Shown: positions 1 to 64,000 of the stretch, in pieces
How the letters are laid out: the number at the start of each line of letters is the position of its first letter
Position numbering within the stretch: the first letter of the stretch is position 1
The notes under the pieces: generated by a model
Seen by the model: only the letters and a program-made list of their open reading frames with translations
Databases searched by the model: none
Told to the model about the DNA's origin: nothing
Assembly: GCF_004000605.1 (NCBI RefSeq)
Contig: NZ_CP018911.1
Coordinates: 124,001 to 188,000, forward strand
Source of the DNA: Glycocaulis alkaliphilus
Lineage (GTDB): Bacteria > Pseudomonadota > Alphaproteobacteria > Caulobacterales > Maricaulaceae
Length of the DNA: 64,000 bases
Reading direction: 5' to 3'
Position numbers and translations under genes: made by a program

Positions 1-63
1 GAGGGCGAAAGCCTGCCTGCCAAAGAGCCCTGGGCCAGCATGGAAAACACCGGAAGCTGGTAA
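1..63 (+). CDS. C-terminal end of an unidentified protein (partial)
   Basis: The first frame is open from the window edge and ends at a TAA at 61-63, encoding about 20 residues that finish in ENTGSW. It lies 42 bases before the next start on the same strand, as expected for an upstream neighbour. Too little is present to assign a family. A second frame is also open to about 108, so the coding frame is not certain. Confidence 0.3.
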   Translation, partial: EGESLPAKEPWASMENTGSW

Positions 64-105
64 GCTGCGCTTGCCCTTCGCCAACATTTTGTCTGGACAG
101 GATTC

Positions 106-1485
106 ATGATTCGACCCTTCAGCCTGGCAGCCCTTGGCCTTGCCGCTGCCTGTGCAGCCCAGCCTGCCACTCCGGCCTATGAGGGGTTTGCGCCCTGCGC
201 GGATGCCGGTGACTATCCCACGCTCGCTGACAGCCTGTGCCGGGTGGAGAGCGTGCCGCTGCGCCCGCCGCACGAAGGTGATGAGAGCACGATAGAGCTC
301 TTCGTCCGCCTCTTCCCCGAAAGGGATCTGCACGCGCGGCGCGGCGCAGTCTGGCTGATCGCGGGGGGTCCGGGAGAGACCGGTGCGTCCTTCTATCCCT
401 TCCTCGACGAGTTCCGCAGCGCCTTCCCCGGCTATGATCTGGTGATCCCGGATCATCGCGGGACGGGCTATTCTGCCAAGCTCTGCCCGGATCAGGAATC
501 GCCGCAAAGCGCCGATGGTATCGCGCTCGCCGGAGAGGAATGGGGTCCGTGCATTGGTCAGATGTTTGCCGATCCCGCTCGCGCTCACGGCTTCACCATC
601 ACCAATGCCGCCCATGATCTGTCGGCACTGATCGGCCGCCACAGGGAGCCGGGCGAGGTCCTCGTCTATGCGGTGTCCTACGGAACCCAGCTTGCCTTGC
701 GGATGATGCAGGCCGCCCCGGTGGCGCTCGACGGGCTGGTGCTGGATGGTCTTGTCTCCCCCGAAGGCACGCCCGGCGCTGATCTGTCCCGGCGGACAGA
801 AATTGTCGATGCGGTGGGCCGCGATCTGCTGACAGATGACGAACTGGCGGCCTATGCCCGGCTCCTGCACGAAGACTCCGCATCGGCCAGCTGGGCCGGG
901 AGCGTGCCGGGCGGTGATCTGCGCCGCTTCATGGGCGCTTTGCTGAACTTCCCGACGCTGCGGGAGCGCATTCCGGCGCTGATCGACACGCTGGGGCGCG
1001 GCGAGACCGGGCTTCTGGACAACACGGCCGCAGAACTGGAAGGGCTGCTGGCCACACTGAACGCCTATCCCCAGTCGCCGCCATCCTTGCCGCTGGTCAT
1101 GCTGATAAGCGGCTCTGAGAACAATGAGCGCCGGGACCTGACAGCTGACACGGTGGCGGCAGAGGCGGCAGATGCCCTGTTTACCAGCCCGCTTCCCGGC
1201 CTGCTGGTCGGCATACCCGCGCCGTTATATGAGCGCGACGCATACTTTGGCGGCGGGCCAGCCAGCCTGCCGCGCACCCTCATCATCCACGGCACGCATG
1301 ACCCAAATACGCCGTATGAGGGCGCCCGCGCGCACGTTGGCATGCTGGCGCAGGCCGGTGAGGTAAGCTTCACCACCGTCGAGGGTGCGGCCCATTTCCT
1401 GCCCTTCGTTGCGCCCTCCTGCTTTGTCCAGGCGGTTTCGGCTTTCGTGGCAGGAGAACAGGCGCCGGAGACATGCCGTCCCTGA
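106..1485 (+). CDS. Secreted lipoprotein alpha/beta hydrolase, tripeptidyl-aminopeptidase-like
   Basis: Predicted serine hydrolase of the alpha/beta fold, related to the TAP-like/proline iminopeptidase peptidases. The first 16 residues are a lipoprotein signal with a LAAAC lipobox (Cys16), so it is probably anchored outside the inner membrane. An oxyanion-type GGPGE motif lies near residue 88 and a DHRGTGYS segment near 116. The nucleophile is Ser191 in VSYGT, with Asp399 (GTHDPNTP) and His430 (GAAHF) completing the triad in a C-terminal TAP-like region. At 459 residues it has the family's usual size. An AGGA sequence 5-9 bases upstream supports the start. The true substrate (peptide or ester) cannot be decided from sequence. 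Confidence 0.85.
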   Translation: MIRPFSLAALGLAAACAAQPATPAYEGFAPCADAGDYPTLADSLCRVESVPLRPPHEGDESTIELFVRLFPERDLHARRGAVWLIAGGPGETGASFYPFLDEFRSAFPGYDLVIPDHRGTGYSAKLCPDQESPQSADGIALAGEEWGPCIGQMFADPARAHGFTITNAAHDLSALIGRHREPGEVLVYAVSYGTQLALRMMQAAPVALDGLVLDGLVSPEGTPGADLSRRTEIVDAVGRDLLTDDELAAYARLLHEDSASASWAGSVPGGDLRRFMGALLNFPTLRERIPALIDTLGRGETGLLDNTAAELEGLLATLNAYPQSPPSLPLVMLISGSENNERRDLTADTVAAEAADALFTSPLPGLLVGIPAPLYERDAYFGGGPASLPRTLIIHGTHDPNTPYEGARAHVGMLAQAGEVSFTTVEGAAHFLPFVAPSCFVQAVSAFVAGEQAPETCRP

Positions 1486-1517
1486 CGGGGCGTGGGTAAG
1501 ATTTTATCCACAATCCC

Positions 1518-1546
1518 TTGACTTTGGTTAATGTTCCGCTTATGTT
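1518..1546 (+). promoter_or_regulatory. Near-consensus sigma70 promoter
   Basis: TTGACT at 1518-1523 and TATGTT at 1541-1546 are separated by exactly 17 bases. Transcription would begin about 1553, leaving a short leader with the AGGAG at 1559-1563 before the ATG at 1571. Such a good match to the consensus is uncommon in this GC-rich window. Confidence 0.6.
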
Positions 1547-1570
1547 CTAGATATGAACAGGAGCGGTGCC

Positions 1571-1888
1571 ATGAGCTATGCATCGAAATTGAAAGCAAGC
1601 GGCGGCGGTTATGTCCGCAATGCGGGCAAGCGCTGGCGTTATGAGGATGAGCGTGAACTGCGCGATCTGGCCCGGCGCGGCGTGCCGCTGCAGCGTATTT
1701 CACTAAAGCTCGGCCGGCCCGAAGGCGCCATCCGCGCCAAGGCGTCTGCCTTGCACCTTGATCTGGTGGAAGCACCCGAGAGTGTGCCGGTCGCACGGCC
1801 CGCGCTCAAACCCCGCAAGCTGAATGCGGGCCCGGCGAACATTGCCCCCTTCGCCCGCGAAGCCCGCCAGCTGGAGCTGTTTAACTAG
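1571..1888 (+). CDS. Small basic helix-turn-helix (SANT/Myb-like) protein
   Basis: A 105-residue basic protein of unknown function. Residues about 15-60 form a compact tri-helical pattern (KRWRYEDERELRDLARRG, then LQRISLKLGRPEGAIRAKA), resembling the SANT/Myb-like DNA-binding module seen at the N terminus of GcrA-type alphaproteobacterial regulators. The tail is Pro/Ala rich. I chose the ATG at 1571 rather than the in-frame ATG at 1553, because AGGAG at 1559-1563 is ideally spaced for 1571 and the predicted promoter would start transcription around 1553. The stop codon TAG (1886-1888) lies exactly at the left tip of the following inverted-repeat element, so the original 3' end may have been altered. 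DNA binding is inferred. Confidence 0.7.
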   Translation: MSYASKLKASGGGYVRNAGKRWRYEDERELRDLARRGVPLQRISLKLGRPEGAIRAKASALHLDLVEAPESVPVARPALKPRKLNAGPANIAPFAREARQLELFN

Positions 1889-2155
1889 GGCTTGTCCTCA
1901 TAAAGGGTTTGGAGCGCGGTATGTGGCCAGATTGTCCGGTTCGAGGAGCGAAACCGCAGGAAGGATAGTCCCCTTTCAAAGGTTCGCGACGCAGCAAACG
2001 GGCGATCTGGCCCATATCCTGTAGGACGCGGCGGATTTTGCCCCTGACGGTGTCGAGCCGTCCTTGTGGAGGGATGCTCCACAGCGGCCATCTCTCCTTG
2101 TCAGACGCCAAATCCGCTTCGCGCCGCGCCCGAAACCTTTATGAGGGCAAGCCCT
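1887..2155. mobile_element. MITE-like element with terminal inverted repeats
   Basis: A 269 bp non-coding segment bounded by imperfect inverted repeats: 1887-1910 on the left and 2133-2155 on the right match over about 23 bases with one mismatch and one single-base gap. Weaker similarity extends to about 32 bases. No transposase is encoded; short frames inside it look like noise. I could not see a clear target-site duplication. An internal hairpin lies at 2065-2083 (TGTGGA/TCCACA). It occupies nearly all the gap between the small regulator and the HMG-CoA reductase gene. Confidence 0.6.
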
Positions 2156-2160
2156 GGCTC

Positions 2161-2185
2161 CGCTGACCATCCCCGCTGGTCAGCG
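2161..2185 (-). terminator. Hairpin overlapping the HMG-CoA reductase stop codon
   Basis: A perfect 9 bp inverted repeat (CGCTGACCA/TGGTCAGCG) with a 7-base loop, overlapping the TGA at 2180-2182 of the minus-strand gene. There is no U tract, so an intrinsic terminator role is only a guess; it could instead stabilise the 3' end. Confidence 0.3.
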
Positions 2186-3370
2186 ATTGCGGCCGAGCCG
2201 GTCGTGGCTCTCCACCCAGTCCCCCGCCACGACCGCGCTCGCCAGCGATATTTCCCCCGCCAGCACGGTGGCCGCGCATATCTCGATAAAGCGCCCGACC
2301 TTGCCCTTGCCCCGGCAGCCCAGAATATCCAGGCACTCGCCTTGTGTGGGCAGCTGCGTGCCCCCGCCAAATGTCGCGACGATCAGGGCAGGCAGCGTGA
2401 TCGACCAGTAATAGGTTTCCCCGTCATCCTCCAGACGCACAAAGGTCATCGCGGTATGGGACTCGGCGATATTGGCCGCATCTTGCCCGCAGGCGATGAA
2501 GAGGGCCGCGAGCCCATTGGCGGCGTGCATGCCGTTATTGGCGCTGCCGGCCATCACCGAGCCGGCAAAGGAGTTGAGCCGCGCACGGAAAAGATCGGCT
2601 GCGGCCACGCCCGCCCGCTCTCGCAATACCCGGTCCGGGATGCGCGCCTCCGCTATCACCCGCGCCCCGCGCGAATGCAGAACGTTGAGCTGGGAGTGCT
2701 TCTTGTCGGTATCCATCGCGCCCGAAAGAGTATAGCGCGCGCCGCCCGGATAGTTGGCCGCTATCCATTCGCACGCCGCCAGCGTGGCCTTTCCGCTCAT
2801 ATTCTGGCCTGCCGCGTCGCCTGTCTCATAGTTGAAGCGCAAATGGAGCATCGGCCCCACCGAATAGCGCTCGATATGGGAGAGTTTGGCCACCGACGAC
2901 GTGGTTTCGGCGGCGGCGCGGATACCTTCGAAACTCCCGTCAATCCACTGCGCGAACGATCGTGCGCCGCGGGCATCGCTGAAATGGAAAACCGGCGCGC
3001 GCTGCATGTAGCGCTCATGGATGGTGGTTTTCACCCCGCCAGCTTCGGTCAGGATGCGCATCCCCCGGTTATAGCTGGCGACCAGCGTGCCCTCGGTCGT
3101 GGCCAGCGGCACATAGACATCCTCGTCTACGTGCTCGCCATTGATACGCAAGGGTCCGGCCAGCCCTACCGGAACTTGCGCCACACCGATGAAATTCTCG
3201 ATATTCCCGGCGGTCACACCGGGGTCAAACGAGTATGACCCGACATGGTCCAGCGGCAGGCCGGTACGCTCGGTCAGAAACGCCCGGCGCATACGGGCAG
3301 CATCATGCGTGTGATCGTTCGTTTTATCGCGCGGCACGGGCGCGCGGGTGTCGTTGCGGCGGTCAGTCAT
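2180..3370 (-). CDS. Hydroxymethylglutaryl-CoA reductase, class I-like
   Basis: Converts HMG-CoA to mevalonate using NAD(P)H. The 396-residue protein is the soluble catalytic domain without membrane segments. Visible family motifs are ENFIGVAQVPVGLAGPL (58-74), TTEGTLVAS with catalytic Glu93, MDTDKK with Lys223, GQDAANIAESH with Asp297, GGGTQLPTQ (335-343) and a C-terminal SHDRLGRN with His389. The spacing of these four residues follows that of eukaryotic-type (class I) enzymes. The gene stands alone: no mevalonate kinase or HMG-CoA synthase is visible here. It is followed by rph on the same strand upstream. Alphaproteobacteria normally make isoprenoids by the MEP pathway, so its role (biosynthesis or mevalonate use) is open. 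Confidence 0.9.
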   Translation of the reverse strand: MTDRRNDTRAPVPRDKTNDHTHDAARMRRAFLTERTGLPLDHVGSYSFDPGVTAGNIENFIGVAQVPVGLAGPLRINGEHVDEDVYVPLATTEGTLVASYNRGMRILTEAGGVKTTIHERYMQRAPVFHFSDARGARSFAQWIDGSFEGIRAAAETTSSVAKLSHIERYSVGPMLHLRFNYETGDAAGQNMSGKATLAACEWIAANYPGGARYTLSGAMDTDKKHSQLNVLHSRGARVIAEARIPDRVLRERAGVAAADLFRARLNSFAGSVMAGSANNGMHAANGLAALFIACGQDAANIAESHTAMTFVRLEDDGETYYWSITLPALIVATFGGGTQLPTQGECLDILGCRGKGKVGRFIEICAATVLAGEISLASAVVAGDWVESHDRLGRNR

Positions 3371-3398
3371 GGCTCCTCCCCGTAAGGCCCGCCCCGGA

Positions 3399-4121
3399 CT
3401 AGCGCCGGGCTTTCAGGGCCTCGTTCTGTAGCACGGCAAGCTCGCCAATGCCCTTGCGCGCCAGCGCAAAGAGCGCGTCGAACTCCTCCGGCTTCATGGG
3501 ATCAGTTTCAGCCGTCGCCTGAATTTCGACAACCCCGCCATTGGCGGTAAGCACGAAATTGGCGTCCGCGTCGGCTGTGCTGTCCTCCTCGTATTCCAGA
3601 TCAAGGCGCGCCTCGCCCTTGATGATCCCGGCCGACACCGCCGCCACCTGCCCGGTAACGGGGTCTGCTTTCAAAAGGCCTTCTTCCATCAGATAGAGAC
3701 AGGCCGATTTCAGGGCGATCCATGCGCCGGTAATGGCGGCGGTGCGCGTGCCGCCATCGGCTTGAAGCACATCACAGTCAATGATGATCTGGCGTTCGCC
3801 CAGCGCTTTGAGATCCACCACCGCGCGCAAGGAACGCCCGATCAGGCGCTGGATTTCCTGCGTGCGCCCGGACGGCTTGCCACTGGTCACTTCGCGGCGC
3901 GTGCGTTGATGGGTGGCGCGCGGCAGCATGGCGTATTCCGCCGTCACCCAGCCCTGTCCGCGTCCGCGCAGCCAGGGCGGAGTGGTTTCCTCCACGCTCG
4001 CGGCGCACAGAACCCGCGTATTGCCGAACACGGCGAGGCAGGAACCTTCCGCATAGGGCGCGGCGTCCAGCTCGAAATGGACCGCGCGCAGGGCGTCGGC
4101 GGGGCGGTTATCAGGGCGCAT
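3399..4121 (-). CDS. rph: Ribonuclease PH
   Basis: Phosphorolytic 3'-5' exoribonuclease that trims tRNA 3' ends, acting as a hexameric ring. The protein of 240 residues has the family's usual length and shows the [11 protein letters not shown] start, the [19 protein letters not shown] segment, and the [19 protein letters not shown] motif. I placed the start at 4121 rather than at upstream in-frame codons because [12 protein letters not shown] is the standard N terminus and GGAG lies just before it. It is divergent from hrcA, the usual alphaproteobacterial arrangement; the 134 bp between them must hold both promoters, though I see no clear consensus elements there. Confidence 0.95.
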
Positions 4122-4255
4122 AGTGTCTCTCCAGATTGATCTCTTCTGCCGACCTAGCCCGAATGCTGCCGGGATGAAAGCGGGTCGGTCCGGCGACGGC
4201 CATGAACCACGAGACCATTGCAGCGCGCGCACGGCTCGCTTAACTCATTGTCATC

Positions 4256-5326
4256 ATGACAGAGCCAATTTCGCCCCTTACCTCCTCCCTGGCTGATCTG
4301 GATGCGCGCTCGCGGGATATTTTCCGCGAGCTTGTCGAGGCGTATCTGGATACAGGCGAGCCGGTGGGTTCGCGCACCCTGTCAAAACGCGGCGGGCTGA
4401 ACCTGTCGCCTGCCTCGATCCGTAACACCATGGCTGATCTGGCTGGTGCAGGGCTTCTGTCGGCGCCGCACACGTCTGCCGGGCGCATGCCGACCCATGC
4501 AGGGCTGCGCCTGTTTGTGGATGGCCTGTTGCAGATTGGCGAGATCGCAGAGGAGGAGCGCCGCGAGATCGATGCCCGCGTCGGCTCGGCAGGAAAACGC
4601 CCCGAAGATGTGCTGGCCGAAGCCTCATCGCTCCTGTCCGGCCTCGCCGGCGGGGCCGGGCTGGTCGCGTCGCAAAAGCAGGACGTGCCGCTGCGCCATG
4701 TGGAATTTGTGCCGCTCTCGCCTGTCGAGATACTTGCCGTGCTGGTCTCGGAATCCGGTGCCGTGGAGAACCGGCTGATGACCGCGCCTGCCGGCTTGCC
4801 GCCTGCTGCGCTGGTGGAGGCCGGCAACTACCTGTCCTCCCGGCTCAGGGGCCGCACACTGGCCGAGGCCCTGAAGGCTATCCAGAGCGAGATCGCCGAA
4901 AAGCGCGCCCAGCTGGACGAGACCGCGGCCAGCCTGGTCGAGGCGGGGCTTGCGGACTGGAGCGGGGCGGAGAACCGCTCGCTCATCGTGCGCGGTCAGG
5001 CAAAGCTGCTGGAATCGGTCGAGGCCAGCGAGGATCTGGAACGCATCCGCCTGCTCTTTGACGATATTGAGCGCAAGGAAGACCTTCTGGCCCTGCTGGA
5101 CGAAGCGCGCGGCGCGCAAGGGGTCCGCCTCTTTATAGGTTCGGAGAACCCGCTCTTCTCGCTCTCCGGCTCCAGCGTGATCGTTGCGCCCTACCGCAAT
5201 CGCGATCAGCGTATCCTGGGAGCGCTGGGGGTCATTGGTCCGACGCGCCTGAACTATGCGCGCGTCATCCCGCTGGTTGATTATACAGCCCAGCTTGTGG
5301 GGCGCCTCCTCGACGGGCGCAGCTAG
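4256..5326 (+). CDS. hrcA: Heat-inducible transcription repressor HrcA
   Basis: Repressor of class I heat-shock genes that binds CIRCE operators and depends on GroEL for activity. The 356-residue protein has the N-terminal winged-helix region (residues about 10-85, including [10 protein letters not shown] and [12 protein letters not shown]) ending in [18 protein letters not shown], then the GAF-like and dimerisation regions with [16 protein letters not shown] near the C terminus. grpE follows after 56 bases on the same strand, so the two are likely cotranscribed. I found no TTAGCACTC/GAGTGCTAA CIRCE element before hrcA, grpE or dnaK, so its targets are probably elsewhere (for example groESL). 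Confidence 0.95.
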
Positions 5327-5382
5327 CCTCCCTATGTGTCGGGCAACCCGAACCCTACAGAACTGACGACAGGACGCATTTC

Positions 5383-6045
5383 ATGAGTGATGACAGCAAG
5401 AACACCCCGGCCGAAGACGCCGCCGGCATCCGGCCTGAAGAGGGTGTGGACACCGCTGCAGACGCAGGCGGAGAGTCTGGCGAAGACGGGCTGGACGCTC
5501 TGCAGGATCAGGTAAACGATCTGCGCGACCGGCTTCTGCGCGCCGTTGCGGATGCGGACAATACCCGCAAGCGTGCCGCCCGCGAGGTCAAGGAAACCCG
5601 TGAATACGCCGTCACCGGCTTTGCGCGCGACATGCTCGATATTGCTGACAATCTGGAGCGGGCTCTGGGGCTTCTTGGCGAGGATGTGCGCGCCAGCCTG
5701 CCGGAAAACGTCAAACCGCTGGTTGAAGGTGTGGAAATGACCCAGCGCCGCCTGATGAGCACGCTGGAACGTCATGGTGTGAAGCGTGTTGCGCCGGAAC
5801 CTGGCGATCCGCTCGATCCAAACCTCCATCAGGCTGCCGCGCAGATACCGGCGGACCAGCCCAAGGGCCGCATCGCCCATGTGATGCAGCCTGGCTATGT
5901 GATTGGCGAACGCACCTTGCGCGCCGCGATGGTGGTGGTATCGGCCGGTCCGGCAGAGGGCGCGGCGCCTGCCGGTGCCAAACCGGCGTCAGAGCCGCAA
6001 ACACCCGGTCACAAGCCCGGAAGCGGGCTCGACGTCGAGGCCTAG
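5383..6045 (+). CDS. grpE: Nucleotide exchange factor GrpE
   Basis: Co-chaperone that releases ADP from DnaK. The 220-residue protein has an acidic, disordered N terminus (about 1-45), a long coiled coil (about 45-100, with LLRAVADADNTRKRAAREV) and the beta-domain containing DPNLHQAA and GYVIGERTLRAAMVVVS, the family signature. A Pro/Ala-rich tail of about 30 residues follows. AGGA precedes the ATG. It lies directly downstream of hrcA and is closed by a strong hairpin terminator. Confidence 0.95.
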   Translation: MSDDSKNTPAEDAAGIRPEEGVDTAADAGGESGEDGLDALQDQVNDLRDRLLRAVADADNTRKRAAREVKETREYAVTGFARDMLDIADNLERALGLLGEDVRASLPENVKPLVEGVEMTQRRLMSTLERHGVKRVAPEPGDPLDPNLHQAAAQIPADQPKGRIAHVMQPGYVIGERTLRAAMVVVSAGPAEGAAPAGAKPASEPQTPGHKPGSGLDVEA

Positions 6046-6060
6046 CCGGCGCTGACATCA

Positions 6061-6093
6061 AAAAAAGGGCGGCTCACAGGAGCCGCCCTTTTC
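6061..6093. terminator. Bidirectional intrinsic terminator
   Basis: A 12 bp stem (AAAAGGGCGGCT, 6063-6074, and AGCCGCCCTTTT, 6081-6092) with a 6-base loop is flanked by A and T runs on both sides. It can end grpE transcription on the plus strand and the glycine-zipper lipoprotein gene on the minus strand. Confidence 0.85.
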
Positions 6094-6112
6094 GTTCATT
6101 GTGGTCCAGACC

Positions 6113-6478
6113 CTAACGGCCGGGCGCGCGCGTGCGGGGCTCGCCATTCTGCCAATAGGTATTGCCGGTCTGGAGATCGGTGTACCAGTAGCGGTCATTG
6201 TGCTGGTCGTAATAGAGCTGCGAGTGGCGTCCGCTATTCGGGTTGTGCTGGCATCCGCCCTGCTGGTTGCAGGCAATGGCGGCGCCGACTGCAGCGCCGC
6301 CAATGGCGCCAATCGCTGCGCCCGTGCGCGGGCTGCCCACCTGATTGCCGATGACGGCGCCGCCAACACCGCCCACGGCCGCGCCCGTGGCGCCGCCGCG
6401 AACAGCCGGTGTGGTGGCACAGGCTGTGGCCAGGAGCGGCACGCTCAACACTGTGGCGATAAGAATTTTGCGGGTCAT
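6113..6478 (-). CDS. Glycine-zipper lipoprotein (paralogue A)
   Basis: A 121-residue predicted lipoprotein: signal peptide with the LLATAC lipobox, then a glycine-zipper stretch rich in GGA/GAA repeats (residues about 30-75) typical of membrane-inserting 2TM glycine-zipper/YMGG proteins of the envelope. The C-terminal part ends in HSQLYYDQ...GNTYWQNGE. The start at 6478 is chosen because AGGGAG is well spaced before it and the signal peptide begins there; an upstream in-frame start lacks both. It is a tandem paralogue of the gene at 6657-7010. Function is unknown. Confidence 0.8.
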   Translation of the reverse strand: MTRKILIATVLSVPLLATACATTPAVRGGATGAAVGGVGGAVIGNQVGSPRTGAAIGAIGGAAVGAAIACNQQGGCQHNPNSGRHSQLYYDQHNDRYWYTDLQTGNTYWQNGEPRTRAPGR

Positions 6479-6578
6479 GACATTGTTCTCCCTGGGGTCG
6501 GTTCTGCACAACTAACCGTCCGAAGGGCCAAGCGGTTCCGCAGATTCGTGACTCGAAAGCTTTATGGGGGTCGCGAAA

Positions 6579-6603
6579 AACCCCGGCGGTGTGCGCCGGG
6601 GTT
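6579..6603 (-). terminator. Intrinsic terminator of the upstream glycine-zipper gene
   Basis: A perfect 10 bp stem (AACCCCGGCG/CGCCGGGGTT) with a 5-base loop, followed on the minus strand by a run of U residues (from the AAAAA at 6576-6580). It lies downstream of the gene at 6657-7010 and separates the two paralogues into independent transcripts. Confidence 0.8.
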
Positions 6604-6656
6604 CTCTCATTGGCCGATCCGCAAGGAATCAGCGGATCACGCTGCCAGCAGGGGAA

Positions 6657-7010
6657 CTAGCCGCGATATTCGCCGTTCTGCCAGTAGGTTACGCCGCTGC
6701 GCTGGTCGATATAATAGTACCGGCCCGCACGTTGGTCATAATAAAGCTGGGAATGGTTCTGGTTGTTCTGGTTCCAGCGGCAGCCGCCATCTTCACGGCA
6801 ACCTGCATAAGCGCCGGCTGCACCGCCAACCACAGCGCCGATAATGGCGCCCTGGCGGGCATTGCCGCTGCCGGTATTGTTACCGATAACCGCGCCGGCA
6901 AGGCCGCCAGCCGCAGCGCCGCCTGCTGCGTGGGTCATCGTGTTGTTGGTGGCGCAGCCTGCCATCACTACGGCAGGCGCAGCCAGGGCAATAATCATGA
7001 GCTTCCGCAT
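6657..7010 (-). CDS. Glycine-zipper lipoprotein (paralogue B)
   Basis: A 117-residue predicted lipoprotein with a VMAGC lipobox, a glycine-zipper core (HAAGGAAAGGLAGAVIGNN and IIGAVVGGAAGAYAG) and a C terminus that shares HSQLYYDQ and TYWQNGE with its neighbour at 6113-6478. The pair clearly arose by tandem duplication. Both have a short Cys-containing linker (CREDGGC here, CNQQGGC in the neighbour), so an intramolecular disulfide is possible. It has its own terminator. Envelope location is inferred from the lipobox; the role is unknown. Confidence 0.8.
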   Translation of the reverse strand: MRKLMIIALAAPAVVMAGCATNNTMTHAAGGAAAGGLAGAVIGNNTGSGNARQGAIIGAVVGGAAGAYAGCREDGGCRWNQNNQNHSQLYYDQRAGRYYYIDQRSGVTYWQNGEYRG

Positions 7011-7125
7011 TGGATGCCTCCATTGTTTGCCGGCGGCTCAAACCCTCATGGTGCCGCCTTCTGACACTAGATCAGGCGAAAGCTATACGCGCGATGAACG
7101 AAGCCGGTTCCCGTTCCGGCCAGTG

Positions 7126-7836
7126 TCATTGGCCGAGGTCCGGTTCCTCGCTGTTTTGCGCTATCATGCGTGATACTTGCTGAATACCGAATCCGACGCC
7201 GCACATGGCGTGATAATCACCGAACTCGGTGGCCACCCGCTGCAACCGTTCCTGACCGGACATGGAGCCAATGTCTTCGATATTCAGTATTGCCGCTCTG
7301 CGTTCCAAGCGAGCCTGCCGCACGGCGGCATAAAGAAGCGGCACCTGTGTTTGCGACAAAAGGTTGTTTTCCATCGAACGGCGGGCGGCGCCGAATGCTC
7401 CGGACGCGCCGGCCCATTCATTGGCGTCTCCCGCCACCGATGCCGTCCCCATCGACGCTATGGACGCCAGGTCGAGCGCGGTGACCGTGACGTTCCGCGA
7501 CGAGTTGAGCATGGCGAAATAGTCGTCACAGGCTGCATCCGACGCGTAGAACAGCAGCGGGATCAACCCGTTTGCCATCTGGTCCGCATCGGATCCGTCT
7601 TGGGCCAGTACATGCGCAACAAGGGTTATGGCCCGCACAGGATTGTTCGGCCGCGCGCGGGTTTCACTTGATGTAGCGCGCGAAGCGTTGAGGGAAGGCG
7701 CGATTACCCGCGCGGTTTCCGCATCGATCGTCAGATCAAACATCGCGATCGGTGCGCCGGACTGGTCGTAACGCGTTGCGCACGCTGACGTGGCAACAAT
7801 GGCAGACAGGCAAAGCAGCTTAACTATTGTATCCAT
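7126..7836 (-). CDS. Unknown secreted lipoprotein
   Basis: A 236-residue protein with a lipoprotein signal (MDTIVKLLCLSAIVATSAC) and no domain I recognise. The mature part is mainly helical by composition, with a central IASMGTASVAGDANEWAGASGAFGAA region. GGGAGGG lies immediately before the ATG at 7836; an in-frame ATG five codons upstream overlaps this Shine-Dalgarno and is rejected. Residues near the C terminus (GDYHAMCGVGFGIQQ) contain the only mature-domain cysteines besides CDDYF. It stands alone between the glycine-zipper genes and alkB. Confidence 0.65.
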   Translation of the reverse strand: MDTIVKLLCLSAIVATSACATRYDQSGAPIAMFDLTIDAETARVIAPSLNASRATSSETRARPNNPVRAITLVAHVLAQDGSDADQMANGLIPLLFYASDAACDDYFAMLNSSRNVTVTALDLASIASMGTASVAGDANEWAGASGAFGAARRSMENNLLSQTQVPLLYAAVRQARLERRAAILNIEDIGSMSGQERLQRVATEFGDYHAMCGVGFGIQQVSRMIAQNSEEPDLGQ

Positions 7837-7851
7837 AAAGCCCTCCCGCAT

Positions 7852-7951
7852 TTATATCATCAATGCTGGCATAGATTGCTCTGGACTCGAAGAAAAAAGT
7901 TAACGAAAATTAGTTTTTGTATTAAATATTTGTATTTAAATCGTTATTTCT
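7852..7951. other. AT-rich intergenic leader
   Basis: A 100-base gap with A/T runs (for example 7890-7943) that is far more AT rich than its surroundings. It separates the stop of alkB from the lipoprotein gene at 7126-7836 and, on the minus strand, holds a TATAAAT-like box close to the Shine-Dalgarno of that gene. It may be an UP-element-containing promoter. I see no gene in it. Confidence 0.35.
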
Positions 7952-8578
7952 TCAGCGCACCCGCCTCAGTGTCAGGTTGATCCGGCCGGGATGGAAGGGA
8001 GCAGGCAGCAGGGTGGATGTGCCGGGATAAATCCGGTCTACGCCATGGAAAAAGCGCCGCGAGGCGCCGCCGAGCACGACAACATCGCCTGAGGACAGGA
8101 CCAGCGAACGGCTGGGGCTGTTGCGCAATGGTCCGCCCAGCCGGAAGCGCGCCCGGTCGCCGAGACTTACAGACACGACGGGTGCGTCGCGCGCGTCCTC
8201 GTCGGCGTCCACATGCAGGCCAAGGCGTGAATCGGGTCCGTAAACGGTTATCAGGCAGGCCTGCGGGGGCTGATGCCAGCCCGACACCGCTGCCCACAGT
8301 TCCAGAAGCGCTGGCGGCATGGACGGCCAGGGCGCGCCGGTGACGGGATGCTCAGGTTCATAACGATAGCCCGCCTGGTCCGCCACCCAGCCCAGAGGGC
8401 CGAAATTGCTCATCTGCACACTTAAGGGCTGGCCGTTGCGCGGCATGGAAGGCCGGTAAAGCGGCGCAGCGCCGATACCGCCCAGCACACCGGCCAGCAG
8501 GCTTTCCTGTGCGGCCCTGTCGAAATAGCCCGGCAGGAGGACAAACCCGTCCGGTCCGGTGACCCGGCCAGCGTCCAT
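7952..8578 (-). CDS. alkB: AlkB-type 2-oxoglutarate/Fe(II) dioxygenase
   Basis: Oxidative demethylase for alkylated DNA or RNA bases. The 208-residue protein shows the AlkB iron ligands His122 and Asp124 (LHVDADE), His178 (RRFFHGVDR), and the 2-oxoglutarate-binding arginines in RINLTLRRV at the C terminus. The SVQMSNFGPLGWV stretch matches the nucleotide-recognition lid region. A GTG lies directly before the ATG; I chose the ATG, and GAGGG precedes both. The lipoprotein gene at 8585-9253 ends only a few bases upstream, so the two are cotranscribed, an odd pairing. No ada gene is nearby. Confidence 0.88.
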   Translation of the reverse strand: MDAGRVTGPDGFVLLPGYFDRAAQESLLAGVLGGIGAAPLYRPSMPRNGQPLSVQMSNFGPLGWVADQAGYRYEPEHPVTGAPWPSMPPALLELWAAVSGWHQPPQACLITVYGPDSRLGLHVDADEDARDAPVVSVSLGDRARFRLGGPLRNSPSRSLVLSSGDVVVLGGASRRFFHGVDRIYPGTSTLLPAPFHPGRINLTLRRVR

Positions 8579-8584
8579 CACCGC

Positions 8585-9253
8585 CTAACCCTCAATACCG
8601 GCCATGGCACGAAAGGCGGAGAGTTGGCCTTGCAAGGTCTCGTGCGCTGCCTGTGTCTGCTCGCAGTCCAGAAGAAGGCTCGAACGCAGGACAATCCTGA
8701 TATGCTCTTCCAGTCCCAGCGCCGCCTCCATATCCAGCCATGCCGGAAGGTCTTGCGGGTCCAGCTCGGCAAGACGGGCCGCTATATGCACCGCGTGGCG
8801 CTGCTCTGGTGTTTCAAGACAGTCCGCCATCAGGCCGGCCAGATCAGGTTCGGCCGCGCCTTGCCGGACCAGCATGATGATGACGGGATACTCGGTCTGC
8901 GCCGGGCCCAGCCCGTTGATGAAGGCCGCGCTGGCATAGCCGGTCTCATAGCCGCTGACGCTGGCATGCACGCGGGATGCATCACGATAGACGCCTCCGA
9001 CGACGGGCATGACACGGCGCGTTTCGCTACGCCCGTCGAGAGAAAACCGGCCCTGCGCATCCGTCATCGACGCCGGGCTTGCGGTCAGGGCTTCAAAACG
9101 CACCTGCGCGCCCTGCACTGGCGTTAGCGTACCGGCATCCACCACCAGACCTTGCGTATCGGGCGCCAGCACATGCTCGCGCTCAATGATGCAGGCCGTC
9201 AGGGCGAGTGATAGCAGGGCGATAAGGCAGGCGCGTAGGGGGATCGTCTTCAT
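8585..9253 (-). CDS. Lipoprotein with carboxypeptidase-regulatory-like domain
   Basis: A 222-residue predicted lipoprotein (signal ending LALTAC). Residues about 33-125 look like a carboxypeptidase-regulatory-like beta sandwich: VVDAGTLTPVQGAQVRFE, TDAQGRFSLDG, then SGYETGYASA. The C-terminal 90 residues are helical and unassigned. It is the first gene of a pair with alkB. Function is unknown; such domains usually mediate envelope protein interactions. Confidence 0.65.
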   Translation of the reverse strand: MKTIPLRACLIALLSLALTACIIEREHVLAPDTQGLVVDAGTLTPVQGAQVRFEALTASPASMTDAQGRFSLDGRSETRRVMPVVGGVYRDASRVHASVSGYETGYASAAFINGLGPAQTEYPVIIMLVRQGAAEPDLAGLMADCLETPEQRHAVHIAARLAELDPQDLPAWLDMEAALGLEEHIRIVLRSSLLLDCEQTQAAHETLQGQLSAFRAMAGIEG

Positions 9254-9368
9254 GTCAGCCTCCTGACGGCTGGGTGCAGCTCAACTCCTGCCACACACTC
9301 AATCAGCATTTGGACCGCGCCGGAAGCCGGGCCAGTATGGATGTCAGGCAAGAAGGGGGCGAGGGCCT

Positions 9369-9716
9369 ATGGCGCTGTTCATCCTGCAACTGGTCCACAC
9401 CATTGTCTGGGTGGTGTCGGTGGCCATGGTGATAGCGCTCGCGGCCTATGTGCTGACCGGGCGGTTTGAGCGGCTTGTTCCATGGGCGCTCGGTTTCCCG
9501 GTCCTCATTTTCATCGGCATCCTCATCAATGGTGAGTGCATACTGCAGAGCTGGGCACGCGAGCTTTCCGGCATCGAGGAGGGCTGGGCGCGTGACATTC
9601 TCTTCCTGCCGGAGCCGGTTGCGCGCGCGACCATGCCGGTTTGCGTGCCCGCTTTTGCTGTTATCGGCGGCGCTGCGGCCTGGCGCTGGTGGAAAGCGGC
9701 AGCAAATAAGGCGTAA
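9369..9716 (+). CDS. Small inner-membrane protein of unknown function
   Basis: A 115-residue hydrophobic protein with about three membrane segments (residues about 3-30, 36-54 and 90-108). A short polar loop contains GECILQSWARELSGIEEGWARD. No family is recognised. It lies alone before dnaK and after a divergent lipoprotein gene. Real coding is supported by a GAGGG sequence before the ATG and by its hydrophobic-loop-hydrophobic design. Confidence 0.6.
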   Translation: MALFILQLVHTIVWVVSVAMVIALAAYVLTGRFERLVPWALGFPVLIFIGILINGECILQSWARELSGIEEGWARDILFLPEPVARATMPVCVPAFAVIGGAAAWRWWKAAANKA

Positions 9717-9722
9717 CACACC

Positions 9723-9751
9723 CTTGCGGCTTCGCCCCCGCCTCCCTAAAT
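9723..9751 (+). promoter_or_regulatory. Possible heat-shock (sigma32) promoter of dnaK
   Basis: CTTGCGG (9723-9729) and CCCTAAAT (9744-9751) are separated by 14 bases, resembling the RpoH pattern CTTGAAA/CCCCATNT. It would give a leader of about 160 bases before dnaK. The match is partial, so the call is tentative. Confidence 0.4.
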
Positions 9752-9916
9752 CGCCCCGTATCAAGAGGGGTTATTTCCTGACCGCCTCAAAGGGTTAAAG
9801 CAAGACCAGAGAAGAAACCTGCACGGGGGGCGGATGACCGGCGAGCCGCCGCAAACGCTTTTAAAGGTTTACGGACCGCGCACCCCGCCCTGCCAAAAAG
9901 TGGAGAGAATGAGACT

Positions 9917-11833
9917 ATGAGCAAAGTTATCGGTATCGACCTTGGCACCACCAATTCGTGTGTCGCGGTCATGGAAGGCGGCCAGGCCCGCGTCATCGAG
10001 AACACCGAAGGCGCGCGCACCACGCCGTCTGTCGTCGCGTTCACCGAAGACGGCGAGCGCCTGATCGGTCAGCCCGCGCGCCGTCAGGCCGTGACCAATC
10101 CGGAGCAGACCTTCTTTGCCATCAAGCGCCTGATTGGCCGCAACATGAACGACCCGACGGTCAAGAAGGACGCCGCCATGGTGCCCTACAAGATCGTTCC
10201 GGGTGATAATGGCGATGCCTGGGTTGAGGGGCGCGACAAGAAATACGCGCCGGCGGAGATTTCCGCCTTCATCCTGCAGAAAATGAAAGAGACCGCTGAA
10301 AGCTATCTTGGCGAAAAGGTGGAAAAGGCCGTCATCACGGTCCCGGCCTACTTCAACGACGCCCAGCGTCAGGCCACCAAGGATGCCGGCAGAATTGCCG
10401 GTCTTGAAGTGCTGCGCATCATCAACGAGCCGACAGCCGCCGCGCTCGCCTATGGCCTCGACAAGTCCGACCAGTCCAAAACCATTGCTGTCTACGACCT
10501 TGGCGGCGGCACGTTCGACATCTCCATCCTGGAGATCGGTGACGGTGTGTTCGAGGTGAAGGCCACCAATGGCGATACCTTCCTTGGCGGTGAAGATTTC
10601 GACATGCGCATTGTCGATTACCTTGCCGACGAGTTCAAAAAGGAAAACGGGATTGACCTGCGCAAGGACAAGCTCGCCCTGCAACGCCTGAAGGAAGAGG
10701 CTGAGAAAGCCAAGAAGGAGCTGTCCAGCGCGGCTTCCTACGAGGTGAACCTGCCCTTCATCACGGCGGACGCCTCCGGCCCGAAACACCTCAATCTGAA
10801 ACTTTCCCGCGCCAAGCTGGAAGCGCTCGTTGAAGACCTCATCAAGCGCACGATCGAGCCGTGCAAGGCGGCGCTGAAGGATTCGGGCCTCTCCACCGGC
10901 CAGATCGACGAAATCGTGCTGGTCGGCGGCATGACCCGCATGCCCAAAGTGCAGGAAGCCGTGAAAGCCTTCTTTGGCAAGGAGCCCCATCGCGGTGTGA
11001 ACCCCGATGAAGTCGTCGCCATGGGCGCGGCCATTCAGGCCGGCGTGCTGCAGGGCGATGTGAAGGACGTGCTGCTGCTCGACGTGACCCCGCTTTCGCT
11101 GGGCATCGAGACGCTGGGCGGCGTGTTCACCCGCCTCATAGACCGCAACACGACCATCCCGACCAAGAAGAGCCAGACCTTCTCCACCGCTGATGACAAT
11201 CAGACCGCTGTGACGATCCGCTGCTTCCAGGGCGAGCGGGAAATGGCCGCCGACAACAAGCTGCTCGGCCAGTTTGATCTCGTTGGCATTCCGCCCGCCC
11301 CGCGCGGCATGCCGCAGATCGAGGTGACGTTCGATATCGACGCCAACGGCATCGTGAACGTCTCCGCGAAGGATCAGGCAACCGGCAAGGAACAGGCGAT
11401 CCGCATCCAGGCCTCCGGCGGTCTTTCCGACGCTGACATCGAGAAAATGGTGAAGGACGCCGAAGCCAACGCGGAAGCCGACAAGCAGCGCCGCGCGCTG
11501 GCCGAGGCCCGCAATAATGCCGAGGCTCTGGTCCACCAGACCGAGAAGCAGCTTGAAGAGTTTGGCGACAAGGTATCGGCGGAAGACAAATCCTCCATCG
11601 AGACCGCCATTGCCGAGCTGAAAGAGGTCAAGGATGGCGAAGACGTGGAAGCCATCCAGCAGAAGACGCAAGCTGTCCTGCAGGCGGCCATGAAGCTGGG
11701 TGAAGCCATGTACGCCCAGCAGCAATCGGCTGGCGGTGATGATGGCGGCTCCGACAACACCCCGGACGGGGATGATGTGGTCGATGCCGAGTTCACCGAA
11801 GTGGACGGCGACGACAAGAAGAAAAGCGCCTGA
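9917..11833 (+). CDS. dnaK: Molecular chaperone DnaK (Hsp70)
   Basis: ATP-dependent chaperone for nascent and stress-unfolded proteins. The 638-residue protein has the ATPase domain with [11 protein letters not shown] (5-15), [32 protein letters not shown] and VGGMTRMP, the linker [15 protein letters not shown], the substrate-binding domain, and a lid ending in an acidic [17 protein letters not shown] tail, typical of proteobacterial DnaK. GGAGA precedes the ATG. A terminator hairpin separates it from dnaJ, so dnaJ probably receives only part of its transcription. Confidence 0.98.
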
Positions 11834-11854
11834 TAACGGCGCGCAGACGCTGAC

Positions 11855-11888
11855 AGCCCCGGCTCCTTGATGCGGGCCGGGGCTTTTA
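11855..11888 (+). terminator. Intrinsic terminator between dnaK and dnaJ
   Basis: A 9 bp GC-rich stem (AGCCCCGGC, 11855-11863; GCCGGGGCT, 11876-11884) followed by a short U run. It lies 38 bases before dnaJ, so it could attenuate read-through and lower DnaJ relative to DnaK. Confidence 0.75.
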
Positions 11889-11921
11889 CCTGATACCAGC
11901 AAGCATTCAGACCGGCGGATC

Positions 11922-13103
11922 ATGGCCAAGCGCGATTATTATGAAATCCTGGGTGTTGAACGCACCGCCGATGCAGGTGCGATCAAGAGCGCCTATCGCA
12001 AGCTCGCCATGCAATTCCACCCTGACCGCAATCCGGGTGATGCGGAAGCCGAAGCCAAGTTCAAGGAAGTGGGCGAGGCCTACGCCATCCTCTCGGACGC
12101 TGACAAGCGCGCCGCCTATGACCGTATGGGCCATGCCGCCTTCCAGAATGGCGGGGCGGGCGCGGGCGGTCCCTTCGGTCCGGGCGGGTTTGGCGGCGCA
12201 GCCGACTTTGCCGACATTTTCGAGCAGGTGTTCGGCGATGCGTTTGCCGGGCGTGGCGGCGGGCGCAGACGCGCCGGACCGGCGCGTGGCTCTGACCTGC
12301 GTTATGACATGGAAATCTCGCTGGAAGAGGCGTTCAACGGCAAGGATGCCAAGATACGCGTCCCCACCACCGTCTCCTGCGGCCATTGCGAGGGATCGGG
12401 CGCCGAACCCGGCTCCAAGATCATCACCTGCGAGACCTGTAACGGGGCGGGGCGTATCCGCCGCACCCAGGGCTTCTTCACCATGGAGCAGACCTGCCCC
12501 ACCTGTGGCGGGCGCGGCCAGTACGTCGAAACGCCCTGCCGGGAATGCGACGGCGTAGGCCGGGTGCGCAAGAATCGCGAGCTGCAGGTGCAGGTGCCGC
12601 CGGGCGTCGAGGATGGCATGCGCATCCGTCTTGCCGGCGAAGGCGAGGCGGGCGGGCGTGGCGGTCCGCCGGGCGATCTCTACATCTTCATTTCGGTGAA
12701 GCCACACGACATTTTCGAGCGTGACGGACCCAATCTCTATTGCCGCGCGACCGTGCCCATGGTCACAGCGGCGCTGGGCGGCGAGATACAGGCCCCCACA
12801 ATCGAGGGCGGGCGCGCTGAAATGCACATTCCCGCCGGCTCCCAGACCGGGCGGCGCATGCGCCTCAAAGGCAAGGGCATGGCGCGCCTCAAAGGCGGCG
12901 GCGCGCGCGGCGACATGTTTGTCGAACTGTTCGTCGAGACCCCGCAAAAGCTTTGCGAACGCCAGAAAGAGCTCTTGCGCGAGTTCTGTGAGCTTTCCGG
13001 CGATGGCTGCAATCCCGACAGCGACGGTTTCTTCAAGAAGGTCAAGCGCTTCTGGGATGATGTGCGCGGCGAGGATGAAGCGCGCCCCGGCGCCGGGCAC
13101 TGA
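11922..13103 (+). CDS. dnaJ: Chaperone DnaJ (Hsp40)
   Basis: Co-chaperone that stimulates DnaK ATP hydrolysis and delivers substrates. The 393 residues contain an N-terminal J domain with the HPD motif (FHPDRNPGD), a Gly/Phe-rich linker (about 75-125), four zinc-binding CxxCxGxG repeats ([32 protein letters not shown]) and the C-terminal substrate-binding domains. The length is typical of type I DnaJ. It follows dnaK by 88 bases with a terminator hairpin in between. Confidence 0.97.
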
Positions 13104-13166
13104 CACCCGCGTTCACCCCCTGCTAACCGAATAGGCCTGCTATGACAGGCTTGATGGCGGGCGGGA

Positions 13167-14006
13167 GTGAAAGCAGTGACGATAGCACCGGGTAAGGTTC
13201 TCAAGATTGCGGTTCTGGGCGCGTCAGGACGGCTTGGCCGCCTGATCATGGCCGAAATCATGCGCCGCCCCGATATGGAGCTGGTGGCGGGCGTTGTGCG
13301 CCACGATTCGGTGATGCTGGGCGCGGATCTCGGCGAACTGGCGGAAACCTCCCTGGCCGGTATCGAAACCAGCGTGTCCATGCGCGATGCCGCAGACGCG
13401 GCCGATCTGGTGATCGATGTCTCTGCGCCGCAGGCCAGCGCTGCCTTTGCCCGCCAGATCACCGAGCGGGGCGGGCCGCCTTTCGTGTGCGGCGTTACAG
13501 GACTTGGCGCTGACGACATGGCAGCGCTCGAAGCAGCGGCGCAGTCAGTGCCGGTGCTCTACGCCCGTAATTTCTCTCTTGGAGCCGCGGTCATGCGATG
13601 GCTGACGGCTGAAGCCGCCCGCCTTATGCCTGCAGAGCAGTTCGATCTGGAGATCGTCGAGACGCATCACCGCCGCAAGGTGGATGCGCCGTCAGGCACC
13701 GCGCTCGCCATTGGCGAGGCGGCCGCACAAGCGCGCGGACTGGAGCTTGGGACGCAGGCGATTTTCGACCGTCCGCGTCAGGGCGCCGCCCGCCCTGTCG
13801 GCGCGATAGGGTTCTCGGCCATTCGCGGCGGCGGCGCGATTGGCGAGCACTCGGCCCTGTTCCTGGGCGCGTTCGAGGAGCTGGAAGTCCGCCACCGCGC
13901 CAATGACCGCTTCATCTTCGCACGCGGCGCGATTGAGGCAGGCAAATGGCTAACCGGCCAGAAGCCGGGCTTTTACGGCATCGAGGATGTGCTGGGGCTG
14001 AACTGA
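13167..14006 (+). CDS. dapB: 4-hydroxy-tetrahydrodipicolinate reductase
   Basis: NAD(P)H-dependent reductase of lysine and diaminopimelate biosynthesis. The 279-residue protein has the dinucleotide motif GASGRLG (18-24), the CGVTGLG segment, and the catalytic ETHHRRKVDAPSGTAL motif with His166/His167 and Lys170. The start is a GTG at 13167; a second in-frame GTG lies three codons later. It is only two bases away from the end of polA on the opposite strand, so the two genes converge with no room for a separate terminator. Confidence 0.96.
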   Translation: MKAVTIAPGKVLKIAVLGASGRLGRLIMAEIMRRPDMELVAGVVRHDSVMLGADLGELAETSLAGIETSVSMRDAADAADLVIDVSAPQASAAFARQITERGGPPFVCGVTGLGADDMAALEAAAQSVPVLYARNFSLGAAVMRWLTAEAARLMPAEQFDLEIVETHHRRKVDAPSGTALAIGEAAAQARGLELGTQAIFDRPRQGAARPVGAIGFSAIRGGGAIGEHSALFLGAFEELEVRHRANDRFIFARGAIEAGKWLTGQKPGFYGIEDVLGLN

Positions 14007-14008
14007 CC

Positions 14009-16783
14009 CTAATGCGCCTGCCCCCAGGTGAGGGCGGCCTTGGCCTCTACCACCAGCGGGACGGAGAGATCGACCGCGGGCAGGGCCGCCTTGCCCATCA
14101 CGTCCTGCACCAGCGGGATCAGCGCGCCGGCCTCATCCTCAGGGCATTCAAACACCAGCTCGTCATGCACCTGAAGGAGCATGCGCGCTTTCAGGCCCGC
14201 CTCTTCAATAGCCGCGTCCATGCGCGCCATGGCGCGCCGGATGATGTCAGCCGCTGAGCCCTGAATGGGCGCGTTGATGGCCTGACGCTCGGCGAACTGG
14301 CGCATTTGCGGGTTCTTGTCGCGAATGCCGGGGAAGTGGCAGCGCCGCCCGAACACGGTCTCGATATAGCCCTTCTCCCGCGCGGTCTCCTTCATCGCGT
14401 CCATATAGGCGGCGATGCCGGGAAACTTCTCGAAATAGGCCTCGATATAGGCTTTCGCCTCATCGCGCTTGATGCCGAGATTATTGGCCAGGCCAAAGGC
14501 GGAAATCCCGTAAATAATGCCAAAATTGATGGCCTTGGCCTTGCGGCGGGTCATCGGGTCCATCTGGTCGAGCGGCACGCCGAACATTTCGGACGCCGTC
14601 ATGGCGTGAATGTCATGGCCCGCCTTGAAGGCATCTTTCAAAGCGTCGACCCCGGCAATATGGGCCAACAGCCTGAGCTCGATCTGGGAATAGTCAGCCG
14701 CCACCAGCACATGGCCTTTCTCGGCCACGAAGGCTTCCCGGATCAGGCGGCCTTCCTCGGTACGGATCGGAATGTTCTGCAAATTGGGGTCAGAGCTGGA
14801 AAGCCGCCCCGTCGTCGTTGCCGCCAGCGAGAAGGATGTATGTACCCGGCCGGTATCGGGGTTGATCGCGGCTTTGAGCGCATCGGAATAGGTTGATTTC
14901 AGCTTGGCAAACTGCCGCCAGGTCAGCAGCGCGCGCGGCAAAGCATGGCCGTCATTGGCCAGCTCTTCGAGGACGCTGGCGTCCGTGGACCAGGCGCCGG
15001 TCTTGGTCTTCTTGCCGCCGGGCAGGCCCATATCACCAAAGATGATGTCGCCGATCTGTTTGGGGCTTCCCAGATTGAAGCGTGTGCCTGCGGCTTCAAA
15101 CGCTTCTTCCTCGGCCTGCGCCATGCGCTGGGCGAACTCCGAAGACAGCCTTGAGAGCTGGGCGACATCGACCTTGATGCCATTGAGCTCCATGCGTGCC
15201 AGCACGGCGGGCATGGGCCGTTCCAGCGTCTCATAGACAGTCGCCAGCCCTTTGCCGGCCAGACCCGGCTTTAAAAGCTCATAGAGGCGCAGCGTGATGT
15301 CGGCGTCCTCGGCGGCATATTCTGTGGCGCGCTTAAGATCGATCTCGCCGAAAGATTTCTGGTTTTTGCCTGTGCCCGCCACCTCCTTGAAGGCGACCGG
15401 CTTGTGGCCGAGATGCAGCTCGGAGAGCTCGTCCATGCCGTGCCCGTGCAGGCCCGCCTCCTGCACATAGGAGATCAGCATAGTGTCATCGACCGGGGCC
15501 ATATTGATGCCCTGACGGGCGAGTACCGCCAGATCATATTTGATGTTCTGGCCGACTTTCAGGACCGCCCTGTCTTCCAGCAGTGGTTTTAGGAGCCCGA
15601 TGGCCTGCGCCATCTCGATCTGCTGAGGTCTCCCCCCGCCATCGGCAAGGTCCCCGCCTAAGTGAGCCAACGGGATATAGCAGGCTTCGCCCGGCTTTAC
15701 CGCGATGGAAATGCCAACCAGCCCGGCGGCCGTCGCTGACAGCGCATCGGTCTCCGTATCGACCGCGATGACGCGCATGCGCTTTGCCCTGGCGATCCAG
15801 TCCTGCAAGGCCTCTGCCGTCTGCACGCATTGATAGCCGGAGCGGTCCACGGGCGCGGTGGCATCGCCGGTCTCGTCGGCAGGCCCAGCCCCCAGCGCCT
15901 CCTCCACCCGCCGCGTGATGGTGCGGAACTCCATGGAGCGCAAAAAGGCGATCAGCTTTTCGCCGTCCGGGTCCGCTGCGCCGAAACCCTCCAGTGGATC
16001 AGGCGTTTCGATGTCGTCTTTCAGCGTAACCAGCAGCTTGGAGATGCGCGCATTCTCCGCATTCTCGATCAGCTTGGTGCGCCGTGCGGGCTGCTTGATC
16101 TCCTCTGCCCTTGCAAGAAGGGTTTCAAGATCACCATACGTGTTGATGAGTTCAGCCGCCGTCTTGATGCCGATGCCCGGCACGCCCGGCACATTGTCCA
16201 CGCTGTCGCCAGCGAGCGCCTGCACGTCGATCACCCGCTCCGGACCAACGCCGAACTTCTCGCGCACTTCGGCATCGCCAATCCGGCGCACCTTCATCGG
16301 GTCCAGCAGCGTCACCTGGTCATTGACCAGCTGCATCAGATCCTTGTCCGACGACGCGATGGTGACGCGCGCGCCCTTTTCGGCGGCCTGGCGGGCATAG
16401 GTGGCAATCAGGTCGTCGGCCTCAAACCCGTCCATCTCGATTGAGGGCAGGTCAAACGCCTTGGTGGCATCGCGGATGATCGCGAACTGCGGGCGCAGAT
16501 CCTCGGGCGGTTCGGGGCGGTGGGCCTTGTATTCAGGATAAAGATCATTGCGGAAGGTCTTGGCCGAATGATCGAAAATCACGGCCAGATGCGTCGGCTG
16601 ATCCTCGCCCTTGAGGTCCTCCAGCAGCTTCCACAGCATGTTGCAGAAACCCTGCACCGCGCCGACCGGCGTGCCGTCAGAGCGCGTCAGCGGCGGCAGG
16701 GCGTGATAGGCGCGGAAGATATAGCCCGACCCGTCCACCAGATAGACATGGGAGTCCTTGGTAACGGGGCGTGTCGTGGCCAT
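14009..16783 (-). CDS. polA: DNA polymerase I
   Basis: Repair and Okazaki-fragment polymerase. The 924-residue protein has the N-terminal 5'-3' exonuclease (YLVDGSGYIFRAYHALPP; SSDKDLMQLV; GVPGIGIKTAAELI). The 3'-5' proofreading domain looks intact (VDTETDAL, NIKYDLAVL, YAAEDADIT). The polymerase domain has AADYSQIELRLLAHI, RRKAKAINFGIIYG and QVHDELVFE. I chose the ATG at 16783, preceded by AAGGA, rather than an upstream in-frame codon with a low-complexity arginine-rich extension. It converges on dapB. Confidence 0.97.
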   Translation of the reverse strand: MATTRPVTKDSHVYLVDGSGYIFRAYHALPPLTRSDGTPVGAVQGFCNMLWKLLEDLKGEDQPTHLAVIFDHSAKTFRNDLYPEYKAHRPEPPEDLRPQFAIIRDATKAFDLPSIEMDGFEADDLIATYARQAAEKGARVTIASSDKDLMQLVNDQVTLLDPMKVRRIGDAEVREKFGVGPERVIDVQALAGDSVDNVPGVPGIGIKTAAELINTYGDLETLLARAEEIKQPARRTKLIENAENARISKLLVTLKDDIETPDPLEGFGAADPDGEKLIAFLRSMEFRTITRRVEEALGAGPADETGDATAPVDRSGYQCVQTAEALQDWIARAKRMRVIAVDTETDALSATAAGLVGISIAVKPGEACYIPLAHLGGDLADGGGRPQQIEMAQAIGLLKPLLEDRAVLKVGQNIKYDLAVLARQGINMAPVDDTMLISYVQEAGLHGHGMDELSELHLGHKPVAFKEVAGTGKNQKSFGEIDLKRATEYAAEDADITLRLYELLKPGLAGKGLATVYETLERPMPAVLARMELNGIKVDVAQLSRLSSEFAQRMAQAEEEAFEAAGTRFNLGSPKQIGDIIFGDMGLPGGKKTKTGAWSTDASVLEELANDGHALPRALLTWRQFAKLKSTYSDALKAAINPDTGRVHTSFSLAATTTGRLSSSDPNLQNIPIRTEEGRLIREAFVAEKGHVLVAADYSQIELRLLAHIAGVDALKDAFKAGHDIHAMTASEMFGVPLDQMDPMTRRKAKAINFGIIYGISAFGLANNLGIKRDEAKAYIEAYFEKFPGIAAYMDAMKETAREKGYIETVFGRRCHFPGIRDKNPQMRQFAERQAINAPIQGSAADIIRRAMARMDAAIEEAGLKARMLLQVHDELVFECPEDEAGALIPLVQDVMGKAALPAVDLSVPLVVEAKAALTWGQAH

Positions 16784-16870
16784 GGGATGCGTCCTTGGGA
16801 AGCGGGCGAGGGAGTATCGAGGGCGCAAACTAGGCCCGCTTCGAGATCGGGGCAATCAGGCGGGGTCAGG

Positions 16871-17392
16871 TCACTCCGCGATTCCCCAGCCCTCAAGGCA
16901 AGGAGCACTCTCCTCATCGGGGGTGGCAGCGCGCACAAAGTTGATTTGCATTTCATCCAGCTCCCAGCACGGCTCGCCTGTCAGCGGCGGTTCGTCCGGG
17001 TTGTGGAAGAAGCGGATGGACCAGCGGTGCAGGGCCACCTGACTGGCCACTTCGATGCGCGGCATACGCGCGGCGGCTTCGAGCGCAGGAGGATATATCT
17101 CCCCCGACCAGTGGGAGCGCATATACCCGTCACGCAAGCGGCCGAAATCGATCAGGTCCGGTTCCACCAGCCCTTCAGCACGCCGCCTCTCGGCGTTGGC
17201 GATCCAGCAATCGATGGCCGCGACATTCCCCCGCATGCCGTCTTCAAACGAGCCGCCATCAACGCCAAACCAGGGCTCGCACGCCACGAGCGGGTCGAGT
17301 GCAGATGCACTGCCGTCGCTACCGGCGGGCGCGGGGTTGCCGCATGCCGATATGGCAAGGCAAGCAACGAGGATCGAAAGCCGTCTGTTCAC
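16871..17392 (-). CDS. Small lipoprotein ending in CLEGWGIAE (unknown family, copy 2)
   Basis: A 173-residue predicted lipoprotein (LAISAC lipobox) with a GTG start that overlaps the TGA of the upstream paralogue by four bases. The C-terminal third has EPCWELDEMQINFVRAATPDEESAPCLEGWGIAE spread over residues 140-173, nearly the same as in its neighbour. A pair of mature-domain cysteines is shared, suggesting a disulfide. I recognise no family. The tandem arrangement and translational coupling suggest the two products act together. Confidence 0.7.
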   Translation of the reverse strand: MNRRLSILVACLAISACGNPAPAGSDGSASALDPLVACEPWFGVDGGSFEDGMRGNVAAIDCWIANAERRRAEGLVEPDLIDFGRLRDGYMRSHWSGEIYPPALEAAARMPRIEVASQVALHRWSIRFFHNPDEPPLTGEPCWELDEMQINFVRAATPDEESAPCLEGWGIAE

Positions 17393-17913
17393 TCTTCAAT
17401 CCCCCAGCCCTCAAGGCAGGGGGCGGTATCATCATCGGGGATCGCCACCCGGACCAGTTCGAGCTGGATGTCGTTCAGCTCCCAGCACGGGCCATCAGGC
17501 AGTAACCGTTCGGCGGGGCCAGAGGCCGTCCGCAGCAGGTGGCCATGATAGGCCACTTCACCGGCCACCGTGTCGCGCGGCAGGCTCCGGGCAGCAGCCA
17601 GGGCGCGCTCATCGCGCTCGCCGCTGATCTGCCAGCGGCGGTAGCTGGAGCGCAGCCTCGCGCGGTCTGCGCCATCAAAACCGGGGGAAAGCAGCAAATG
17701 CCGCTCTTCTCGGGCTATTTCACAGTTCGTGGCCCCCAGATCGCCAGCAAGCGCTGCATCCATCATGCCGGTCCTGTCCGTCCAGTCTGAGCAGGCGGCA
17801 TCCAGCCGGTTCGCCACGGCCTGAATATCCGGTGTTCTTTCAGGATCCGGCGCATGGTCACCGCAAGCGGACACCGCCAGACCCAAGATCAGCGCTGGAA
17901 GCCATTTTCTCAA
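17389..17913 (-). CDS. Small lipoprotein ending in CLEGWGIEE (unknown family, copy 1)
   Basis: A 174-residue predicted lipoprotein (LAVSAC lipobox). The start codon is TTG at 17913, supported by GGAGGA seven bases upstream. The C-terminal region (PCWELNDIQLELVRV, then APCLEGWGIEE) matches the coupled paralogue at 16871-17392, while the N-terminal halves have diverged strongly. Both copies keep a tryptophan-containing CWEL motif and the terminal CLEGWGI motif. Function is unknown. Confidence 0.7.
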   Translation of the reverse strand: MRKWLPALILGLAVSACGDHAPDPERTPDIQAVANRLDAACSDWTDRTGMMDAALAGDLGATNCEIAREERHLLLSPGFDGADRARLRSSYRRWQISGERDERALAAARSLPRDTVAGEVAYHGHLLRTASGPAERLLPDGPCWELNDIQLELVRVAIPDDDTAPCLEGWGIEE

Positions 17914-18065
17914 ACCGTTATCCTCCCCCGAAGACTGCTCCGCTCATGAAACCAGACCCCGCAACCTAGAGGCCATTGGCGCAAAAGCGAAACCAGCTCT
18001 CGCCACCGCCACCCCACTGCCCCGCGCGCTTTGCGATGCCTTGCGGCGGCGCTAATCCACACGCC

Positions 18066-18692
18066 ATGACCCTTGCCTCGCTGGCCGCCTTTGGCGGCGC
18101 GCTCTTCATCCTGTTCTTCACGCCGGGGCCGGCCAATGCCGCCATGGTCGGGCGCACGATTGATGCAGGGCCGGTGCATGGCTGGCTCTATGGCAGCGGC
18201 ATCATTACCGGCGATATTGTCTGGCTGACGGTGGCGGTGACGGGGCTGGCCGCGCTGGCAGAGCGGGCCGGGCCCTATGTGTGGATCGGCAAGGCGATTG
18301 GCGTGGCGATCCTCTTATGGATGGCGTGGGGCAGTTTGCGCTCCGGCCTGCGGCCAAAACCGCCCGCGCCCGTCACCTCCGGCCTGAAGCGCAGTGCGGG
18401 TTATGGCGCGACCTATCTGGCCGGTGTCGCCATGCCGCTGACCAACCCCAAGGCGATCCTCTTCTATCTCGCCTTCCTGCCTGCCTTCTTTGATCTATCG
18501 ACCGTGCGCATTACCGATTACGCGGTGATGGTGGCGATGATGCTGGCGCTTTTCATGCTCACCACGGCGGTCCATGTGACGCTGGCAGAGCGGGCGCGGG
18601 GCTGGCTGGTGGCGAAGGGTGTGAAATCGCGCGCTGACCTTGCCACGGCTTTTGTCATGGCAAGCGTGGCGGTATGGCTCGCTATCAGCTAG
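18066..18692 (+). CDS. LysE/RhtB-family amino-acid exporter
   Basis: Predicted inner-membrane exporter of amino acids or related metabolites. The 208-residue protein has six membrane segments and the family's TPGPANA motif after the first segment, followed by GSGIITGDIVW and NPKAILFYLAFLPAF. I moved the start from an upstream in-frame codon to the ATG at 18066 because the first hydrophobic segment begins there. gyrB starts nine bases after its stop, so the two are cotranscribed. Confidence 0.85.
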   Translation: MTLASLAAFGGALFILFFTPGPANAAMVGRTIDAGPVHGWLYGSGIITGDIVWLTVAVTGLAALAERAGPYVWIGKAIGVAILLWMAWGSLRSGLRPKPPAPVTSGLKRSAGYGATYLAGVAMPLTNPKAILFYLAFLPAFFDLSTVRITDYAVMVAMMLALFMLTTAVHVTLAERARGWLVAKGVKSRADLATAFVMASVAVWLAIS

Positions 18693-21122
<2,430 letters not shown>

Positions 21123-21158
21123 GCTTTTCTTGATGGTTAACTGGCCTCTGGAGAATGC

Positions 21159-22664
21159 ATGACGGGCGATCAGCACAATTACCTTGATCGCCTCTTTCAG
21201 GCGACCCGCGGCCTACAAATACCCGAATCTCTTGAGGTGCTTGGTCATATCGACAGGTTTAGACACTTCGGAACGAGGGTCCAAATACCGAGTTTCCCCA
21301 GCCCACCAAAGTATGAGCTTATGAACTGCCCTTTCGGCTTTCCATGGGCGCGGGACCTAGTGGCAGAATCCATTATAATTAATGGAGACTACTTTAGCCG
21401 AGCATCACTATCAGATTACAACATTTTCTCAACCGCGATACGTGCTGCAACAGATTATTGTTTGAGCAGCCCATTTGATTTCGATCAGGTGAGTATCTGG
21501 CGGTACATGGGATCACTCTTATATCAGCAAATTCCCGATCAAAGACCTGTGGGATTTGATGATATTATGCTTTTCTATAAAATATATGACCATCCCAAAA
21601 TTCGTGAATCGTTTAGAGAGGGATTTGATGTCGAATTGGAGTCGTATTTTCAGCATGTTTTTATAATATACTCTTTATTTCAAGATTCAACTTTTATAAA
21701 ATTGCCTTTAAATTTAAATGAGATTCGACTCAATAAACATACTTTGTATAAAATACTTCAGAAAATATCTATGCCAGTAGAATTGCATAGAGAGTTCAGT
21801 AAAGCAAATCGGTTAGCTGGCCACCATAAAAAATTTCACCTATCAAGCTTTGTGAGCAATCCGATTGCTGTGATTGATATAAGTCGGATTGAGCTTTGTT
21901 GCCCATTTGTAGGCCACTTGCTTAGACGATTAACTTATGGTGTATATTATGATCTAATAAAATTAGATAGTTTCGCAAACAACGTGGGGTACGCATTTGA
22001 GGACTGTGTAGGAAATATAATAAAATTGCTATCACTAAGAAAATGGAATGTATACGCTGAATCGATAAATGGAAAAAAAGAGCCAAAATCTTCTTGTGAT
22101 TGGATAATTGTTGAAGATGATATAGGGGTGTTTATCGAGTGCAAATTCAAAAGACCTCTGGTAGATACCAAATCAGATCCGTCAAATGAGGGCGCATTTG
22201 AAAGGGATTTGTTTCATTATGCAAAATTCTGCGCTCAGGCTATAATGGCAGCAGAGCGTGAACACGCAGGATTATTTGGTAGAGACGTGCCCAAGGGAGC
22301 GGTATACATTATTATTGTAACGCCTGAAGATTGGTTGATTCTGAACGGCGTTATCGGTGCTAAAATTCGTAAAATGTGCACTGAAGAACTCCGCAGAAAG
22401 GGATCAGATCCGAAGCTGGTTGAAAAGTATTCGATAATCAATATGGGCTGTTCGTCTTTTAGCTTATTTATTCAGGCGGCAGCCCACTTCAGTTTAACCG
22501 AAGTTTTAATTAGTCACAGCTCGGACGCGCATTTGAATGACTTTACCCCCGGATTTGTAATGAATAATTATAGCGGGCGTGACGGTTTCCGACCGCAAAA
22601 GCTTTGGCGAGAAGATTTTGATAGGCTGATTGACTTGGATCAATTTCGACCAGAGAAAATATAA
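21159..22664 (+). CDS. AT-rich foreign gene, putative PD-(D/E)XK nuclease
   Basis: A 501-residue protein of unknown family. Residues about 278-390 show a PD-(D/E)XK nuclease pattern: Glu281 in FEDCVGNI, Asp314 in SSCDWIIV, then EECK-like Glu327-Cys-Lys329 in VFIECKFKR, and later Gln360 in a helix followed by the strand VYIIIVTPED. The first 260 residues are helical and unassigned. GGAG lies before the ATG. Base composition and codon use (many AT-ending codons, ATA and TTT) are completely unlike the neighbours, so recent transfer is likely. It sits between gyrB and sulP and is followed directly by repeat hairpins. A restriction or phage-defence role is inference; no methylase or helicase partner is visible. 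Confidence 0.7.
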   Translation: MTGDQHNYLDRLFQATRGLQIPESLEVLGHIDRFRHFGTRVQIPSFPSPPKYELMNCPFGFPWARDLVAESIIINGDYFSRASLSDYNIFSTAIRAATDYCLSSPFDFDQVSIWRYMGSLLYQQIPDQRPVGFDDIMLFYKIYDHPKIRESFREGFDVELESYFQHVFIIYSLFQDSTFIKLPLNLNEIRLNKHTLYKILQKISMPVELHREFSKANRLAGHHKKFHLSSFVSNPIAVIDISRIELCCPFVGHLLRRLTYGVYYDLIKLDSFANNVGYAFEDCVGNIIKLLSLRKWNVYAESINGKKEPKSSCDWIIVEDDIGVFIECKFKRPLVDTKSDPSNEGAFERDLFHYAKFCAQAIMAAEREHAGLFGRDVPKGAVYIIIVTPEDWLILNGVIGAKIRKMCTEELRRKGSDPKLVEKYSIINMGCSSFSLFIQAAAHFSLTEVLISHSSDAHLNDFTPGFVMNNYSGRDGFRPQKLWREDFDRLIDLDQFRPEKI

Positions 22665-24441
22665 CTCCCCCCGTGAACGGGGAGACACCAGCCCACGTGA
22701 TCCCCGCCTGCGCGGGAACAACGAAGCAGTAGGCCCTAACCCCCAGCTCCATGAACGCCTCGTACTGGCTCAAATACACCTTGCCGGTGAGGTGATTGAG
22801 GAAGCCGGAACGTTTCAGCCGGTCCATGACCGGGCCCTTGACCTCGGAGAGGTGGAAGGAGAGCCCGCCCTCCTTCAGGCGCTGGTTGATCACCTCAAGG
22901 CTTTCCAGCGCGCTGGCATCAATCGCGTTCACCGCCGGGCACATCAGCACGAAATGCTTGGCTTCCGGCTGCGCGGCGACCAGTTCCAGCACGCGGTCTT
23001 CCAGATAGCGGGCATTGGGAAAATAGAGGCTTTCATCCACGCGCAGGGTGATGAGCGAAGGCGAGGTGATAACCTCGTGGCGGTCAACATTGCGGAAATG
23101 CTCGGTGCCTGGAACCAGGCCGACAATGGCCGTATGCGGGCGGCTGGTCTTGTAAAGATGCAGGCCGATGGAGAGCACCACGCCGGTAAGGATGCCCGCT
23201 TCCACGCCCACTAGCAGCGTGGCGAGTATGGTGCCGGTCATGGCCGCACCATCGCTTTTTGAATAGCGCCAGGTGCGCCGGATGATCGGGAAGTCAGCCA
23301 GCGACAGCACGGCCACGATAATGGTTGCGGCCAGCACGGCGACAGGCAGGTCGGCGAGCCAGGGCGTCAGGAACAGGCTGGCAAGGCCAATCCCGATAGC
23401 GGTGAACGCGCCTGCCGCGGGCGTGGCGGCCCCGGCATCGAAATTGACCACCGAGCGGGCAAACCCGCCGGTCACCGGAAAACCGCCGGAGAAACCCGCA
23501 CCGATATTGGCGGCGCCGAGGCCGATGAGCTCCTGATCAGGATCAATGCGCTGGCGGCGCTTGGCGGCGAGCGTCTGCGCCACCGACACCGACTCCACAA
23601 AACCCACCGCAGACAATAGTAGCGCCGGGCCGATGAGGGCGGAGATCAGGGCCGGGTCAAATGATGGGATGGTAAAGGGCGGCAGGCCGGCCGGAATATC
23701 ACCCACCGTGGCTACGCCCCGCGCGGACAGATCGAATATCTTCACCGCTGCAATGGAGGCCGCGACCGCCAGCAGGGGCGCGGCGCGCCCGATCAGGTTG
23801 GCAACAAACTTGGGCAGGCCCAGCCGCCACAGCAGGTCCGGCGCGCCCTTTCTTGCCCAGGCCAGGAAGGCAAGGGCGGGTATCGCTACGGCGAGCGTCC
23901 ACAGATTGGCCTCGCCAATGGTCGTGACGAGGCTGGCGGCAATCTCCACGCCGGTATGTCCGCCCGCCCCGGTGCCGAGAATATGGCGCATCTGCCCGGC
24001 CGCGATGAGCAGGCCCGCTGCGGTTATGAAGCCGGAAATGACCGGGTGGGAGAGAAAATTGGCGATAAAGCCCAGCCGGAACAGACCCATCGCCACCAAG
24101 ATCACGCCTGAGAGCACGGCGAGGGTAAGCGCGGCGGTGATATAGCCCATACTGCCTTCGTCGGCGACGCGGCCCACGGCCACCGCCGTCATCAGCGAGA
24201 TCACCGCCACGGGCCCGACGGCGAGCGTCCGGCCCGTCCCGAAGATCGCGTAGAGCACAAGCGGGGCCATGGAGGCATAAAGCCCGGTCTCGGGCGGCAT
24301 CCCTGCCAGCATGGCATAGGCGAGCGATTGCGGGATCAGCATGATGGTGACGATCACCGCCGCCATCAGGTCGCTGACAAGCGTTTCGCGCCGGTATTCC
24401 CGGCCCCAGTCCAGTATGGGCAGATAGCGCGAGAGCTTCAC
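22543..24441 (-). CDS. SulP-family anion permease with STAS domain, chimeric C terminus
   Basis: Predicted sulfate, bicarbonate or other anion transporter. The protein has the SulP core of 10-14 membrane segments (MLIPQSLAYAMLAGMPPETG near 35; FVESVSVAQTLAAKRRQ; GAANIGAGFSGGFPVTGGFA) and a cytoplasmic STAS domain (about 430-565). The start is GTG at 24441, preceded by AAGGAG. The conserved part ends near FMELG at about 22741. The last 65 codons run through two repeat hairpins (encoding VVPAQAGIT) and then antisense through the final 40 codons of the foreign gene, so they are not original sequence. It heads a cluster of sulfur genes on this strand. Confidence 0.85.
   Translation of the reverse strand: MKLSRYLPILDWGREYRRETLVSDLMAAVIVTIMLIPQSLAYAMLAGMPPETGLYASMAPLVLYAIFGTGRTLAVGPVAVISLMTAVAVGRVADEGSMGYITAALTLAVLSGVILVAMGLFRLGFIANFLSHPVISGFITAAGLLIAAGQMRHILGTGAGGHTGVEIAASLVTTIGEANLWTLAVAIPALAFLAWARKGAPDLLWRLGLPKFVANLIGRAAPLLAVAASIAAVKIFDLSARGVATVGDIPAGLPPFTIPSFDPALISALIGPALLLSAVGFVESVSVAQTLAAKRRQRIDPDQELIGLGAANIGAGFSGGFPVTGGFARSVVNFDAGAATPAAGAFTAIGIGLASLFLTPWLADLPVAVLAATIIVAVLSLADFPIIRRTWRYSKSDGAAMTGTILATLLVGVEAGILTGVVLSIGLHLYKTSRPHTAIVGLVPGTEHFRNVDRHEVITSPSLITLRVDESLYFPNARYLEDRVLELVAAQPEAKHFVLMCPAVNAIDASALESLEVINQRLKEGGLSFHLSEVKGPVMDRLKRSGFLNHLTGKVYLSQYEAFMELGVRAYCFVVPAQAGITWAGVSPFTGGVIFSLVEIDPSQSAYQNLLAKAFAVGNRHARYNYSLQIRG
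22665..22722. repeat. Half copy of palindromic repeat plus second hairpin
   Basis: Directly after the stop codon of the foreign gene comes CTCCCCCCGTGAACGGGG (22665-22682), the right-end hairpin of the repeat family found complete at 24930, 49497 and 56345. A second palindrome, CCCCGCCTGCGCGGG (about 22702-22716), follows. The left half of the repeat is missing, as if the insertion point lies inside it. Confidence 0.7.
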
Positions 24442-24453
24442 CTCCGCCGCTCC

Positions 24454-24885
24454 TTACGCGTTGTTGCCATGGCGCGCGGCAAGCGCCGGGGCCAGCGGGG
24501 CAAGATCATAGCCAGCGCGCGCGCCAGCCTCGATAAGGCTTGCCGGTTCACTCTTGCGCGCCTGCGAGAGTGCCCACAGACAGGTCGAGCGCGTGCCGGA
24601 CCGGCAATAGGCCATCACCTTGCCATCTGCGCCCTCAAGCGCGTCAGCAAAGGCGGAGATGGCACTTTCAGGGAACTGTCCGCCTGAAACAGGGATGTGG
24701 TGGAAGGCTATGCCCGCTTCCCTCGCGGCTGCCTGCAATTCTGAAAGAGGCGGCTGGCCCGGCTCCTCACCATCGGGGCGGTTGCAGATCACATCGCTAA
24801 AGCCCTGCCCGGCGAGATCGCGGATCGCGTCGGCGCTGAGCTGGCCTGCGACCGAAACCTTGGGCGTGAGGGTTTTATGGGGCAT
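24454..24885 (-). CDS. DUF442/TIGR01244 sulfurtransferase-like protein
   Basis: A 143-residue protein of the DUF442 family, a phosphatase/rhodanese-like fold that in Blh proteins is fused to a persulfide dioxygenase. The active-site loop is CRSGTRS (Cys94-Ser100). It begins with VSVAGQLSADAI and has GFSDVICNRPDGEEP, both family hallmarks. Probably transfers sulfane sulfur to or from the dioxygenase encoded next to it at 25049-25918. A copy of the palindromic repeat lies in the gap between the two genes. SulP follows 12 bases downstream. Confidence 0.85.
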   Translation of the reverse strand: MPHKTLTPKVSVAGQLSADAIRDLAGQGFSDVICNRPDGEEPGQPPLSELQAAAREAGIAFHHIPVSGGQFPESAISAFADALEGADGKVMAYCRSGTRSTCLWALSQARKSEPASLIEAGARAGYDLAPLAPALAARHGNNA

Positions 24886-24929
24886 GGGAGGGTCCTTGGA
24901 AGGGGTGTGGCAAGTAGCGAGGGCATGGT

Positions 24930-25042
24930 TTCTCCCCCCGCGAGCGGGGGGGAGTGGCCCGAAGGGCCGAGGGGGGGGATTTCACAACAACTCCCCCCTC
25001 CGCCTTCTTCGAAGGCACCTCCCCCGTAAACGGGGGAGGAAA
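24930..25042 (-). repeat. Multi-hairpin palindromic repeat, inverted copy
   Basis: The segment starts with CTCCCCCCGCGAGCGGGGGG and ends with CCTCCCCCGTAAACGGGGGA, each a hairpin. Between them are GGCCCGAAGGGCC and GCCTTCTTCGAAGGC hairpins and complementary G and C runs around an AT-rich centre. Relative to the copies at 49497 and 56345 it is inverted. It fills the gap between the DUF442 and dioxygenase genes. Confidence 0.85.
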
Positions 25043-25048
25043 GGACGC

Positions 25049-25918
25049 CTAAAGCGCATCCACCGGGATTTTCAGATAGGTCGTGCCGTTATCCTCCGCT
25101 GGCGGCATGTGCCCGGCGCGCATATTCACCTGCACGCTCGGCAGGATCAGGGTCGGCATGGCCAGCGTCGCATCGCGCTCAGTGCGCATCTTCACGAACT
25201 CGTCCTCTGAAACACCCTCGTGAACATGGATGTTGGCGCGCTTCTGTTCGCCCACGCTGGTTTCCCATTCAAACGTGTCGCGCCCCGGTGCCTTGTAGTC
25301 ATGGCACAGGAACATGCGTGTCTCGTCAGGGAGCGCATAGATCTTCTGGATCGAGCGGTAAAGCGTACCGGCATGGCCGCCGGGGAAGTCACAGCGCGCC
25401 GTACCATAGTCGGGCATGAACAGCGTATCGCCGACAAAGGCCGCGTCCCCGATGACATAGGTCATGCAGGCGGGTGTATGGCCCGGCGTGTGTATGGCCT
25501 GCACATCAATTTTGCCCAGCTTGAATGTATCGCCATCCTCGACCAGCCGGTCGAACTGGGAACCATCGCGCTGGAACTCGGTGCCGGCATTGAAGATCTT
25601 GCCGAACACGTCCTGCACGGTGCGGATATAAGAGCCGATGGCGAGCGTGCCGCCCACCTTCTCTTTCAGATAGGGCGCCGCGGAAAGGTGATCGGCATGG
25701 ACATGGGTCTCCAGAAGCCATTGCACCTCAAAGCCCTGTGCCTTCACATAGGCGATGATGGCATCGGCGCTGTCGCGCGAGGTGCGCCCGGATTTCGGAT
25801 CATAGTCGAGTACCGAGTCGACAATGGCGGCCTTCTTGGTGGCCGGGTCGGAGACGACATAGCTGACCGTGTTGGTCGGCTCGTCGAAAAACGCTTTCAC
25901 GTCAGGAATGCCGGTCAT
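25049..25918 (-). CDS. Metallo-beta-lactamase-fold persulfide dioxygenase
   Basis: Predicted non-haem iron dioxygenase of the ETHE1/Blh group, oxidising glutathione persulfide to sulfite. The 289-residue protein has the metal motif HVHADH (His72, His74, Asp76, His77), His147 in HTPGHTPA, Asp164 in VGDTLF and the persulfide-dioxygenase signature GTARCDFPGG (172-181). The start at 25918 overlaps the stop of the ArsR gene by four bases, so both are translated from one message. Together with the DUF442 protein it makes up the two halves of a Blh protein encoded as separate genes. Confidence 0.9.
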   Translation of the reverse strand: MTGIPDVKAFFDEPTNTVSYVVSDPATKKAAIVDSVLDYDPKSGRTSRDSADAIIAYVKAQGFEVQWLLETHVHADHLSAAPYLKEKVGGTLAIGSYIRTVQDVFGKIFNAGTEFQRDGSQFDRLVEDGDTFKLGKIDVQAIHTPGHTPACMTYVIGDAAFVGDTLFMPDYGTARCDFPGGHAGTLYRSIQKIYALPDETRMFLCHDYKAPGRDTFEWETSVGEQKRANIHVHEGVSEDEFVKMRTERDATLAMPTLILPSVQVNMRAGHMPPAEDNGTTYLKIPVDAL

Positions 25919-26262
25919 TGAGCAAGCTCCTTCTTCGGGGTTTGGGGCGCATCGGCAACCGGGGCGAACGCGTCACACAGGGCGCGCATCACGGCGAGGA
26001 TGCGGGGGTCTTTGAGGGAATAGAATATCTGTTTGGACTGACGGCGCGTGGAGACGATGCCTTCGGCGCGCAGCCGTGCCAGATCACGCGATAGATTGGG
26101 CTGGGCAACGCCGGTACGCGCCTCGATCTCGGATACGGAGAGCTCGCCATCGGCCAGCTCGCACGTCACCAGCAGCCGGTTGGGGTGGGAGAGCAGCTTT
26201 AACAGCCCTGCCACTTCATCGGCGCGGTTGCGTACCATCTCCAGATCAAGACCTGCCTGCAT
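25915..26262 (-). CDS. bigR: BigR/SqrR-like ArsR-family persulfide-sensing repressor
   Basis: Winged-helix repressor of 115 residues. Residues 20-85 carry the ArsR fold (LKLLSHPNRLLVTCELADG; VAQPNLSRDLARLRAEGIVSTRR). Two cysteines, Cys34 and Cys96, are at positions matching the pair that forms a tetrasulfide bridge in SqrR and BigR; the metal-binding ELCVCDL motif of ArsR is absent. It is the first gene of the persulfide operon and is divergent from two YeeE/YedE genes, with a palindromic operator in the gap. Sulfide or persulfide sensing is inferred from these residues and context. Confidence 0.85.
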   Translation of the reverse strand: MQAGLDLEMVRNRADEVAGLLKLLSHPNRLLVTCELADGELSVSEIEARTGVAQPNLSRDLARLRAEGIVSTRRQSKQIFYSLKDPRILAVMRALCDAFAPVADAPQTPKKELAQ

Positions 26263-26335
26263 GGCCCGGCTCCCTATCCATGCCCCTGTCAGAGAAAAAC
26301 ATCACGCCGGGGCTTGCGTTGTCATCACATATATA

Positions 26336-26352
26336 TCATTTTCGATAAATGA
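26336..26352. promoter_or_regulatory. Palindromic operator for the ArsR/BigR-like repressor
   Basis: TCATTT (26336-26341), five bases, then AAATGA (26347-26352): a perfect inverted repeat inside an AT-rich patch (26325-26352). It lies between the divergent bigR-like gene and the YeeE/YedE genes, where one operator could control both directions. Confidence 0.6.
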
Positions 26353-26404
26353 CAAGTGTGGAGTGGTGACATCTCGCCTCCCCAACAAAAGGACGACAGG
26401 AAAA

Positions 26405-26842
26405 ATGGACGCACCTACCGCCTTCACCCCGTTTTCGGCATTGCTGGGCGGGGTTCTGATCGGCCTGTCCGCGGTGATGCTGATGGCGCTCAATGGCCGC
26501 ATCGCCGGTATTGCAGGCATAGTCGGCGGGCTGCTAGGCCCGGCACCGTTCAATGGCCTGGACCGTTTCTGGCGGCTGGCTTTCGTCGCGGGCCTTGTTG
26601 CCGCGCCTGCCCTCTGGTTTGCGGTGACGGGTGCAATGCCTCAGGTCAGTGTCACTGATAGCTGGCCGCTTCTGATTGTCGCCGGGCTGATCGTGGGCGT
26701 GGGCACGCAGATCGGTTCAGGCTGCACCTCTGGCCACGGCGTATGCGGGCTGGCCCGGCTGTCACCGCGATCACTGGTAGCGACCGGCGTCTTCATGGCC
26801 GCGGCGCTGCTCACCGTCTTTGTCACCAGACATCTTGTATAG
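26405..26842 (+). CDS. YeeE/YedE-family sulfur transporter subunit
   Basis: A 145-residue inner-membrane protein with about four membrane segments and the family motif [11 protein letters not shown], whose cysteines are thought to pass thiosulfate or sulfane sulfur through the membrane. AGGA about ten bases before the ATG at 26405 supports the start; open frame continues further upstream but overlaps the operator. The partner gene follows after 10 bases. Pairs like this (PmpA/PmpB) are often regulated by BigR/SqrR proteins. Confidence 0.88.
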
Positions 26843-26852
26843 GACCAGACCG

Positions 26853-27266
26853 ATGAAAGCTGTTCTTTCTGCCCTGGGTGCCGGTCTTGTTTTCGGGCTG
26901 GGCCTTATCGTGTCAGGCATGGTCAATCCGGCCAAGGTGCTGAACTTTCTGGATATAGCGGGCCAGTGGGATCCGAGCCTCGCTTTCGTGATGGCGGGCG
27001 CCGCCGGCACCGTCTTTATCGGCTACCGCTTCGTCCTCAAACGGCCGGCCCCGCTCTTTGCCGAGCGCTTCAACGTCCCGACGGCGACGAAGCTGGATGC
27101 GCGCCTTATCGGCGGCGCAGCCATGTTCGGCGTGGGCTGGGGGTTGGTGGGCTTCTGCCCCGGACCGGCTTTGACCGCTCTCGGCACGGGCGCGCTGCCA
27201 GCACTGCTGTTTACTGCGGCCATGCTGGCGGGAATGGCAGGCTGGCGCTGGCTGGTGCGCGATTAA
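26853..27266 (+). CDS. YeeE/YedE-family sulfur transporter subunit (second half)
   Basis: A 137-residue inner-membrane protein with about four segments and the motif [14 protein letters not shown], the second half of the YeeE fold split over two genes. The start at 26853 follows the previous stop by ten bases. Together with the preceding gene it forms one pore for sulfur import or export. Confidence 0.88.
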
Positions 27267-27344
27267 GCACAACCCCCTCTCGCCCTTCCTCGCGGCGCAC
27301 GCTAGGCTTCCTTTTGAAAGCCAGCTGTGCCCTGTGAGGACGTC

Positions 27345-28205
27345 ATGCCGCTTGCCCTGATCCTGCTGATCAATTTTGTGGTGATTGCCGCCGTGTTTGC
27401 GGGGCTGTGGCTGTGGAGCCGCAAGATCAAGGACCCGAGCTTTGTCGATGCTTTCTGGGCATTCGGCATGGTCATACTGGCGCTGACGACCTTCATCATG
27501 GCCGGTGATGGCTGGCTGGAGCGCAAGCTGGTGCTGGCAGGCCTGACCATTGCCTGGGGCATGCGCCTCGGCCTCCACCTCTTCCACCGCTGGGGCCGTG
27601 AAGGGCCGGACCGGCGCTACCAGGCCCTCATTGGCCGGCTGCAGGACAAGCGTGGCTGGGATTATGACAAGGCGACGGGCCTCGCCGTGTTCGGGCCGCA
27701 GGCCATATTGCTGTTCGTTGTCTGCCTGCCTGTGCAGCTCGGCCAGATCAGCGCCGAGCCGGTAGGGTTTGGCATTATCGCCCTTCTGGGCTTTGCGCTG
27801 GCGGTCTTTGGCATCGCCTATGAGGCCATTGCCGACTGGCAGCTTTCGGTCTTCAAGGAAAACCCCGCCAACAAGGGCAAGGTTATGGATCAGGGCCTGT
27901 GGGCCTGGTCGCGCCACCCCAATTATTTTGGCGAGATGTGCGCCTGGTGGGGTATCTGGCTGATTGCGGCGGAATCGGCGCTCGGCTTCTGGTCATTCAT
28001 CGGCCCGGCCTTCCTGACCTTCACCCTCTTGCGCTGGTCAGGCGTGCCGCTGCTGGAGAAGGGCATGAAGACCTCGCGTCCGGGCTATGCGGACTATGCA
28101 GCCCGCACCAGCGCCGTCTTCCCCTGGCCGCCAAAGGCGCGCGCCAGCGACGAGCCGGTGATCGATGATGAGGATGATACCACGGAATACGACAGCGCGG
28201 TCTGA
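27345..28205 (+). CDS. DUF1295 membrane protein (steroid 5-alpha-reductase-like)
   Basis: A 286-residue integral membrane protein with about seven segments and the DUF1295 C-terminal signature: WAWSRHPNYFGEMCAWWGIW followed by ... LLRWSGVPLLEKGMK and RPGYADYAARTSAVFPWPP. This fold is shared with ICMT and 5-alpha reductases, and binds NADPH or SAM; the substrate is unknown. GAGGA just before 27345 sets the start. An acidic tail (DDEDDTTEYD) follows the conserved part. Confidence 0.85.
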   Translation: MPLALILLINFVVIAAVFAGLWLWSRKIKDPSFVDAFWAFGMVILALTTFIMAGDGWLERKLVLAGLTIAWGMRLGLHLFHRWGREGPDRRYQALIGRLQDKRGWDYDKATGLAVFGPQAILLFVVCLPVQLGQISAEPVGFGIIALLGFALAVFGIAYEAIADWQLSVFKENPANKGKVMDQGLWAWSRHPNYFGEMCAWWGIWLIAAESALGFWSFIGPAFLTFTLLRWSGVPLLEKGMKTSRPGYADYAARTSAVFPWPPKARASDEPVIDDEDDTTEYDSAV

Positions 28206-28215
28206 CGCCCCGGTG

Positions 28216-28434
28216 TCAGTGTCCCTGGCGCCTGCTTTCGCCGTCCGCATCGCTCAGGTCCGGCGCGCGTATGGCCAGCGCAGCCGCAATAATGTCCGCC
28301 CCGGCGCGCATTTCCTCGACGATCTCCGCGTCCGGCGTGACGGTGCGGGTCACTTCCGCGCGCACGCTGACAGGACAGATCATCCAGCCTGCACAGACCA
28401 GTATTGCCGCTACCAGACCGAAGACGATGCGCAT
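28216..28434 (-). CDS. Small exported or membrane-anchored protein, unknown
   Basis: A 72-residue protein with an N-terminal hydrophobic segment (RIVFGLVAAILVCAGWM) and a short polar tail. GGGAGG before the ATG at 28434 supports it. No family recognised. It converges with the DUF1295 gene, ten bases apart. Confidence 0.5.
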   Translation of the reverse strand: MRIVFGLVAAILVCAGWMICPVSVRAEVTRTVTPDAEIVEEMRAGADIIAAALAIRAPDLSDADGESRRQGH

Positions 28435-28509
28435 GGTTGCCTCCCCAGACCCCATTCACCGGGAAGGCTAACATTACTTCGCCGTAATGTTGAAGCAGAA
28501 AATGAGCGG

Positions 28510-29319
28510 TCAGGCCGCTTCGCGTCCCAGGCCGTCCAGCAATTTGGGCTCGGCGCTCTGGCGCTCCAGCCCCTCCACCGCTTTGAGCAGCAGTTTCAGG
28601 CTTTCCTGCAAGCCATTGGCGATGACGGCGGCGGACGCATCATTGCGCGTCAGGGCCAGCTCCAGCCGGTCGGCATCGGGCAGGCGCGCGGTTGCAAGGT
28701 CAATCCGCTCGGCGGCCCCTTCAACCCGGCCTGCCGCTTCTGAAATGCCTGATTCCAGTCTTTGCGCGAGCGTATCCAGCTCCGACCGGAAACTGCCCAG
28801 CGCGTCCTTGACGTCCACGCCCTGCAGGCTGGTGGCAATCTCGCGCATATCAGCCCGGAAGGCCGCAAGCTCCTCTTGCAGAGTGCCTGTGCTTTCAGGC
28901 GCGCCGGGGGGATCGGTTTCGGCGCTGGCCGCTTGCGTCTCTGCAGTGTCCTGCGCAAGGGCGGGGACATAGGCTTCGCCTTCGTCCTCGTTCTCCACCG
29001 GGATCTCCACCAGCACGGCCTGCCCGCGCAAATGCGACGGCCCGGTACCGAAAAGCGTTGTCTCCAGCTCTGCGCGCACCTTTTCCATCTCGGCCATTTT
29101 CTGGGAGGCCGAAACCAGCATCCAGCGCAGCGCGGCGGTGCGGGTGGCGCGGGTCGATCTGGCATCAAACCGCGTCAGGTATAGCCGGACAAAGCTGTCG
29201 ATATGCTCGGCCAGCGCGGTGTCCTTTGCAGGATCGCGATTGGGCGGCAGGGACAGCCGCAAGGCATAGGCATGCTCGCCGGCGCGGGGCTCGATACGGT
29301 CACGGCTGGTAATCAGCAT
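28510..29319 (-). CDS. Unknown coiled-coil protein
   Basis: A 269-residue soluble protein. The N-terminal 100 residues include a helical block (SFVRLYLTRFDARSTRATRTAALRW spread over 43-68); an acidic, Ala/Pro-rich linker occupies about 110-150; the C-terminal 120 residues are heptad-like helices rich in Ala, Leu, Glu and Arg, with repeated short AAGRVEGAAERID patterns. No enzyme motif is present. It precedes the end of the RND pump gene and reads away from it. A scaffold or regulator of an unknown kind is possible. Confidence 0.6.
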   Translation of the reverse strand: MLITSRDRIEPRAGEHAYALRLSLPPNRDPAKDTALAEHIDSFVRLYLTRFDARSTRATRTAALRWMLVSASQKMAEMEKVRAELETTLFGTGPSHLRGQAVLVEIPVENEDEGEAYVPALAQDTAETQAASAETDPPGAPESTGTLQEELAAFRADMREIATSLQGVDVKDALGSFRSELDTLAQRLESGISEAAGRVEGAAERIDLATARLPDADRLELALTRNDASAAVIANGLQESLKLLLKAVEGLERQSAEPKLLDGLGREAA

Positions 29320-29374
29320 GGCGGGAATCCTTCCGGCTTGCCCGCCATCTCGCGCTGATTGCGTTTATGACACG

Positions 29375-32300
29375 TTAACCTTTCAGCGCTGGCACTGGTT
29401 TTGGCGCGCGGATACCAAAGAACAGAGCGTAGAGCACAGGCGCTGCCACCAGGGTCAGCACCGTGGCAAAGGCCAGCCCGCCAATGATCGTGACCGCCAT
29501 GCCCTGGAAGAAGGCGTCGGCAATCAGCGGCATCATGCCCAAAATAGTCGTCGCCGAGGCGAGGAAGACCGGGCGCAGGCGGCTCACCGAGCCTTCGCGC
29601 ACCGCCTCGAACGGATCAATGCCGGCGGCCACGCGCTGATCGAGCTCGTCCACCAGCACGATGGCGTTCTTGATCAGCATGCCAGAGAGCGACAGGAAGC
29701 CCAGAAGCGCCGTGAAGGAGAAGGCGATATTGGTGACGAGAAGCCCGGCCGTGACCCCGCAAATGCTCATCGGCACAATAGCCCAGATGATGAGCGGCTG
29801 GCGCACCTTCTGGAACAGGAGGAAGCTGACGACCAGCATGACGATGAGGCTCAGCGGGAGCACCTGACCCAGCGACTCGTTCGCCTCCTGATTGGCTTCG
29901 ATCTCCCCGCCCCATTCGACCGAATAGCCGCGTGGCAGATCGATCGAATTGATCACGCCGGAAAAGCGCGGAAAGGCTGAAGCAGCCGTTTCGCCTTCGG
30001 GCGGATTGGCCTGCACGGTCAGCGTGCGCACCCGGTCGCGCCGCCGGATCAGCGTGTCGCGGGCCACCAGTTCGAAGCGCTCCACTGCCTGCGTGATCGG
30101 CACATAGGTGTTCTGGGACGGACTCCAGATCAGCCGGTCTTCAAGGGCGGAGGGGTTCTCCCGCTCGGTCAGCGGTGCCCGGGCAATGATCGGGATCAGA
30201 AGATCGCCCTCCCGGTAGAGGCCGACACGCGTGCCTTCCGTGGCAAAATGCAAGGCTTCGCCAATATCCTCTCGCGTCACGCCCGTCGTGCGCGCGCGCT
30301 CAGCGGAGATGACAGGCTCCAGCATCAGTTCACGGTTGCGCCAGGTATGGCGCATATCGGTAAGCGTTCCGGTGTCGGCGAGCCGGGCAACCGCCTCCTC
30401 GCCCAGTGCCCTCAGCACGTCGGCGTCAGGCCCGGAGAAACGGACTTCCAGACGGGCCCCTGCCGGCGGTCCGAACACGATACGTTCCCCGCGTACATCG
30501 GCCTCGGGTAATGTCTCGCGCACATGATTGACGATGCGTTCCGACAGGGCCGGTATCACGTCGGTGGAGTGGGCCCGCACCACCAGCTGGCCATAGGCGG
30601 TATTGGGCTGTTCGGAAGAATAGGTCAGCATGAAGCGCGTGCCGCCGCGTCCGACGAATGTGGTCACGCCGTCGGTTTCCGGCTGCACAAGCGCAAATCC
30701 GGCGGCCTCACGTACGGCCCGGTCAGTTGCAAGAATGTCCGTGCCCTGAGGAAGTTCGATATTGATGTAGAAGAGCGGGGTGTCGGAGTCCGGGAAGAAG
30801 GCAGCCCGTACGAAGCCGAAGCCCCAGAAGCTGGCCACCGTGATGGCGACAAGCGCTATCACGGTCAGCCAGCGGCGGCGCAGCGCCCCGGTGAGAATGG
30901 CCCGGTAGGCTGAATAGGTCCGCCCGCCATAGGGGTTGGGCTTGGATCCGCGCTCGGACTTGAACAGCGTATAGGCGATCATCGGTGAGACGGTGATGGC
31001 GAGAAGCCAGGACAGTCCCAGCGATATGCCGATCACCGCGAACATGGAGAACATGAACTCGCCGGTGGAGTCCTGTGACAGGCCCATGCCCGAAAACGCC
31101 ATGATGCCGATAATGGTCGCGCCCAGAAGCGGAAATTGCGTGGTCTTCACCGCGCGCTCTGCGGCGATCTGGCGGCGCACCCCGCGCTGCACATCAACCT
31201 GCATGCTCTCGGTCACGACAATCGCATTGTCGACCAGCATGCCCATCGCGATGATGAGCGCGCCCAGCGAGATGCGCTGCATGGTGATGTCGAACACTGA
31301 CATGAAGAACAGCGTGCCAAGTACGGTCAGGAGCAGGGTGGCCCCCACCGTCACCCCGGCGCGCCAACCCATGAACACGCACAGCATCACGATCACGATG
31401 CCCAGCGACATGGCCAGATTGACCAGAAAGCCGCTAATGGCTTCGTTGACCACCACATGCTGCTCGTAGATCGGGGTGAGCTCGACGCCGACGGGCAGGT
31501 CAGCCTCGAGCTGACGCAGGCGCTCTTCAACCCGGTGGCCGACATCCACGATATTGGCGTCGGGCAGGGCGGCAATACCCAGCGTGAATACGCGTTCGCC
31601 ATTATGGTAGGCGTAGAAGCTTTCCCGTTCCAGCGGCGCGCGCGTAACGGTCGCGATGTCCGACAGGCGCAGCACGCTGCCAGCAGCGCGCGGATTGATC
31701 AGAGTGTTCTCCAGCGCTTCAACCCCGTCGACCCGCTGGGGTACCGTCACGCGCAGCAGGCGGTCGCCTGCGGGCGTCTCGCCGGCCTGTACCACGGCAT
31801 TTTCGTTACTCACGGCCTGCAAGACAGCGTCAAAGGGCAGGCCCAGCCGGGCGAGCTGCTCCTGGGCAATCTCGATATAGATGCGTTCTTCGGGCAGGCC
31901 GGCGGCCTCGACGCGCGAGACGCCGCGCACCACCAGCAGTTCGCGGCGCAGATTGCGTGCCATGTCCCGGATCTCCCGGTCCGAATAGCCCGGTGCCGTT
32001 ACGGCATACAAAATGCCGTACACATCGGCGAAATCGTCAATGACTTGCGGGTCGGCCACGCCCGGCGGCAGGCCTGCCGATGCGTCGCGGACACGCTTTC
32101 TCAGCTCGTCCCAGACCTGCGGCAGTTGATGGCCGAGAATGTTGTCGCGGATGGAGACCTGGATCTCCGACATGCCCGGCATGGACTTCGAGGTGACACG
32201 GTCGAGCTGACCCATCTGCTGGATGGCCGCTTCGAGAAGCTCGGTCACCTCGGCCTCCACCTCCTCGGCGGTGGCGCCGGGATAGGCGGTGAAGATGATG

Positions 32301-32488
32301 GCTTCCTTGATGGTGAAGTCAGGGTCTTCCAGCTGGCCGACCGTGTTGAAGCCCCACAGGCCGCCAAGCAGGCAGGCCAGGATAATCAGCCAGCTGATGA
32401 CAGGCTTTTCAATGGAGATACGTGCCAGATTGAACGCATCATCGATACGCGCCGGCTCTTCCGGCGCGGGCTTTGCAGTGTCCGTCAT
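29375..32488 (-). CDS. RND-family efflux permease (TetR-linked)
   Basis: A proton-driven inner-membrane efflux pump of 1037 residues in the AcrB/HAE1 style, with 12 membrane segments and two large periplasmic domains. The conserved TM4 region reads GMLVDNAIVVTESM, with a single central Asp where AcrB has an Asp pair. N-terminal features are ISIEKPVISWLIILA and AYPGATAEEVEAEVT. It lies 25 bases after its adaptor gene, in a TetR-adaptor-pump operon. No outer-membrane channel gene is nearby, so it must use one encoded elsewhere. Confidence 0.93.
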   Translation of the reverse strand: MTDTAKPAPEEPARIDDAFNLARISIEKPVISWLIILACLLGGLWGFNTVGQLEDPDFTIKEAIIFTAYPGATAEEVEAEVTELLEAAIQQMGQLDRVTSKSMPGMSEIQVSIRDNILGHQLPQVWDELRKRVRDASAGLPPGVADPQVIDDFADVYGILYAVTAPGYSDREIRDMARNLRRELLVVRGVSRVEAAGLPEERIYIEIAQEQLARLGLPFDAVLQAVSNENAVVQAGETPAGDRLLRVTVPQRVDGVEALENTLINPRAAGSVLRLSDIATVTRAPLERESFYAYHNGERVFTLGIAALPDANIVDVGHRVEERLRQLEADLPVGVELTPIYEQHVVVNEAISGFLVNLAMSLGIVIVMLCVFMGWRAGVTVGATLLLTVLGTLFFMSVFDITMQRISLGALIIAMGMLVDNAIVVTESMQVDVQRGVRRQIAAERAVKTTQFPLLGATIIGIMAFSGMGLSQDSTGEFMFSMFAVIGISLGLSWLLAITVSPMIAYTLFKSERGSKPNPYGGRTYSAYRAILTGALRRRWLTVIALVAITVASFWGFGFVRAAFFPDSDTPLFYINIELPQGTDILATDRAVREAAGFALVQPETDGVTTFVGRGGTRFMLTYSSEQPNTAYGQLVVRAHSTDVIPALSERIVNHVRETLPEADVRGERIVFGPPAGARLEVRFSGPDADVLRALGEEAVARLADTGTLTDMRHTWRNRELMLEPVISAERARTTGVTREDIGEALHFATEGTRVGLYREGDLLIPIIARAPLTERENPSALEDRLIWSPSQNTYVPITQAVERFELVARDTLIRRRDRVRTLTVQANPPEGETAASAFPRFSGVINSIDLPRGYSVEWGGEIEANQEANESLGQVLPLSLIVMLVVSFLLFQKVRQPLIIWAIVPMSICGVTAGLLVTNIAFSFTALLGFLSLSGMLIKNAIVLVDELDQRVAAGIDPFEAVREGSVSRLRPVFLASATTILGMMPLIADAFFQGMAVTIIGGLAFATVLTLVAAPVLYALFFGIRAPKPVPALKG

Positions 32489-32513
32489 GGTGTTGATCCT
32501 GCCGGGTTACAGA

Positions 32514-33608
32514 CTAGCGCGCAGCGCCATTTTGGGCGACGGCCCCTGAGGGCGCCATGGGGCGTACACGCATGCCTTCGCTTAGCGCGCTGACGCCCGC
32601 GGTGACGATTTGCTCGCCTGCCTGTACCCCGTCCAGCACCAGCACCGAGCCGCCTTCGACGCCGCGCGTGCGTACCGGCCGGGCACTGACCGAGCTGGTG
32701 TGCGGATCGAACACCCAGACCTGGAAACCGCCATCTGGCAGAGCCGCCAGCGCGGTCACCGGAATGCGCACCGCATCACCGCCGGGCAGGGATTCCTGAT
32801 CGAGCTGAACACGCACATTCACCGTCATGCCGGGCAATATGTTGCCGGGCAGGTCTGCCGGCAGCGCGAACATCACCTTGTAGGTTTGCGAAGCGGTGTC
32901 TGGCTCCGCGATCAGCTCGCGGAACTCCAGAGGAAACTCGCGGTCGGCCATGAACGGGAAACGGGCCGAGATCGTGTAGCTGTCCGGCCGTTCGAGTGTC
33001 GCGATCAGGCTTTCGGGCACGGCAATCGCGACCCGCAGCTCAGACAGGTCCTGCAGGCGGGCGACCGGCTGGCCGACGTTCAGCGTGGTGAAATTATCAA
33101 CCAGCCTGCGGCTCATCAGCCCGGTAAACGGGGCTTCAATAGTCGCGTAGGAAAGGTTCTGACGCATCGTATCAAGCGCCACCGAGCGCAGCTCGAACGC
33201 GGTGCGGGCATCTTCCAGCGCCGCGTCGGAGGCGATGCCGCGCTCATGCAGTGTCTGCTGGCGGTCAAGATTCGTGCGTGCCTGCTGCAGCTGGACGCGC
33301 GCCTCGCGCAAGGCTCGCTCGTAATCCTGGTCTTCCAGCCGGGCGATCAGCGTGCCTTCTTGCACCATCTGGCCTTCGGGAATGGCAAATTCGGCCAGCC
33401 GGCCGGAAACCTGAAAGGCAAGATCCACACTATAGCGGGCCTCTACGCGGCCGACGAATTCCCGCCGGGCAAGGCCGGTGGGCGCCGCAACCGTTTCGAT
33501 ACGCGCGGTGCGCAGCGTTTCTTCAGGGGTGGCTGCCACATCAGAGCACGCCGCCAGCAGGGCAGCGGAAAGGAGGGCGGCAGCGGGGAGGAGATAGCGC
33601 GTCATCAT
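32514..33608 (-). CDS. Lipoprotein periplasmic adaptor of the RND pump
   Basis: Membrane-fusion protein of 364 residues linking the pump to an outer-membrane channel. The lipobox is LLAAC. The order is barrel-sandwich hybrid (GRVEARYSVDLAFQVSGRLAE), coiled-coil hairpin (about 95-150), IEAPFTGLMSRRLVDN, then the beta-barrel and membrane-proximal domains. Its start overlaps the TetR stop by four bases, so expression is coupled to the repressor gene. Two adjacent ATG codons are possible starts (33608 and 33605). Confidence 0.92.
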   Translation of the reverse strand: MMTRYLLPAAALLSAALLAACSDVAATPEETLRTARIETVAAPTGLARREFVGRVEARYSVDLAFQVSGRLAEFAIPEGQMVQEGTLIARLEDQDYERALREARVQLQQARTNLDRQQTLHERGIASDAALEDARTAFELRSVALDTMRQNLSYATIEAPFTGLMSRRLVDNFTTLNVGQPVARLQDLSELRVAIAVPESLIATLERPDSYTISARFPFMADREFPLEFRELIAEPDTASQTYKVMFALPADLPGNILPGMTVNVRVQLDQESLPGGDAVRIPVTALAALPDGGFQVWVFDPHTSSVSARPVRTRGVEGGSVLVLDGVQAGEQIVTAGVSALSEGMRVRPMAPSGAVAQNGAAR

Positions 33609-34171
33609 GACTTGGGCTCCGAAATGAGATCGACCAGCCGGGCCTCTACGCGGGCCCGTTCTTCAGGGGTTAGAAAGTCCAGACCGAGCATGTCGGCAAA
33701 ATGCAGCCCGTCGACAGCAAGGAAGACGACGCGGGCCAGATCGGGGTCGGCGGCGCTTGCCAGCAGATCAACGCGCATCTGCGTCAGCAGCCCCCGCACT
33801 GGGTCCAGCAACTCAGGATGTTCAGCGGCAGCCGCCATCAGACCCATCATGAATTTCTGGCTGTGGGGCTCTTTCTCGCAGGCCGTGCGGATCAGTGCCG
33901 AAAGCTCTGACTGTCCCTGCTCGCGCGCATCCTTGCGGGCGAGTTCCACATCGCAATGCACGGCGTCGACGATACGCGCCACCATGCCCTTGATGAGGTC
34001 CAGCTTGGACGGGAAATTGTACAGTACGCCGCCTTTGGAAAACCCGCTCTCGCGCACGACCGCATCAATGGTCAGCCGGCCAGCGCCTTCGCGTTCTACA
34101 ACGCGCTCGGCGGCGTCAAGAATGACGTCGCGGGCAGAGGCACGGGCTTCCTTGGCGGCAGTTTTCGGCAT
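33605..34171 (-). CDS. TetR-family repressor of the efflux operon
   Basis: A 188-residue regulator. The first 60 residues are the TetR helix-turn-helix domain (RDVILDAAERVVEREGAGRLTIDAV; GFSKGGVLYNFPSK). The rest is the ligand-binding domain of the TetR_C_37 kind. It is the first gene of the operon and lies downstream of two identical palindromes (34204-34215 and 34267-34278) that are almost certainly its own binding sites. Confidence 0.9.
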   Translation of the reverse strand: MPKTAAKEARASARDVILDAAERVVEREGAGRLTIDAVVRESGFSKGGVLYNFPSKLDLIKGMVARIVDAVHCDVELARKDAREQGQSELSALIRTACEKEPHSQKFMMGLMAAAAEHPELLDPVRGLLTQMRVDLLASAADPDLARVVFLAVDGLHFADMLGLDFLTPEERARVEARLVDLISEPKS

Positions 34172-34203
34172 GATGTGTACTCACAAGCACCTGGCGGCTG
34201 GGT

Positions 34204-34215
34204 CCGTCCAGACGG
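34204..34215. promoter_or_regulatory. TetR operator, proximal copy
   Basis: CCGTC-CA-GACGG: a perfect palindrome 33 bases before the tetR start, followed by TAT. The same 15-base string occurs inverted at 34264-34278. The spacing of 63 bases between the two centres is about six helical turns. Confidence 0.7.
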
Positions 34216-34266
34216 TATGCTGCAGTGCAACGAGGCCGGGGGAGCTAATTGTGCAGCGCATCTATA

Positions 34267-34278
34267 CCGTCTGGACGG
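34267..34278. promoter_or_regulatory. TetR operator, distal copy
   Basis: CCGTC-TG-GACGG, embedded in ACCGTCTGGACGGT (34266-34279). It is an inverted copy of the site at 34204-34215; the matching extends to ATACCGTCTGGACGG. Two sites could allow looping or control of both the tetR operon and the divergent gene. Confidence 0.7.
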
Positions 34279-34481
34279 TTTTGATGAAATAGCGCGTTCA
34301 CTGCCGCCGTGCAAGAGGTGGCCGTAAAAATTCTTTCTGGCTCCGGCCGGGCCACCAAATGTGACGTTTCAATGAAGATTCAGCGCCGAGGGCCGCCGGG
34401 TAGGCGCTTTTCTTTGCGCGGGTGAAAGAAACGGGATAAGGCGCGCGCTGAACAGGTTTGGTCCCGCAAAGGCTCTGTTGC

Positions 34482-35627
34482 ATGGATATGGTCATTCTCG
34501 GTGTGCCACTTCTGGCACTGGTAGGATTCCTGTTTGCCTCCTACGCGATTGTCGCCAACGACGTCATCCAGACGCTGGGGACGTTCCTGTCGTCGAATGC
34601 CAAACGCCCCTGGCTGCTGCTCTGGGCATTTGCGTCGTCCATTATCGTGGCGGTGATGATCTATGGCTGGTTCGCCTATGACGGCGATATTGCTTTCGGC
34701 CGCCTCAACCGCATTCCCTATCCGGAGCTGGGTATTCAGTGGTGGCATGTGCTGCCGCCTCTGGTCCTGCTCGTGCTGACACGCTTTGGCATCCCGGTTT
34801 CGACGACATTCCTTGTACTGACGATTTTTACCCTGTCGGGCGGTTCGGCTACCGAGGGTGTCCTCGGCGACATGCTGATGAAGAGCTTTTTCGGCTACCT
34901 CGTAGCCTTCGCCGCTGGCGCGGTCGTGTTTCTGGTCATCGCGCGCCTGTTTGAGCGCTGGGTTGCGCGCACGCGCGGCCAGCCCATCTCCCCGGTCTGG
35001 TTCATCGCCCAGTGGTGCTCCACAGCTTTCCTGTGGTCGCAATGGCTGATGCAGGATCTGGCCAATATCTTCATCTTCCTGCCGCGCGAGACCGTTATCG
35101 CCGCTGACGGCTCGGTACAGGTCACCTTCTCCCTTGGCCTGGTGGTGTTTGCGACCCTTCTGATGGTTGCCCTGCACGGCATCATTTTCGCCACGCGTGG
35201 CGGCGAGATTCAAAAAATCGTCCTCACAAAGACAAATACCGTGGACCCGCGCTCGGCCACTTTTGTTGATCTGATCTACGCGTTCATCCTGCTGTTTTTC
35301 AAGGAACTCAACGACGTGCCCATGAGCACGACCTGGGTGTTCCTCGGCCTTCTGGCGGGCCGCGAGATCGCGATTACCTATGTCGCCTCGCTGCGCTCCA
35401 AGGGCGAGGCCATGTTCGACGTGGCGACCGATATTGGCCGGGCCGGCATCGGCCTTGCGGTGTCCGTCGCGATGGCCGTCGCCCTGCCTTTCGTAGCGAC
35501 CGGCTCAATGCCGGATATACGCCAGCAGATTTTCGGATCAGCAGAGGCGCAAACGGGGCCTGCCGATACGCCGGCTCCTGTGTCCGCCGAAACCGGCCCT
35601 GCCATACCGGCGCGCGGCGCACCCTGA
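34482..35627 (+). CDS. PiT-like inorganic phosphate transporter relative
   Basis: A 381-residue membrane protein with about nine to ten segments. It shows two copies of the PiT-family signature: ANDVIQTLGT (25-34) with PVSTT (105-109), and LNDVPMSTT (276-284). In classical PiT proteins these are GANDVANA and PVSTTH. The His after the second Thr is missing in both copies (Phe and Trp instead), so the substrate may differ. A Pro/Ala-rich tail of about 30 residues ends the protein. The start at 34482 follows AAAGG; no close Shine-Dalgarno is visible. It converges with tamB. Confidence 0.65.
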   Translation: MDMVILGVPLLALVGFLFASYAIVANDVIQTLGTFLSSNAKRPWLLLWAFASSIIVAVMIYGWFAYDGDIAFGRLNRIPYPELGIQWWHVLPPLVLLVLTRFGIPVSTTFLVLTIFTLSGGSATEGVLGDMLMKSFFGYLVAFAAGAVVFLVIARLFERWVARTRGQPISPVWFIAQWCSTAFLWSQWLMQDLANIFIFLPRETVIAADGSVQVTFSLGLVVFATLLMVALHGIIFATRGGEIQKIVLTKTNTVDPRSATFVDLIYAFILLFFKELNDVPMSTTWVFLGLLAGREIAITYVASLRSKGEAMFDVATDIGRAGIGLAVSVAMAVALPFVATGSMPDIRQQIFGSAEAQTGPADTPAPVSAETGPAIPARGAP

Positions 35628-35634
35628 GACGGCG

Positions 35635-38600
35635 TCAGTCGTATTCGCGCCGCCAGGTCAGGGCGACGCCGGTATCACCGTCCGGCGCAATGCGTGACAA
35701 GAGGGTCAGATTCTGGGTCAGCGCCCATTCGATGCGAGTGGTGGCGCTCGCCGATCCGCCGCCCGTCTCCACTTCCAGATATACATCCTCGGTAAGATAG
35801 CGCCCGCCTGCAACGACCGTTTCGCCCGTTCGGCTGGAGCTGACCGAGAGCTGGTCCAGGCCCAGCCCGCTGCGCAACGCTCCGAACGGATCGAACCCGC
35901 CCCCCGACGACATGCTGGCGACCGCGCCAGCCAGCTGGGCGGCCTGCACCCCGCTGAGCTGCCCGGCGCCCTGATCGAACAGAAGCCGCGCTGCAATCTC
36001 GTCCTGTGGCAGGCTGGGGGTCGAGGCCAGGGTGATTTCCGGCGCGCTCACCACGCCGCCCACGCGGATCTCCGCTGTAATCTCGCGGGCCTGCCGGGCC
36101 GCCACCAGATTGATGGCGGCGTCCATCGGGTCGCCAGCGAAGACGACCGAGCCCGAGCGCATCTCGAAGGGCCGGCCCAGCAGGTCCGCACGTCCGCGCA
36201 GCAGGGTTGCGCGGCCCCTCAGGCTTATCGCGTTGGTGGGGCCCCGCGCCGTCACATCCATCGACCATTCAGAGTCAAATTGCCCGCCACGTACGAAGAT
36301 GCGCCCCGGCGCCCGGATGCGATAATCCAGAACGATGTCCGGCCCCCGGCGAAGCTCTGCCAGGTCATCGCGGGCCCCGGCGGCATTGATGTGTACTACC
36401 TCCACCAGGGGGATGGAGGGGCGGCTGGCTTCAGGCGGGCGCACCTCGGCGCGTGCAATCCGGGTTTCGCCGCTGATTTCGATGCGGTTATCGCCCACAC
36501 CAATGTCCACATTGCCCCCGCCCACGACGGTGAGATCGGGGCGCTCGATAATCAGGAAGTCGGTGAACTGCAGCGCCGCCTCGCCCTGAAGGCGGGCACC
36601 GGCCAGGCTGAAACTGCCATTGCCGGTCAGCTCCCCGCCTTCGGCGCTTTGCGCCCGCAAGCTATCTATCTCCAGCCCGTCCTCGGCGAAGCGTGCGTCG
36701 AGGCGCAGGTTCTGGACAGAAATGCCGATTGCCGGATCATCAAAACGGCCGTTTTCAAGCACGAGGGTGCCATCAAGATCCGGTGCGCCGACACTGCCGC
36801 CGAGCACCGCTTCCAGACGGGCTGTTCCGGAGAGGCTCTGGCCTTCGGCGAGCCGGAACGCGGCCAGCGTGCCTATCTCGCCTGATACCCTTGCGGCGCC
36901 AGCCAGACCCGTCTCCGGCGCGGTCAGGCTCTCAGGGCCGGTAACGGGCCCTGAGAGCAGCTGTATACTCGCCGTTGCCTGCAGGTCCGATCCGCGCGCC
37001 CGCGCCTCCAGCTGAGCCCCGGCCTCGTCGAGCATCATGGTCAGGGTGCCGTTCAGGGTGATGTCGGCGCCGTCGGGCCGCTGGCTTTCTGGCGGCGCGA
37101 TGTCTTCCGCCTCAAGCCGCATGGTGCCGGTCCATGTGCCGCCAGCCTGAGACAAAGCGAGATTGCCCGAAACGGCGCCGCCCACAGGCTCGCGCCCGGA
37201 TGGATAGCTGGCCAGCGCGGCAGGAATGTTGGCGGCATCGAGCGTCACCTCAATACTGTCATCGCCGGTGTCAACGCGCGCGTCGAGCGTGCCCCGGTTC
37301 AGCCCCAGTGAAAGGCGTGCCCGCGTGCCATCTGGCCCGAAGCGGAAATCGGCGGCCTCGCGCGTGGCGATACGTACACCGCCATAGCGGCCGATGAGGG
37401 AAAATCCGAGCGCGGTCTCATCCTCACCCGATGTCAGCTGCCCATTGACGGATACAAGCGCGCGTGCGCCGTACGCGCCCTCGGCCTCCAGCGTGAAGCC
37501 GATATTGTCTACCGGGCCTTCGGCATCAAACTCCAGCCTGTCGAGATAGGTCAGGTTTTCGCCCACCATGTCCTCGGCCCGGATCCGCGCGGAAATATGG
37601 CCGTCGGCAAGCCGGAAGGCGATCGCTGCCGACCCGAAACCGTTGACAGGCATCGCGCGCAGCGCGCCCCCCACACGGCTGCCTTCGGCCTGCAGCCCAC
37701 CGGTGTAGTTGAACCCGCCAAACCGGCCTTCGATACCGCTCAGATCGGCGCGCTCGCCCTCGCGTGATGCCCGGCCTCCAATATCGACGGGGCCCGTGCC
37801 CGTGGCGCCGGTCAGCCGCCATGCGCCGTCAAAGGCATCGGGCGGGCCTTCGCCTTCAAGGCGCAGCCGCGCATTCTCCACCACGACCGGGCCGGCCCCG
37901 GCGCGCGGCGCGGTCATGTCGGCGCGGATACGCAGCGTGTCATTGCGGTCACGCGCTTCAAAGGCGAGGCTCGCCGTGCCTTCCAGCACCATGGCTGCCA
38001 GCGGCGCGCCGCAAGACCATGCGGCCTGCCCGGTTATGTCCCAGCCCTGTTCGTCGGAGCTGCCTTGCGCTTCAGCCACCAGATTGGGAGCTTCAATGTC
38101 CAGTGCTTCCAGCGCTATGGCACCGTCCGCGCGCCGCTCCCCGCGGGCACTGAAGCGCGCCTCCCCGCCGATACGCGTGCCCAGCTCGCGTCCCAGGTTC
38201 TGCGCCCTCCCGCTCGCCGAGAACCGGCCCGTCCCGTCAAAGCCCAGCGCCAGCTCGGCGGTGCCAGAGGCGCGCCCGGATAATTGTTCGGTCAGGCGTT
38301 CAATGGCCAGCCCGTCATAGCGCAATGACAGGGCAATGCGTTCGCGCGCCGTGTCCACACTGCCGCTGGCCGTCAGCACCAGGGCGGAGGCGCCCTCCAG
38401 CCGTGCTGACACGATTTCCAGCTGGCGCTGCTCACTGTTCCAGACAAGCCGGGCCTCGAGCGCAGGTTCGGCTCCGGCCAGCGTCTGCAGAATGTCCGGC
38501 TCCAGAGCGGTCGAACGGGTCTGCAGGGATGCATCCACCCGTATCGTGTCCAGAGGACCCTCCACGCGCACCGGGCCGCCTGCGTGGGCGATATTGCCGA

Positions 38601-39759
38601 TGGGAAGCGTGATGCCTTCAGCGCCAATCCGGCCTTCAAACACAAGCGGACTGCCCTCACTGGCCGGTATGAGGATGCCGTCAGCCGCCAGGGATGCGAA
38701 CTGCATGGTCTCGGGCAGCAGCGCGTTGACCAGTCCCGCCGCCTCCTGGACCTGTACGGCGATGCCGTCTGCCCGGCGCGCCGCTGTCAGTGACAGGCGC
38801 GGCGCGCGCACCTCACCGGAGACTGCGTCCAGCTGAGGCGCCGTTACACCCGCCTCTCCGAGTGGCAGCTGCAGGGCGAACTCCAAGGCGCCCCCGATCA
38901 GAGAGTCAAGTTGCTCGAAACTCTCCCAGGCGCGCGCATCAAGCTGGCCTTGTGCGGACAGCATGCCATCGGACCAGTCAAGCGTGCTGGCGCCCGCGCG
39001 CGCATCACCGATGAAAAAGACCAGATCGCCGCCGCCCGCCTGCGGTGTGCCGTCTGCGCTCAGCCGCGCGGTAGCACCCTGTCCGGGCGCCTGCAGCAGA
39101 GCCGCCAGAGGCCCGTCCGGCGCGGCATCAATATCCGCGCGCAAGCTTATATCGCCGTCCGTGACGAGCGACAGCGACACCCGGTCGCCGGGCGCATCAA
39201 TCCGGTCGGCGTCCAGCTGCGCATTCCACTGGGCGCCCTGTCCGCGCGCGCGCCCCAGCACCGAAATGACAGCCGCGTCCCCGGCCACTCCTTCAGCGAG
39301 GGAGAGCGCGTTAATCTCGAAGCGTGCAAGATTTACTGCGAGGTCGGGCAGCCCGCCTCCGCCGGGCGCCTGCTCCTCCCTCGCTGGCAGGCGCAATATG
39401 TTGGCGCGCTGCACAGACAGCTCGGCAATATCGAGCGTGTTGGCCAGCAGGGAGGCAGGCGTCCATTCAAACACGGCCTCTTCCAGCTCCAGCCAGACGC
39501 CCTCTTCATCAGACAGGGTGATGCGTCTGGCAGTGAGACGGTCAAACAGATTGCCCTCAAGCCCGGAAATGGAGAGCCGTCCATAACCTGCCACCTGACG
39601 GCCATCGGCCAGCCGGACCACCAGGTCACGGCCCGTCTGGCCGGTCAGGGTGACGACCGCGATGCCCGCCGTGACGACGGTCAGCAGCGTCAGTATCCCG
39701 AACGTCCAGGCCAGGATCAGGGCAATCAGCCGTATGCGTGAGGACGAGACCGCTGACAT
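35635..39759 (-). CDS. tamB: TamB/YtfN-type intermembrane protein
   Basis: A 1374-residue inner-membrane-anchored protein of the TamB (DUF490) family that bridges the envelope and works with TamA in outer-membrane biogenesis or phospholipid transport. An N-terminal membrane segment (about 8-33) is followed by over 900 residues of repetitive beta-strand blocks, then the conserved DUF490 C terminus (RVARTILRGRADL-like ATLLRGRADLLGRPF; SGSVVFAGDP; LTWRREYD at the end). The start overlaps the tamA stop by four bases. Confidence 0.93.
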   Translation of the reverse strand: MSAVSSSRIRLIALILAWTFGILTLLTVVTAGIAVVTLTGQTGRDLVVRLADGRQVAGYGRLSISGLEGNLFDRLTARRITLSDEEGVWLELEEAVFEWTPASLLANTLDIAELSVQRANILRLPAREEQAPGGGGLPDLAVNLARFEINALSLAEGVAGDAAVISVLGRARGQGAQWNAQLDADRIDAPGDRVSLSLVTDGDISLRADIDAAPDGPLAALLQAPGQGATARLSADGTPQAGGGDLVFFIGDARAGASTLDWSDGMLSAQGQLDARAWESFEQLDSLIGGALEFALQLPLGEAGVTAPQLDAVSGEVRAPRLSLTAARRADGIAVQVQEAAGLVNALLPETMQFASLAADGILIPASEGSPLVFEGRIGAEGITLPIGNIAHAGGPVRVEGPLDTIRVDASLQTRSTALEPDILQTLAGAEPALEARLVWNSEQRQLEIVSARLEGASALVLTASGSVDTARERIALSLRYDGLAIERLTEQLSGRASGTAELALGFDGTGRFSASGRAQNLGRELGTRIGGEARFSARGERRADGAIALEALDIEAPNLVAEAQGSSDEQGWDITGQAAWSCGAPLAAMVLEGTASLAFEARDRNDTLRIRADMTAPRAGAGPVVVENARLRLEGEGPPDAFDGAWRLTGATGTGPVDIGGRASREGERADLSGIEGRFGGFNYTGGLQAEGSRVGGALRAMPVNGFGSAAIAFRLADGHISARIRAEDMVGENLTYLDRLEFDAEGPVDNIGFTLEAEGAYGARALVSVNGQLTSGEDETALGFSLIGRYGGVRIATREAADFRFGPDGTRARLSLGLNRGTLDARVDTGDDSIEVTLDAANIPAALASYPSGREPVGGAVSGNLALSQAGGTWTGTMRLEAEDIAPPESQRPDGADITLNGTLTMMLDEAGAQLEARARGSDLQATASIQLLSGPVTGPESLTAPETGLAGAARVSGEIGTLAAFRLAEGQSLSGTARLEAVLGGSVGAPDLDGTLVLENGRFDDPAIGISVQNLRLDARFAEDGLEIDSLRAQSAEGGELTGNGSFSLAGARLQGEAALQFTDFLIIERPDLTVVGGGNVDIGVGDNRIEISGETRIARAEVRPPEASRPSIPLVEVVHINAAGARDDLAELRRGPDIVLDYRIRAPGRIFVRGGQFDSEWSMDVTARGPTNAISLRGRATLLRGRADLLGRPFEMRSGSVVFAGDPMDAAINLVAARQAREITAEIRVGGVVSAPEITLASTPSLPQDEIAARLLFDQGAGQLSGVQAAQLAGAVASMSSGGGFDPFGALRSGLGLDQLSVSSSRTGETVVAGGRYLTEDVYLEVETGGGSASATTRIEWALTQNLTLLSRIAPDGDTGVALTWRREYD

Positions 39760-41513
39760 CAGAAGGCCTGCCCGATACTGATATAGAGGTGAATGGCAGC
39801 ATCGCCGGAGCGCCGGTTCAGTGGTGCAGCCACATCCACCCGCAACGGGCCAAAGCCGGGATAATAACGCACGCCCGCTCCGATGCCGAAGCGCATCTCG
39901 TCAAAATCGGGTTCAATACCGCTGCTTGCCACACCGCCATCCAGAAAGCCGACAAATCCGAGCCGTTCCGAGTAGCGCCAGCGTGCTTCGACGCTGGTTT
40001 CCACCAGCGAGCGCCCGCCAAACGGCTCCAGTTCTCCGGTATTTATGCCGATGACCCGCGGTGACAGGGCCTGATAGCCATACCCGCGCACAGAGCCGCC
40101 GCCGCCGGCATAGAACCGCAAATCGGCCGGCACGGATTGGGCCTCAACGCCAAACAGCGCCCCCACCCGTCCGCGCACGGCAATCAGCATGCGCTCGCTG
40201 ACCGGGAAATACGTGCGTGCCCCCAGAACGGCGCGCACATACTGGCTTTGCGTATCGCCAAACGTCAGACCGGGCCGGATTTCCATATCGGCGCCGATAC
40301 CCGATTGCGGATCCAGCACATCGTCGCGGTCATCATAGGCAAGGCTGAGCGGGAAGGTGATCGAGTTCAGCGTGCGTTCGCCCGCTGCGTCCGTGATCCG
40401 GGCGATCTGCCCGGACAGGCCTGCCGATGCGAAAAGCTGATCGGTGACAGGGCGTGACAGGGTAGCGCGCGCGCTGATCGAGTCCTGCTCAAAGGCGTCG
40501 GTGTTTTCCAGCGCCAGTCCGGCGCCGACTTCCAGCGTCTGCGCGAACCGGCGCCAGTGCGGAAAGAGCAGGCTCGCCTCGCCGCCCGTATTGAGCTCCG
40601 ATGCGCGCCCGATCAGCGTCAGTGTCTCGTCCCGCCGGAACAGGTTGCGGCGTGCCCATTCGGCCCCCGCCCCTGCGCCTTCCGTCGTGGCATAGCGCGC
40701 TGAAAGCTGGATGCGGTGGCGAGGCGTCGGCTCCATACGCACATCAACGGCGCGTATATTGCCTGACCCTTCCTCTTCCGGTGCCAGCCGGGCCTCGGCC
40801 AGTGCCACGCTGCCCAGTGCTTGCAGGCGCTGGGTGTAGATGTTGAGCTGGCGGGTGCTGACCGGGTCACCGGGGCTGAAAGGCGCAAGGCTGGCGACAT
40901 AATCCTCGCGCAGATCGGCCAGACCACCGGCCAGTTGCGGCTCACCAAAGCGCAGGAACGGGCCGGTATTGAAATGCATTTCCACTGTAACCGACGCATC
41001 AAGATGGTCTGCCGTGAACGCATGTTCTCCGGCGCGCGCCAGCGGCCAGCCATTATTGCGCAGCGCCTCCACGACAGCGGCTTCCGCATCAATAATACCC
41101 TGTGAACGCATGGGCTGCCCGGTGCGCAGGTTTGCCGCTGAACGGATTTCATCTCCGGGCTGATCGCCGCCTTCAGGGGTGTCAAAGCGGATGTCGAGCG
41201 TAGCGATGGTGAAGCGTTCACCGGGGCGCACGCGCACCAGCGGACGCTGGTCGTCATCAAGGCGCGGATCAATCAGGGCGGCAAAATAGCCTTGGGAGTC
41301 CAGATAGCGCCGGATCTGCTCGCCTGCATCGCGGGCGCGCTCGCGATTGCGCCAGCGATTGTCCGAATGGGACGGGGCTTCGCCGACAATGCGCGCTATG
41401 GCGGCATCGAGCGCCGGGTCTTCCACGCCTTCCACGCGCGCCAGCGGCACCGCCGACACCGGGGCGCCGGCCAGTAAAAGTGCGCTGGCTGCAAGAAGAA
41501 TACGCCGCCGCAT
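39759..41513 (-). CDS. tamA: TamA-type Omp85 outer-membrane protein
   Basis: A 584-residue outer-membrane protein with signal peptide (RRILLAASALLLAGAPVSA), three POTRA-like domains (about 25-265) and a 16-strand Omp85 barrel containing the RFYAGGGGSVRGYGYQ motif and ending in YISIGQAF with a terminal Phe. The start at 41513 is chosen because the signal peptide starts there; an upstream in-frame ATG would add 23 charged residues. It is translationally coupled to tamB. Confidence 0.93.
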   Translation of the reverse strand: MRRRILLAASALLLAGAPVSAVPLARVEGVEDPALDAAIARIVGEAPSHSDNRWRNRERARDAGEQIRRYLDSQGYFAALIDPRLDDDQRPLVRVRPGERFTIATLDIRFDTPEGGDQPGDEIRSAANLRTGQPMRSQGIIDAEAAVVEALRNNGWPLARAGEHAFTADHLDASVTVEMHFNTGPFLRFGEPQLAGGLADLREDYVASLAPFSPGDPVSTRQLNIYTQRLQALGSVALAEARLAPEEEGSGNIRAVDVRMEPTPRHRIQLSARYATTEGAGAGAEWARRNLFRRDETLTLIGRASELNTGGEASLLFPHWRRFAQTLEVGAGLALENTDAFEQDSISARATLSRPVTDQLFASAGLSGQIARITDAAGERTLNSITFPLSLAYDDRDDVLDPQSGIGADMEIRPGLTFGDTQSQYVRAVLGARTYFPVSERMLIAVRGRVGALFGVEAQSVPADLRFYAGGGGSVRGYGYQALSPRVIGINTGELEPFGGRSLVETSVEARWRYSERLGFVGFLDGGVASSGIEPDFDEMRFGIGAGVRYYPGFGPLRVDVAAPLNRRSGDAAIHLYISIGQAF

Positions 41514-41736
41514 GGGAAAGACTGCCTTCAACTTATCATTCCGTTTTGTCCCATCCCAGCAACGTTCACCATATGGCTTCAAGGCGCTGGCGTCACTACG
41601 GGTTGCAGCCCACGGACAATGGCTTCCGGGCGCACATAGCTAACCGGAATTTCATGTTTGTGCGGCGACGCGCCCACTGTGCAAATGCAGTAAAGGCGCT
41701 AGGTTAGGCCTCACCGGCGAGGGGCAGACAGTCACC

Positions 41737-42891
41737 ATGGACCAAGACAGGCAGGATGTTCGCGAAGAGCGCGGTTGGCTGGGCTGGGTGCAGCTGGCCA
41801 TCATCCTCGGGATCATCATCTTCTCTCTTGCCTTGACGGCCTGGCTGGCGGCGGGCAGTTCCGGTGGCGCATCCAATGGCAATGGCGCTCAGGTAACGGC
41901 GGCGCCCGTCGAAATCGTGCGCCCGCGCGCGGCCTCGCACACCGTGCAGGTACGCACGACCGGGACGGTGCGTGCCAGGGCGCTGGTCAGCCTGACACCG
42001 GAAGTGGGCGGGCAGGTGGTGGAGGTCTCCGACTCGGTCCGTCAGGGCGCGCGGTTCGAGGCTGGTGAAACGCTGGCGCTCATCGATCCGCGCAATTACC
42101 GCCTTGCGGTTGACCGGGCCGGTGCTGCCTATGCCGATGCGCAAAGTGCCCTCCAGCGCCTTGAGGCCGAGGCCGGGCTTGCCAGAGAGGAATGGGAGGC
42201 ACTCTATCCCGGCCAACCCATTGCGCCCCTGACAGCGCTCGAACCGCAGCTGGAGGCCGCCCGTGCGCGTGTCACCTCTGCGCGCGCGGATCTGGAGCAG
42301 GCGCGCCTCAATCTCGACCGGACACGCCTTCGCCTGCCGTTTGACGGGCGTATTGCTGAAGCGCGCATAGAGCTGGGCCAGACGCTCGGCGCCGGCCAGC
42401 CCTATGGTGAGGTCTACGCCATTGATGCGCTGGAGATCGCTGTCCCTCTGAGCCCGGAAGAGCTGGCGAGGATTTCGCCCGCGCAGGGGCGCCCGGTTAC
42501 GCTGACCTTCGAGGCCGGTGCGGCGCCCGGCCTGACGGGTACGATCGTGCGCGAAGGCGCGCGGCTGGATGACAGGTCGCGCCTGATCACGGTTTTCATT
42601 CTCCCGGATGATCCTGAAACCCTGCGGCCGGGCCTGTTTGCCAATGTCACCATAGAAGGCGCTACCATGGCTGAGGCGCTCAGCCTTCCGGCCTCCGCGC
42701 TCGCCGGACTGTCTGAGGTGCGTACCGTGCGCGATGGCCGGATCGTGCCAGTGACGATCACCGTGCTTGACCGTTCCGGCGACAGGGTGATTGCCGCACC
42801 GTTCGACGCCGGTGAAGGTGTTATCGTCTCGCCCTTGCCGGAATCGGTACTTGGCGGGCCCGTCACCATTATCGCGGAGCGTGAGAATTGA
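41737..42891 (+). CDS. RND periplasmic adaptor (second system)
   Basis: A 384-residue membrane-fusion protein anchored by an N-terminal membrane segment (QLAIILGIIIFSLALTAWLA, about 20-40) rather than a lipid. It has the barrel-sandwich (TGTVRARALVSLTPEVGGQV), coiled-coil hairpin (about 115-195) and LRLPFDGRIAEARIELGQTL. Its stop overlaps the start of the following pump gene. It is not related closely to the lipoprotein adaptor at 32514-33608, so the two systems are distinct. Confidence 0.92.
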   Translation: MDQDRQDVREERGWLGWVQLAIILGIIIFSLALTAWLAAGSSGGASNGNGAQVTAAPVEIVRPRAASHTVQVRTTGTVRARALVSLTPEVGGQVVEVSDSVRQGARFEAGETLALIDPRNYRLAVDRAGAAYADAQSALQRLEAEAGLAREEWEALYPGQPIAPLTALEPQLEAARARVTSARADLEQARLNLDRTRLRLPFDGRIAEARIELGQTLGAGQPYGEVYAIDALEIAVPLSPEELARISPAQGRPVTLTFEAGAAPGLTGTIVREGARLDDRSRLITVFILPDDPETLRPGLFANVTIEGATMAEALSLPASALAGLSEVRTVRDGRIVPVTITVLDRSGDRVIAAPFDAGEGVIVSPLPESVLGGPVTIIAEREN

Positions 42892-45800
42892 GCGGCGCGC
42901 GCCCTTCCGGTTCGCCTGACACGCCAGCCGATCACGGCCTGCCCGGGGCGGGCCTGATCCGCTGGTTTGCCGACAATCCGGTAGCGGCCAATCTCGTGAT
43001 GATCCTGCTCCTGCTCAGCGGGGCGATCAGCGCGGCCACCATGCGCACCGAGGTTTTCCCGGCTTTCACCCCGCGCACCATCATCGTGTCCGTGCTCTAT
43101 CCGGGCGCGACGCCTGAAGATGTCGAGCAGTCCATTACGCGGCGCGTGGAAGAGGCCGTGATCGGCCTTGATGGTGTGCGTGAGGTGCGTGCCACCGCAT
43201 CAGAGAATGTCGGCACCGTCACCATCGAGATCAGCGAGTTCGCCAATCCGCGCATTGTACGCGACGATGTGCAGACGGCTGTCGACTCGCTGGTGAGCTT
43301 CCCGCCCGCCGATGCCGAGCAGCCCCAGATACGCATCCCCCAGCCAACGACCACGGTCCTCACCCTGGTTCTAACCGGCGCGGTGGATGAAGGAACCCTC
43401 AGGCGCGCCGCGGAGCAGGTCGAGCGTGATCTGATGGCGGTCAACGGCATCTCCACCGTGCAACTGCGCGGGGTGCGTCCCTACGAAATCGCCATTTCCG
43501 TCTCCGAGGAGGCGCTGCGCGCTTATGGCCTCACCTTTGGCGATGTCGCCCAGGCCTTGCGCGCTGCATCCATCGACCTGTCGGGCGGTCAGATACGCAC
43601 AGGTGCAGGCGAGTTCCTCTTGCGCACCAATGCGCGCGCCGAGACGGGCGAAGCGTTTGAAGAGATCATCCTGCGCGCCCTTCCCGATGGCTCTCGCATC
43701 CGGGTACGTGACGTGGCGACAGTCACGGACGGATTTGCCGAAGACCCGCTCATCAGCCTGTTCAATGGCCGGCCGGCCGCCCTTGTCGATGTGCAGCTGC
43801 GCGGCAATGAAGACCTTTTGCGCGTAAGGGCGCGTGCCATTGATTATGTCGAGAGCGCGGTCCTGCCGCCGGGCATATCCTTGAGCGTGGCCAGCGATCA
43901 GAGCCAGGTTTTCCGCGACCGCGTATCATTGCTGGCACGCAACGCGATTCTGGGTTTTACCCTCGTCTTCCTGCTGCTGGTGCTGCTTCTCGATCTGCGT
44001 CTTGCCTTCTGGGTGGCGCTGGGCGTGCCGATTGCGTTTCTCGGCGGTTTCACCCTGTTTGGCGCAGCCGGGGTGACGCTCAATTTCATCACCACGTTCG
44101 GGCTTATCATCGTGCTTGGCATCGTGGTCGATGCGGCCATCGTCGTGGGCGAAAACACCGACCGGGAACGCATGAAGGGCCGATCCAACAAGGAGGCCGC
44201 GATTGCAGGCGTCACCGGCGTGGCCGCGCCCGTACTCGTCGGCGTGCTGACAACGGTTGCCGCGTTCGGGCCGCTGGTTTTCATCACGGGCACGTTTGGC
44301 GAGATCACCCGGCCGATCCCGATTCTGGTGATTTCCATCCTGGTTGTCTCGCTGATCGTCGCCTTCTTCGTGCTGCCGACCCAGCTGGCGGGCGGGTCCA
44401 CCTGGTCACGCGGGCCCATGCGCTCGATCCAGACCTGGGTGGATGGTTATGTCGCCGGCTTTGCCGATAACGTCCTGCGCGGCTGGACGCGTTTTGCGGG
44501 CCGGATGCGCTATCTCGTTGCCGTGGCGGGCTTCTGCATCCTGATCGCCTGTTTCACCTTGCTGGGCACGGGCACGGTGCGCTTTGTGTTCTTCCCGAAC
44601 ATTGAAGCTGATTCCATCACCGCCAGCCTTGCCCTGCCGACAGGTGCGCCCTTCGAGGCGACGCGCGCGGCCGCCACGCGCATGCTGGACGAGGCCGAAG
44701 CCATGCAGGCCGAATATGCAGAGCGCGGCGAGCCCGTATTTGAGTCTGTTTCGGCTGTCATTGGCGGGCGCACCAGCCTGTTTGGCGGACCCGGCTCGGT
44801 CAGTTCAACATCGCTGGCATCGCATCTGGCCCAGATCGAGATACGCCTGACCCCGTCCTCCCAGCGCCGCCTGTCGTCAACCCAGCTGGAGCGTGAATGG
44901 CGCACCCGCATCGGCCAGCTGGCAGGGGTCGAACGCCTGACCTTCACCGCCTCTGCCGGTCCGCAAAACCCCGACATCGCCTACCAGCTCTCCCATCCGG
45001 ATAATGACGAGCTGGAGCGCGCCGTGAACCAGCTGGTGGCGGGCTTGCGCGATGTGGAGGCCTTGAGCGGTATTGATAGCGGCTATGAGCTCGGCAAGCG
45101 CCAGCTGGATTTTGCGCTGACCCCGGCAGGCGATGCGGCCGGTTTGCGGGCCGCCGACATTGCCCGTCAGGCCCGCCAGGCCTTCTTTGGCGAGGAAATC
45201 CAGCGCATCCAGCGCGGCAGCGAGGAAGTGCGCGTCTTCGTGCGCTACCCGCAAGCTGAACGCACCAGCCTCGACGACCTCTCGCAATTCCGGGTACGCA
45301 CCGCCGATGGCACCGCTATACCCTTGAGCGTGGCCGCCAGCATGACCGAGACACGCTCGCTGACCTCGATCAATTCGGTGGATGGCCGCCGCGTGATCGA
45401 GGTGACGGCGGATGTGGACCGCTCCATCCTCACGCCAGACGATGCGCGTGCCATCGTCGAAAACCGTCTTCTGGCAGACCTTGTATCGCAGTTTCCCCAG
45501 CTGCGCTGGGAGCTCTCCGGTGCGGGCCGCGATCAGGCCGAGGATTTTGCTTCCATCGGGCAGGGTTTCCTCTTTGCCATCATCATCATGTACGCCCTTC
45601 TGGCGACACAGCTGGGCAGCTATGTCCAGCCGCTGGTCATCCTGATCGCCATTCCCTTTGGCGTGGGCGGGGCGATTTTCGGCCATTTCCTGATGGGTTA
45701 TGATGTCTCCTTCCCGTCCCTGTTCGGGATGGTGGCGCTCTCCGGCGTGGTCGTGAACGCGTCAATCGTGCTCATGGACCGCTACAACATGAATGTCGCG

Positions 45801-46082
45801 CGCGGTTACACGCCTGCAGAAGCGATTTCGGAGGCCACCTCCCGGCGCTTCCGGCCCATCCTCATCACCACGCTGACCACCGCTTTCGGGCTTCTCCCCA
45901 TCATGCTGGAGACCAGTCCGCAGGCGCAATTCCTGGTGCCGATGACCATTTCGCTCGGCATTGGCCTGCTCTTCGCTTCGGCGCTCATCCTGCTGCTCCT
46001 GCCCGCCTATGTGCTGATCGTGGAGGATCTGCGCGGGGTAAAAGTGCGCGCGGTCCAGCCCCACGCCGAACCGGCCGAATAG
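42888..46082 (+). CDS. RND-family efflux permease (second system)
   Basis: A 1064-residue RND pump. Features include RWFADNPVAANLVMILLLLSG at the first membrane segment, VSVLYPGATPEDVEQSITRRVEEA, and TM4 GIVVDAAIVVGENTDRERMKG with a single Asp. The start is TTG at 42888, giving a TTGA overlap with the adaptor stop. GGAG upstream supports it. A later ATG would delete part of the first helix. No local regulator or outer-membrane factor is visible. Substrate unknown. Confidence 0.92.
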   Translation: MSGARPSGSPDTPADHGLPGAGLIRWFADNPVAANLVMILLLLSGAISAATMRTEVFPAFTPRTIIVSVLYPGATPEDVEQSITRRVEEAVIGLDGVREVRATASENVGTVTIEISEFANPRIVRDDVQTAVDSLVSFPPADAEQPQIRIPQPTTTVLTLVLTGAVDEGTLRRAAEQVERDLMAVNGISTVQLRGVRPYEIAISVSEEALRAYGLTFGDVAQALRAASIDLSGGQIRTGAGEFLLRTNARAETGEAFEEIILRALPDGSRIRVRDVATVTDGFAEDPLISLFNGRPAALVDVQLRGNEDLLRVRARAIDYVESAVLPPGISLSVASDQSQVFRDRVSLLARNAILGFTLVFLLLVLLLDLRLAFWVALGVPIAFLGGFTLFGAAGVTLNFITTFGLIIVLGIVVDAAIVVGENTDRERMKGRSNKEAAIAGVTGVAAPVLVGVLTTVAAFGPLVFITGTFGEITRPIPILVISILVVSLIVAFFVLPTQLAGGSTWSRGPMRSIQTWVDGYVAGFADNVLRGWTRFAGRMRYLVAVAGFCILIACFTLLGTGTVRFVFFPNIEADSITASLALPTGAPFEATRAAATRMLDEAEAMQAEYAERGEPVFESVSAVIGGRTSLFGGPGSVSSTSLASHLAQIEIRLTPSSQRRLSSTQLEREWRTRIGQLAGVERLTFTASAGPQNPDIAYQLSHPDNDELERAVNQLVAGLRDVEALSGIDSGYELGKRQLDFALTPAGDAAGLRAADIARQARQAFFGEEIQRIQRGSEEVRVFVRYPQAERTSLDDLSQFRVRTADGTAIPLSVAASMTETRSLTSINSVDGRRVIEVTADVDRSILTPDDARAIVENRLLADLVSQFPQLRWELSGAGRDQAEDFASIGQGFLFAIIIMYALLATQLGSYVQPLVILIAIPFGVGGAIFGHFLMGYDVSFPSLFGMVALSGVVVNASIVLMDRYNMNVARGYTPAEAISEATSRRFRPILITTLTTAFGLLPIMLETSPQAQFLVPMTISLGIGLLFASALILLLLPAYVLIVEDLRGVKVRAVQPHAEPAE

Positions 46083-46138
46083 GCTGCGCACACTGCCCGG
46101 CTTGACCCGTGGCCTCTCGAGGCTCACTTATCCCGGCC

Positions 46139-47473
46139 ATGAGCGCCCCCGGCCCCGATAACACGATGCTTGAGCCTGCCGATCCTTCTGCGCCTGTGAG
46201 CGCAGAAGGGGTCAGTGCTGTGGAAATCGTCACCTTTGGCTGCCGCCTGAATGCCTGGGAAAGCGAGGTCATGCGCGATCATGCGCGCGAGGCAGGGCTT
46301 TCCGGCGCGATCATCATCAATACCTGCGCGGTGACGAACGAGGCGGTGCGTCAGGCCCGCCAGACCATACGCCGCATGAAGCGCGATAACCCGTCCGCGC
46401 AAATGATCGTCACGGGCTGCGCCGCCCAGATTGATCCCAAGCGCTTTGCCGCCATGCCCGAAGTGGACCGGGTCATCGGCAATGCGGAAAAGCTCAGAAG
46501 CGATACTTTCCGCGCGCACGCCATATCCGGCGGCGAGACCGTCTCGGTCGGTGACATCATGGCGGTGACAGAGATCGCCGGGCATCTGGTGGACGGGCTG
46601 GAGGGCCGCGCGCGCGCCTATGTGCAGGTGCAGACAGGCTGCGATCATCGCTGCACCTTCTGCATAATCCCTTACGGGCGCGGCAATGCGCGCTCAGCCC
46701 CTGTGGGCGATGTGGTCGATCAGGTGCGCCGCCTTGTCGAGACCGGCCATACCGAAGTGGTCCTCACCGGCGTCGACATGACCAGCTGGGGCAATGATCT
46801 GCCCGGCACGCCAAAGCTCGGACGCCTCGTAAAGGCGGTACTCAAACTGGTGCCGGACCTGAAACGCCTGCGGCTGTCTTCCATCGATGCCATCGAGATC
46901 GATGATGATCTGATGGACGTGATCGCCAGCGAGGAGCGTTTCTGCCCCTATCTGCATCTGTCCTTGCAGGCGGGCGATGACATGATCCTGAAACGCATGA
47001 AGCGCCGCCATTTGCGCAGCGATGCCATCGTGCTGACAGACAGGCTGAAAGCCCTTCGCCCTGACATCGCGTTCGGGGCAGACCTGATCGCCGGTTTCCC
47101 GACCGAGACCGATGAAATGTTTGAAAATTCGCTGCGTCTCGTGGATGAGTGCCAGCTGGCTTATCTGCACGTCTTTCCCTATTCGCCCCGCCCCGGCACG
47201 CCCGCCGCGCGCATGCCGCAGGTCGATGGCAATATCATCAAGGAACGCGCGCGCCTGCTTCGCGAAAAGGGTGAGGCGGCGCTCGCCGCGCATCTCACCT
47301 CCATGGTGGGGCGCGAAGAGGTGCTGCTGGTTGAGAAAGACGGTCTGGCGCGCGCGGGCAATTTCGCGCCCGCCCGCATGGACAGCCCCGCCCGGCCCGG
47401 CGCGCTGGTGCGCGCGGCCATTACGGGCCATGACGGCACCCATCTCATCGCAGACGCGCTGGAGGCGGTATGA
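46139..47473 (+). CDS. mtaB: tRNA t6A37 methylthiotransferase
   Basis: Radical-SAM enzyme that converts t6A at tRNA position 37 to ms2t6A. The 444-residue protein has the N-terminal MTTase domain with its three cluster cysteines (TFGCRLN, NTCAVT, GCAAQ), the radical-SAM motif CDHRCTFCIIPYGRG, and a short C-terminal TRAM-like region. A GTG at 46109 could extend it by 10 residues; I prefer the ATG at 46139. The last codon region overlaps ftsY by four bases (ATGA). The MtaB/ftsY pairing is common in Alphaproteobacteria. Confidence 0.93.
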   Translation: MSAPGPDNTMLEPADPSAPVSAEGVSAVEIVTFGCRLNAWESEVMRDHAREAGLSGAIIINTCAVTNEAVRQARQTIRRMKRDNPSAQMIVTGCAAQIDPKRFAAMPEVDRVIGNAEKLRSDTFRAHAISGGETVSVGDIMAVTEIAGHLVDGLEGRARAYVQVQTGCDHRCTFCIIPYGRGNARSAPVGDVVDQVRRLVETGHTEVVLTGVDMTSWGNDLPGTPKLGRLVKAVLKLVPDLKRLRLSSIDAIEIDDDLMDVIASEERFCPYLHLSLQAGDDMILKRMKRRHLRSDAIVLTDRLKALRPDIAFGADLIAGFPTETDEMFENSLRLVDECQLAYLHVFPYSPRPGTPAARMPQVDGNIIKERARLLREKGEAALAAHLTSMVGREEVLLVEKDGLARAGNFAPARMDSPARPGALVRAAITGHDGTHLIADALEAV

Positions 47474-48627
47474 ACTGGTTCGGCTTTGGCAAGAAGAAGA
47501 GCAAGCCCGAAGAGGCCGCGCCGGAACAGCCTGCCGAAGCTCCGGCAGAGCAGCCTGACGCGCCTGCCCCGGCCCCGGTGGGGGAGACACCTGCGCCGGT
47601 TGCCGGTCCCGTACAGGGTGATGCGCTGACGCCGGTACCCGATCCGGCGATGGAGCCCGCGCCCGCGCCGGCGCCAGCACCCGAACCCGAAGCGCCGCCT
47701 GCCGCGCCGGTTCCGGCCAAGCCTGAAGGCTTCTTCAAGCGGCTCTCATCCGGCCTCTCCAAATCCTCCGCCCAGCTGTCTGGCGTGTTCACAAAGCGCA
47801 AGCTGGATAGCGAAGCGCTCGACGAGCTGGAAGAATTGCTGATCGCGGCCGATCTCGGCGCCGCCACAGCGGCCAAGGTGATCGACCGGCTGGCAAAGGA
47901 CCGCTTCGACAAGGACGTTACCGACACCGAAATCCGTCAGGCGCTGGCCGATGTCATCACCGAGACGCTGGAGCCCTTTCAGGCCCCGCTCGATATTTCC
48001 GGCTCCGCCCCGCAAGTCCTGCTCTTCGTGGGCGTCAACGGGTCCGGCAAGACGACGACGCTCGGCAAGCTGGCGGTGAAGATGACGCGCGAGGGCGCCA
48101 ATATCATCACCGCGGCGGGAGACACGTTCCGCGCAGCGGCGGTGGAGCAGCTGGAAGTCTGGTCAAAGCGCGCGGGCGCGCACTTTCTCTCCCGGCCCCA
48201 CGGGGCGGACGCGGCGGGCCTCGCCTATGACGCCGTGCAGGAAGGTCGGCGCATTGGCGCCGACGCCGTCCTCATCGACACGGCAGGCCGCCTGCAGAAC
48301 AAGGCCGAGCTGATGGAGGAGCTGCGCAAGATCCTGCGCGTGATCGCCAAAGTGGACGAGGCCGCGCCCCACCATGTCGTGCTGGTGCTGGACGGCACGG
48401 TCGGCTCCAACGCCATCTCGCAGGCTGAAGCTTTCATGGAGGCGGCAAAAGTCACGGGGCTCGTGATGACCAAGCTGGATGGGACAGCGAAAGGCGGCGC
48501 GCTGGTCCAGGTGGCCGAAAAATTCGCCCTGCCCATCCATTTCATCGGCGTCGGCGAGGGAGAGGACGATCTCCAGCCCTTCATTGCGCGTGACTTCGCG
48601 CGGGCGCTGGCGGGGCTTGAGGCCTGA
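47470..48627 (+). CDS. ftsY: Signal recognition particle receptor FtsY
   Basis: GTPase that docks SRP-ribosome complexes at the membrane. The 385-residue protein begins with an amphipathic WFGFGKKK stretch, followed by a Pro/Ala/Glu-rich linker (about 15-85, including a run of alternating Ala-Pro). The N domain starts near GFFKRLSSGLSKS. The G domain has GVNGSGKTTT (188-197), DTAGRLQNK, and TKLDGTAKGG. The ATG overlaps the mtaB stop by four bases, and its own stop overlaps the next start by one base, so the three genes are one operon. Confidence 0.96.
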   Translation: MNWFGFGKKKSKPEEAAPEQPAEAPAEQPDAPAPAPVGETPAPVAGPVQGDALTPVPDPAMEPAPAPAPAPEPEAPPAAPVPAKPEGFFKRLSSGLSKSSAQLSGVFTKRKLDSEALDELEELLIAADLGAATAAKVIDRLAKDRFDKDVTDTEIRQALADVITETLEPFQAPLDISGSAPQVLLFVGVNGSGKTTTLGKLAVKMTREGANIITAAGDTFRAAAVEQLEVWSKRAGAHFLSRPHGADAAGLAYDAVQEGRRIGADAVLIDTAGRLQNKAELMEELRKILRVIAKVDEAAPHHVVLVLDGTVGSNAISQAEAFMEAAKVTGLVMTKLDGTAKGGALVQVAEKFALPIHFIGVGEGEDDLQPFIARDFARALAGLEA

Positions 48628-49472
48628 TGGACGTAACAGCGCTCGCCGCGCTCGCCATGATCGGCTCGGCCATGGCGCATTCGGTGATGACGCTGTTCAC
48701 CAAGCAGGCAAAGGACACGCTGGTCTTCCGCGCCGTCACGATCGTGCTGTGCGTGCCGGTCTGCCTGCCGCTGGCGATTATCCTGCCCTTTCCCGGCTGG
48801 GAGGTGTGGCGCTTCCTGCTCCTGGGTGCCGCCATCATCTGGGCGTTCAACATGTTCCTCATCGCCGCCTTCCAGCGCGGCGAGATGAATCTGGTCTATC
48901 CGGTGATGCGCGGCGCTGCGCCCGCCATGGCGGGGCTGTTCGCCTTCTTCTTTCTCGATGAAACGCTGAGCCTCATTGCCATTATCGGCCTTGCTACCGC
49001 GTCAGGTGCCATCGTTGCCTTCGCCTGGCCGGAGAAGAACGGCGTGCCCAAGGCGGCGGCGCTGGGTTTTGCGCTGTCTGCCGCTGTGATGACGGCGGGC
49101 TATACGGTGGTCGACGCATCGGGCGTGCGCGCCGCCGGAGACCCGATCCTCTATGCGGTCTGGTTCTTCCTGCTGTCGGCGGTGACAATGTCGCTGACGG
49201 CGATTGCCCGGCGTGGCCGCCGCATCGTGACAGCGGCGCTGCAGGAGCTCCCCGGTTCTGCCAAGAGCATGATCTTCAATCTCGCCACCTACACGCTCGC
49301 GCTCTACGCCTATTCGATCGCGCCCGTGGCGCCGATGGCCGCACTTCGCGAAACCTCCATCGTGTTCGGGGCGGTTCTGGCGGCCCTCGTGCTGAAAGAG
49401 CCCTTCGGCCTGCGCAGGGGCGTGCTGGCGCTGATCCTGGCAGGCGGTCTGGCGCTTCTGCAGCTGGGGTAA
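48627..49472 (+). CDS. EamA/DMT-superfamily transporter
   Basis: A 281-residue inner-membrane protein with ten segments in two repeated halves, as in the drug/metabolite transporter superfamily. Typical elements are NLVYPVMRGAAPAMAGLFAFFFLDE and PMAALRETSIVFGAVLAALVLKE. Its start shares one base with the ftsY stop. The substrate is unknown. Confidence 0.85.
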   Translation: MDVTALAALAMIGSAMAHSVMTLFTKQAKDTLVFRAVTIVLCVPVCLPLAIILPFPGWEVWRFLLLGAAIIWAFNMFLIAAFQRGEMNLVYPVMRGAAPAMAGLFAFFFLDETLSLIAIIGLATASGAIVAFAWPEKNGVPKAAALGFALSAAVMTAGYTVVDASGVRAAGDPILYAVWFFLLSAVTMSLTAIARRGRRIVTAALQELPGSAKSMIFNLATYTLALYAYSIAPVAPMAALRETSIVFGAVLAALVLKEPFGLRRGVLALILAGGLALLQLG

Positions 49473-49496
49473 TGCTATTCCGGGGAGGTCGGTTGT

Positions 49497-49612
49497 CCTC
49501 CCCCGTTTACGGGGGAGGTGTCGAGCGCAAGCGAGACGGAGGGGGGGAGCATTTCTGAGTTATCCCCCCCTCGGCCTTTCAGGCCACTCCCCCCGCAGGC
49601 GGGGGGAGAAAC
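49497..49612 (+). repeat. Multi-hairpin palindromic repeat, full copy
   Basis: Begins TCCTCCCCCGTTTACGGGGG and ends with CTCCCCCCGCAGGCGGGGGG (each a hairpin). GGAGGGGGG and CCCCCCCTC flank an AT-rich centre (about 49550-49563), and GGCCTTTCAGGCC forms an inner hairpin. Same design as 24930-25042 (inverted) and 56345-56457. Confidence 0.85.
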
Positions 49613-49726
49613 CGTCAGTGGCTCAGCTCTGACAACACCCCCACTACCAATCCGGCTGGCCAAGGCTTGCGTAATCAGGCAAGGCTGCGCTGAGCAGATA
49701 AAGACGCCCCGGAGGCAAGGACACGC

Positions 49727-50461
49727 ATGAGCACCAACGGCAAGACACTCTCCCAAGGGTCCAGACTGCTGGTTGATGTCGGCCCGGCTGCGGTCTTCAT
49801 GATCAGCTATAATATCGCCAACCGGGTGCTGGACGAGGGCGCGATCTACTGGTCGACCGGCCTGTTCATGGCGGCGACGGCGATTGCGCTCGCCTATGCG
49901 GCGATCTCCCAGAAGCGTTTCCCGCCCATGCTGATCGTCACCTTCGTGATCGTCACCCTTTTTGGCGCGATGACGATCTATCTGCAGGACCCGATCTTCA
50001 TCTTCATCAAGCCGACCATCATCAACCTGTTGTTTGCGTTCACGATCCTGTTCAGCTTCGCCTTCGGCTTCAATGTGTGGAAGGCGCTGTTCTCCTCCGT
50101 CTTCGAGATGCCCGAACGCATCTGGACCATTCTGGCGATCCGCTGGGCGCTGTTCTTCATCTTCCTGGCGGCCGTCAACGAAGTGCTGTGGCGCCACATC
50201 ACCGACAGCGTGGTGGTGGACTCCGCGCGCATGTTCGACTGGTTGGAGCTGTCGGAAGCCTTCTGGGTCAATTTCCGGCTTCTGGGCACCTATCCGATCT
50301 TCGCGGTCTTTGTGGCCCTTAACATCCCGATCACGCTGAAATGGGCGCGCGCACCCGGCGAGGGCGAGGATGAGGAAGGCGGCGAGCGGGAAGAGACCGG
50401 CGAGGAAATTCCGCAAGGCGAAACCGCCGGGAGCGAACCGGACGCCACGCCTGCTCGGTAG
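49727..50461 (+). CDS. yciB: Inner-membrane-spanning protein YciB (septation protein A)
   Basis: A 244-residue inner-membrane protein with five to six segments, the YciB/IspZ family, linked to cell division and envelope integrity. Family elements are GPAAVFMISYNIA, YLQDPIFIFIKPTIINLLFA and AVNEVLWRHITDSVV... WVNFRLLGTYPIFAVF. The tail (about 210-244) is strongly acidic and not conserved. GGAGGCAAGG lies before the ATG. Its place near ftsY is typical of Alphaproteobacteria. Confidence 0.92.
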   Translation: MSTNGKTLSQGSRLLVDVGPAAVFMISYNIANRVLDEGAIYWSTGLFMAATAIALAYAAISQKRFPPMLIVTFVIVTLFGAMTIYLQDPIFIFIKPTIINLLFAFTILFSFAFGFNVWKALFSSVFEMPERIWTILAIRWALFFIFLAAVNEVLWRHITDSVVVDSARMFDWLELSEAFWVNFRLLGTYPIFAVFVALNIPITLKWARAPGEGEDEEGGEREETGEEIPQGETAGSEPDATPAR

Positions 50462-50551
50462 TGCCGTGAAAAGCTCTCTCGCCAGCGCTCTTGACTATGG
50501 TCACGGCGAGTTGATTGTGCAGGTGCGAGCCTCGCGCATTACAGTTAGTTC

Positions 50552-51283
50552 ATGATGATGATCCCAGCTCTTCTCGCCCTGTCGCTCATTGCGGCGGACG
50601 TCCACTATCCCGCCGGTATCGGCGAGACGCCCAATCCGGATCATTCCGAGGACCGGCCGGTCGTGGTGGAGCTGTTTACCAGCCAGGGCTGCCCGCCTTG
50701 CGTGGAAGCCAATCGCCGTTTCGGGGACATCGCGGCGCGCGACGGTGTGATCGCGCTCTCCTACGGGGTCGATTACTGGGACATGTTCGGCTGGGAAGAC
50801 CAGTTCGCCCAGCCCGCCTTCGCAGACCGCCAGAAGGATTATATCCGCGCGGGCGAGGCGAACCGGGTGTTCACGCCCCATTTTGTCATTAATGGCGGGC
50901 CGGAGCGTTTGCGCTTCACCCGTGACGATGTGCCAGGGCGCGTAGCCAGAACCCTGCCTTTGTCAGGCATTATCAGCCTGACCCCGCTTTCCGGCGGCCA
51001 GGTCCAGCTGGAGCTTGAAGGCCCGGTGCGTGCCAGTCCCGCAGAGGTCTGGGCGATCACCTACCGGCCTGGCCTCATCGTGGTGCCGATCGAGGGCGGG
51101 CGTAATGAGGGCGCACAGATGGAGCACCACAACACGGTGGCCTCGCTGGAACGCCTCGAGGACTGGCATGGCGGCGATTACAGCCTTGAATTTGCCGGTC
51201 CGGCGGAGGATTTCGGCCTCGCCGTGCTGGTGCAGGATGGTCCCGGCGGGCGGCTGCTCGCGGCCTCGCGCCTGCGCGACTAG
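50552..51283 (+). CDS. DUF1223 secreted thioredoxin-fold protein
   Basis: A 243-residue exported protein with a short signal-like N terminus (three consecutive Met codons, then IPALLALSLIAA). It contains the DUF1223 hallmark VVVELFTSQGCPPC with Cys47-Pro-Pro-Cys50, followed by ALSYGVDYWD and RVFTPHFVINGG. The fold is thioredoxin-like and suggests periplasmic redox function; the partner is unknown. The exact start among the three ATG codons is uncertain. Confidence 0.85.
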   Translation: MMMIPALLALSLIAADVHYPAGIGETPNPDHSEDRPVVVELFTSQGCPPCVEANRRFGDIAARDGVIALSYGVDYWDMFGWEDQFAQPAFADRQKDYIRAGEANRVFTPHFVINGGPERLRFTRDDVPGRVARTLPLSGIISLTPLSGGQVQLELEGPVRASPAEVWAITYRPGLIVVPIEGGRNEGAQMEHHNTVASLERLEDWHGGDYSLEFAGPAEDFGLAVLVQDGPGGRLLAASRLRD

Positions 51284-51295
51284 CGTACAGGCGCC

Positions 51296-52333
51296 CTATT
51301 CGGTGACAGGCGTGACAGAGCGCGTGGCGGCCTGCTCCAGCGGCCGGGTCATGCGCTCATAGGCGTCCTCGCTGACGGCGAACCAGAAACCTTGCGCATT
51401 GCGGCGCAAGCCCGACGCCTCGTCCATCACATCGTGATCGCTGGCATCGATGTTGATCCGGGCCCGGATGGCGCCCTCTTCCCGGTAAAAGCGGTACTCA
51501 TAGACCAGCCCGTCAAAGGTGGAGGCGCGGTGAAGCGCAACCGGCGCGCCGGCATCGCCGCTGGCCTCGCCCACATCGCGAAAGCGCACGCGCGCGCCGG
51601 CGCTCGCAACCCCGTTGGCGGCGCCGGCCGTAATCAGCTGCCATGTGCGCGGGCTGGCAAGGTCGAAATTGCGCGTTGCCGGGCTTTCGCGTTCCAGAAT
51701 ATAGGCCGGGCCGCTCTCCGGCACGATATAGGCCCGCGCAATGCGTGACGGCTCCACATTGAAGAAATCAAGGCCCAGCCAGCGGCCCGGATCGGCAATG
51801 TCCGGCAGGCTGCCCTGCACGGCGAAGGCGCGCTCCTGTCTGCCGGTGCGGATATAGAGCCGGTCGTCTCCGCGCGTATGGCCCACGATCAGCGAGGCGA
51901 GCCGGTTCCCGTCTGCATCGGTGATGACCAGGCTGGTGCCCGATCCGCCTGCCGCCGGATCATCCACGCCCAGCCGGTCAAACCGGCCGGCATCATTGGT
52001 CAGCGCTGCCGCATAGCTCAGTGATGACAGGCCTGCATCAAGCTCGGCCAGATGTTCCGCCCTCACGGGATAATTGCCCCGCGACGGCATGGTCCAGCCC
52101 TCTGGTGTGCGCTCCATGCGGAACAGAGTGTCAGGTGTGATGATCTCTATCGCCGCGGCCTGTCCCGCCATCTCGCTCCAGCCCGGCAGAACCGGCCCGG
52201 ACACGTCCGGGCGGGCATCGCGCACCGCATCGGCCACCAGTGCAGCCATTCCGGCAGCCAGAAGCACCAGTCCGCTCCCGGCGATGATGAAGGCGCGGCG
52301 GGCGCGCCGTCCGAACAGGCGATAACGGATCAT
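51296..52333 (-). CDS. DUF4340 protein of the GldG-type ABC module
   Basis: A 345-residue protein with one N-terminal membrane anchor (RRAFIIAGSGLVLLAAGMAALV) and an extracytoplasmic domain of the DUF4340 type, with repeating LAELDAGLSSLSYAAALTND and LVVGHTRGDDRLYIRTGRQE-like blocks. It is the last gene of a four-gene operon, starting inside the end of the GldG-like gene. DUF4340 proteins nearly always accompany GldG-type ABC systems; the cargo is not known. Confidence 0.85.
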   Translation of the reverse strand: MIRYRLFGRRARRAFIIAGSGLVLLAAGMAALVADAVRDARPDVSGPVLPGWSEMAGQAAAIEIITPDTLFRMERTPEGWTMPSRGNYPVRAEHLAELDAGLSSLSYAAALTNDAGRFDRLGVDDPAAGGSGTSLVITDADGNRLASLIVGHTRGDDRLYIRTGRQERAFAVQGSLPDIADPGRWLGLDFFNVEPSRIARAYIVPESGPAYILERESPATRNFDLASPRTWQLITAGAANGVASAGARVRFRDVGEASGDAGAPVALHRASTFDGLVYEYRFYREEGAIRARINIDASDHDVMDEASGLRRNAQGFWFAVSEDAYERMTRPLEQAATRSVTPVTE

Positions 52334-54168
52334 GGGCGCCGCCTCCGCCGTAACAGGGTTGTCAGTATCGCCAGGCCGATCACCAGCAAGGGGGGCACCC
52401 AGATGGTCCAGAATTGCAGCCGGCTTTCCAGGGCCACGATCTCACGCCGGAAACCGCGCTCCACATCGCGTAGTGCCGCGCGGGCAGCGACAATACGCTC
52501 CCTGAGAGCCTCCGCGCGCGCGGCGCTTGCCGGAGCGGCTCCGCCGAGCGTGGAGGCCTCTCCGGCGGCACTCAGGCGTGCCAGAGAGCCTTCCGCATCG
52601 GAGAGCTCGGCGCGCAGCGCGTCCTGCAGCTCCCGGAAGCGCGTCTCGGCTTCGCTGCGTAAGGCCTCCACCCGCAGCATGGGCCGCGCAGATCCGGTGC
52701 GCGAGCGCAGATTGACCAGTGCCGGATCACCGGCCAGCGCGTCAGCCAGATTCAGCATCAGGGCCAGATTGTCAGCGACCATCTGCTCGCCGCCTGCGCC
52801 GTCGGCCCGCAGATAGAAGGCCGGATCAAGCCAGTCGGCATCAGCGATCACGATAATCTCCGCGTCCGCCGGCCCGGCAAGGTGCTGCGAGGCTTCAAAG
52901 CGGATGTCGCCAGTGGGCGGACCGTCCGGGAAGGCGGTGCTGACAGGGCCGCTCAGCCGCGCGGCAAGGGCCAGCGGCGCGTTGCTGTCCGGTATGTAGT
53001 CACGCTGCAGCACATCCGGCGACGGCGAGGTGGCGGCGATATCGCTGTCGATGCGCGCACCTTCCTGCCCTGTGGCGGCCAGCACGGTGAAATCGGCCTC
53101 CCCGCCGAGATGTTGCACGATGCCGGGCGATCCGAAATTCACCCCCTGGGACAGGGCCGCCGTCGCAGGCATCGTGCCGGACAGTCCTGATGGCGGCACG
53201 GAGAACCAGAGCGGATAGGCGCGCGTGCGCGTCCGGCCCGCCTCATTCACCTGTACCGGCAGGCCGTGCTCACGGTCCATGGCGGTATAGGTCGGATCAT
53301 AGCCAATGCCCCAGCGCGACAGGAGGCGCGGCAGGCGCGAGGTGCGAAGCGCATTGACCGGCGGCAGGCCGTCCGGCCCTGTGCGTAGTGCCAGATGGGC
53401 CAGAGGGTCGATACTGACAAACACCCGGCCGCGGCGCAGGACATGCTGGTCGACCAGATAGAGCTGCTCTTCGGTCAGGTTGGGCGGGTGCAGCAGGAAG
53501 AGGGCATCGGCGTCGGGAATGGCGCTGAAGCGCTCATCCAGCCAGCGCACATCATAGGTCTGCGCGAGCGCATCGATCATGGGATTGGCAGAGCGACCGT
53601 CCTGTCCCGGCGCGAAGGGCAGGGAGGAAATGATGGCGATGACGGGGGTGCGCGCGCGTTCCAGCTCGGCAATTACCCGCACGATCTCATATTCCAGCCG
53701 GGCTTCTTCCGCCGGATCGAAAAAGGCGATGATGCGTGTGCCGTCCAGCGTATTGGTGCCGGCCAGACCGAAGAATAGCTGGCCGCCATCTTCTGTCGGC
53801 ACCGCTTCCAGACCGGCGGCAATGGCGGCGTCTTCTGCCGTGCTGAAGGGCTGCGGGTCTATTTCTGAAAGCTGGATACGTCCGCCGGAGCGCGCCGCGA
53901 CACCGCGCAAAAGCTCGCGCACGCGCGCGCCATAGGCGCGCAGCGCCGGATAGCGGGCCGCCGCCCCGCGCGAATAGTAGAAATTCAGGGTTATCGGCTC
54001 TTCCAGCCGGTTGATGACCTCTATCGTGCCGGGGCTGAGCTGGTAGAGCCGCCCTTCGGTGAGGTCCAGCCGCACCCCGTCGGCAAACAGGCTCGCCAGC
54101 AGGTTCAGGCCCAGAAAGCCCGCCACCAGACCTGAAACGACCAGTGCCAGAAGACGCGCCGGATTCAT
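52330..54168 (-). CDS. GldG-like ABC transporter auxiliary protein
   Basis: A 612-residue protein with an N-terminal membrane helix (LLALVVSGLVAGFLGLNLLAS), a large extracytoplasmic GldG-type domain (LTEGRLYQLSPGTIEVINRL; RVFVSIDPLAHL; VIADADWLDP), a heptad-rich segment of about 80 residues near the end, and a C-terminal membrane helix followed by RRRRRP. It overlaps both neighbours by four bases. Members of this family act with ABC-2 permeases; in Bacteroidetes they support gliding, but homologues in other phyla do not. Confidence 0.88.
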   Translation of the reverse strand: MNPARLLALVVSGLVAGFLGLNLLASLFADGVRLDLTEGRLYQLSPGTIEVINRLEEPITLNFYYSRGAAARYPALRAYGARVRELLRGVAARSGGRIQLSEIDPQPFSTAEDAAIAAGLEAVPTEDGGQLFFGLAGTNTLDGTRIIAFFDPAEEARLEYEIVRVIAELERARTPVIAIISSLPFAPGQDGRSANPMIDALAQTYDVRWLDERFSAIPDADALFLLHPPNLTEEQLYLVDQHVLRRGRVFVSIDPLAHLALRTGPDGLPPVNALRTSRLPRLLSRWGIGYDPTYTAMDREHGLPVQVNEAGRTRTRAYPLWFSVPPSGLSGTMPATAALSQGVNFGSPGIVQHLGGEADFTVLAATGQEGARIDSDIAATSPSPDVLQRDYIPDSNAPLALAARLSGPVSTAFPDGPPTGDIRFEASQHLAGPADAEIIVIADADWLDPAFYLRADGAGGEQMVADNLALMLNLADALAGDPALVNLRSRTGSARPMLRVEALRSEAETRFRELQDALRAELSDAEGSLARLSAAGEASTLGGAAPASAARAEALRERIVAARAALRDVERGFRREIVALESRLQFWTIWVPPLLVIGLAILTTLLRRRRRP

Positions 54169-54905
54169 CGCCCGCCTCCGCGCCGCGTATCGATCAGCGC
54201 CATGGCAAGGGCGAGGCCCGTGGCGATGAGCGATATGAAATAGATGAGGTCAGCCAGGCTGATGACGCCGCGCCGCAGGGAGTCAAAGCGCGACAGCGCG
54301 GACAGGCCTGCCATGGCCTCGGCAAACACGCCGGGCAGGCGTGAGGCGACGGCGTCCAGCACCAGCGGCAGGCCGGCCGCTGTCAGGACAAGGCAAACCC
54401 CCATGGCCAGCACGAAGGCGACAACCTGGTTGGAGGTGGTCCCCGAGAGGGCCTGCGAGATTGCCAGATACCCGCCAGCCAGCAGCAGGCCGCCAAAATA
54501 GGCGGTCGCAATGGCGGCATTGTCAGGATTGCCCAGATAATTGACCGCCATCCACAAAGGAAAGGTCAGTGCCAGTGCCAGCGCGGCGATGGTCCAGGCG
54601 GCGAGGAACTTCGCCAGCGCGGCTGCCCAGAGCGGTATGGGCGCGGCCAGCAGCATTTCCAGCGTGCCGGTTTCACGCTCCTCCGCCCAGGCGCGCATGG
54701 CCAGCGCGGGCATCAGCACCATCAAAAGCCAGGGCAGATAGTCAAAAAGCGGTGTCAGATCGGCGCGCCCGGACTCAAACAGTCCGCCCACATGCCAGGC
54801 AAAGCTGGGCGCGGCGATCGAGAAGGCGGTCAGGAACACCCAGGCCAGCGGCGTTTCAAAATAGGCGGCGAGCTCACGCCGGTAGACAGCCCATAATGGC
54901 GTCAT
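54165..54905 (-). CDS. ABC-2-type permease (GldF-like)
   Basis: A 246-residue inner-membrane permease with six segments. Typical are YRRELAAYFETPLAWVFLTAF at the start and MRAWAEERETGTLEMLLAAPI, the standard ABC-2 permease motif. Four-base overlaps join it to the ATPase gene upstream and the GldG-like gene downstream. Confidence 0.9.
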   Translation of the reverse strand: MTPLWAVYRRELAAYFETPLAWVFLTAFSIAAPSFAWHVGGLFESGRADLTPLFDYLPWLLMVLMPALAMRAWAEERETGTLEMLLAAPIPLWAAALAKFLAAWTIAALALALTFPLWMAVNYLGNPDNAAIATAYFGGLLLAGGYLAISQALSGTTSNQVVAFVLAMGVCLVLTAAGLPLVLDAVASRLPGVFAEAMAGLSALSRFDSLRRGVISLADLIYFISLIATGLALAMALIDTRRGGGR

Positions 54906-55669
54906 GGCAACGCCTCCTTGCGGCTGCGTCCCGGCTTTTGCGTTGCCTGTTCCTCGCTATGACGCGTCAGCAGGCGGAAAGCCCCTGCCAGGCTCTGGTC
55001 CGGCGCTGTGCTGATGAGGCCGGCGGGCGTCGTATCGCTGACAATCCGGCCGCCGGTGATGAGAATCGCGCGGGTACAGATCGCCTCCACCTCATCGAGC
55101 AGGTGGGTGGAGATCAAAATGGTCTTCTCTGGCGCCATCATGCGGATCAGGGCGCGCACCCCGTCCTTCTGGTTGGGATCCAGACCGTCGGTCGGCTCAT
55201 CAAGGACGAGGACCGCCGGGTCATGGGCAATCGCGGCGGCCAGCGCGGCGCGGCGCTTGAAGCCTTTGGACAGCATGCCGATGGGCCGGTCTGCCGCCTC
55301 GCCCATGCGCGCGCGCTCCAGCGCCAGCTCTGCCGCATCACGAAGCGCCTTGCCGGTGAAGCCGCGCACGCGCAGATGAAAGCGGGCAAAGGCGCGCGGT
55401 GTCATGGCCGGATAGGCGGGGGCGCCCTCGGGCAGATAGCCAAGCGCACTCTGGGCGGCGTGGCGCGCGCGCACCGCATCATGGCCGGCGATCAGGGCGG
55501 TGCCCGAATCCGGTTCAAGACACCCGGTCAGCATGCGCATGGTGGTGGATTTGCCTGCCCCGTTAGGGCCGAGCAGGGCAACGACCTCGCCCTTCTGCGC
55601 GGAAAAGCTGATCCCGTCGACGGCGCGCGTGGAGCCGAAATGTTTCACGAGGTCATGCGCGTCGATCAT
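54902..55669 (-). CDS. ABC transporter ATP-binding protein (GldA-like)
   Basis: A 255-residue ATPase with Walker A GPNGAGKST (34-42), the signature region LSKGFKRRAALA and Walker B VLVLDEPTDGLDPNQ. It is the first gene of the ATPase-permease-GldG-DUF4340 operon. The signature motif reads LSKGF rather than LSGGQ, as usual in the GldA/NatA group. Confidence 0.93.
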   Translation of the reverse strand: MIDAHDLVKHFGSTRAVDGISFSAQKGEVVALLGPNGAGKSTTMRMLTGCLEPDSGTALIAGHDAVRARHAAQSALGYLPEGAPAYPAMTPRAFARFHLRVRGFTGKALRDAAELALERARMGEAADRPIGMLSKGFKRRAALAAAIAHDPAVLVLDEPTDGLDPNQKDGVRALIRMMAPEKTILISTHLLDEVEAICTRAILITGGRIVSDTTPAGLISTAPDQSLAGAFRLLTRHSEEQATQKPGRSRKEALP

Positions 55670-56000
55670 GGGCGGGCAAGAACCTGAGTGGCAGGAAAGG
55701 GATGAGCCAAATCCATAGCGTGCCTTGCGCGCCGCGGCTAGCGGATCATGCGTTCTGGCTGCAGGTTCTGCGTCGGAATTTCTGGGTGTACCGGCCAGCC
55801 CGGCAGGCCCGGATCCGGGGGGCTGGGGGGGCTGAAATCCAGATCAGGCCTGTGGCCCGGAACCGGCCGGCAGGGTCAAAATGGGCACGCGGTGAGGCGC
55901 GCGGACGGCGGGAATAAGGCGGGACTGTGGCAGAGCATGAAATCTTTGTAAGCCGCGCCGAATTCGCGCAGTGTGTCTCTCACGCAAGCTGGACCCGGAA
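55670..56000. other. Gene-free region before the DUF2794 gene
   Basis: This 331-base stretch has no convincing coding frame. It contains G runs (about 55815-55831) and a few small hairpins, and must hold divergent promoters for the ABC operon and the DUF2794 gene. I see nothing else in it. Confidence 0.5.
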
Positions 56001-56327
56001 ATGAAATCATTGAATGCGCAGACTGCGGAGCCGAAGGTGATGTTTGATCGCCGCGAGCTGGATACGATTTTGCGCGTGTATGGCATGATGGTGGCAGCGG
56101 GCGAATGGCGCGACTACGCGATTGATGGCCTCAAAGACCGCGCGGAGTTTTCCGTTTTCCGCCACGCCGCCGAGTTTCCCCTCTACCGTATCGTCAAGAC
56201 GCCCGCCGATGCGCGAAAGCAGGGCGCGTGGAAGATAGTGTCGGCCACGGGTGTGATCCTCAAGCGCGGCCACGAGCTGCATCTGGTGCTCAAGGTTTTC
56301 GACAAGGCGCGCCTGCGGCTGGCGTGA
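56001..56327 (+). CDS. DUF2794 family protein
   Basis: A 108-residue soluble protein matching the DUF2794 family of Alphaproteobacteria, with FDRRELDTILRVYGMMVAAGEWRDYAID and HAAEFPLYRIVK. No function is known. I placed the start at the ATG 56001; a GTG at 55971 could extend it by ten residues. Confidence 0.85.
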   Translation: MKSLNAQTAEPKVMFDRRELDTILRVYGMMVAAGEWRDYAIDGLKDRAEFSVFRHAAEFPLYRIVKTPADARKQGAWKIVSATGVILKRGHELHLVLKVFDKARLRLA

Positions 56328-56344
56328 AGTGGCGATCTCTCTTG

Positions 56345-56457
56345 TCCTCCCCCGTTTACGGGGGAGGTGGTCCGAAGGACCGGAGGGGGGATGTTTTATT
56401 ATGAGTTCCCCCCCCCCTCGCCGCTTCGCGGCACTCCCCCCGTGAACGGGGGGAGAC
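56345..56457 (+). repeat. Multi-hairpin palindromic repeat, full copy
   Basis: Begins CCTCCCCCGTTTACGGGGGA and ends CTCCCCCCGTGAACGGGGGG. Inner hairpins are GGTCCGAAGGACC and GCCGCTTCGCGGC, with complementary G and C runs around an AT-rich centre (about 56391-56406). It lies between the DUF2794 gene and the BI-1 terminator. Confidence 0.85.
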
Positions 56458-56492
56458 AGGGACAAGCCGGGCCATGACAACAATCAGGCAAT

Positions 56493-56522
56493 AAAAAACG
56501 CCCCGGCCAGATGACCGGGGCG
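56493..56522 (-). terminator. Intrinsic terminator of the Bax-inhibitor gene
   Basis: An 8 bp GC stem (CGCCCCGG 56499-56506; CCGGGGCG 56515-56522) with a U6 run on the minus strand (A run at 56493-56498). Located 30 bases after the stop of the minus-strand gene. Confidence 0.85.
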
Positions 56523-56551
56523 CTTGCTGTTTCACTTAGGGGCGTTGAAGC

Positions 56552-57313
56552 CTAGTCGCGGCCCAAGAGCGACATCAGCACCTGGAAGATGTTGATGAAG
56601 GCGATGTAGAGGTTCAGCGCGCCATAATTGGTCAGCACGGCCATGGAACGCTGGTCGCCTGCAACGCTGGCATAGGTCAGCTTCAGGTTCTGCGTCTGCC
56701 AGGCGGTGACGCCCGCCATCAGCACCAGCACCGCGATCTGGATCAGCAGCTCGGTCATGCCGGACTGGATGAAGAAGGCGTTGATCAGGCCAATGGCGAT
56801 CACACCCAGCACACCCATGAAGAGGAAGACCCGCAAGGGCTGCAGGTTCGTCTTCGTGGTATAGCCGTAGAGCGAAAGGCCAAGGAAGGCGGCAGCCGTC
56901 ATGGCAAAGGCCTGGGCGATGGTGCCGAAATCAACACTGAGCGTTGCCCCGCCAGCCGTCTGCACGGCCATTCCGCCGGTGGCCATGGCCACCCAGATGG
57001 ACAGGCCCGTGCCGATCAGGGCGACAATCGTCCAGTACAGCAATGCCGATCCCATCGGGGAGGGATTGCGCATGAAGAACATGGAGCCGAACAAGAGCAC
57101 GATCGGGCCGAACTGCACGACGAACAGAAGCGGCGTGCCCAGCACGGCCTGGGTCAGTGCCGGAACGCTGCCGACAACAAAGGCCAGCGCGCCTGACACA
57201 AGCAGGCCAAGGGCCATCTTGTTGTAGACGCCCAGCATGAAGCTGCGAAGCCCGGCATCGACAGATGTGTCGAGCGTGCCTGCGCCATAGGCGGGTCTGG
57301 AAAACTGGTTCAT
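56552..57313 (-). CDS. Bax inhibitor-1/YccA family membrane protein
   Basis: A 253-residue inner-membrane protein with seven segments, of the BI-1 family, proposed to act as a pH-sensitive ion leak or as a protease-complex modulator (YccA). Family landmarks are LRSFMLGVYNKMALGLLVSG and ALNLYIAFINIFQVLMSLLG at the C terminus. The start at 57313 is chosen because the conserved N terminus begins there. Own terminator downstream. Confidence 0.92.
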   Translation of the reverse strand: MNQFSRPAYGAGTLDTSVDAGLRSFMLGVYNKMALGLLVSGALAFVVGSVPALTQAVLGTPLLFVVQFGPIVLLFGSMFFMRNPSPMGSALLYWTIVALIGTGLSIWVAMATGGMAVQTAGGATLSVDFGTIAQAFAMTAAAFLGLSLYGYTTKTNLQPLRVFLFMGVLGVIAIGLINAFFIQSGMTELLIQIAVLVLMAGVTAWQTQNLKLTYASVAGDQRSMAVLTNYGALNLYIAFINIFQVLMSLLGRD

Positions 57314-57434
57314 GGGTGTCTCACTAACCTCATTGCAAACAGGGGCAGCGGACGGGTGCGAAGGCACCCACGCTTGGAGCTATATATCAGGGTGAAACCC
57401 GCGCAGTTCAAGGAAAACCGGCTGATATTGTGCG

Positions 57435-58124
57435 TCAGGCGGCTTTGCGCTCGAAATCCATGAAGACCGGCTCGATGTCGCCCAGATGCTTGGACTGGTA
57501 GCGCGTCGTGATGTGGTCGGTGGGCGCGACACGCCAGTCATCGGCGCCGCTGGCTGTCCAGCTGAACTCTGGCACGTCCAGAAGCAGGGGCAGCGCCCAG
57601 TCGGCATAGACCCGCACATCGGTGGCGACACGCAAAGTGCCGCCGGGTTTGAGGATGCGCGCCAGCTGCGCTGCCGTATCTTCCTGCACAAACCGGCGGA
57701 AGGCGTGGCGCTTTTTCGGCCAGGGATCAGGAAAGAGCAGAAACACCCGGTCAAATGAGGCATCGGGCATGCGCTCGATCTCGTCACGCGCATCGGCGCG
57801 TTTCACCCGCACATTGGAAAGCCCGTGCTCCTCAATGCCGGTGAGCGCCTTGGCCACGCCATTGAGGAAGGGCTCGATACCGATAAAGCCGGTATCGGAT
57901 GCACGCGCCGCCTGTCCGATCAGATGCTCGGACGCGCCAAACCCGATCTCCAGCACATGGGTGTCAAAGCCCGCCAGCAGGGCGCGCGGATCAAGCGCGC
58001 CCTCATCGGCCCAGCTCAGCCCCGGCAACATCGTGTCGACAAGCTGCTGCTGGCGCGCGGACAGGGGATGGCCCTTCGCCCGCCCGTAAAGGCGGCGCGA
58101 CTGGGGGTGCGGCGCGTCACTCAT
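57435..58124 (-). CDS. trmB: tRNA (guanine-N7-)-methyltransferase
   Basis: Makes m7G46 in tRNA using SAM. The 229-residue protein shows RRLYGRAKGHPLS, LEIGFGASEHLIGQA (SAM loop), FPDPWPKKRHAFRRFV and VATDVRVYADWAL. The start at 58124 lies four bases after the metK stop, so the two are cotranscribed. This metK-trmB order is standard in Alphaproteobacteria. Confidence 0.96.
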   Translation of the reverse strand: MSDAPHPQSRRLYGRAKGHPLSARQQQLVDTMLPGLSWADEGALDPRALLAGFDTHVLEIGFGASEHLIGQAARASDTGFIGIEPFLNGVAKALTGIEEHGLSNVRVKRADARDEIERMPDASFDRVFLLFPDPWPKKRHAFRRFVQEDTAAQLARILKPGGTLRVATDVRVYADWALPLLLDVPEFSWTASGADDWRVAPTDHITTRYQSKHLGDIEPVFMDFERKAA

Positions 58125-58128
58125 GGCG

Positions 58129-59313
58129 TCAGGCAAGGCCCTTGAGCTGGTCAACGAGGTCGGTCTTCTCCCAGGAGAAGCCGCCATCAGCGTCCGGCGT
58201 GCGGCCGAAATGGCCATAGGCCGCCGTGCGCGCATAGATGGGCTTGTTGAGCTGGAGATGGGTGCGGATGCCGCGCGGCGACAGATTCATCAGCTGCGGC
58301 AGGGCGCTTTCCAGCTTGGCTTCATCAATCTGCCCGGTCCCGTGGAGGTCCACATAGACCGCCAGAGGCTTGGCCACGCCGATGGCGTAGGCGAGCTGGA
58401 TGGTGCATTTGCGTGCCAGACCTGCAGCCACGACATTCTTGGCCAGATAGCGCGCCGCATAGGCCGCCGAGCGGTCGACCTTGGTCGGATCCTTGCCGGA
58501 GAATGCGCCGCCGCCATGGGGCGCCGCGCCGCCATATGTGTCCACGATGATCTTGCGGCCCGTCAGGCCGGCATCGCCGTCAGGCCCGCCAATGACGAAC
58601 TTGCCGGTCGGGTTCACATAGAACTCGTCCTCGGGCGGGAACCAGCCCTCCGGCAGGACCGACTTCACCACCGGACGCACCAGATCACGCACCTCGTCGA
58701 GCGAGGTGGAGGCGGTATGCTGGGTGGAGACGACCACGCTGGTTACACCGACAGGGCGGCCATTCTCATAACGCAGCGAAACCTGCGACTTGGCGTCCGG
58801 CTCGAACTGCTTGACCGCGCCGGTTTTACGAAGCCGCGCCATCTCTTTCAGGATCTGGTGGGAGTAGAGGATGGGGGCAGGCATCAGCTCGGGCGTCTCG
58901 TCGGTGGCAAAGCCGAACATGATGCCCTGATCGCCCGCGCCTTCCTCGGTGTAGGAGCCGGTGCCCTCATCCACACCGGCCGCGATGTCGGCGGACTGCT
59001 CGTGGAGATAGTTGGAGAAGGCCGCCGTTTCCCAGTGGAAGCCGTCCTGCTCGTAGCCGATATCCTTTACCGCCGCGCGCACCGCCGCCTCGATCTCGCC
59101 GCTGGAGACGTCATGGGCGCTGCGCACCTCGCCTGCCAGAACAATCCGGTTGGTCGTGGTCAGCGTCTCGCAAGCCACCCGGGCAACCGGGTCCTTGTCC
59201 AGGTAGAGGTCGACAATCGTGTCGGAAATCCGGTCACAGACCTTGTCAGGATGGCCTTCGGATACACTCTCGCTGGTAAAGATATAGGATGAACGCGCCA
59301 CTAGCGACCTCAT
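58129..59313 (-). CDS. metK: S-adenosylmethionine synthetase
   Basis: Makes SAM from methionine and ATP. The 394-residue protein has [33 protein letters not shown] and [14 protein letters not shown], all landmark motifs. AAGGAAG lies just before the ATG and the whole start region sits in a perfect 12 bp inverted repeat (59308-59335), pointing to translational or operator control. Known SAM-I, SAM-II and SAM/SAH riboswitch patterns are not evident. trmB follows. Confidence 0.97.
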
Positions 59314-59335
59314 ATAAAGCTTCCTTTATATGAGG
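59308..59335 (-). promoter_or_regulatory. Perfect inverted repeat enclosing the metK start
   Basis: CCTCATATAAAG (59308-59319), CTTC, then CTTTATATGAGG (59324-59335): two perfect 12-base arms with a four-base loop. In the minus-strand RNA, the loop and the base of the 5' arm carry the Shine-Dalgarno AAGGAAG and the 3' arm contains the AUG. It could be an RNA switch, or a DNA operator for the Xre regulator next to it. Confidence 0.7.
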
Positions 59336-59386
59336 GCTTAAAGACCATCTGGGCCGCGAACGCAAGCGTGTAAGTGTAAGCTTGCC

Positions 59387-59806
59387 CTATTCGGCGGCCT
59401 GATCGGTATCGGCCAGAGAGCGGACAAGCTCCAGTACGCGGCGGCGCACCTTGGGGTCGGTGATCTTCGAGAAGGCCTGCGCGAGCGCCACGCCGTCGGG
59501 CGATTGCAGGAAGTCATTGACGATCGGGGTCTGGTCGCCTTCGGCAAATCCGGTGGGCTGCTGTGCCGTGCCTGTGGCGCCATCGTAGAAGAAGGCAACC
59601 GGCACTTCGAGAACCCGCGCCAGATGCCAGAGCCGCCCTGCGCCTATGCGATTGGCCCCGCGCTCATATTTCTGCACCTGCTGGAAGGTGACGCCGAGCT
59701 CCTCGCCAAGCTTCTCCTGGCTCATCGCCATCATCTGCCGGCGCAGGCGGACGCGCGAACCGACATGACGGTCAATCGGATTGGGCTCTCGCGGGTTTGG
59801 CGACAT
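59387..59806 (-). CDS. Xre/Cro-type regulator upstream of metK (PhrR/PraR-like)
   Basis: A 139-residue helix-turn-helix protein. Residues 14-70 form the Xre domain (RVRLRRQMMAMSQEKLGEELG; FQQVQKYERGANRIGAGRL). The C-terminal half has a conserved FLQSPDGVALAQAFSKI block. Its position between lnt and metK is that of the PhrR/PraR-like regulators of Alphaproteobacteria. Palindromes lie upstream of its own gene (59866-59884) and around the metK start (59308-59335). Targets are inferred. Confidence 0.85.
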   Translation of the reverse strand: MSPNPREPNPIDRHVGSRVRLRRQMMAMSQEKLGEELGVTFQQVQKYERGANRIGAGRLWHLARVLEVPVAFFYDGATGTAQQPTGFAEGDQTPIVNDFLQSPDGVALAQAFSKITDPKVRRRVLELVRSLADTDQAAE

Positions 59807-59865
59807 GACAAACTATCCTCGAATAAACGAGCCCGCATGTCCTTGATAAACAATACCACGGTTAG

Positions 59866-59884
59866 TTTCACTATCGAAGTGAAA
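59866..59884. promoter_or_regulatory. Palindrome upstream of the Xre gene
   Basis: TTTCACT (59866-59872), ATCGA, AGTGAAA (59878-59884): a perfect 7-base inverted repeat 60 bases before the Xre start, in the gap to lnt. Likely operator for autoregulation. Confidence 0.5.
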
Positions 59885-59897
59885 ACAATCTCCGGTG

Positions 59898-61514
59898 TTA
59901 CTGTCTCTGGTTTCGGGCAGAGGCAATGAAAACGGCAAGTTGCAGGCAACCGAGTAATAGAAGCCCACATACAATCCATGGGATGTTCCCGTAGATCGCA
60001 TAAGGTACTGGTTGGAGCGCTGAAGGCACGTTTATGTCAAGTGTCTCGCTCATTCGCGGATCAGTTAACCGGACTGCCCGGCCATAGGCATCAATCAGGC
60101 CCGATGCGCCTAGCGAGGCCGAGCGCACCATGGGCAGACCTTCCTCAATGGCCCGGTAGCGCGCCTGATTGAGATGCTGGCGCGGGCCGGCCGAATTTCC
60201 GTACCACGCGTCGTTGGAGATGTTCAGAAGGAAGCCGGGCCGGTTCTCCCCGCGCGGCGCGAAGCGCGGAAAGATCACCTCATAACAGATCAGCGGCGCG
60301 AAGGCGGGAAAGCCGGCTATCTGCAAGGTCTGCGCTCCCGGCCCCGGCGTGTAATAGGGCGCGTTCATGGACAGGGTGGTGAAGCCGAACAGCCCGGTGA
60401 TCAGCTGGACCGGATTGCCCTCACCAAACGGCACCAGACGCACCTTGTCATAAATCGCCTCGACCGCCCCGGCTCCGCCCTCGAAATGCAGCGCGGCCAG
60501 CGAGTTGTAGTAAAGTTCGCCTTCGGGGAAGCGCTCGCGGCGGGTGACGCCGCTCCACAGCCGTGTGCCGTCCGGCAGCGTGTCCTCGATCCTCATGAGA
60601 ACGGAGCTGTCTTCCAGCATCACGGTGGGAATGGCGCCTTCGGGCCAGATGACCGCGTCCACATCTTCAAGGCCGGGCTGCATCGTCAGGTCGAGATAGG
60701 TCTGGAGAATGGGCAGCCGGTTGGCAAAGCGCTTTTCGCGCTGGTCGACATTCACCTGCACGATGCGCAGCCGTGTATCGGTGAGGCTGCCTTCAGCTCC
60801 GGCGAGCCGCGTACTGCCCCAGCCCCACATGCCGGCCAGCATCACCGTGCTGAGGGCCAGCGGTATGGCGCGCACCAGCCAGTGGCCGCGCCCGGAGAGG
60901 GCCGCCGGGCTGGCAAAGGCGAAGAGCACAAAGGCGGAGAGTCCCAGCGCGCCAATAAGGCTCGCCATCTGGCTGATGGGCGTGCCCGCTTCAAAGACAT
61001 GGCCGGGCAGATTCCACGGGAAACCCGAGAACAGCACCGAGCGGGCAAACTCCACCAAGGTGAACAGGACGGCAAACAGGGCGATGCGCATCGGGCCTTC
61101 TGGTGCGAAGCGGACATAGAGGCTCGCCACCAGCCCCCAGAACAGGGCAAGCCCGCCCGGCAGCAGGGTCAGCGGCGCCCAGATCAGCCAGGCATGTTCT
61201 TCCGCGCTGACGAGGAAGGCATTGGCGACCCACCACGTGCTGCCAAGGAAATAACCGGCGGCAAATGTCCAGCCGCGCCAGAAGCCGGCGCGCAAGCGCC
61301 GCTCGCGCCTCCGCGCCGCGTCCAGAGAGAGGACCAGCAGGACAAGACCGAAAATAAGCGCTGGAGCGGAGTGGAAGGGTGCATGGGCCAGCGTGGAGAG
61401 AAAGCCGAGTGCAAACAGGGCAAGCCCGATGCGCCAGCCGCGCGCAGTCTGCCACCAGTCGAGCAGTGCCCCGCTGACGCGTGCTCCGCGGCGGACCATG
61501 TCAACTGCGCGCAT
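59898..61514 (-). CDS. lnt: Apolipoprotein N-acyltransferase
   Basis: Inner-membrane enzyme that adds the third acyl chain to lipoproteins. The 538-residue protein has seven to eight membrane segments and a periplasmic nitrilase-like domain with the catalytic Glu (IWPEGAIPT), Lys (YDKVRLVPFGE) and Cys (LICYEVIFP). The start shares one base with the corC stop. Many predicted lipoproteins in this window are its substrates. Confidence 0.95.
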   Translation of the reverse strand: MRAVDMVRRGARVSGALLDWWQTARGWRIGLALFALGFLSTLAHAPFHSAPALIFGLVLLVLSLDAARRRERRLRAGFWRGWTFAAGYFLGSTWWVANAFLVSAEEHAWLIWAPLTLLPGGLALFWGLVASLYVRFAPEGPMRIALFAVLFTLVEFARSVLFSGFPWNLPGHVFEAGTPISQMASLIGALGLSAFVLFAFASPAALSGRGHWLVRAIPLALSTVMLAGMWGWGSTRLAGAEGSLTDTRLRIVQVNVDQREKRFANRLPILQTYLDLTMQPGLEDVDAVIWPEGAIPTVMLEDSSVLMRIEDTLPDGTRLWSGVTRRERFPEGELYYNSLAALHFEGGAGAVEAIYDKVRLVPFGEGNPVQLITGLFGFTTLSMNAPYYTPGPGAQTLQIAGFPAFAPLICYEVIFPRFAPRGENRPGFLLNISNDAWYGNSAGPRQHLNQARYRAIEEGLPMVRSASLGASGLIDAYGRAVRLTDPRMSETLDINVPSALQPVPYAIYGNIPWIVCGLLLLGCLQLAVFIASARNQRQ

Positions 61515-62425
61515 TATTGCAGATTTCCGGCGTCTCCCGCGCCGTCCTTGCGCGAACGGATACGTACCCGGCGGATGCGCCGCGGATCGGAATCGAGAAT
61601 TTCAAACTCCAGCCCGGTCGAGTGGGCGATCACCTCGCCGCGTTCAGGCACACGCCCTGTCAGCATGAAGACAAGCCCGCCCAGCGTATCGACATCCTCG
61701 ATCTCGTCTTCGGTGGCGACCGGACGGCCGATTGCCTCGGCCAGCTCATCAAGCGAGGTACGCGCATCGGCTTCCCACACATGGGGGCCACGCGCCCGGA
61801 TCAGCGGGCCTTCGGCCTCGTCATGCTCGTCATCAATCTCGCCAACGATCGGCTCCAGCAGGTCTTCCAGCGTCACCAGCCCGTCCGTGCCGCCAAATTC
61901 GTCGACGACAAGCGCCATGTGCATGCGGCGTGACTTCATCCGTACCAGCAGGTCGGCGGCGCGCATTGAGGGCGGGACATAGAGCAGGGGACGGCGTACC
62001 TGCGGCAGGATTTTTGCCGCCGCCCAGTCTTCCGGGCGCTGGCCATCGGGATTGCCGGCCAGATGCGCGATGAGATCCTTAATGTGAACCACGCCGACCG
62101 GATCGTCGAGCGTTTCACGATAGACCGGCAGGCGCGAGTGTGACGCGTCGGCGAACAGGCGCGCTGCATCGCCCAGCGCAGTGTCGATCTCCATCGCCAC
62201 GATGTCGGCGCGCGGCACCATCACATCGGCCACACGCAGCGCATCCAGCGCGTTCACATTGAAGGAGAGTTCCCGGTCGGCGGTCTGGCCCGCCTGGTTT
62301 GTGCCGGCCTCGTGGGTCTCCGTATGGAGAGCTGCCGCGAGGTCCGGGACGGGGCGCCGGTGAATGGCGCCTTTCAGCCGGGCCATGAGACTTCGTCTTG
62401 GCGGATCGTCACTCATCACGCTCAT
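61514..62425 (-). CDS. CorC/HlyC-type CBS-domain protein
   Basis: A 303-residue soluble protein with two CBS domains (about 60-180; VMVPRADIVAMEIDTAL and LLVRMKSRRMHMALVVDEFGGTDGLVTLEDLLEPIVGEI) and a C-terminal CorC_HlyC domain. Members act in magnesium or cobalt homeostasis or copper tolerance. It overlaps ybeY upstream by four bases and lnt by one base, the standard alphaproteobacterial arrangement. Confidence 0.92.
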   Translation of the reverse strand: MSVMSDDPPRRSLMARLKGAIHRRPVPDLAAALHTETHEAGTNQAGQTADRELSFNVNALDALRVADVMVPRADIVAMEIDTALGDAARLFADASHSRLPVYRETLDDPVGVVHIKDLIAHLAGNPDGQRPEDWAAAKILPQVRRPLLYVPPSMRAADLLVRMKSRRMHMALVVDEFGGTDGLVTLEDLLEPIVGEIDDEHDEAEGPLIRARGPHVWEADARTSLDELAEAIGRPVATEDEIEDVDTLGGLVFMLTGRVPERGEVIAHSTGLEFEILDSDPRRIRRVRIRSRKDGAGDAGNLQ

Positions 62426-62913
62426 ATGCGTTCTTTATAGGGATTCGCGATACCCAGCCGGGCCAGAGCCGCGATTTCCACTGCCTCCATCTGTTCTGCC
62501 TCGGCCTCTTCCTTATGGTCAAAACCGTTAAGATGAAGAACGCCGTGTACCGCAAGATGGGCCGCGTGATCCACAAGCGCAATGGCGCGCGTGTTCGCTT
62601 CGGCCTGACAGGTCTCGAAAGCAAGAGCAATATCGCCCGGATACTGTTCCGATTCCGGCGCCGGGAAGGACAATACATTGGTCGGCTTGTCCTTGCCCCT
62701 GAAACGCTGGTTAAGCGATTGCAGCTCGCCATCGCCGGCAAACAGGATCACGGCCGGGCCGGGGCGGGGGTCTTCGATCATTGCAAGGACGGCTGACACC
62801 GCTTCAAGACAGCGCGCCTCCAGACCGGCCACCGCTTGCCAGCCTTCGTGTTCGATCACGATCTCGCAGGCGCCCTCATCCACCATGCTTGGCATCCGCA
62901 CGTTCATAGGCAT
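62422..62913 (-). CDS. ybeY: Endoribonuclease YbeY
   Basis: Zinc-dependent endoribonuclease of rRNA maturation and ribosome quality control. The 163-residue protein has NVLSFP, GDIALAFET and the metal motif HGVLHLNGFDH with His123, His127 and His133. It overlaps phoH by 38 bases if the first ATG is used; the ATG at 62886 (MVDEG) would shorten the overlap to 11 bases. The start is therefore uncertain. Confidence 0.93.
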   Translation of the reverse strand: MPMNVRMPSMVDEGACEIVIEHEGWQAVAGLEARCLEAVSAVLAMIEDPRPGPAVILFAGDGELQSLNQRFRGKDKPTNVLSFPAPESEQYPGDIALAFETCQAEANTRAIALVDHAAHLAVHGVLHLNGFDHKEEAEAEQMEAVEIAALARLGIANPYKERI

Positions 62914-63874
62914 CGACGATCATCCCCACCAGATCGTGGCGGACCACATCGGCGCGGGTAAACCGCGTGACCGCAATGCGCGGCACGCCAGAGAGGATGT
63001 TGAGCGCATCGGCCAGCCCGGACGGTTCGCGCGGGCCCAGATCAACTTGTGAGGGATCGCCGGTAACCGCCATGCGCGAACCCTGACCCAGCCGGGTCAG
63101 CATCATGCGCATCTGGGCGCGGGTGGTGTTCTGGGCCTCGTCACAGACTATGAAGGCCCGGTTGAGCGTGCGCCCGCGCATGAAGGCGAGCGGGGCTACC
63201 TCGATACGGCGCTCCTCACGCATCTTGTCGACGACTTTCTGGGTCAGCGCATCGCGTAGAGAGTCCCAGATTGGCAGGAGATAAGGATCGATCTTCTCGT
63301 TGAGATCACCGGGCAGGAAGCCGAGGCGTTCACCGGCCTCCACCGCCGGACGGGTGATGACCAGCCGGTCGATCTCCCCGCGCGCCAGCTTTGCCGCGCC
63401 CCACGCAACTGCGAGCAATGTCTTGCCGGTGCCGGCAGGCCCGACACCAAAAATCATGTCGTAGCGGTCTTCATCCTTCAGCGCGCGGACATACTCCGCC
63501 TGGCCATTGGTGCGGGCGGCAAAGCTCACCCCGCGCGGCACGCGGATAATGGTCTCGTCGCCGGCGCTGACGGGCGTGTCGTCCATACGGCAGGCCGCGC
63601 GCACGGTTTCAGGGTCGATGACCAGCCCGGATTCGGCGCGCGCATAGAGCGCATGGACCACGCGGGAGGCATCGGTTCTCGCGCGCTTGTCTCCGCCCGA
63701 CAGCAAAAGCTGGCCGCCACCGGGCGCCTCGACATGCACGCCAAGCTCGGTTTCCAGCGCGATCAGATTGGCATGGCCGGGGCCTGCCAGCGCGCGTACA
63801 TGGGCCGCTTCATCGAAATGCAGGGTCTCGGCAGGTGCGCGCTCTGTGCGCTTGGGTCGCGGGGTCCGGCTCAC
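62876..63874 (-). CDS. phoH: PhoH-like ATPase
   Basis: A 332-residue ATPase of the PhoH (YbeZ) family that works with YbeY. The P-loop is GPAGTGKT (145-152), with LVITRPAVEAGERLGFLPGDL, the Walker B FIVCDEAQNTT and VTGDPSQVDL. The start is GTG at 63874, overlapping the miaB stop by four bases (GTGA). Confidence 0.93.
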   Translation of the reverse strand: MSRTPRPKRTERAPAETLHFDEAAHVRALAGPGHANLIALETELGVHVEAPGGGQLLLSGGDKRARTDASRVVHALYARAESGLVIDPETVRAACRMDDTPVSAGDETIIRVPRGVSFAARTNGQAEYVRALKDEDRYDMIFGVGPAGTGKTLLAVAWGAAKLARGEIDRLVITRPAVEAGERLGFLPGDLNEKIDPYLLPIWDSLRDALTQKVVDKMREERRIEVAPLAFMRGRTLNRAFIVCDEAQNTTRAQMRMMLTRLGQGSRMAVTGDPSQVDLGPREPSGLADALNILSGVPRIAVTRFTRADVVRHDLVGMIVDAYERADAKHGG

Positions 63875-64000
63875 GCGGCGCAGCTCTCCCCGCTCAGCAG
63901 GCGGCCGCCAAGCGCGTTCTTCGAGGCAGAGACGATCTCTACCATGGCGATCTGGCCGATAAGGCTCGCAGGGCCGTCACAATGGACACCTTGCAGATAC
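63871..64000 (-). CDS. miaB: C-terminal end of tRNA methylthiotransferase MiaB (partial)
   Basis: The minus strand entering the window encodes 42 residues ending at TGA (63871-63873): YLQGVHCDGPASLIGQI, then VEIVSASKNALGGRL. This is the TRAM-domain end of MiaB, which makes ms2i6A37 in tRNA. The stop overlaps the phoH start. miaB-phoH-ybeY-corC-lnt is a known conserved cluster. Confidence 0.8.
   Translation of the reverse strand, partial: YLQGVHCDGPASLIGQIAMVEIVSASKNALGGRLLSGESCAA

What the first reader, a model, noticed from the sequence alone, without database searches (positions are those of the whole stretch)
21159..22664. Foreign AT-rich gene with PD-(D/E)XK signature between gyrB and sulP
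A single 501-residue gene is far more AT rich and uses different codons than every neighbour. Residues 281, 314, 327 and 329 (E...D-x12-E-x-K) fit a PD-(D/E)XK nuclease. The large helical N-terminal half is unassigned. Single-gene nucleases next to repeats are plausible defence genes. The nuclease core is seen in sequence; the defence role is inference.
Basis: partly seen in the sequence, partly recalled or inferred. Interest (0 to 1): 0.75.

Follow-up and report, generated by a model that had tools for sequence, protein, structure and literature searches.

The report
Foreign GapS1-like single-gene defence nuclease
A lone foreign gene sits between two housekeeping genes of an alphaproteobacterium and encodes a predicted DNA-cutting enzyme that is a distant relative of the known anti-phage protein GapS1, so it is most likely a one-protein virus defence acquired from elsewhere.

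Summary
ORF 21159-22664 (+, 501 aa) has GC 0.40 and GC3 0.38 against means of 0.644 and 0.731 for 44 other window ORFs. Two of five congeners have a gyrB-sulP junction without a gene. E281, D314, E327 and K329 lie on a predicted PD-(D/E)XK core (pLDDT 83.5, pTM 0.85); the 13 best solved-structure matches are, by recall, PD-(D/E)XK nucleases, four of them at E<=0.001.

What it is: a divergent relative of the anti-phage protein GapS1. NCBIfam NF047931 is the only clear family hit (E 6.5e-18), but at 64.8 bits it misses the curated cut-off of 320, so I call it GapS1-like, not GapS1. It shares GapS1's layout: a helical N-domain with Q-x3-Q, then the nuclease; the tree puts it in a separate clade. 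Known or candidate defence genes lie within five ORFs of at least 13 of 42 relatives' loci, against 0 of 18 control regions.

Extra: relatives occur as single-gene insertions; one (G703) is bounded by 27-nt direct repeats with empty sites in two congeners, and two lie beside tRNAs between 59- and 29-nt repeats. The window copy has no such repeat. Defence activity is inferred.

The parts
21125..22702 (.). Foreign insert relative to the congener G001 (about 1.58 kb, one gene)
   Evidence: DNA alignment to G001 stops at 21124 and resumes at 22703; G001 has 77 bp between the two alignable blocks, G003 258 bp
21159..22664 (+). GapS1-like PD-(D/E)XK nuclease gene, 501 aa
21159..21956 (+). Helical N-terminal domain, residues 1-266
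   Evidence: Separate model pLDDT 85.2, pTM 0.85; only notable PDB match 9wuf (Upx), E 9.3e-3, probability 1.00, TMq 0.51, rmsd 10.7
21528..21542 (+). Q124-x3-Q128 motif of the N-domain (QIPDQ here, QFPWQ in most relatives)
   Evidence: Both Q invariant in alignment A5 of 27 rows and in 12 rows spanning all three clades including GapS1 proper; caution: loci L080-L109 were fetched with patterns that include this motif, the GapS1-proper rows were found with the NCBIfam profile
21957..22358 (+). PD-(D/E)XK core, residues 267-400
   Evidence: Helix 270-291, strands 297-300, 315-319, 322-328, helix 344-369, strand 382-388
21999..22001 (+). E281 codon, helix before the sheet
   Evidence: E in 18, Q in 3 of 21 homologues
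22098..22100 (+). D314 codon, directly before the second core strand
   Evidence: Invariant in 21 of 21 and 27 of 27
22137..22145 (+). E327-C-K329 codons, end of the third core strand
   Evidence: Position 327 E or D, 329 K in 21 of 21; both invariant in A5
22359..22661 (+). Mainly helical C-terminal part, residues 401-501
18702..21122 (+). gyrB, left border of the insertion
   Evidence: 94-98% protein identity to gyrB of congeners G001, G002, G003
22543..24441 (-). sulP-type permease ORF, right border; its 3' end reads into the insert

Best explanation
The gene encodes a single-protein anti-phage nuclease, a divergent relative of GapS1, acquired horizontally and lodged between the convergent genes gyrB and sulP. 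Shown here: it is foreign by composition and by gene-free junctions in congeners, its C-terminal half is predicted to be a PD-(D/E)XK nuclease with all catalytic positions kept, and it shares sequence, layout and invariant residues with GapS1. Inferred: the helical N-terminal domain with the Q-x3-Q motif senses something made or done by an infecting phage, or binds DNA directly, and licenses the nuclease, which then cuts DNA in a metal-dependent way and stops the infection. Whether the target is phage DNA only or also host DNA (abortive infection) is open.
For: Family: the only NCBIfam hit is NF047931 antiphage_GapS1, residues 110-414, E 6.5e-18; all 27 members of A5 hit it at E<=0.001. Layout: Q124, Q128, P235, D314 and K329 are invariant across 12 proteins from GapS1 proper and both other clades. 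Fold: model pLDDT 83.5, pTM 0.85 with a PD-(D/E)XK topology; the 13 best PDB matches are BspD6I chains, Can2, Cdn1, Cap4 and LmuA, only four of them (all BspD6I) at E<=0.001. Context of relatives: at least 13 of 42 loci (two of them near-identical) have a known or candidate defence gene within five ORFs (SIR2-HerA, DRT RT_UG20 and RT_UG9, AbiE, AbiEii, Septu twice, LmuB, type III R-M, type IIG R-M, type II MTase, OLD/AriA-like ATPase, PDC-M65) against 0 of 18 control regions; Fisher p 0.006, or 0.012 counting 12. Patchy distribution: strong matches in 6 of 137 genomes of the family (8 at E<=1e-3, two of them short and weak). Papers: one counts GAPS1 among anti-phage defence proteins, with a structural look-alike in a Klebsiella prophage (PMC12774648, passages); one reports that K. 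pneumoniae GAPS1 protects against many phages (PMC12908700, one passage).
Against: The score is far below the curated GapS1 cut-off (64.8 against 320 bits), and 0 of 299 genomes of its order reach that cut-off. PADLOC finds only a weak CARF-PDDEXK hit, E 0.018. The gyrB and sulP neighbours of the window copy are housekeeping genes, and up to 29 of 42 relatives' loci have no recognised defence gene nearby. Whole-protein TM-scores to solved nucleases are about 0.2, so only the core can match. Q replaces E281 in 3 of 21 homologues. The primary GapS1 paper is not held, so its mechanism could not be read.
Confidence: 0.74

Rival explanations
1. A stand-alone restriction enzyme that needs no partner: it cuts DNA carrying a particular base modification or sequence (type IV-like), the N-domain being the DNA reader.
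For: The closest solved matches are chains of BspD6I, a nicking restriction enzyme with an N-terminal reader and a C-terminal PD-(D/E)XK domain (domain layout recalled); no methyltransferase gene lies in the insert.
Against: Whole-chain TM about 0.2 and rmsd about 24, so the N-domains do not superpose; the N-domain alone matches Upx and no DNA reader at a meaningful score.
Confidence: 0.13
2. A selfish, homing-type nuclease: the gene cuts the empty site and is copied in by host repair, so that its spread, not defence, is its function; anti-phage action of GapS1 would be a side effect.
For: Relatives occur as single-gene insertions; in three repeat-bounded cases the nuclease is the only substantial ORF between the repeats.
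Against: Relatives sit in unrelated targets (gyrB end, maeB end, tRNA-His, tRNA-Met, another gene end). Repeats at tRNA 3' ends are the mark of integrases as recalled, not of homing. At least 13 of 42 loci lie beside defence genes. The window copy shows no repeat (score 9.5, control median 9.5).
Confidence: 0.08
3. A decayed or inactive foreign gene that has drifted in.
For: The congener copy in G003 is split by an IS1595-type element, so copies do decay; the window copy has I and D where most relatives have F and W in QFPWQ.
Against: 501 codons without a stop, with all four catalytic positions and both Q kept, in a protein only 14-22% identical to the 26 relatives in A5.
Confidence: 0.05

Closest known systems
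GapS1 / GAPS1 (NCBIfam NF047931), an anti-phage protein of the Gamma-Mobile-Trio work (Mahata et al. 2024, seen only as a citation)
   Same: Profile match over residues 110-414; N-domain Q-x3-Q and invariant P; the same D...(D/E)-x-K nuclease core
   Different: 64.8 bits against a cut-off of 320; separate clade in the tree; the insert holds one gene only, so no Gamma-Mobile-Trio element; alphaproteobacterial host
BspD6I nicking endonuclease and its small subunit (PDB 6qnz, 2ewf, 2p14)
   Same: PD-(D/E)XK catalytic core (recalled); best Foldseek hits
   Different: 10-13% identity, whole-chain TM about 0.2 for the large subunit; reader domains not alike
CARF/SAVED-type PD-(D/E)XK effectors (Can2, Cdn1, Cap4)
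   Same: PD-(D/E)XK core; weak PADLOC CARF_PDDEXK hit, E 0.018
   Different: The N-domain model is mainly helical and its match list holds no CARF or SAVED chain
Upx (PDB 9wuf)
   Same: N-domain fold match, probability 1.00, TMq 0.51; listed under 'Nuclease Activity' systems in a table of PMC10855318 (one passage)
   Different: 1212 aa against 501; E only 9.3e-3, rmsd 10.7; no sequence match of the N-domain profile to it

Membership tests
GapS1 (NF047931) | Profile score over the curated cut-off of 320 bits | tested here: not met
   64.8 bits; 0 of 299 genomes of the order reach the cut-off, 3 of 398 in the phylum do
GapS1 (NF047931) | Homology over N-domain and nuclease, shared invariant residues | tested here: met
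   Profile positions 83-394 of 455 matched; Q, Q, P, D, K invariant together with the three over-cut-off proteins L061-L063
GapS1 (NF047931) | Falls inside the clade of over-cut-off members in a tree | tested here: not met
   L061-L063 group with two intermediates, L064 and L065, apart from the 8-row clade holding the window protein; 21 rows, supports 90/94 and 91/94, neither starred, midpoint root
GapS1 (NF047931) | Anti-phage activity | not testable with these tools
   No assay
PD-(D/E)XK nuclease superfamily | Core fold of helix, three-stranded sheet, helix, strand with D and (D/E)-x-K on adjacent strands | tested here: met
   secondary structure of a prediction; fold matches
PD-(D/E)XK nuclease superfamily | Catalytic residues meet in one active site | tested here: inconclusive
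CARF/SAVED effector nucleases | CARF or SAVED ligand domain | tested here: not met
   N-domain model mainly helical; no CARF or SAVED chain among its 43 PDB matches. The PADLOC CARF_PDDEXK hit (E 0.018) covers residues 239-332, the nuclease side
Homing endonuclease element | Cuts its own empty insertion site | not testable with these tools
   Sites differ among relatives

The most novel reading that the evidence does not exclude
GapS1-like nucleases travel as minimal one-gene elements of about 1.6-2.1 kb that land just behind the ends of core genes and tRNAs, in some cases between attachment-type direct repeats, without carrying any recombinase: a defence gene that is itself the whole mobile unit, moved in trans by other elements' integrases. 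Three-prime junctions such as gyrB-sulP would be recurrent docking sites for such units (a GapS1-like gene in G000, an unrelated AT-rich ORF in G004, another insert with a duplicated gyrB end in G005).
Probability: 0.2. Interest if true: 0.6.

Novelty: new variant of a known kind. Interest (0 to 1): 0.43.

Why it matters
It suggests that the recently named GapS1 type of one-protein defence is part of a wider nuclease family that the curated GapS1 cut-off misses and that reaches across alpha-, beta- and gammaproteobacteria and MAGs labelled Patescibacteria (binning errors not excluded). The single-gene insertions give a tractable case for asking how a lone defence gene moves between genomes without its own integrase.

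Tried and rejected
Pfam, PHROGs and PDB sequence searches of the protein gave nothing, nor did the family profile against PDB sequences. One GapS1-profile hit, L070 (G511), was dropped as false: it lacks the nuclease residues. The first genome-contig scan with the single protein found nothing; tblastn of phage records found nothing; eight plasmid records hold relatives at about 21-23% identity. Viral contigs gave one relative, L109, and none for the L058 protein. The 59-nt repeat in L148 (G749) scored high (49) but is not counted as an attachment repeat: the insertion there ends at about 5732, well past the second copy. The tRNA-His case in L058 (G223) was at first taken as a verified empty site; on checking, the congeners share the tRNA and its right side and have one repeat copy, but nothing left of the left repeat aligns in the 11 kb or so read in three of them, so the left border is not confirmed and I lowered the novel reading from 0.25 to 0.2. 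L103's PADLOC 'MzaA' hit was not counted: only the C-terminal third matches and I read the protein as a sigma factor (my reading, no call). 'mad2', 'mad3' and 'mad8' hits in controls were treated as generic and not counted on either side. For the neighbour scan 149 of 167 listed ORFs of the first 20 loci were used and 114 ORFs of 22 further loci (six L088 ORFs dropped, three long ones added; duplicates L080, L082, L088 and partial loci L093, L106, L107, L108 left out; L087 had no neighbours). Only the first 25 of 123 and of 118 matching PADLOC families were shown and I picked the proteins to attribute by eye, so 13 is a lower bound; PDC-M30B, PDC-M41B and RTasPolA hits were not attributed to loci. 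Paper searches: ten on GAPS1, Gamma-Mobile-Trio, Upx and single-gene or cis-mobilizable defence elements; no listed title or abstract described this clade or integrase-less single-gene GapS1 elements, which is no proof that none exists.

Full report
Observation. The ORF at 21159-22664 (+) is a long open frame of 501 codons with an ATG start and GGAG five bases before it. Its GC (0.401) lies about eleven and its GC3 (0.377) about five and a half standard deviations below the mean of the 44 other window ORFs of at least 150 aa (0.644, sd 0.022; 0.731, sd 0.063), and its codon usage is the most distant of 41 ORFs. The dip covers only this gene.

Gene-free junction. The window lies in a one-contig genome of 3.02 Mb. 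Two genomes of the same order, G256 and G287, hold contigs of 9,186 and 43,746 bases that match by length and locus the Caulobacteraceae and Hyphomonadaceae MAG contigs, so the order is probably the one of those families. Of five congeners, G001 has 77 bp and G003 258 bp between the gyrB and sulP blocks and no gene; G005 has about 1.2 kb of other DNA with a partial second copy of the gyrB 3' end; in G002 and G004 sulP was not found next to gyrB in the stretch read. In G004 the gyrB stop is followed three bases later by an unrelated 241-aa ORF of GC 0.45 in DNA of 0.686, without a Pfam or PADLOC match.

A second insertion in the genus. Congener G003 carries a relative (33% identity over the C-terminal piece) at another place, between maeB and an MFS-type gene. 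That site has no gene in G000, G001, G002 and G004, with 5 to 59 bp between the aligned blocks; in G005 the downstream gene differs. The G003 copy is split by an element with an IS1595-type transposase and 30-nt inverted ends, 87% complementary. So two genomes of one genus carry different GapS1-like genes at different gene-end junctions.

What the protein is. Pfam, PHROGs and PDB sequences give nothing. NCBIfam gives one family, antiphage_GapS1, E 6.5e-18, 64.8 bits against a cut-off of 320. With that profile 8 of 299 genomes of the order and 11 of 398 of the phylum match at E<=0.001, the window's genome counted in both; 0 and 3 of them pass the cut-off. One of the 11 (L070) I judge false. An alignment of 21 homologues, the window protein included, keeps D314 and K329 in 21 of 21, E or D at 327 and E or Q at 281. 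Twenty-nine loci from genome contigs, including MAGs labelled Patescibacteria, and one viral contig were added; over 27 rows Q124, Q128, P235, R257, D314, E327 and K329 are invariant, and all 27 rows hit the GapS1 profile. The Q-x3-Q motif is present in GapS1 proper too, which was found with the NCBIfam profile and not with the patterns. A tree of 21 rows puts GapS1 proper with two intermediates apart from two other clades; the window protein pairs with the G003 piece (100/98) within an 8-row clade (91/94, not starred; midpoint root). I therefore describe it as GapS1-like and do not file it as GapS1.

Structure. AlphaFold2 on the 27-row alignment gives pLDDT 83.5 and pTM 0.85. Residues 270-388 have the order helix, strand, strand, strand, helix, strand, with E281 in the helix, D314 directly before strand 315-319, and E327 in and K329 just past strand 322-328. 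Foldseek against PDB: four matches at E<=0.001, all BspD6I nickase. The first 13 rows are BspD6I chains, Can2, Cdn1, Cap4 and LmuA; further down come BstEII, R2 retrotransposons and Hjc, mixed with unrelated chains such as mitoribosomal proteins. That the named ones are PD-(D/E)XK enzymes is recall. No viral protein model matched at E<=0.001. The N-domain alone (pLDDT 85.2, pTM 0.85) matched one chain with probability 1.00, Upx (9wuf, E 9.3e-3, TMq 0.51); the other 42 matches have E of 3.7 or more. This is a lead: the N-domain may be shared between two kinds of single-protein defence nuclease.

Context of relatives. The scans differ in detail: five ORFs either side and 1e-10 in the first, three ORFs and 1e-20 in the second, seven ORFs and 1e-20 in the control; all counted genes pass 1e-20. 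The control covers genomes of the first 20 loci only. In 36 of 41 relatives' loci the gene has lower GC than its flanks, in 27 by more than five points (eight duplicate or partial loci left out), so AT-richness is common in the family.

How it moves. I compared upstream and downstream flanks of 45 copies (a 46th had too short a flank) with 270 random placements. Four exceed every control (maximum 16): L058/G223 54, L148/G749 49, L103 29, L150/G703 22; the window scores 9.5 and G003 10, both background. Best case: in G703 a 27-nt repeat spans the stop of the upstream gene and the stop of the nuclease gene, and G012 and G055 have both flanks joined with one copy and no insert (in G028 only the right flank aligned). 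In G223 the repeat is 59 nt of the tRNA-His 3' part; four of five congeners (the fifth lies at a contig end) have the tRNA, its right side and one repeat copy but no nuclease gene, while the DNA left of the repeat does not align, so the left border is unconfirmed. In L103 an exact 29-nt repeat is the 3' end of tRNA-Met; no relative without the insert was tested. In G749 the repeat does not coincide with the right end of the insertion. Between the repeats of G223, G703 and L103 the only substantial ORF is the nuclease; the other frames listed overlap it or are under 70 codons. As recalled, repeats at tRNA 3' ends are left by tyrosine integrases, and integrase-less elements with attachment sites have been called CIMEs. 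Loss of an integrase after integration is the sober alternative to movement in trans. Some relatives do have integrase genes nearby: Pfam Phage_integrase in 6 of 149 neighbour ORFs.

Verdict. A real, foreign, single-gene, GapS1-like PD-(D/E)XK nuclease by prediction; nuclease fold very likely, defence role likely, trigger and substrate unknown.

Noticed in passing
L150:3658-5340 (G703): A GapS1-like gene between 27-nt repeats; the stop codon of the nuclease gene lies in the repeat, and two congeners have the joined flanks without the insert.
   Followed up: yes
L058:7670-9780 (G223): A GapS1-like gene between 59-nt direct repeats of the tRNA-His 3' part; congeners have one copy and no such gene there, but the DNA left of the repeat does not align.
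   Followed up: partly
L103:7680-9468: A GapS1-like gene between exact 29-nt repeats of a tRNA-Met 3' end, with no integrase inside.
   Followed up: partly
L053:7973-10022 (G003): An IS1595-type element with 30-nt inverted ends, a transposase and a 226-aa passenger ORF without a Pfam match splits the congener's GapS1-like gene.
   Followed up: partly
L049:9305-10030 (G004): An AT-rich 241-aa ORF (GC 0.45 in 0.686) without Pfam or PADLOC matches begins three bases after the gyrB stop; by its look it has membrane helices.
   Followed up: partly
L050:5352-6453 (G005): An insert after gyrB ends in a partial second copy of the gyrB 3' end, as if brought in by recombination with a related strain.
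   Followed up: no
window 22543-22800: The sulP-type ORF runs 62 residues longer than in G005 and reads antisense through the REP-like repeat into the end of the nuclease gene.
   Followed up: no
residues 1-266 of the protein (window 21159-21956): The N-domain model matches the solved protein Upx (9wuf), which hints at a domain shared by two kinds of single-protein defence nuclease.
   Followed up: partly
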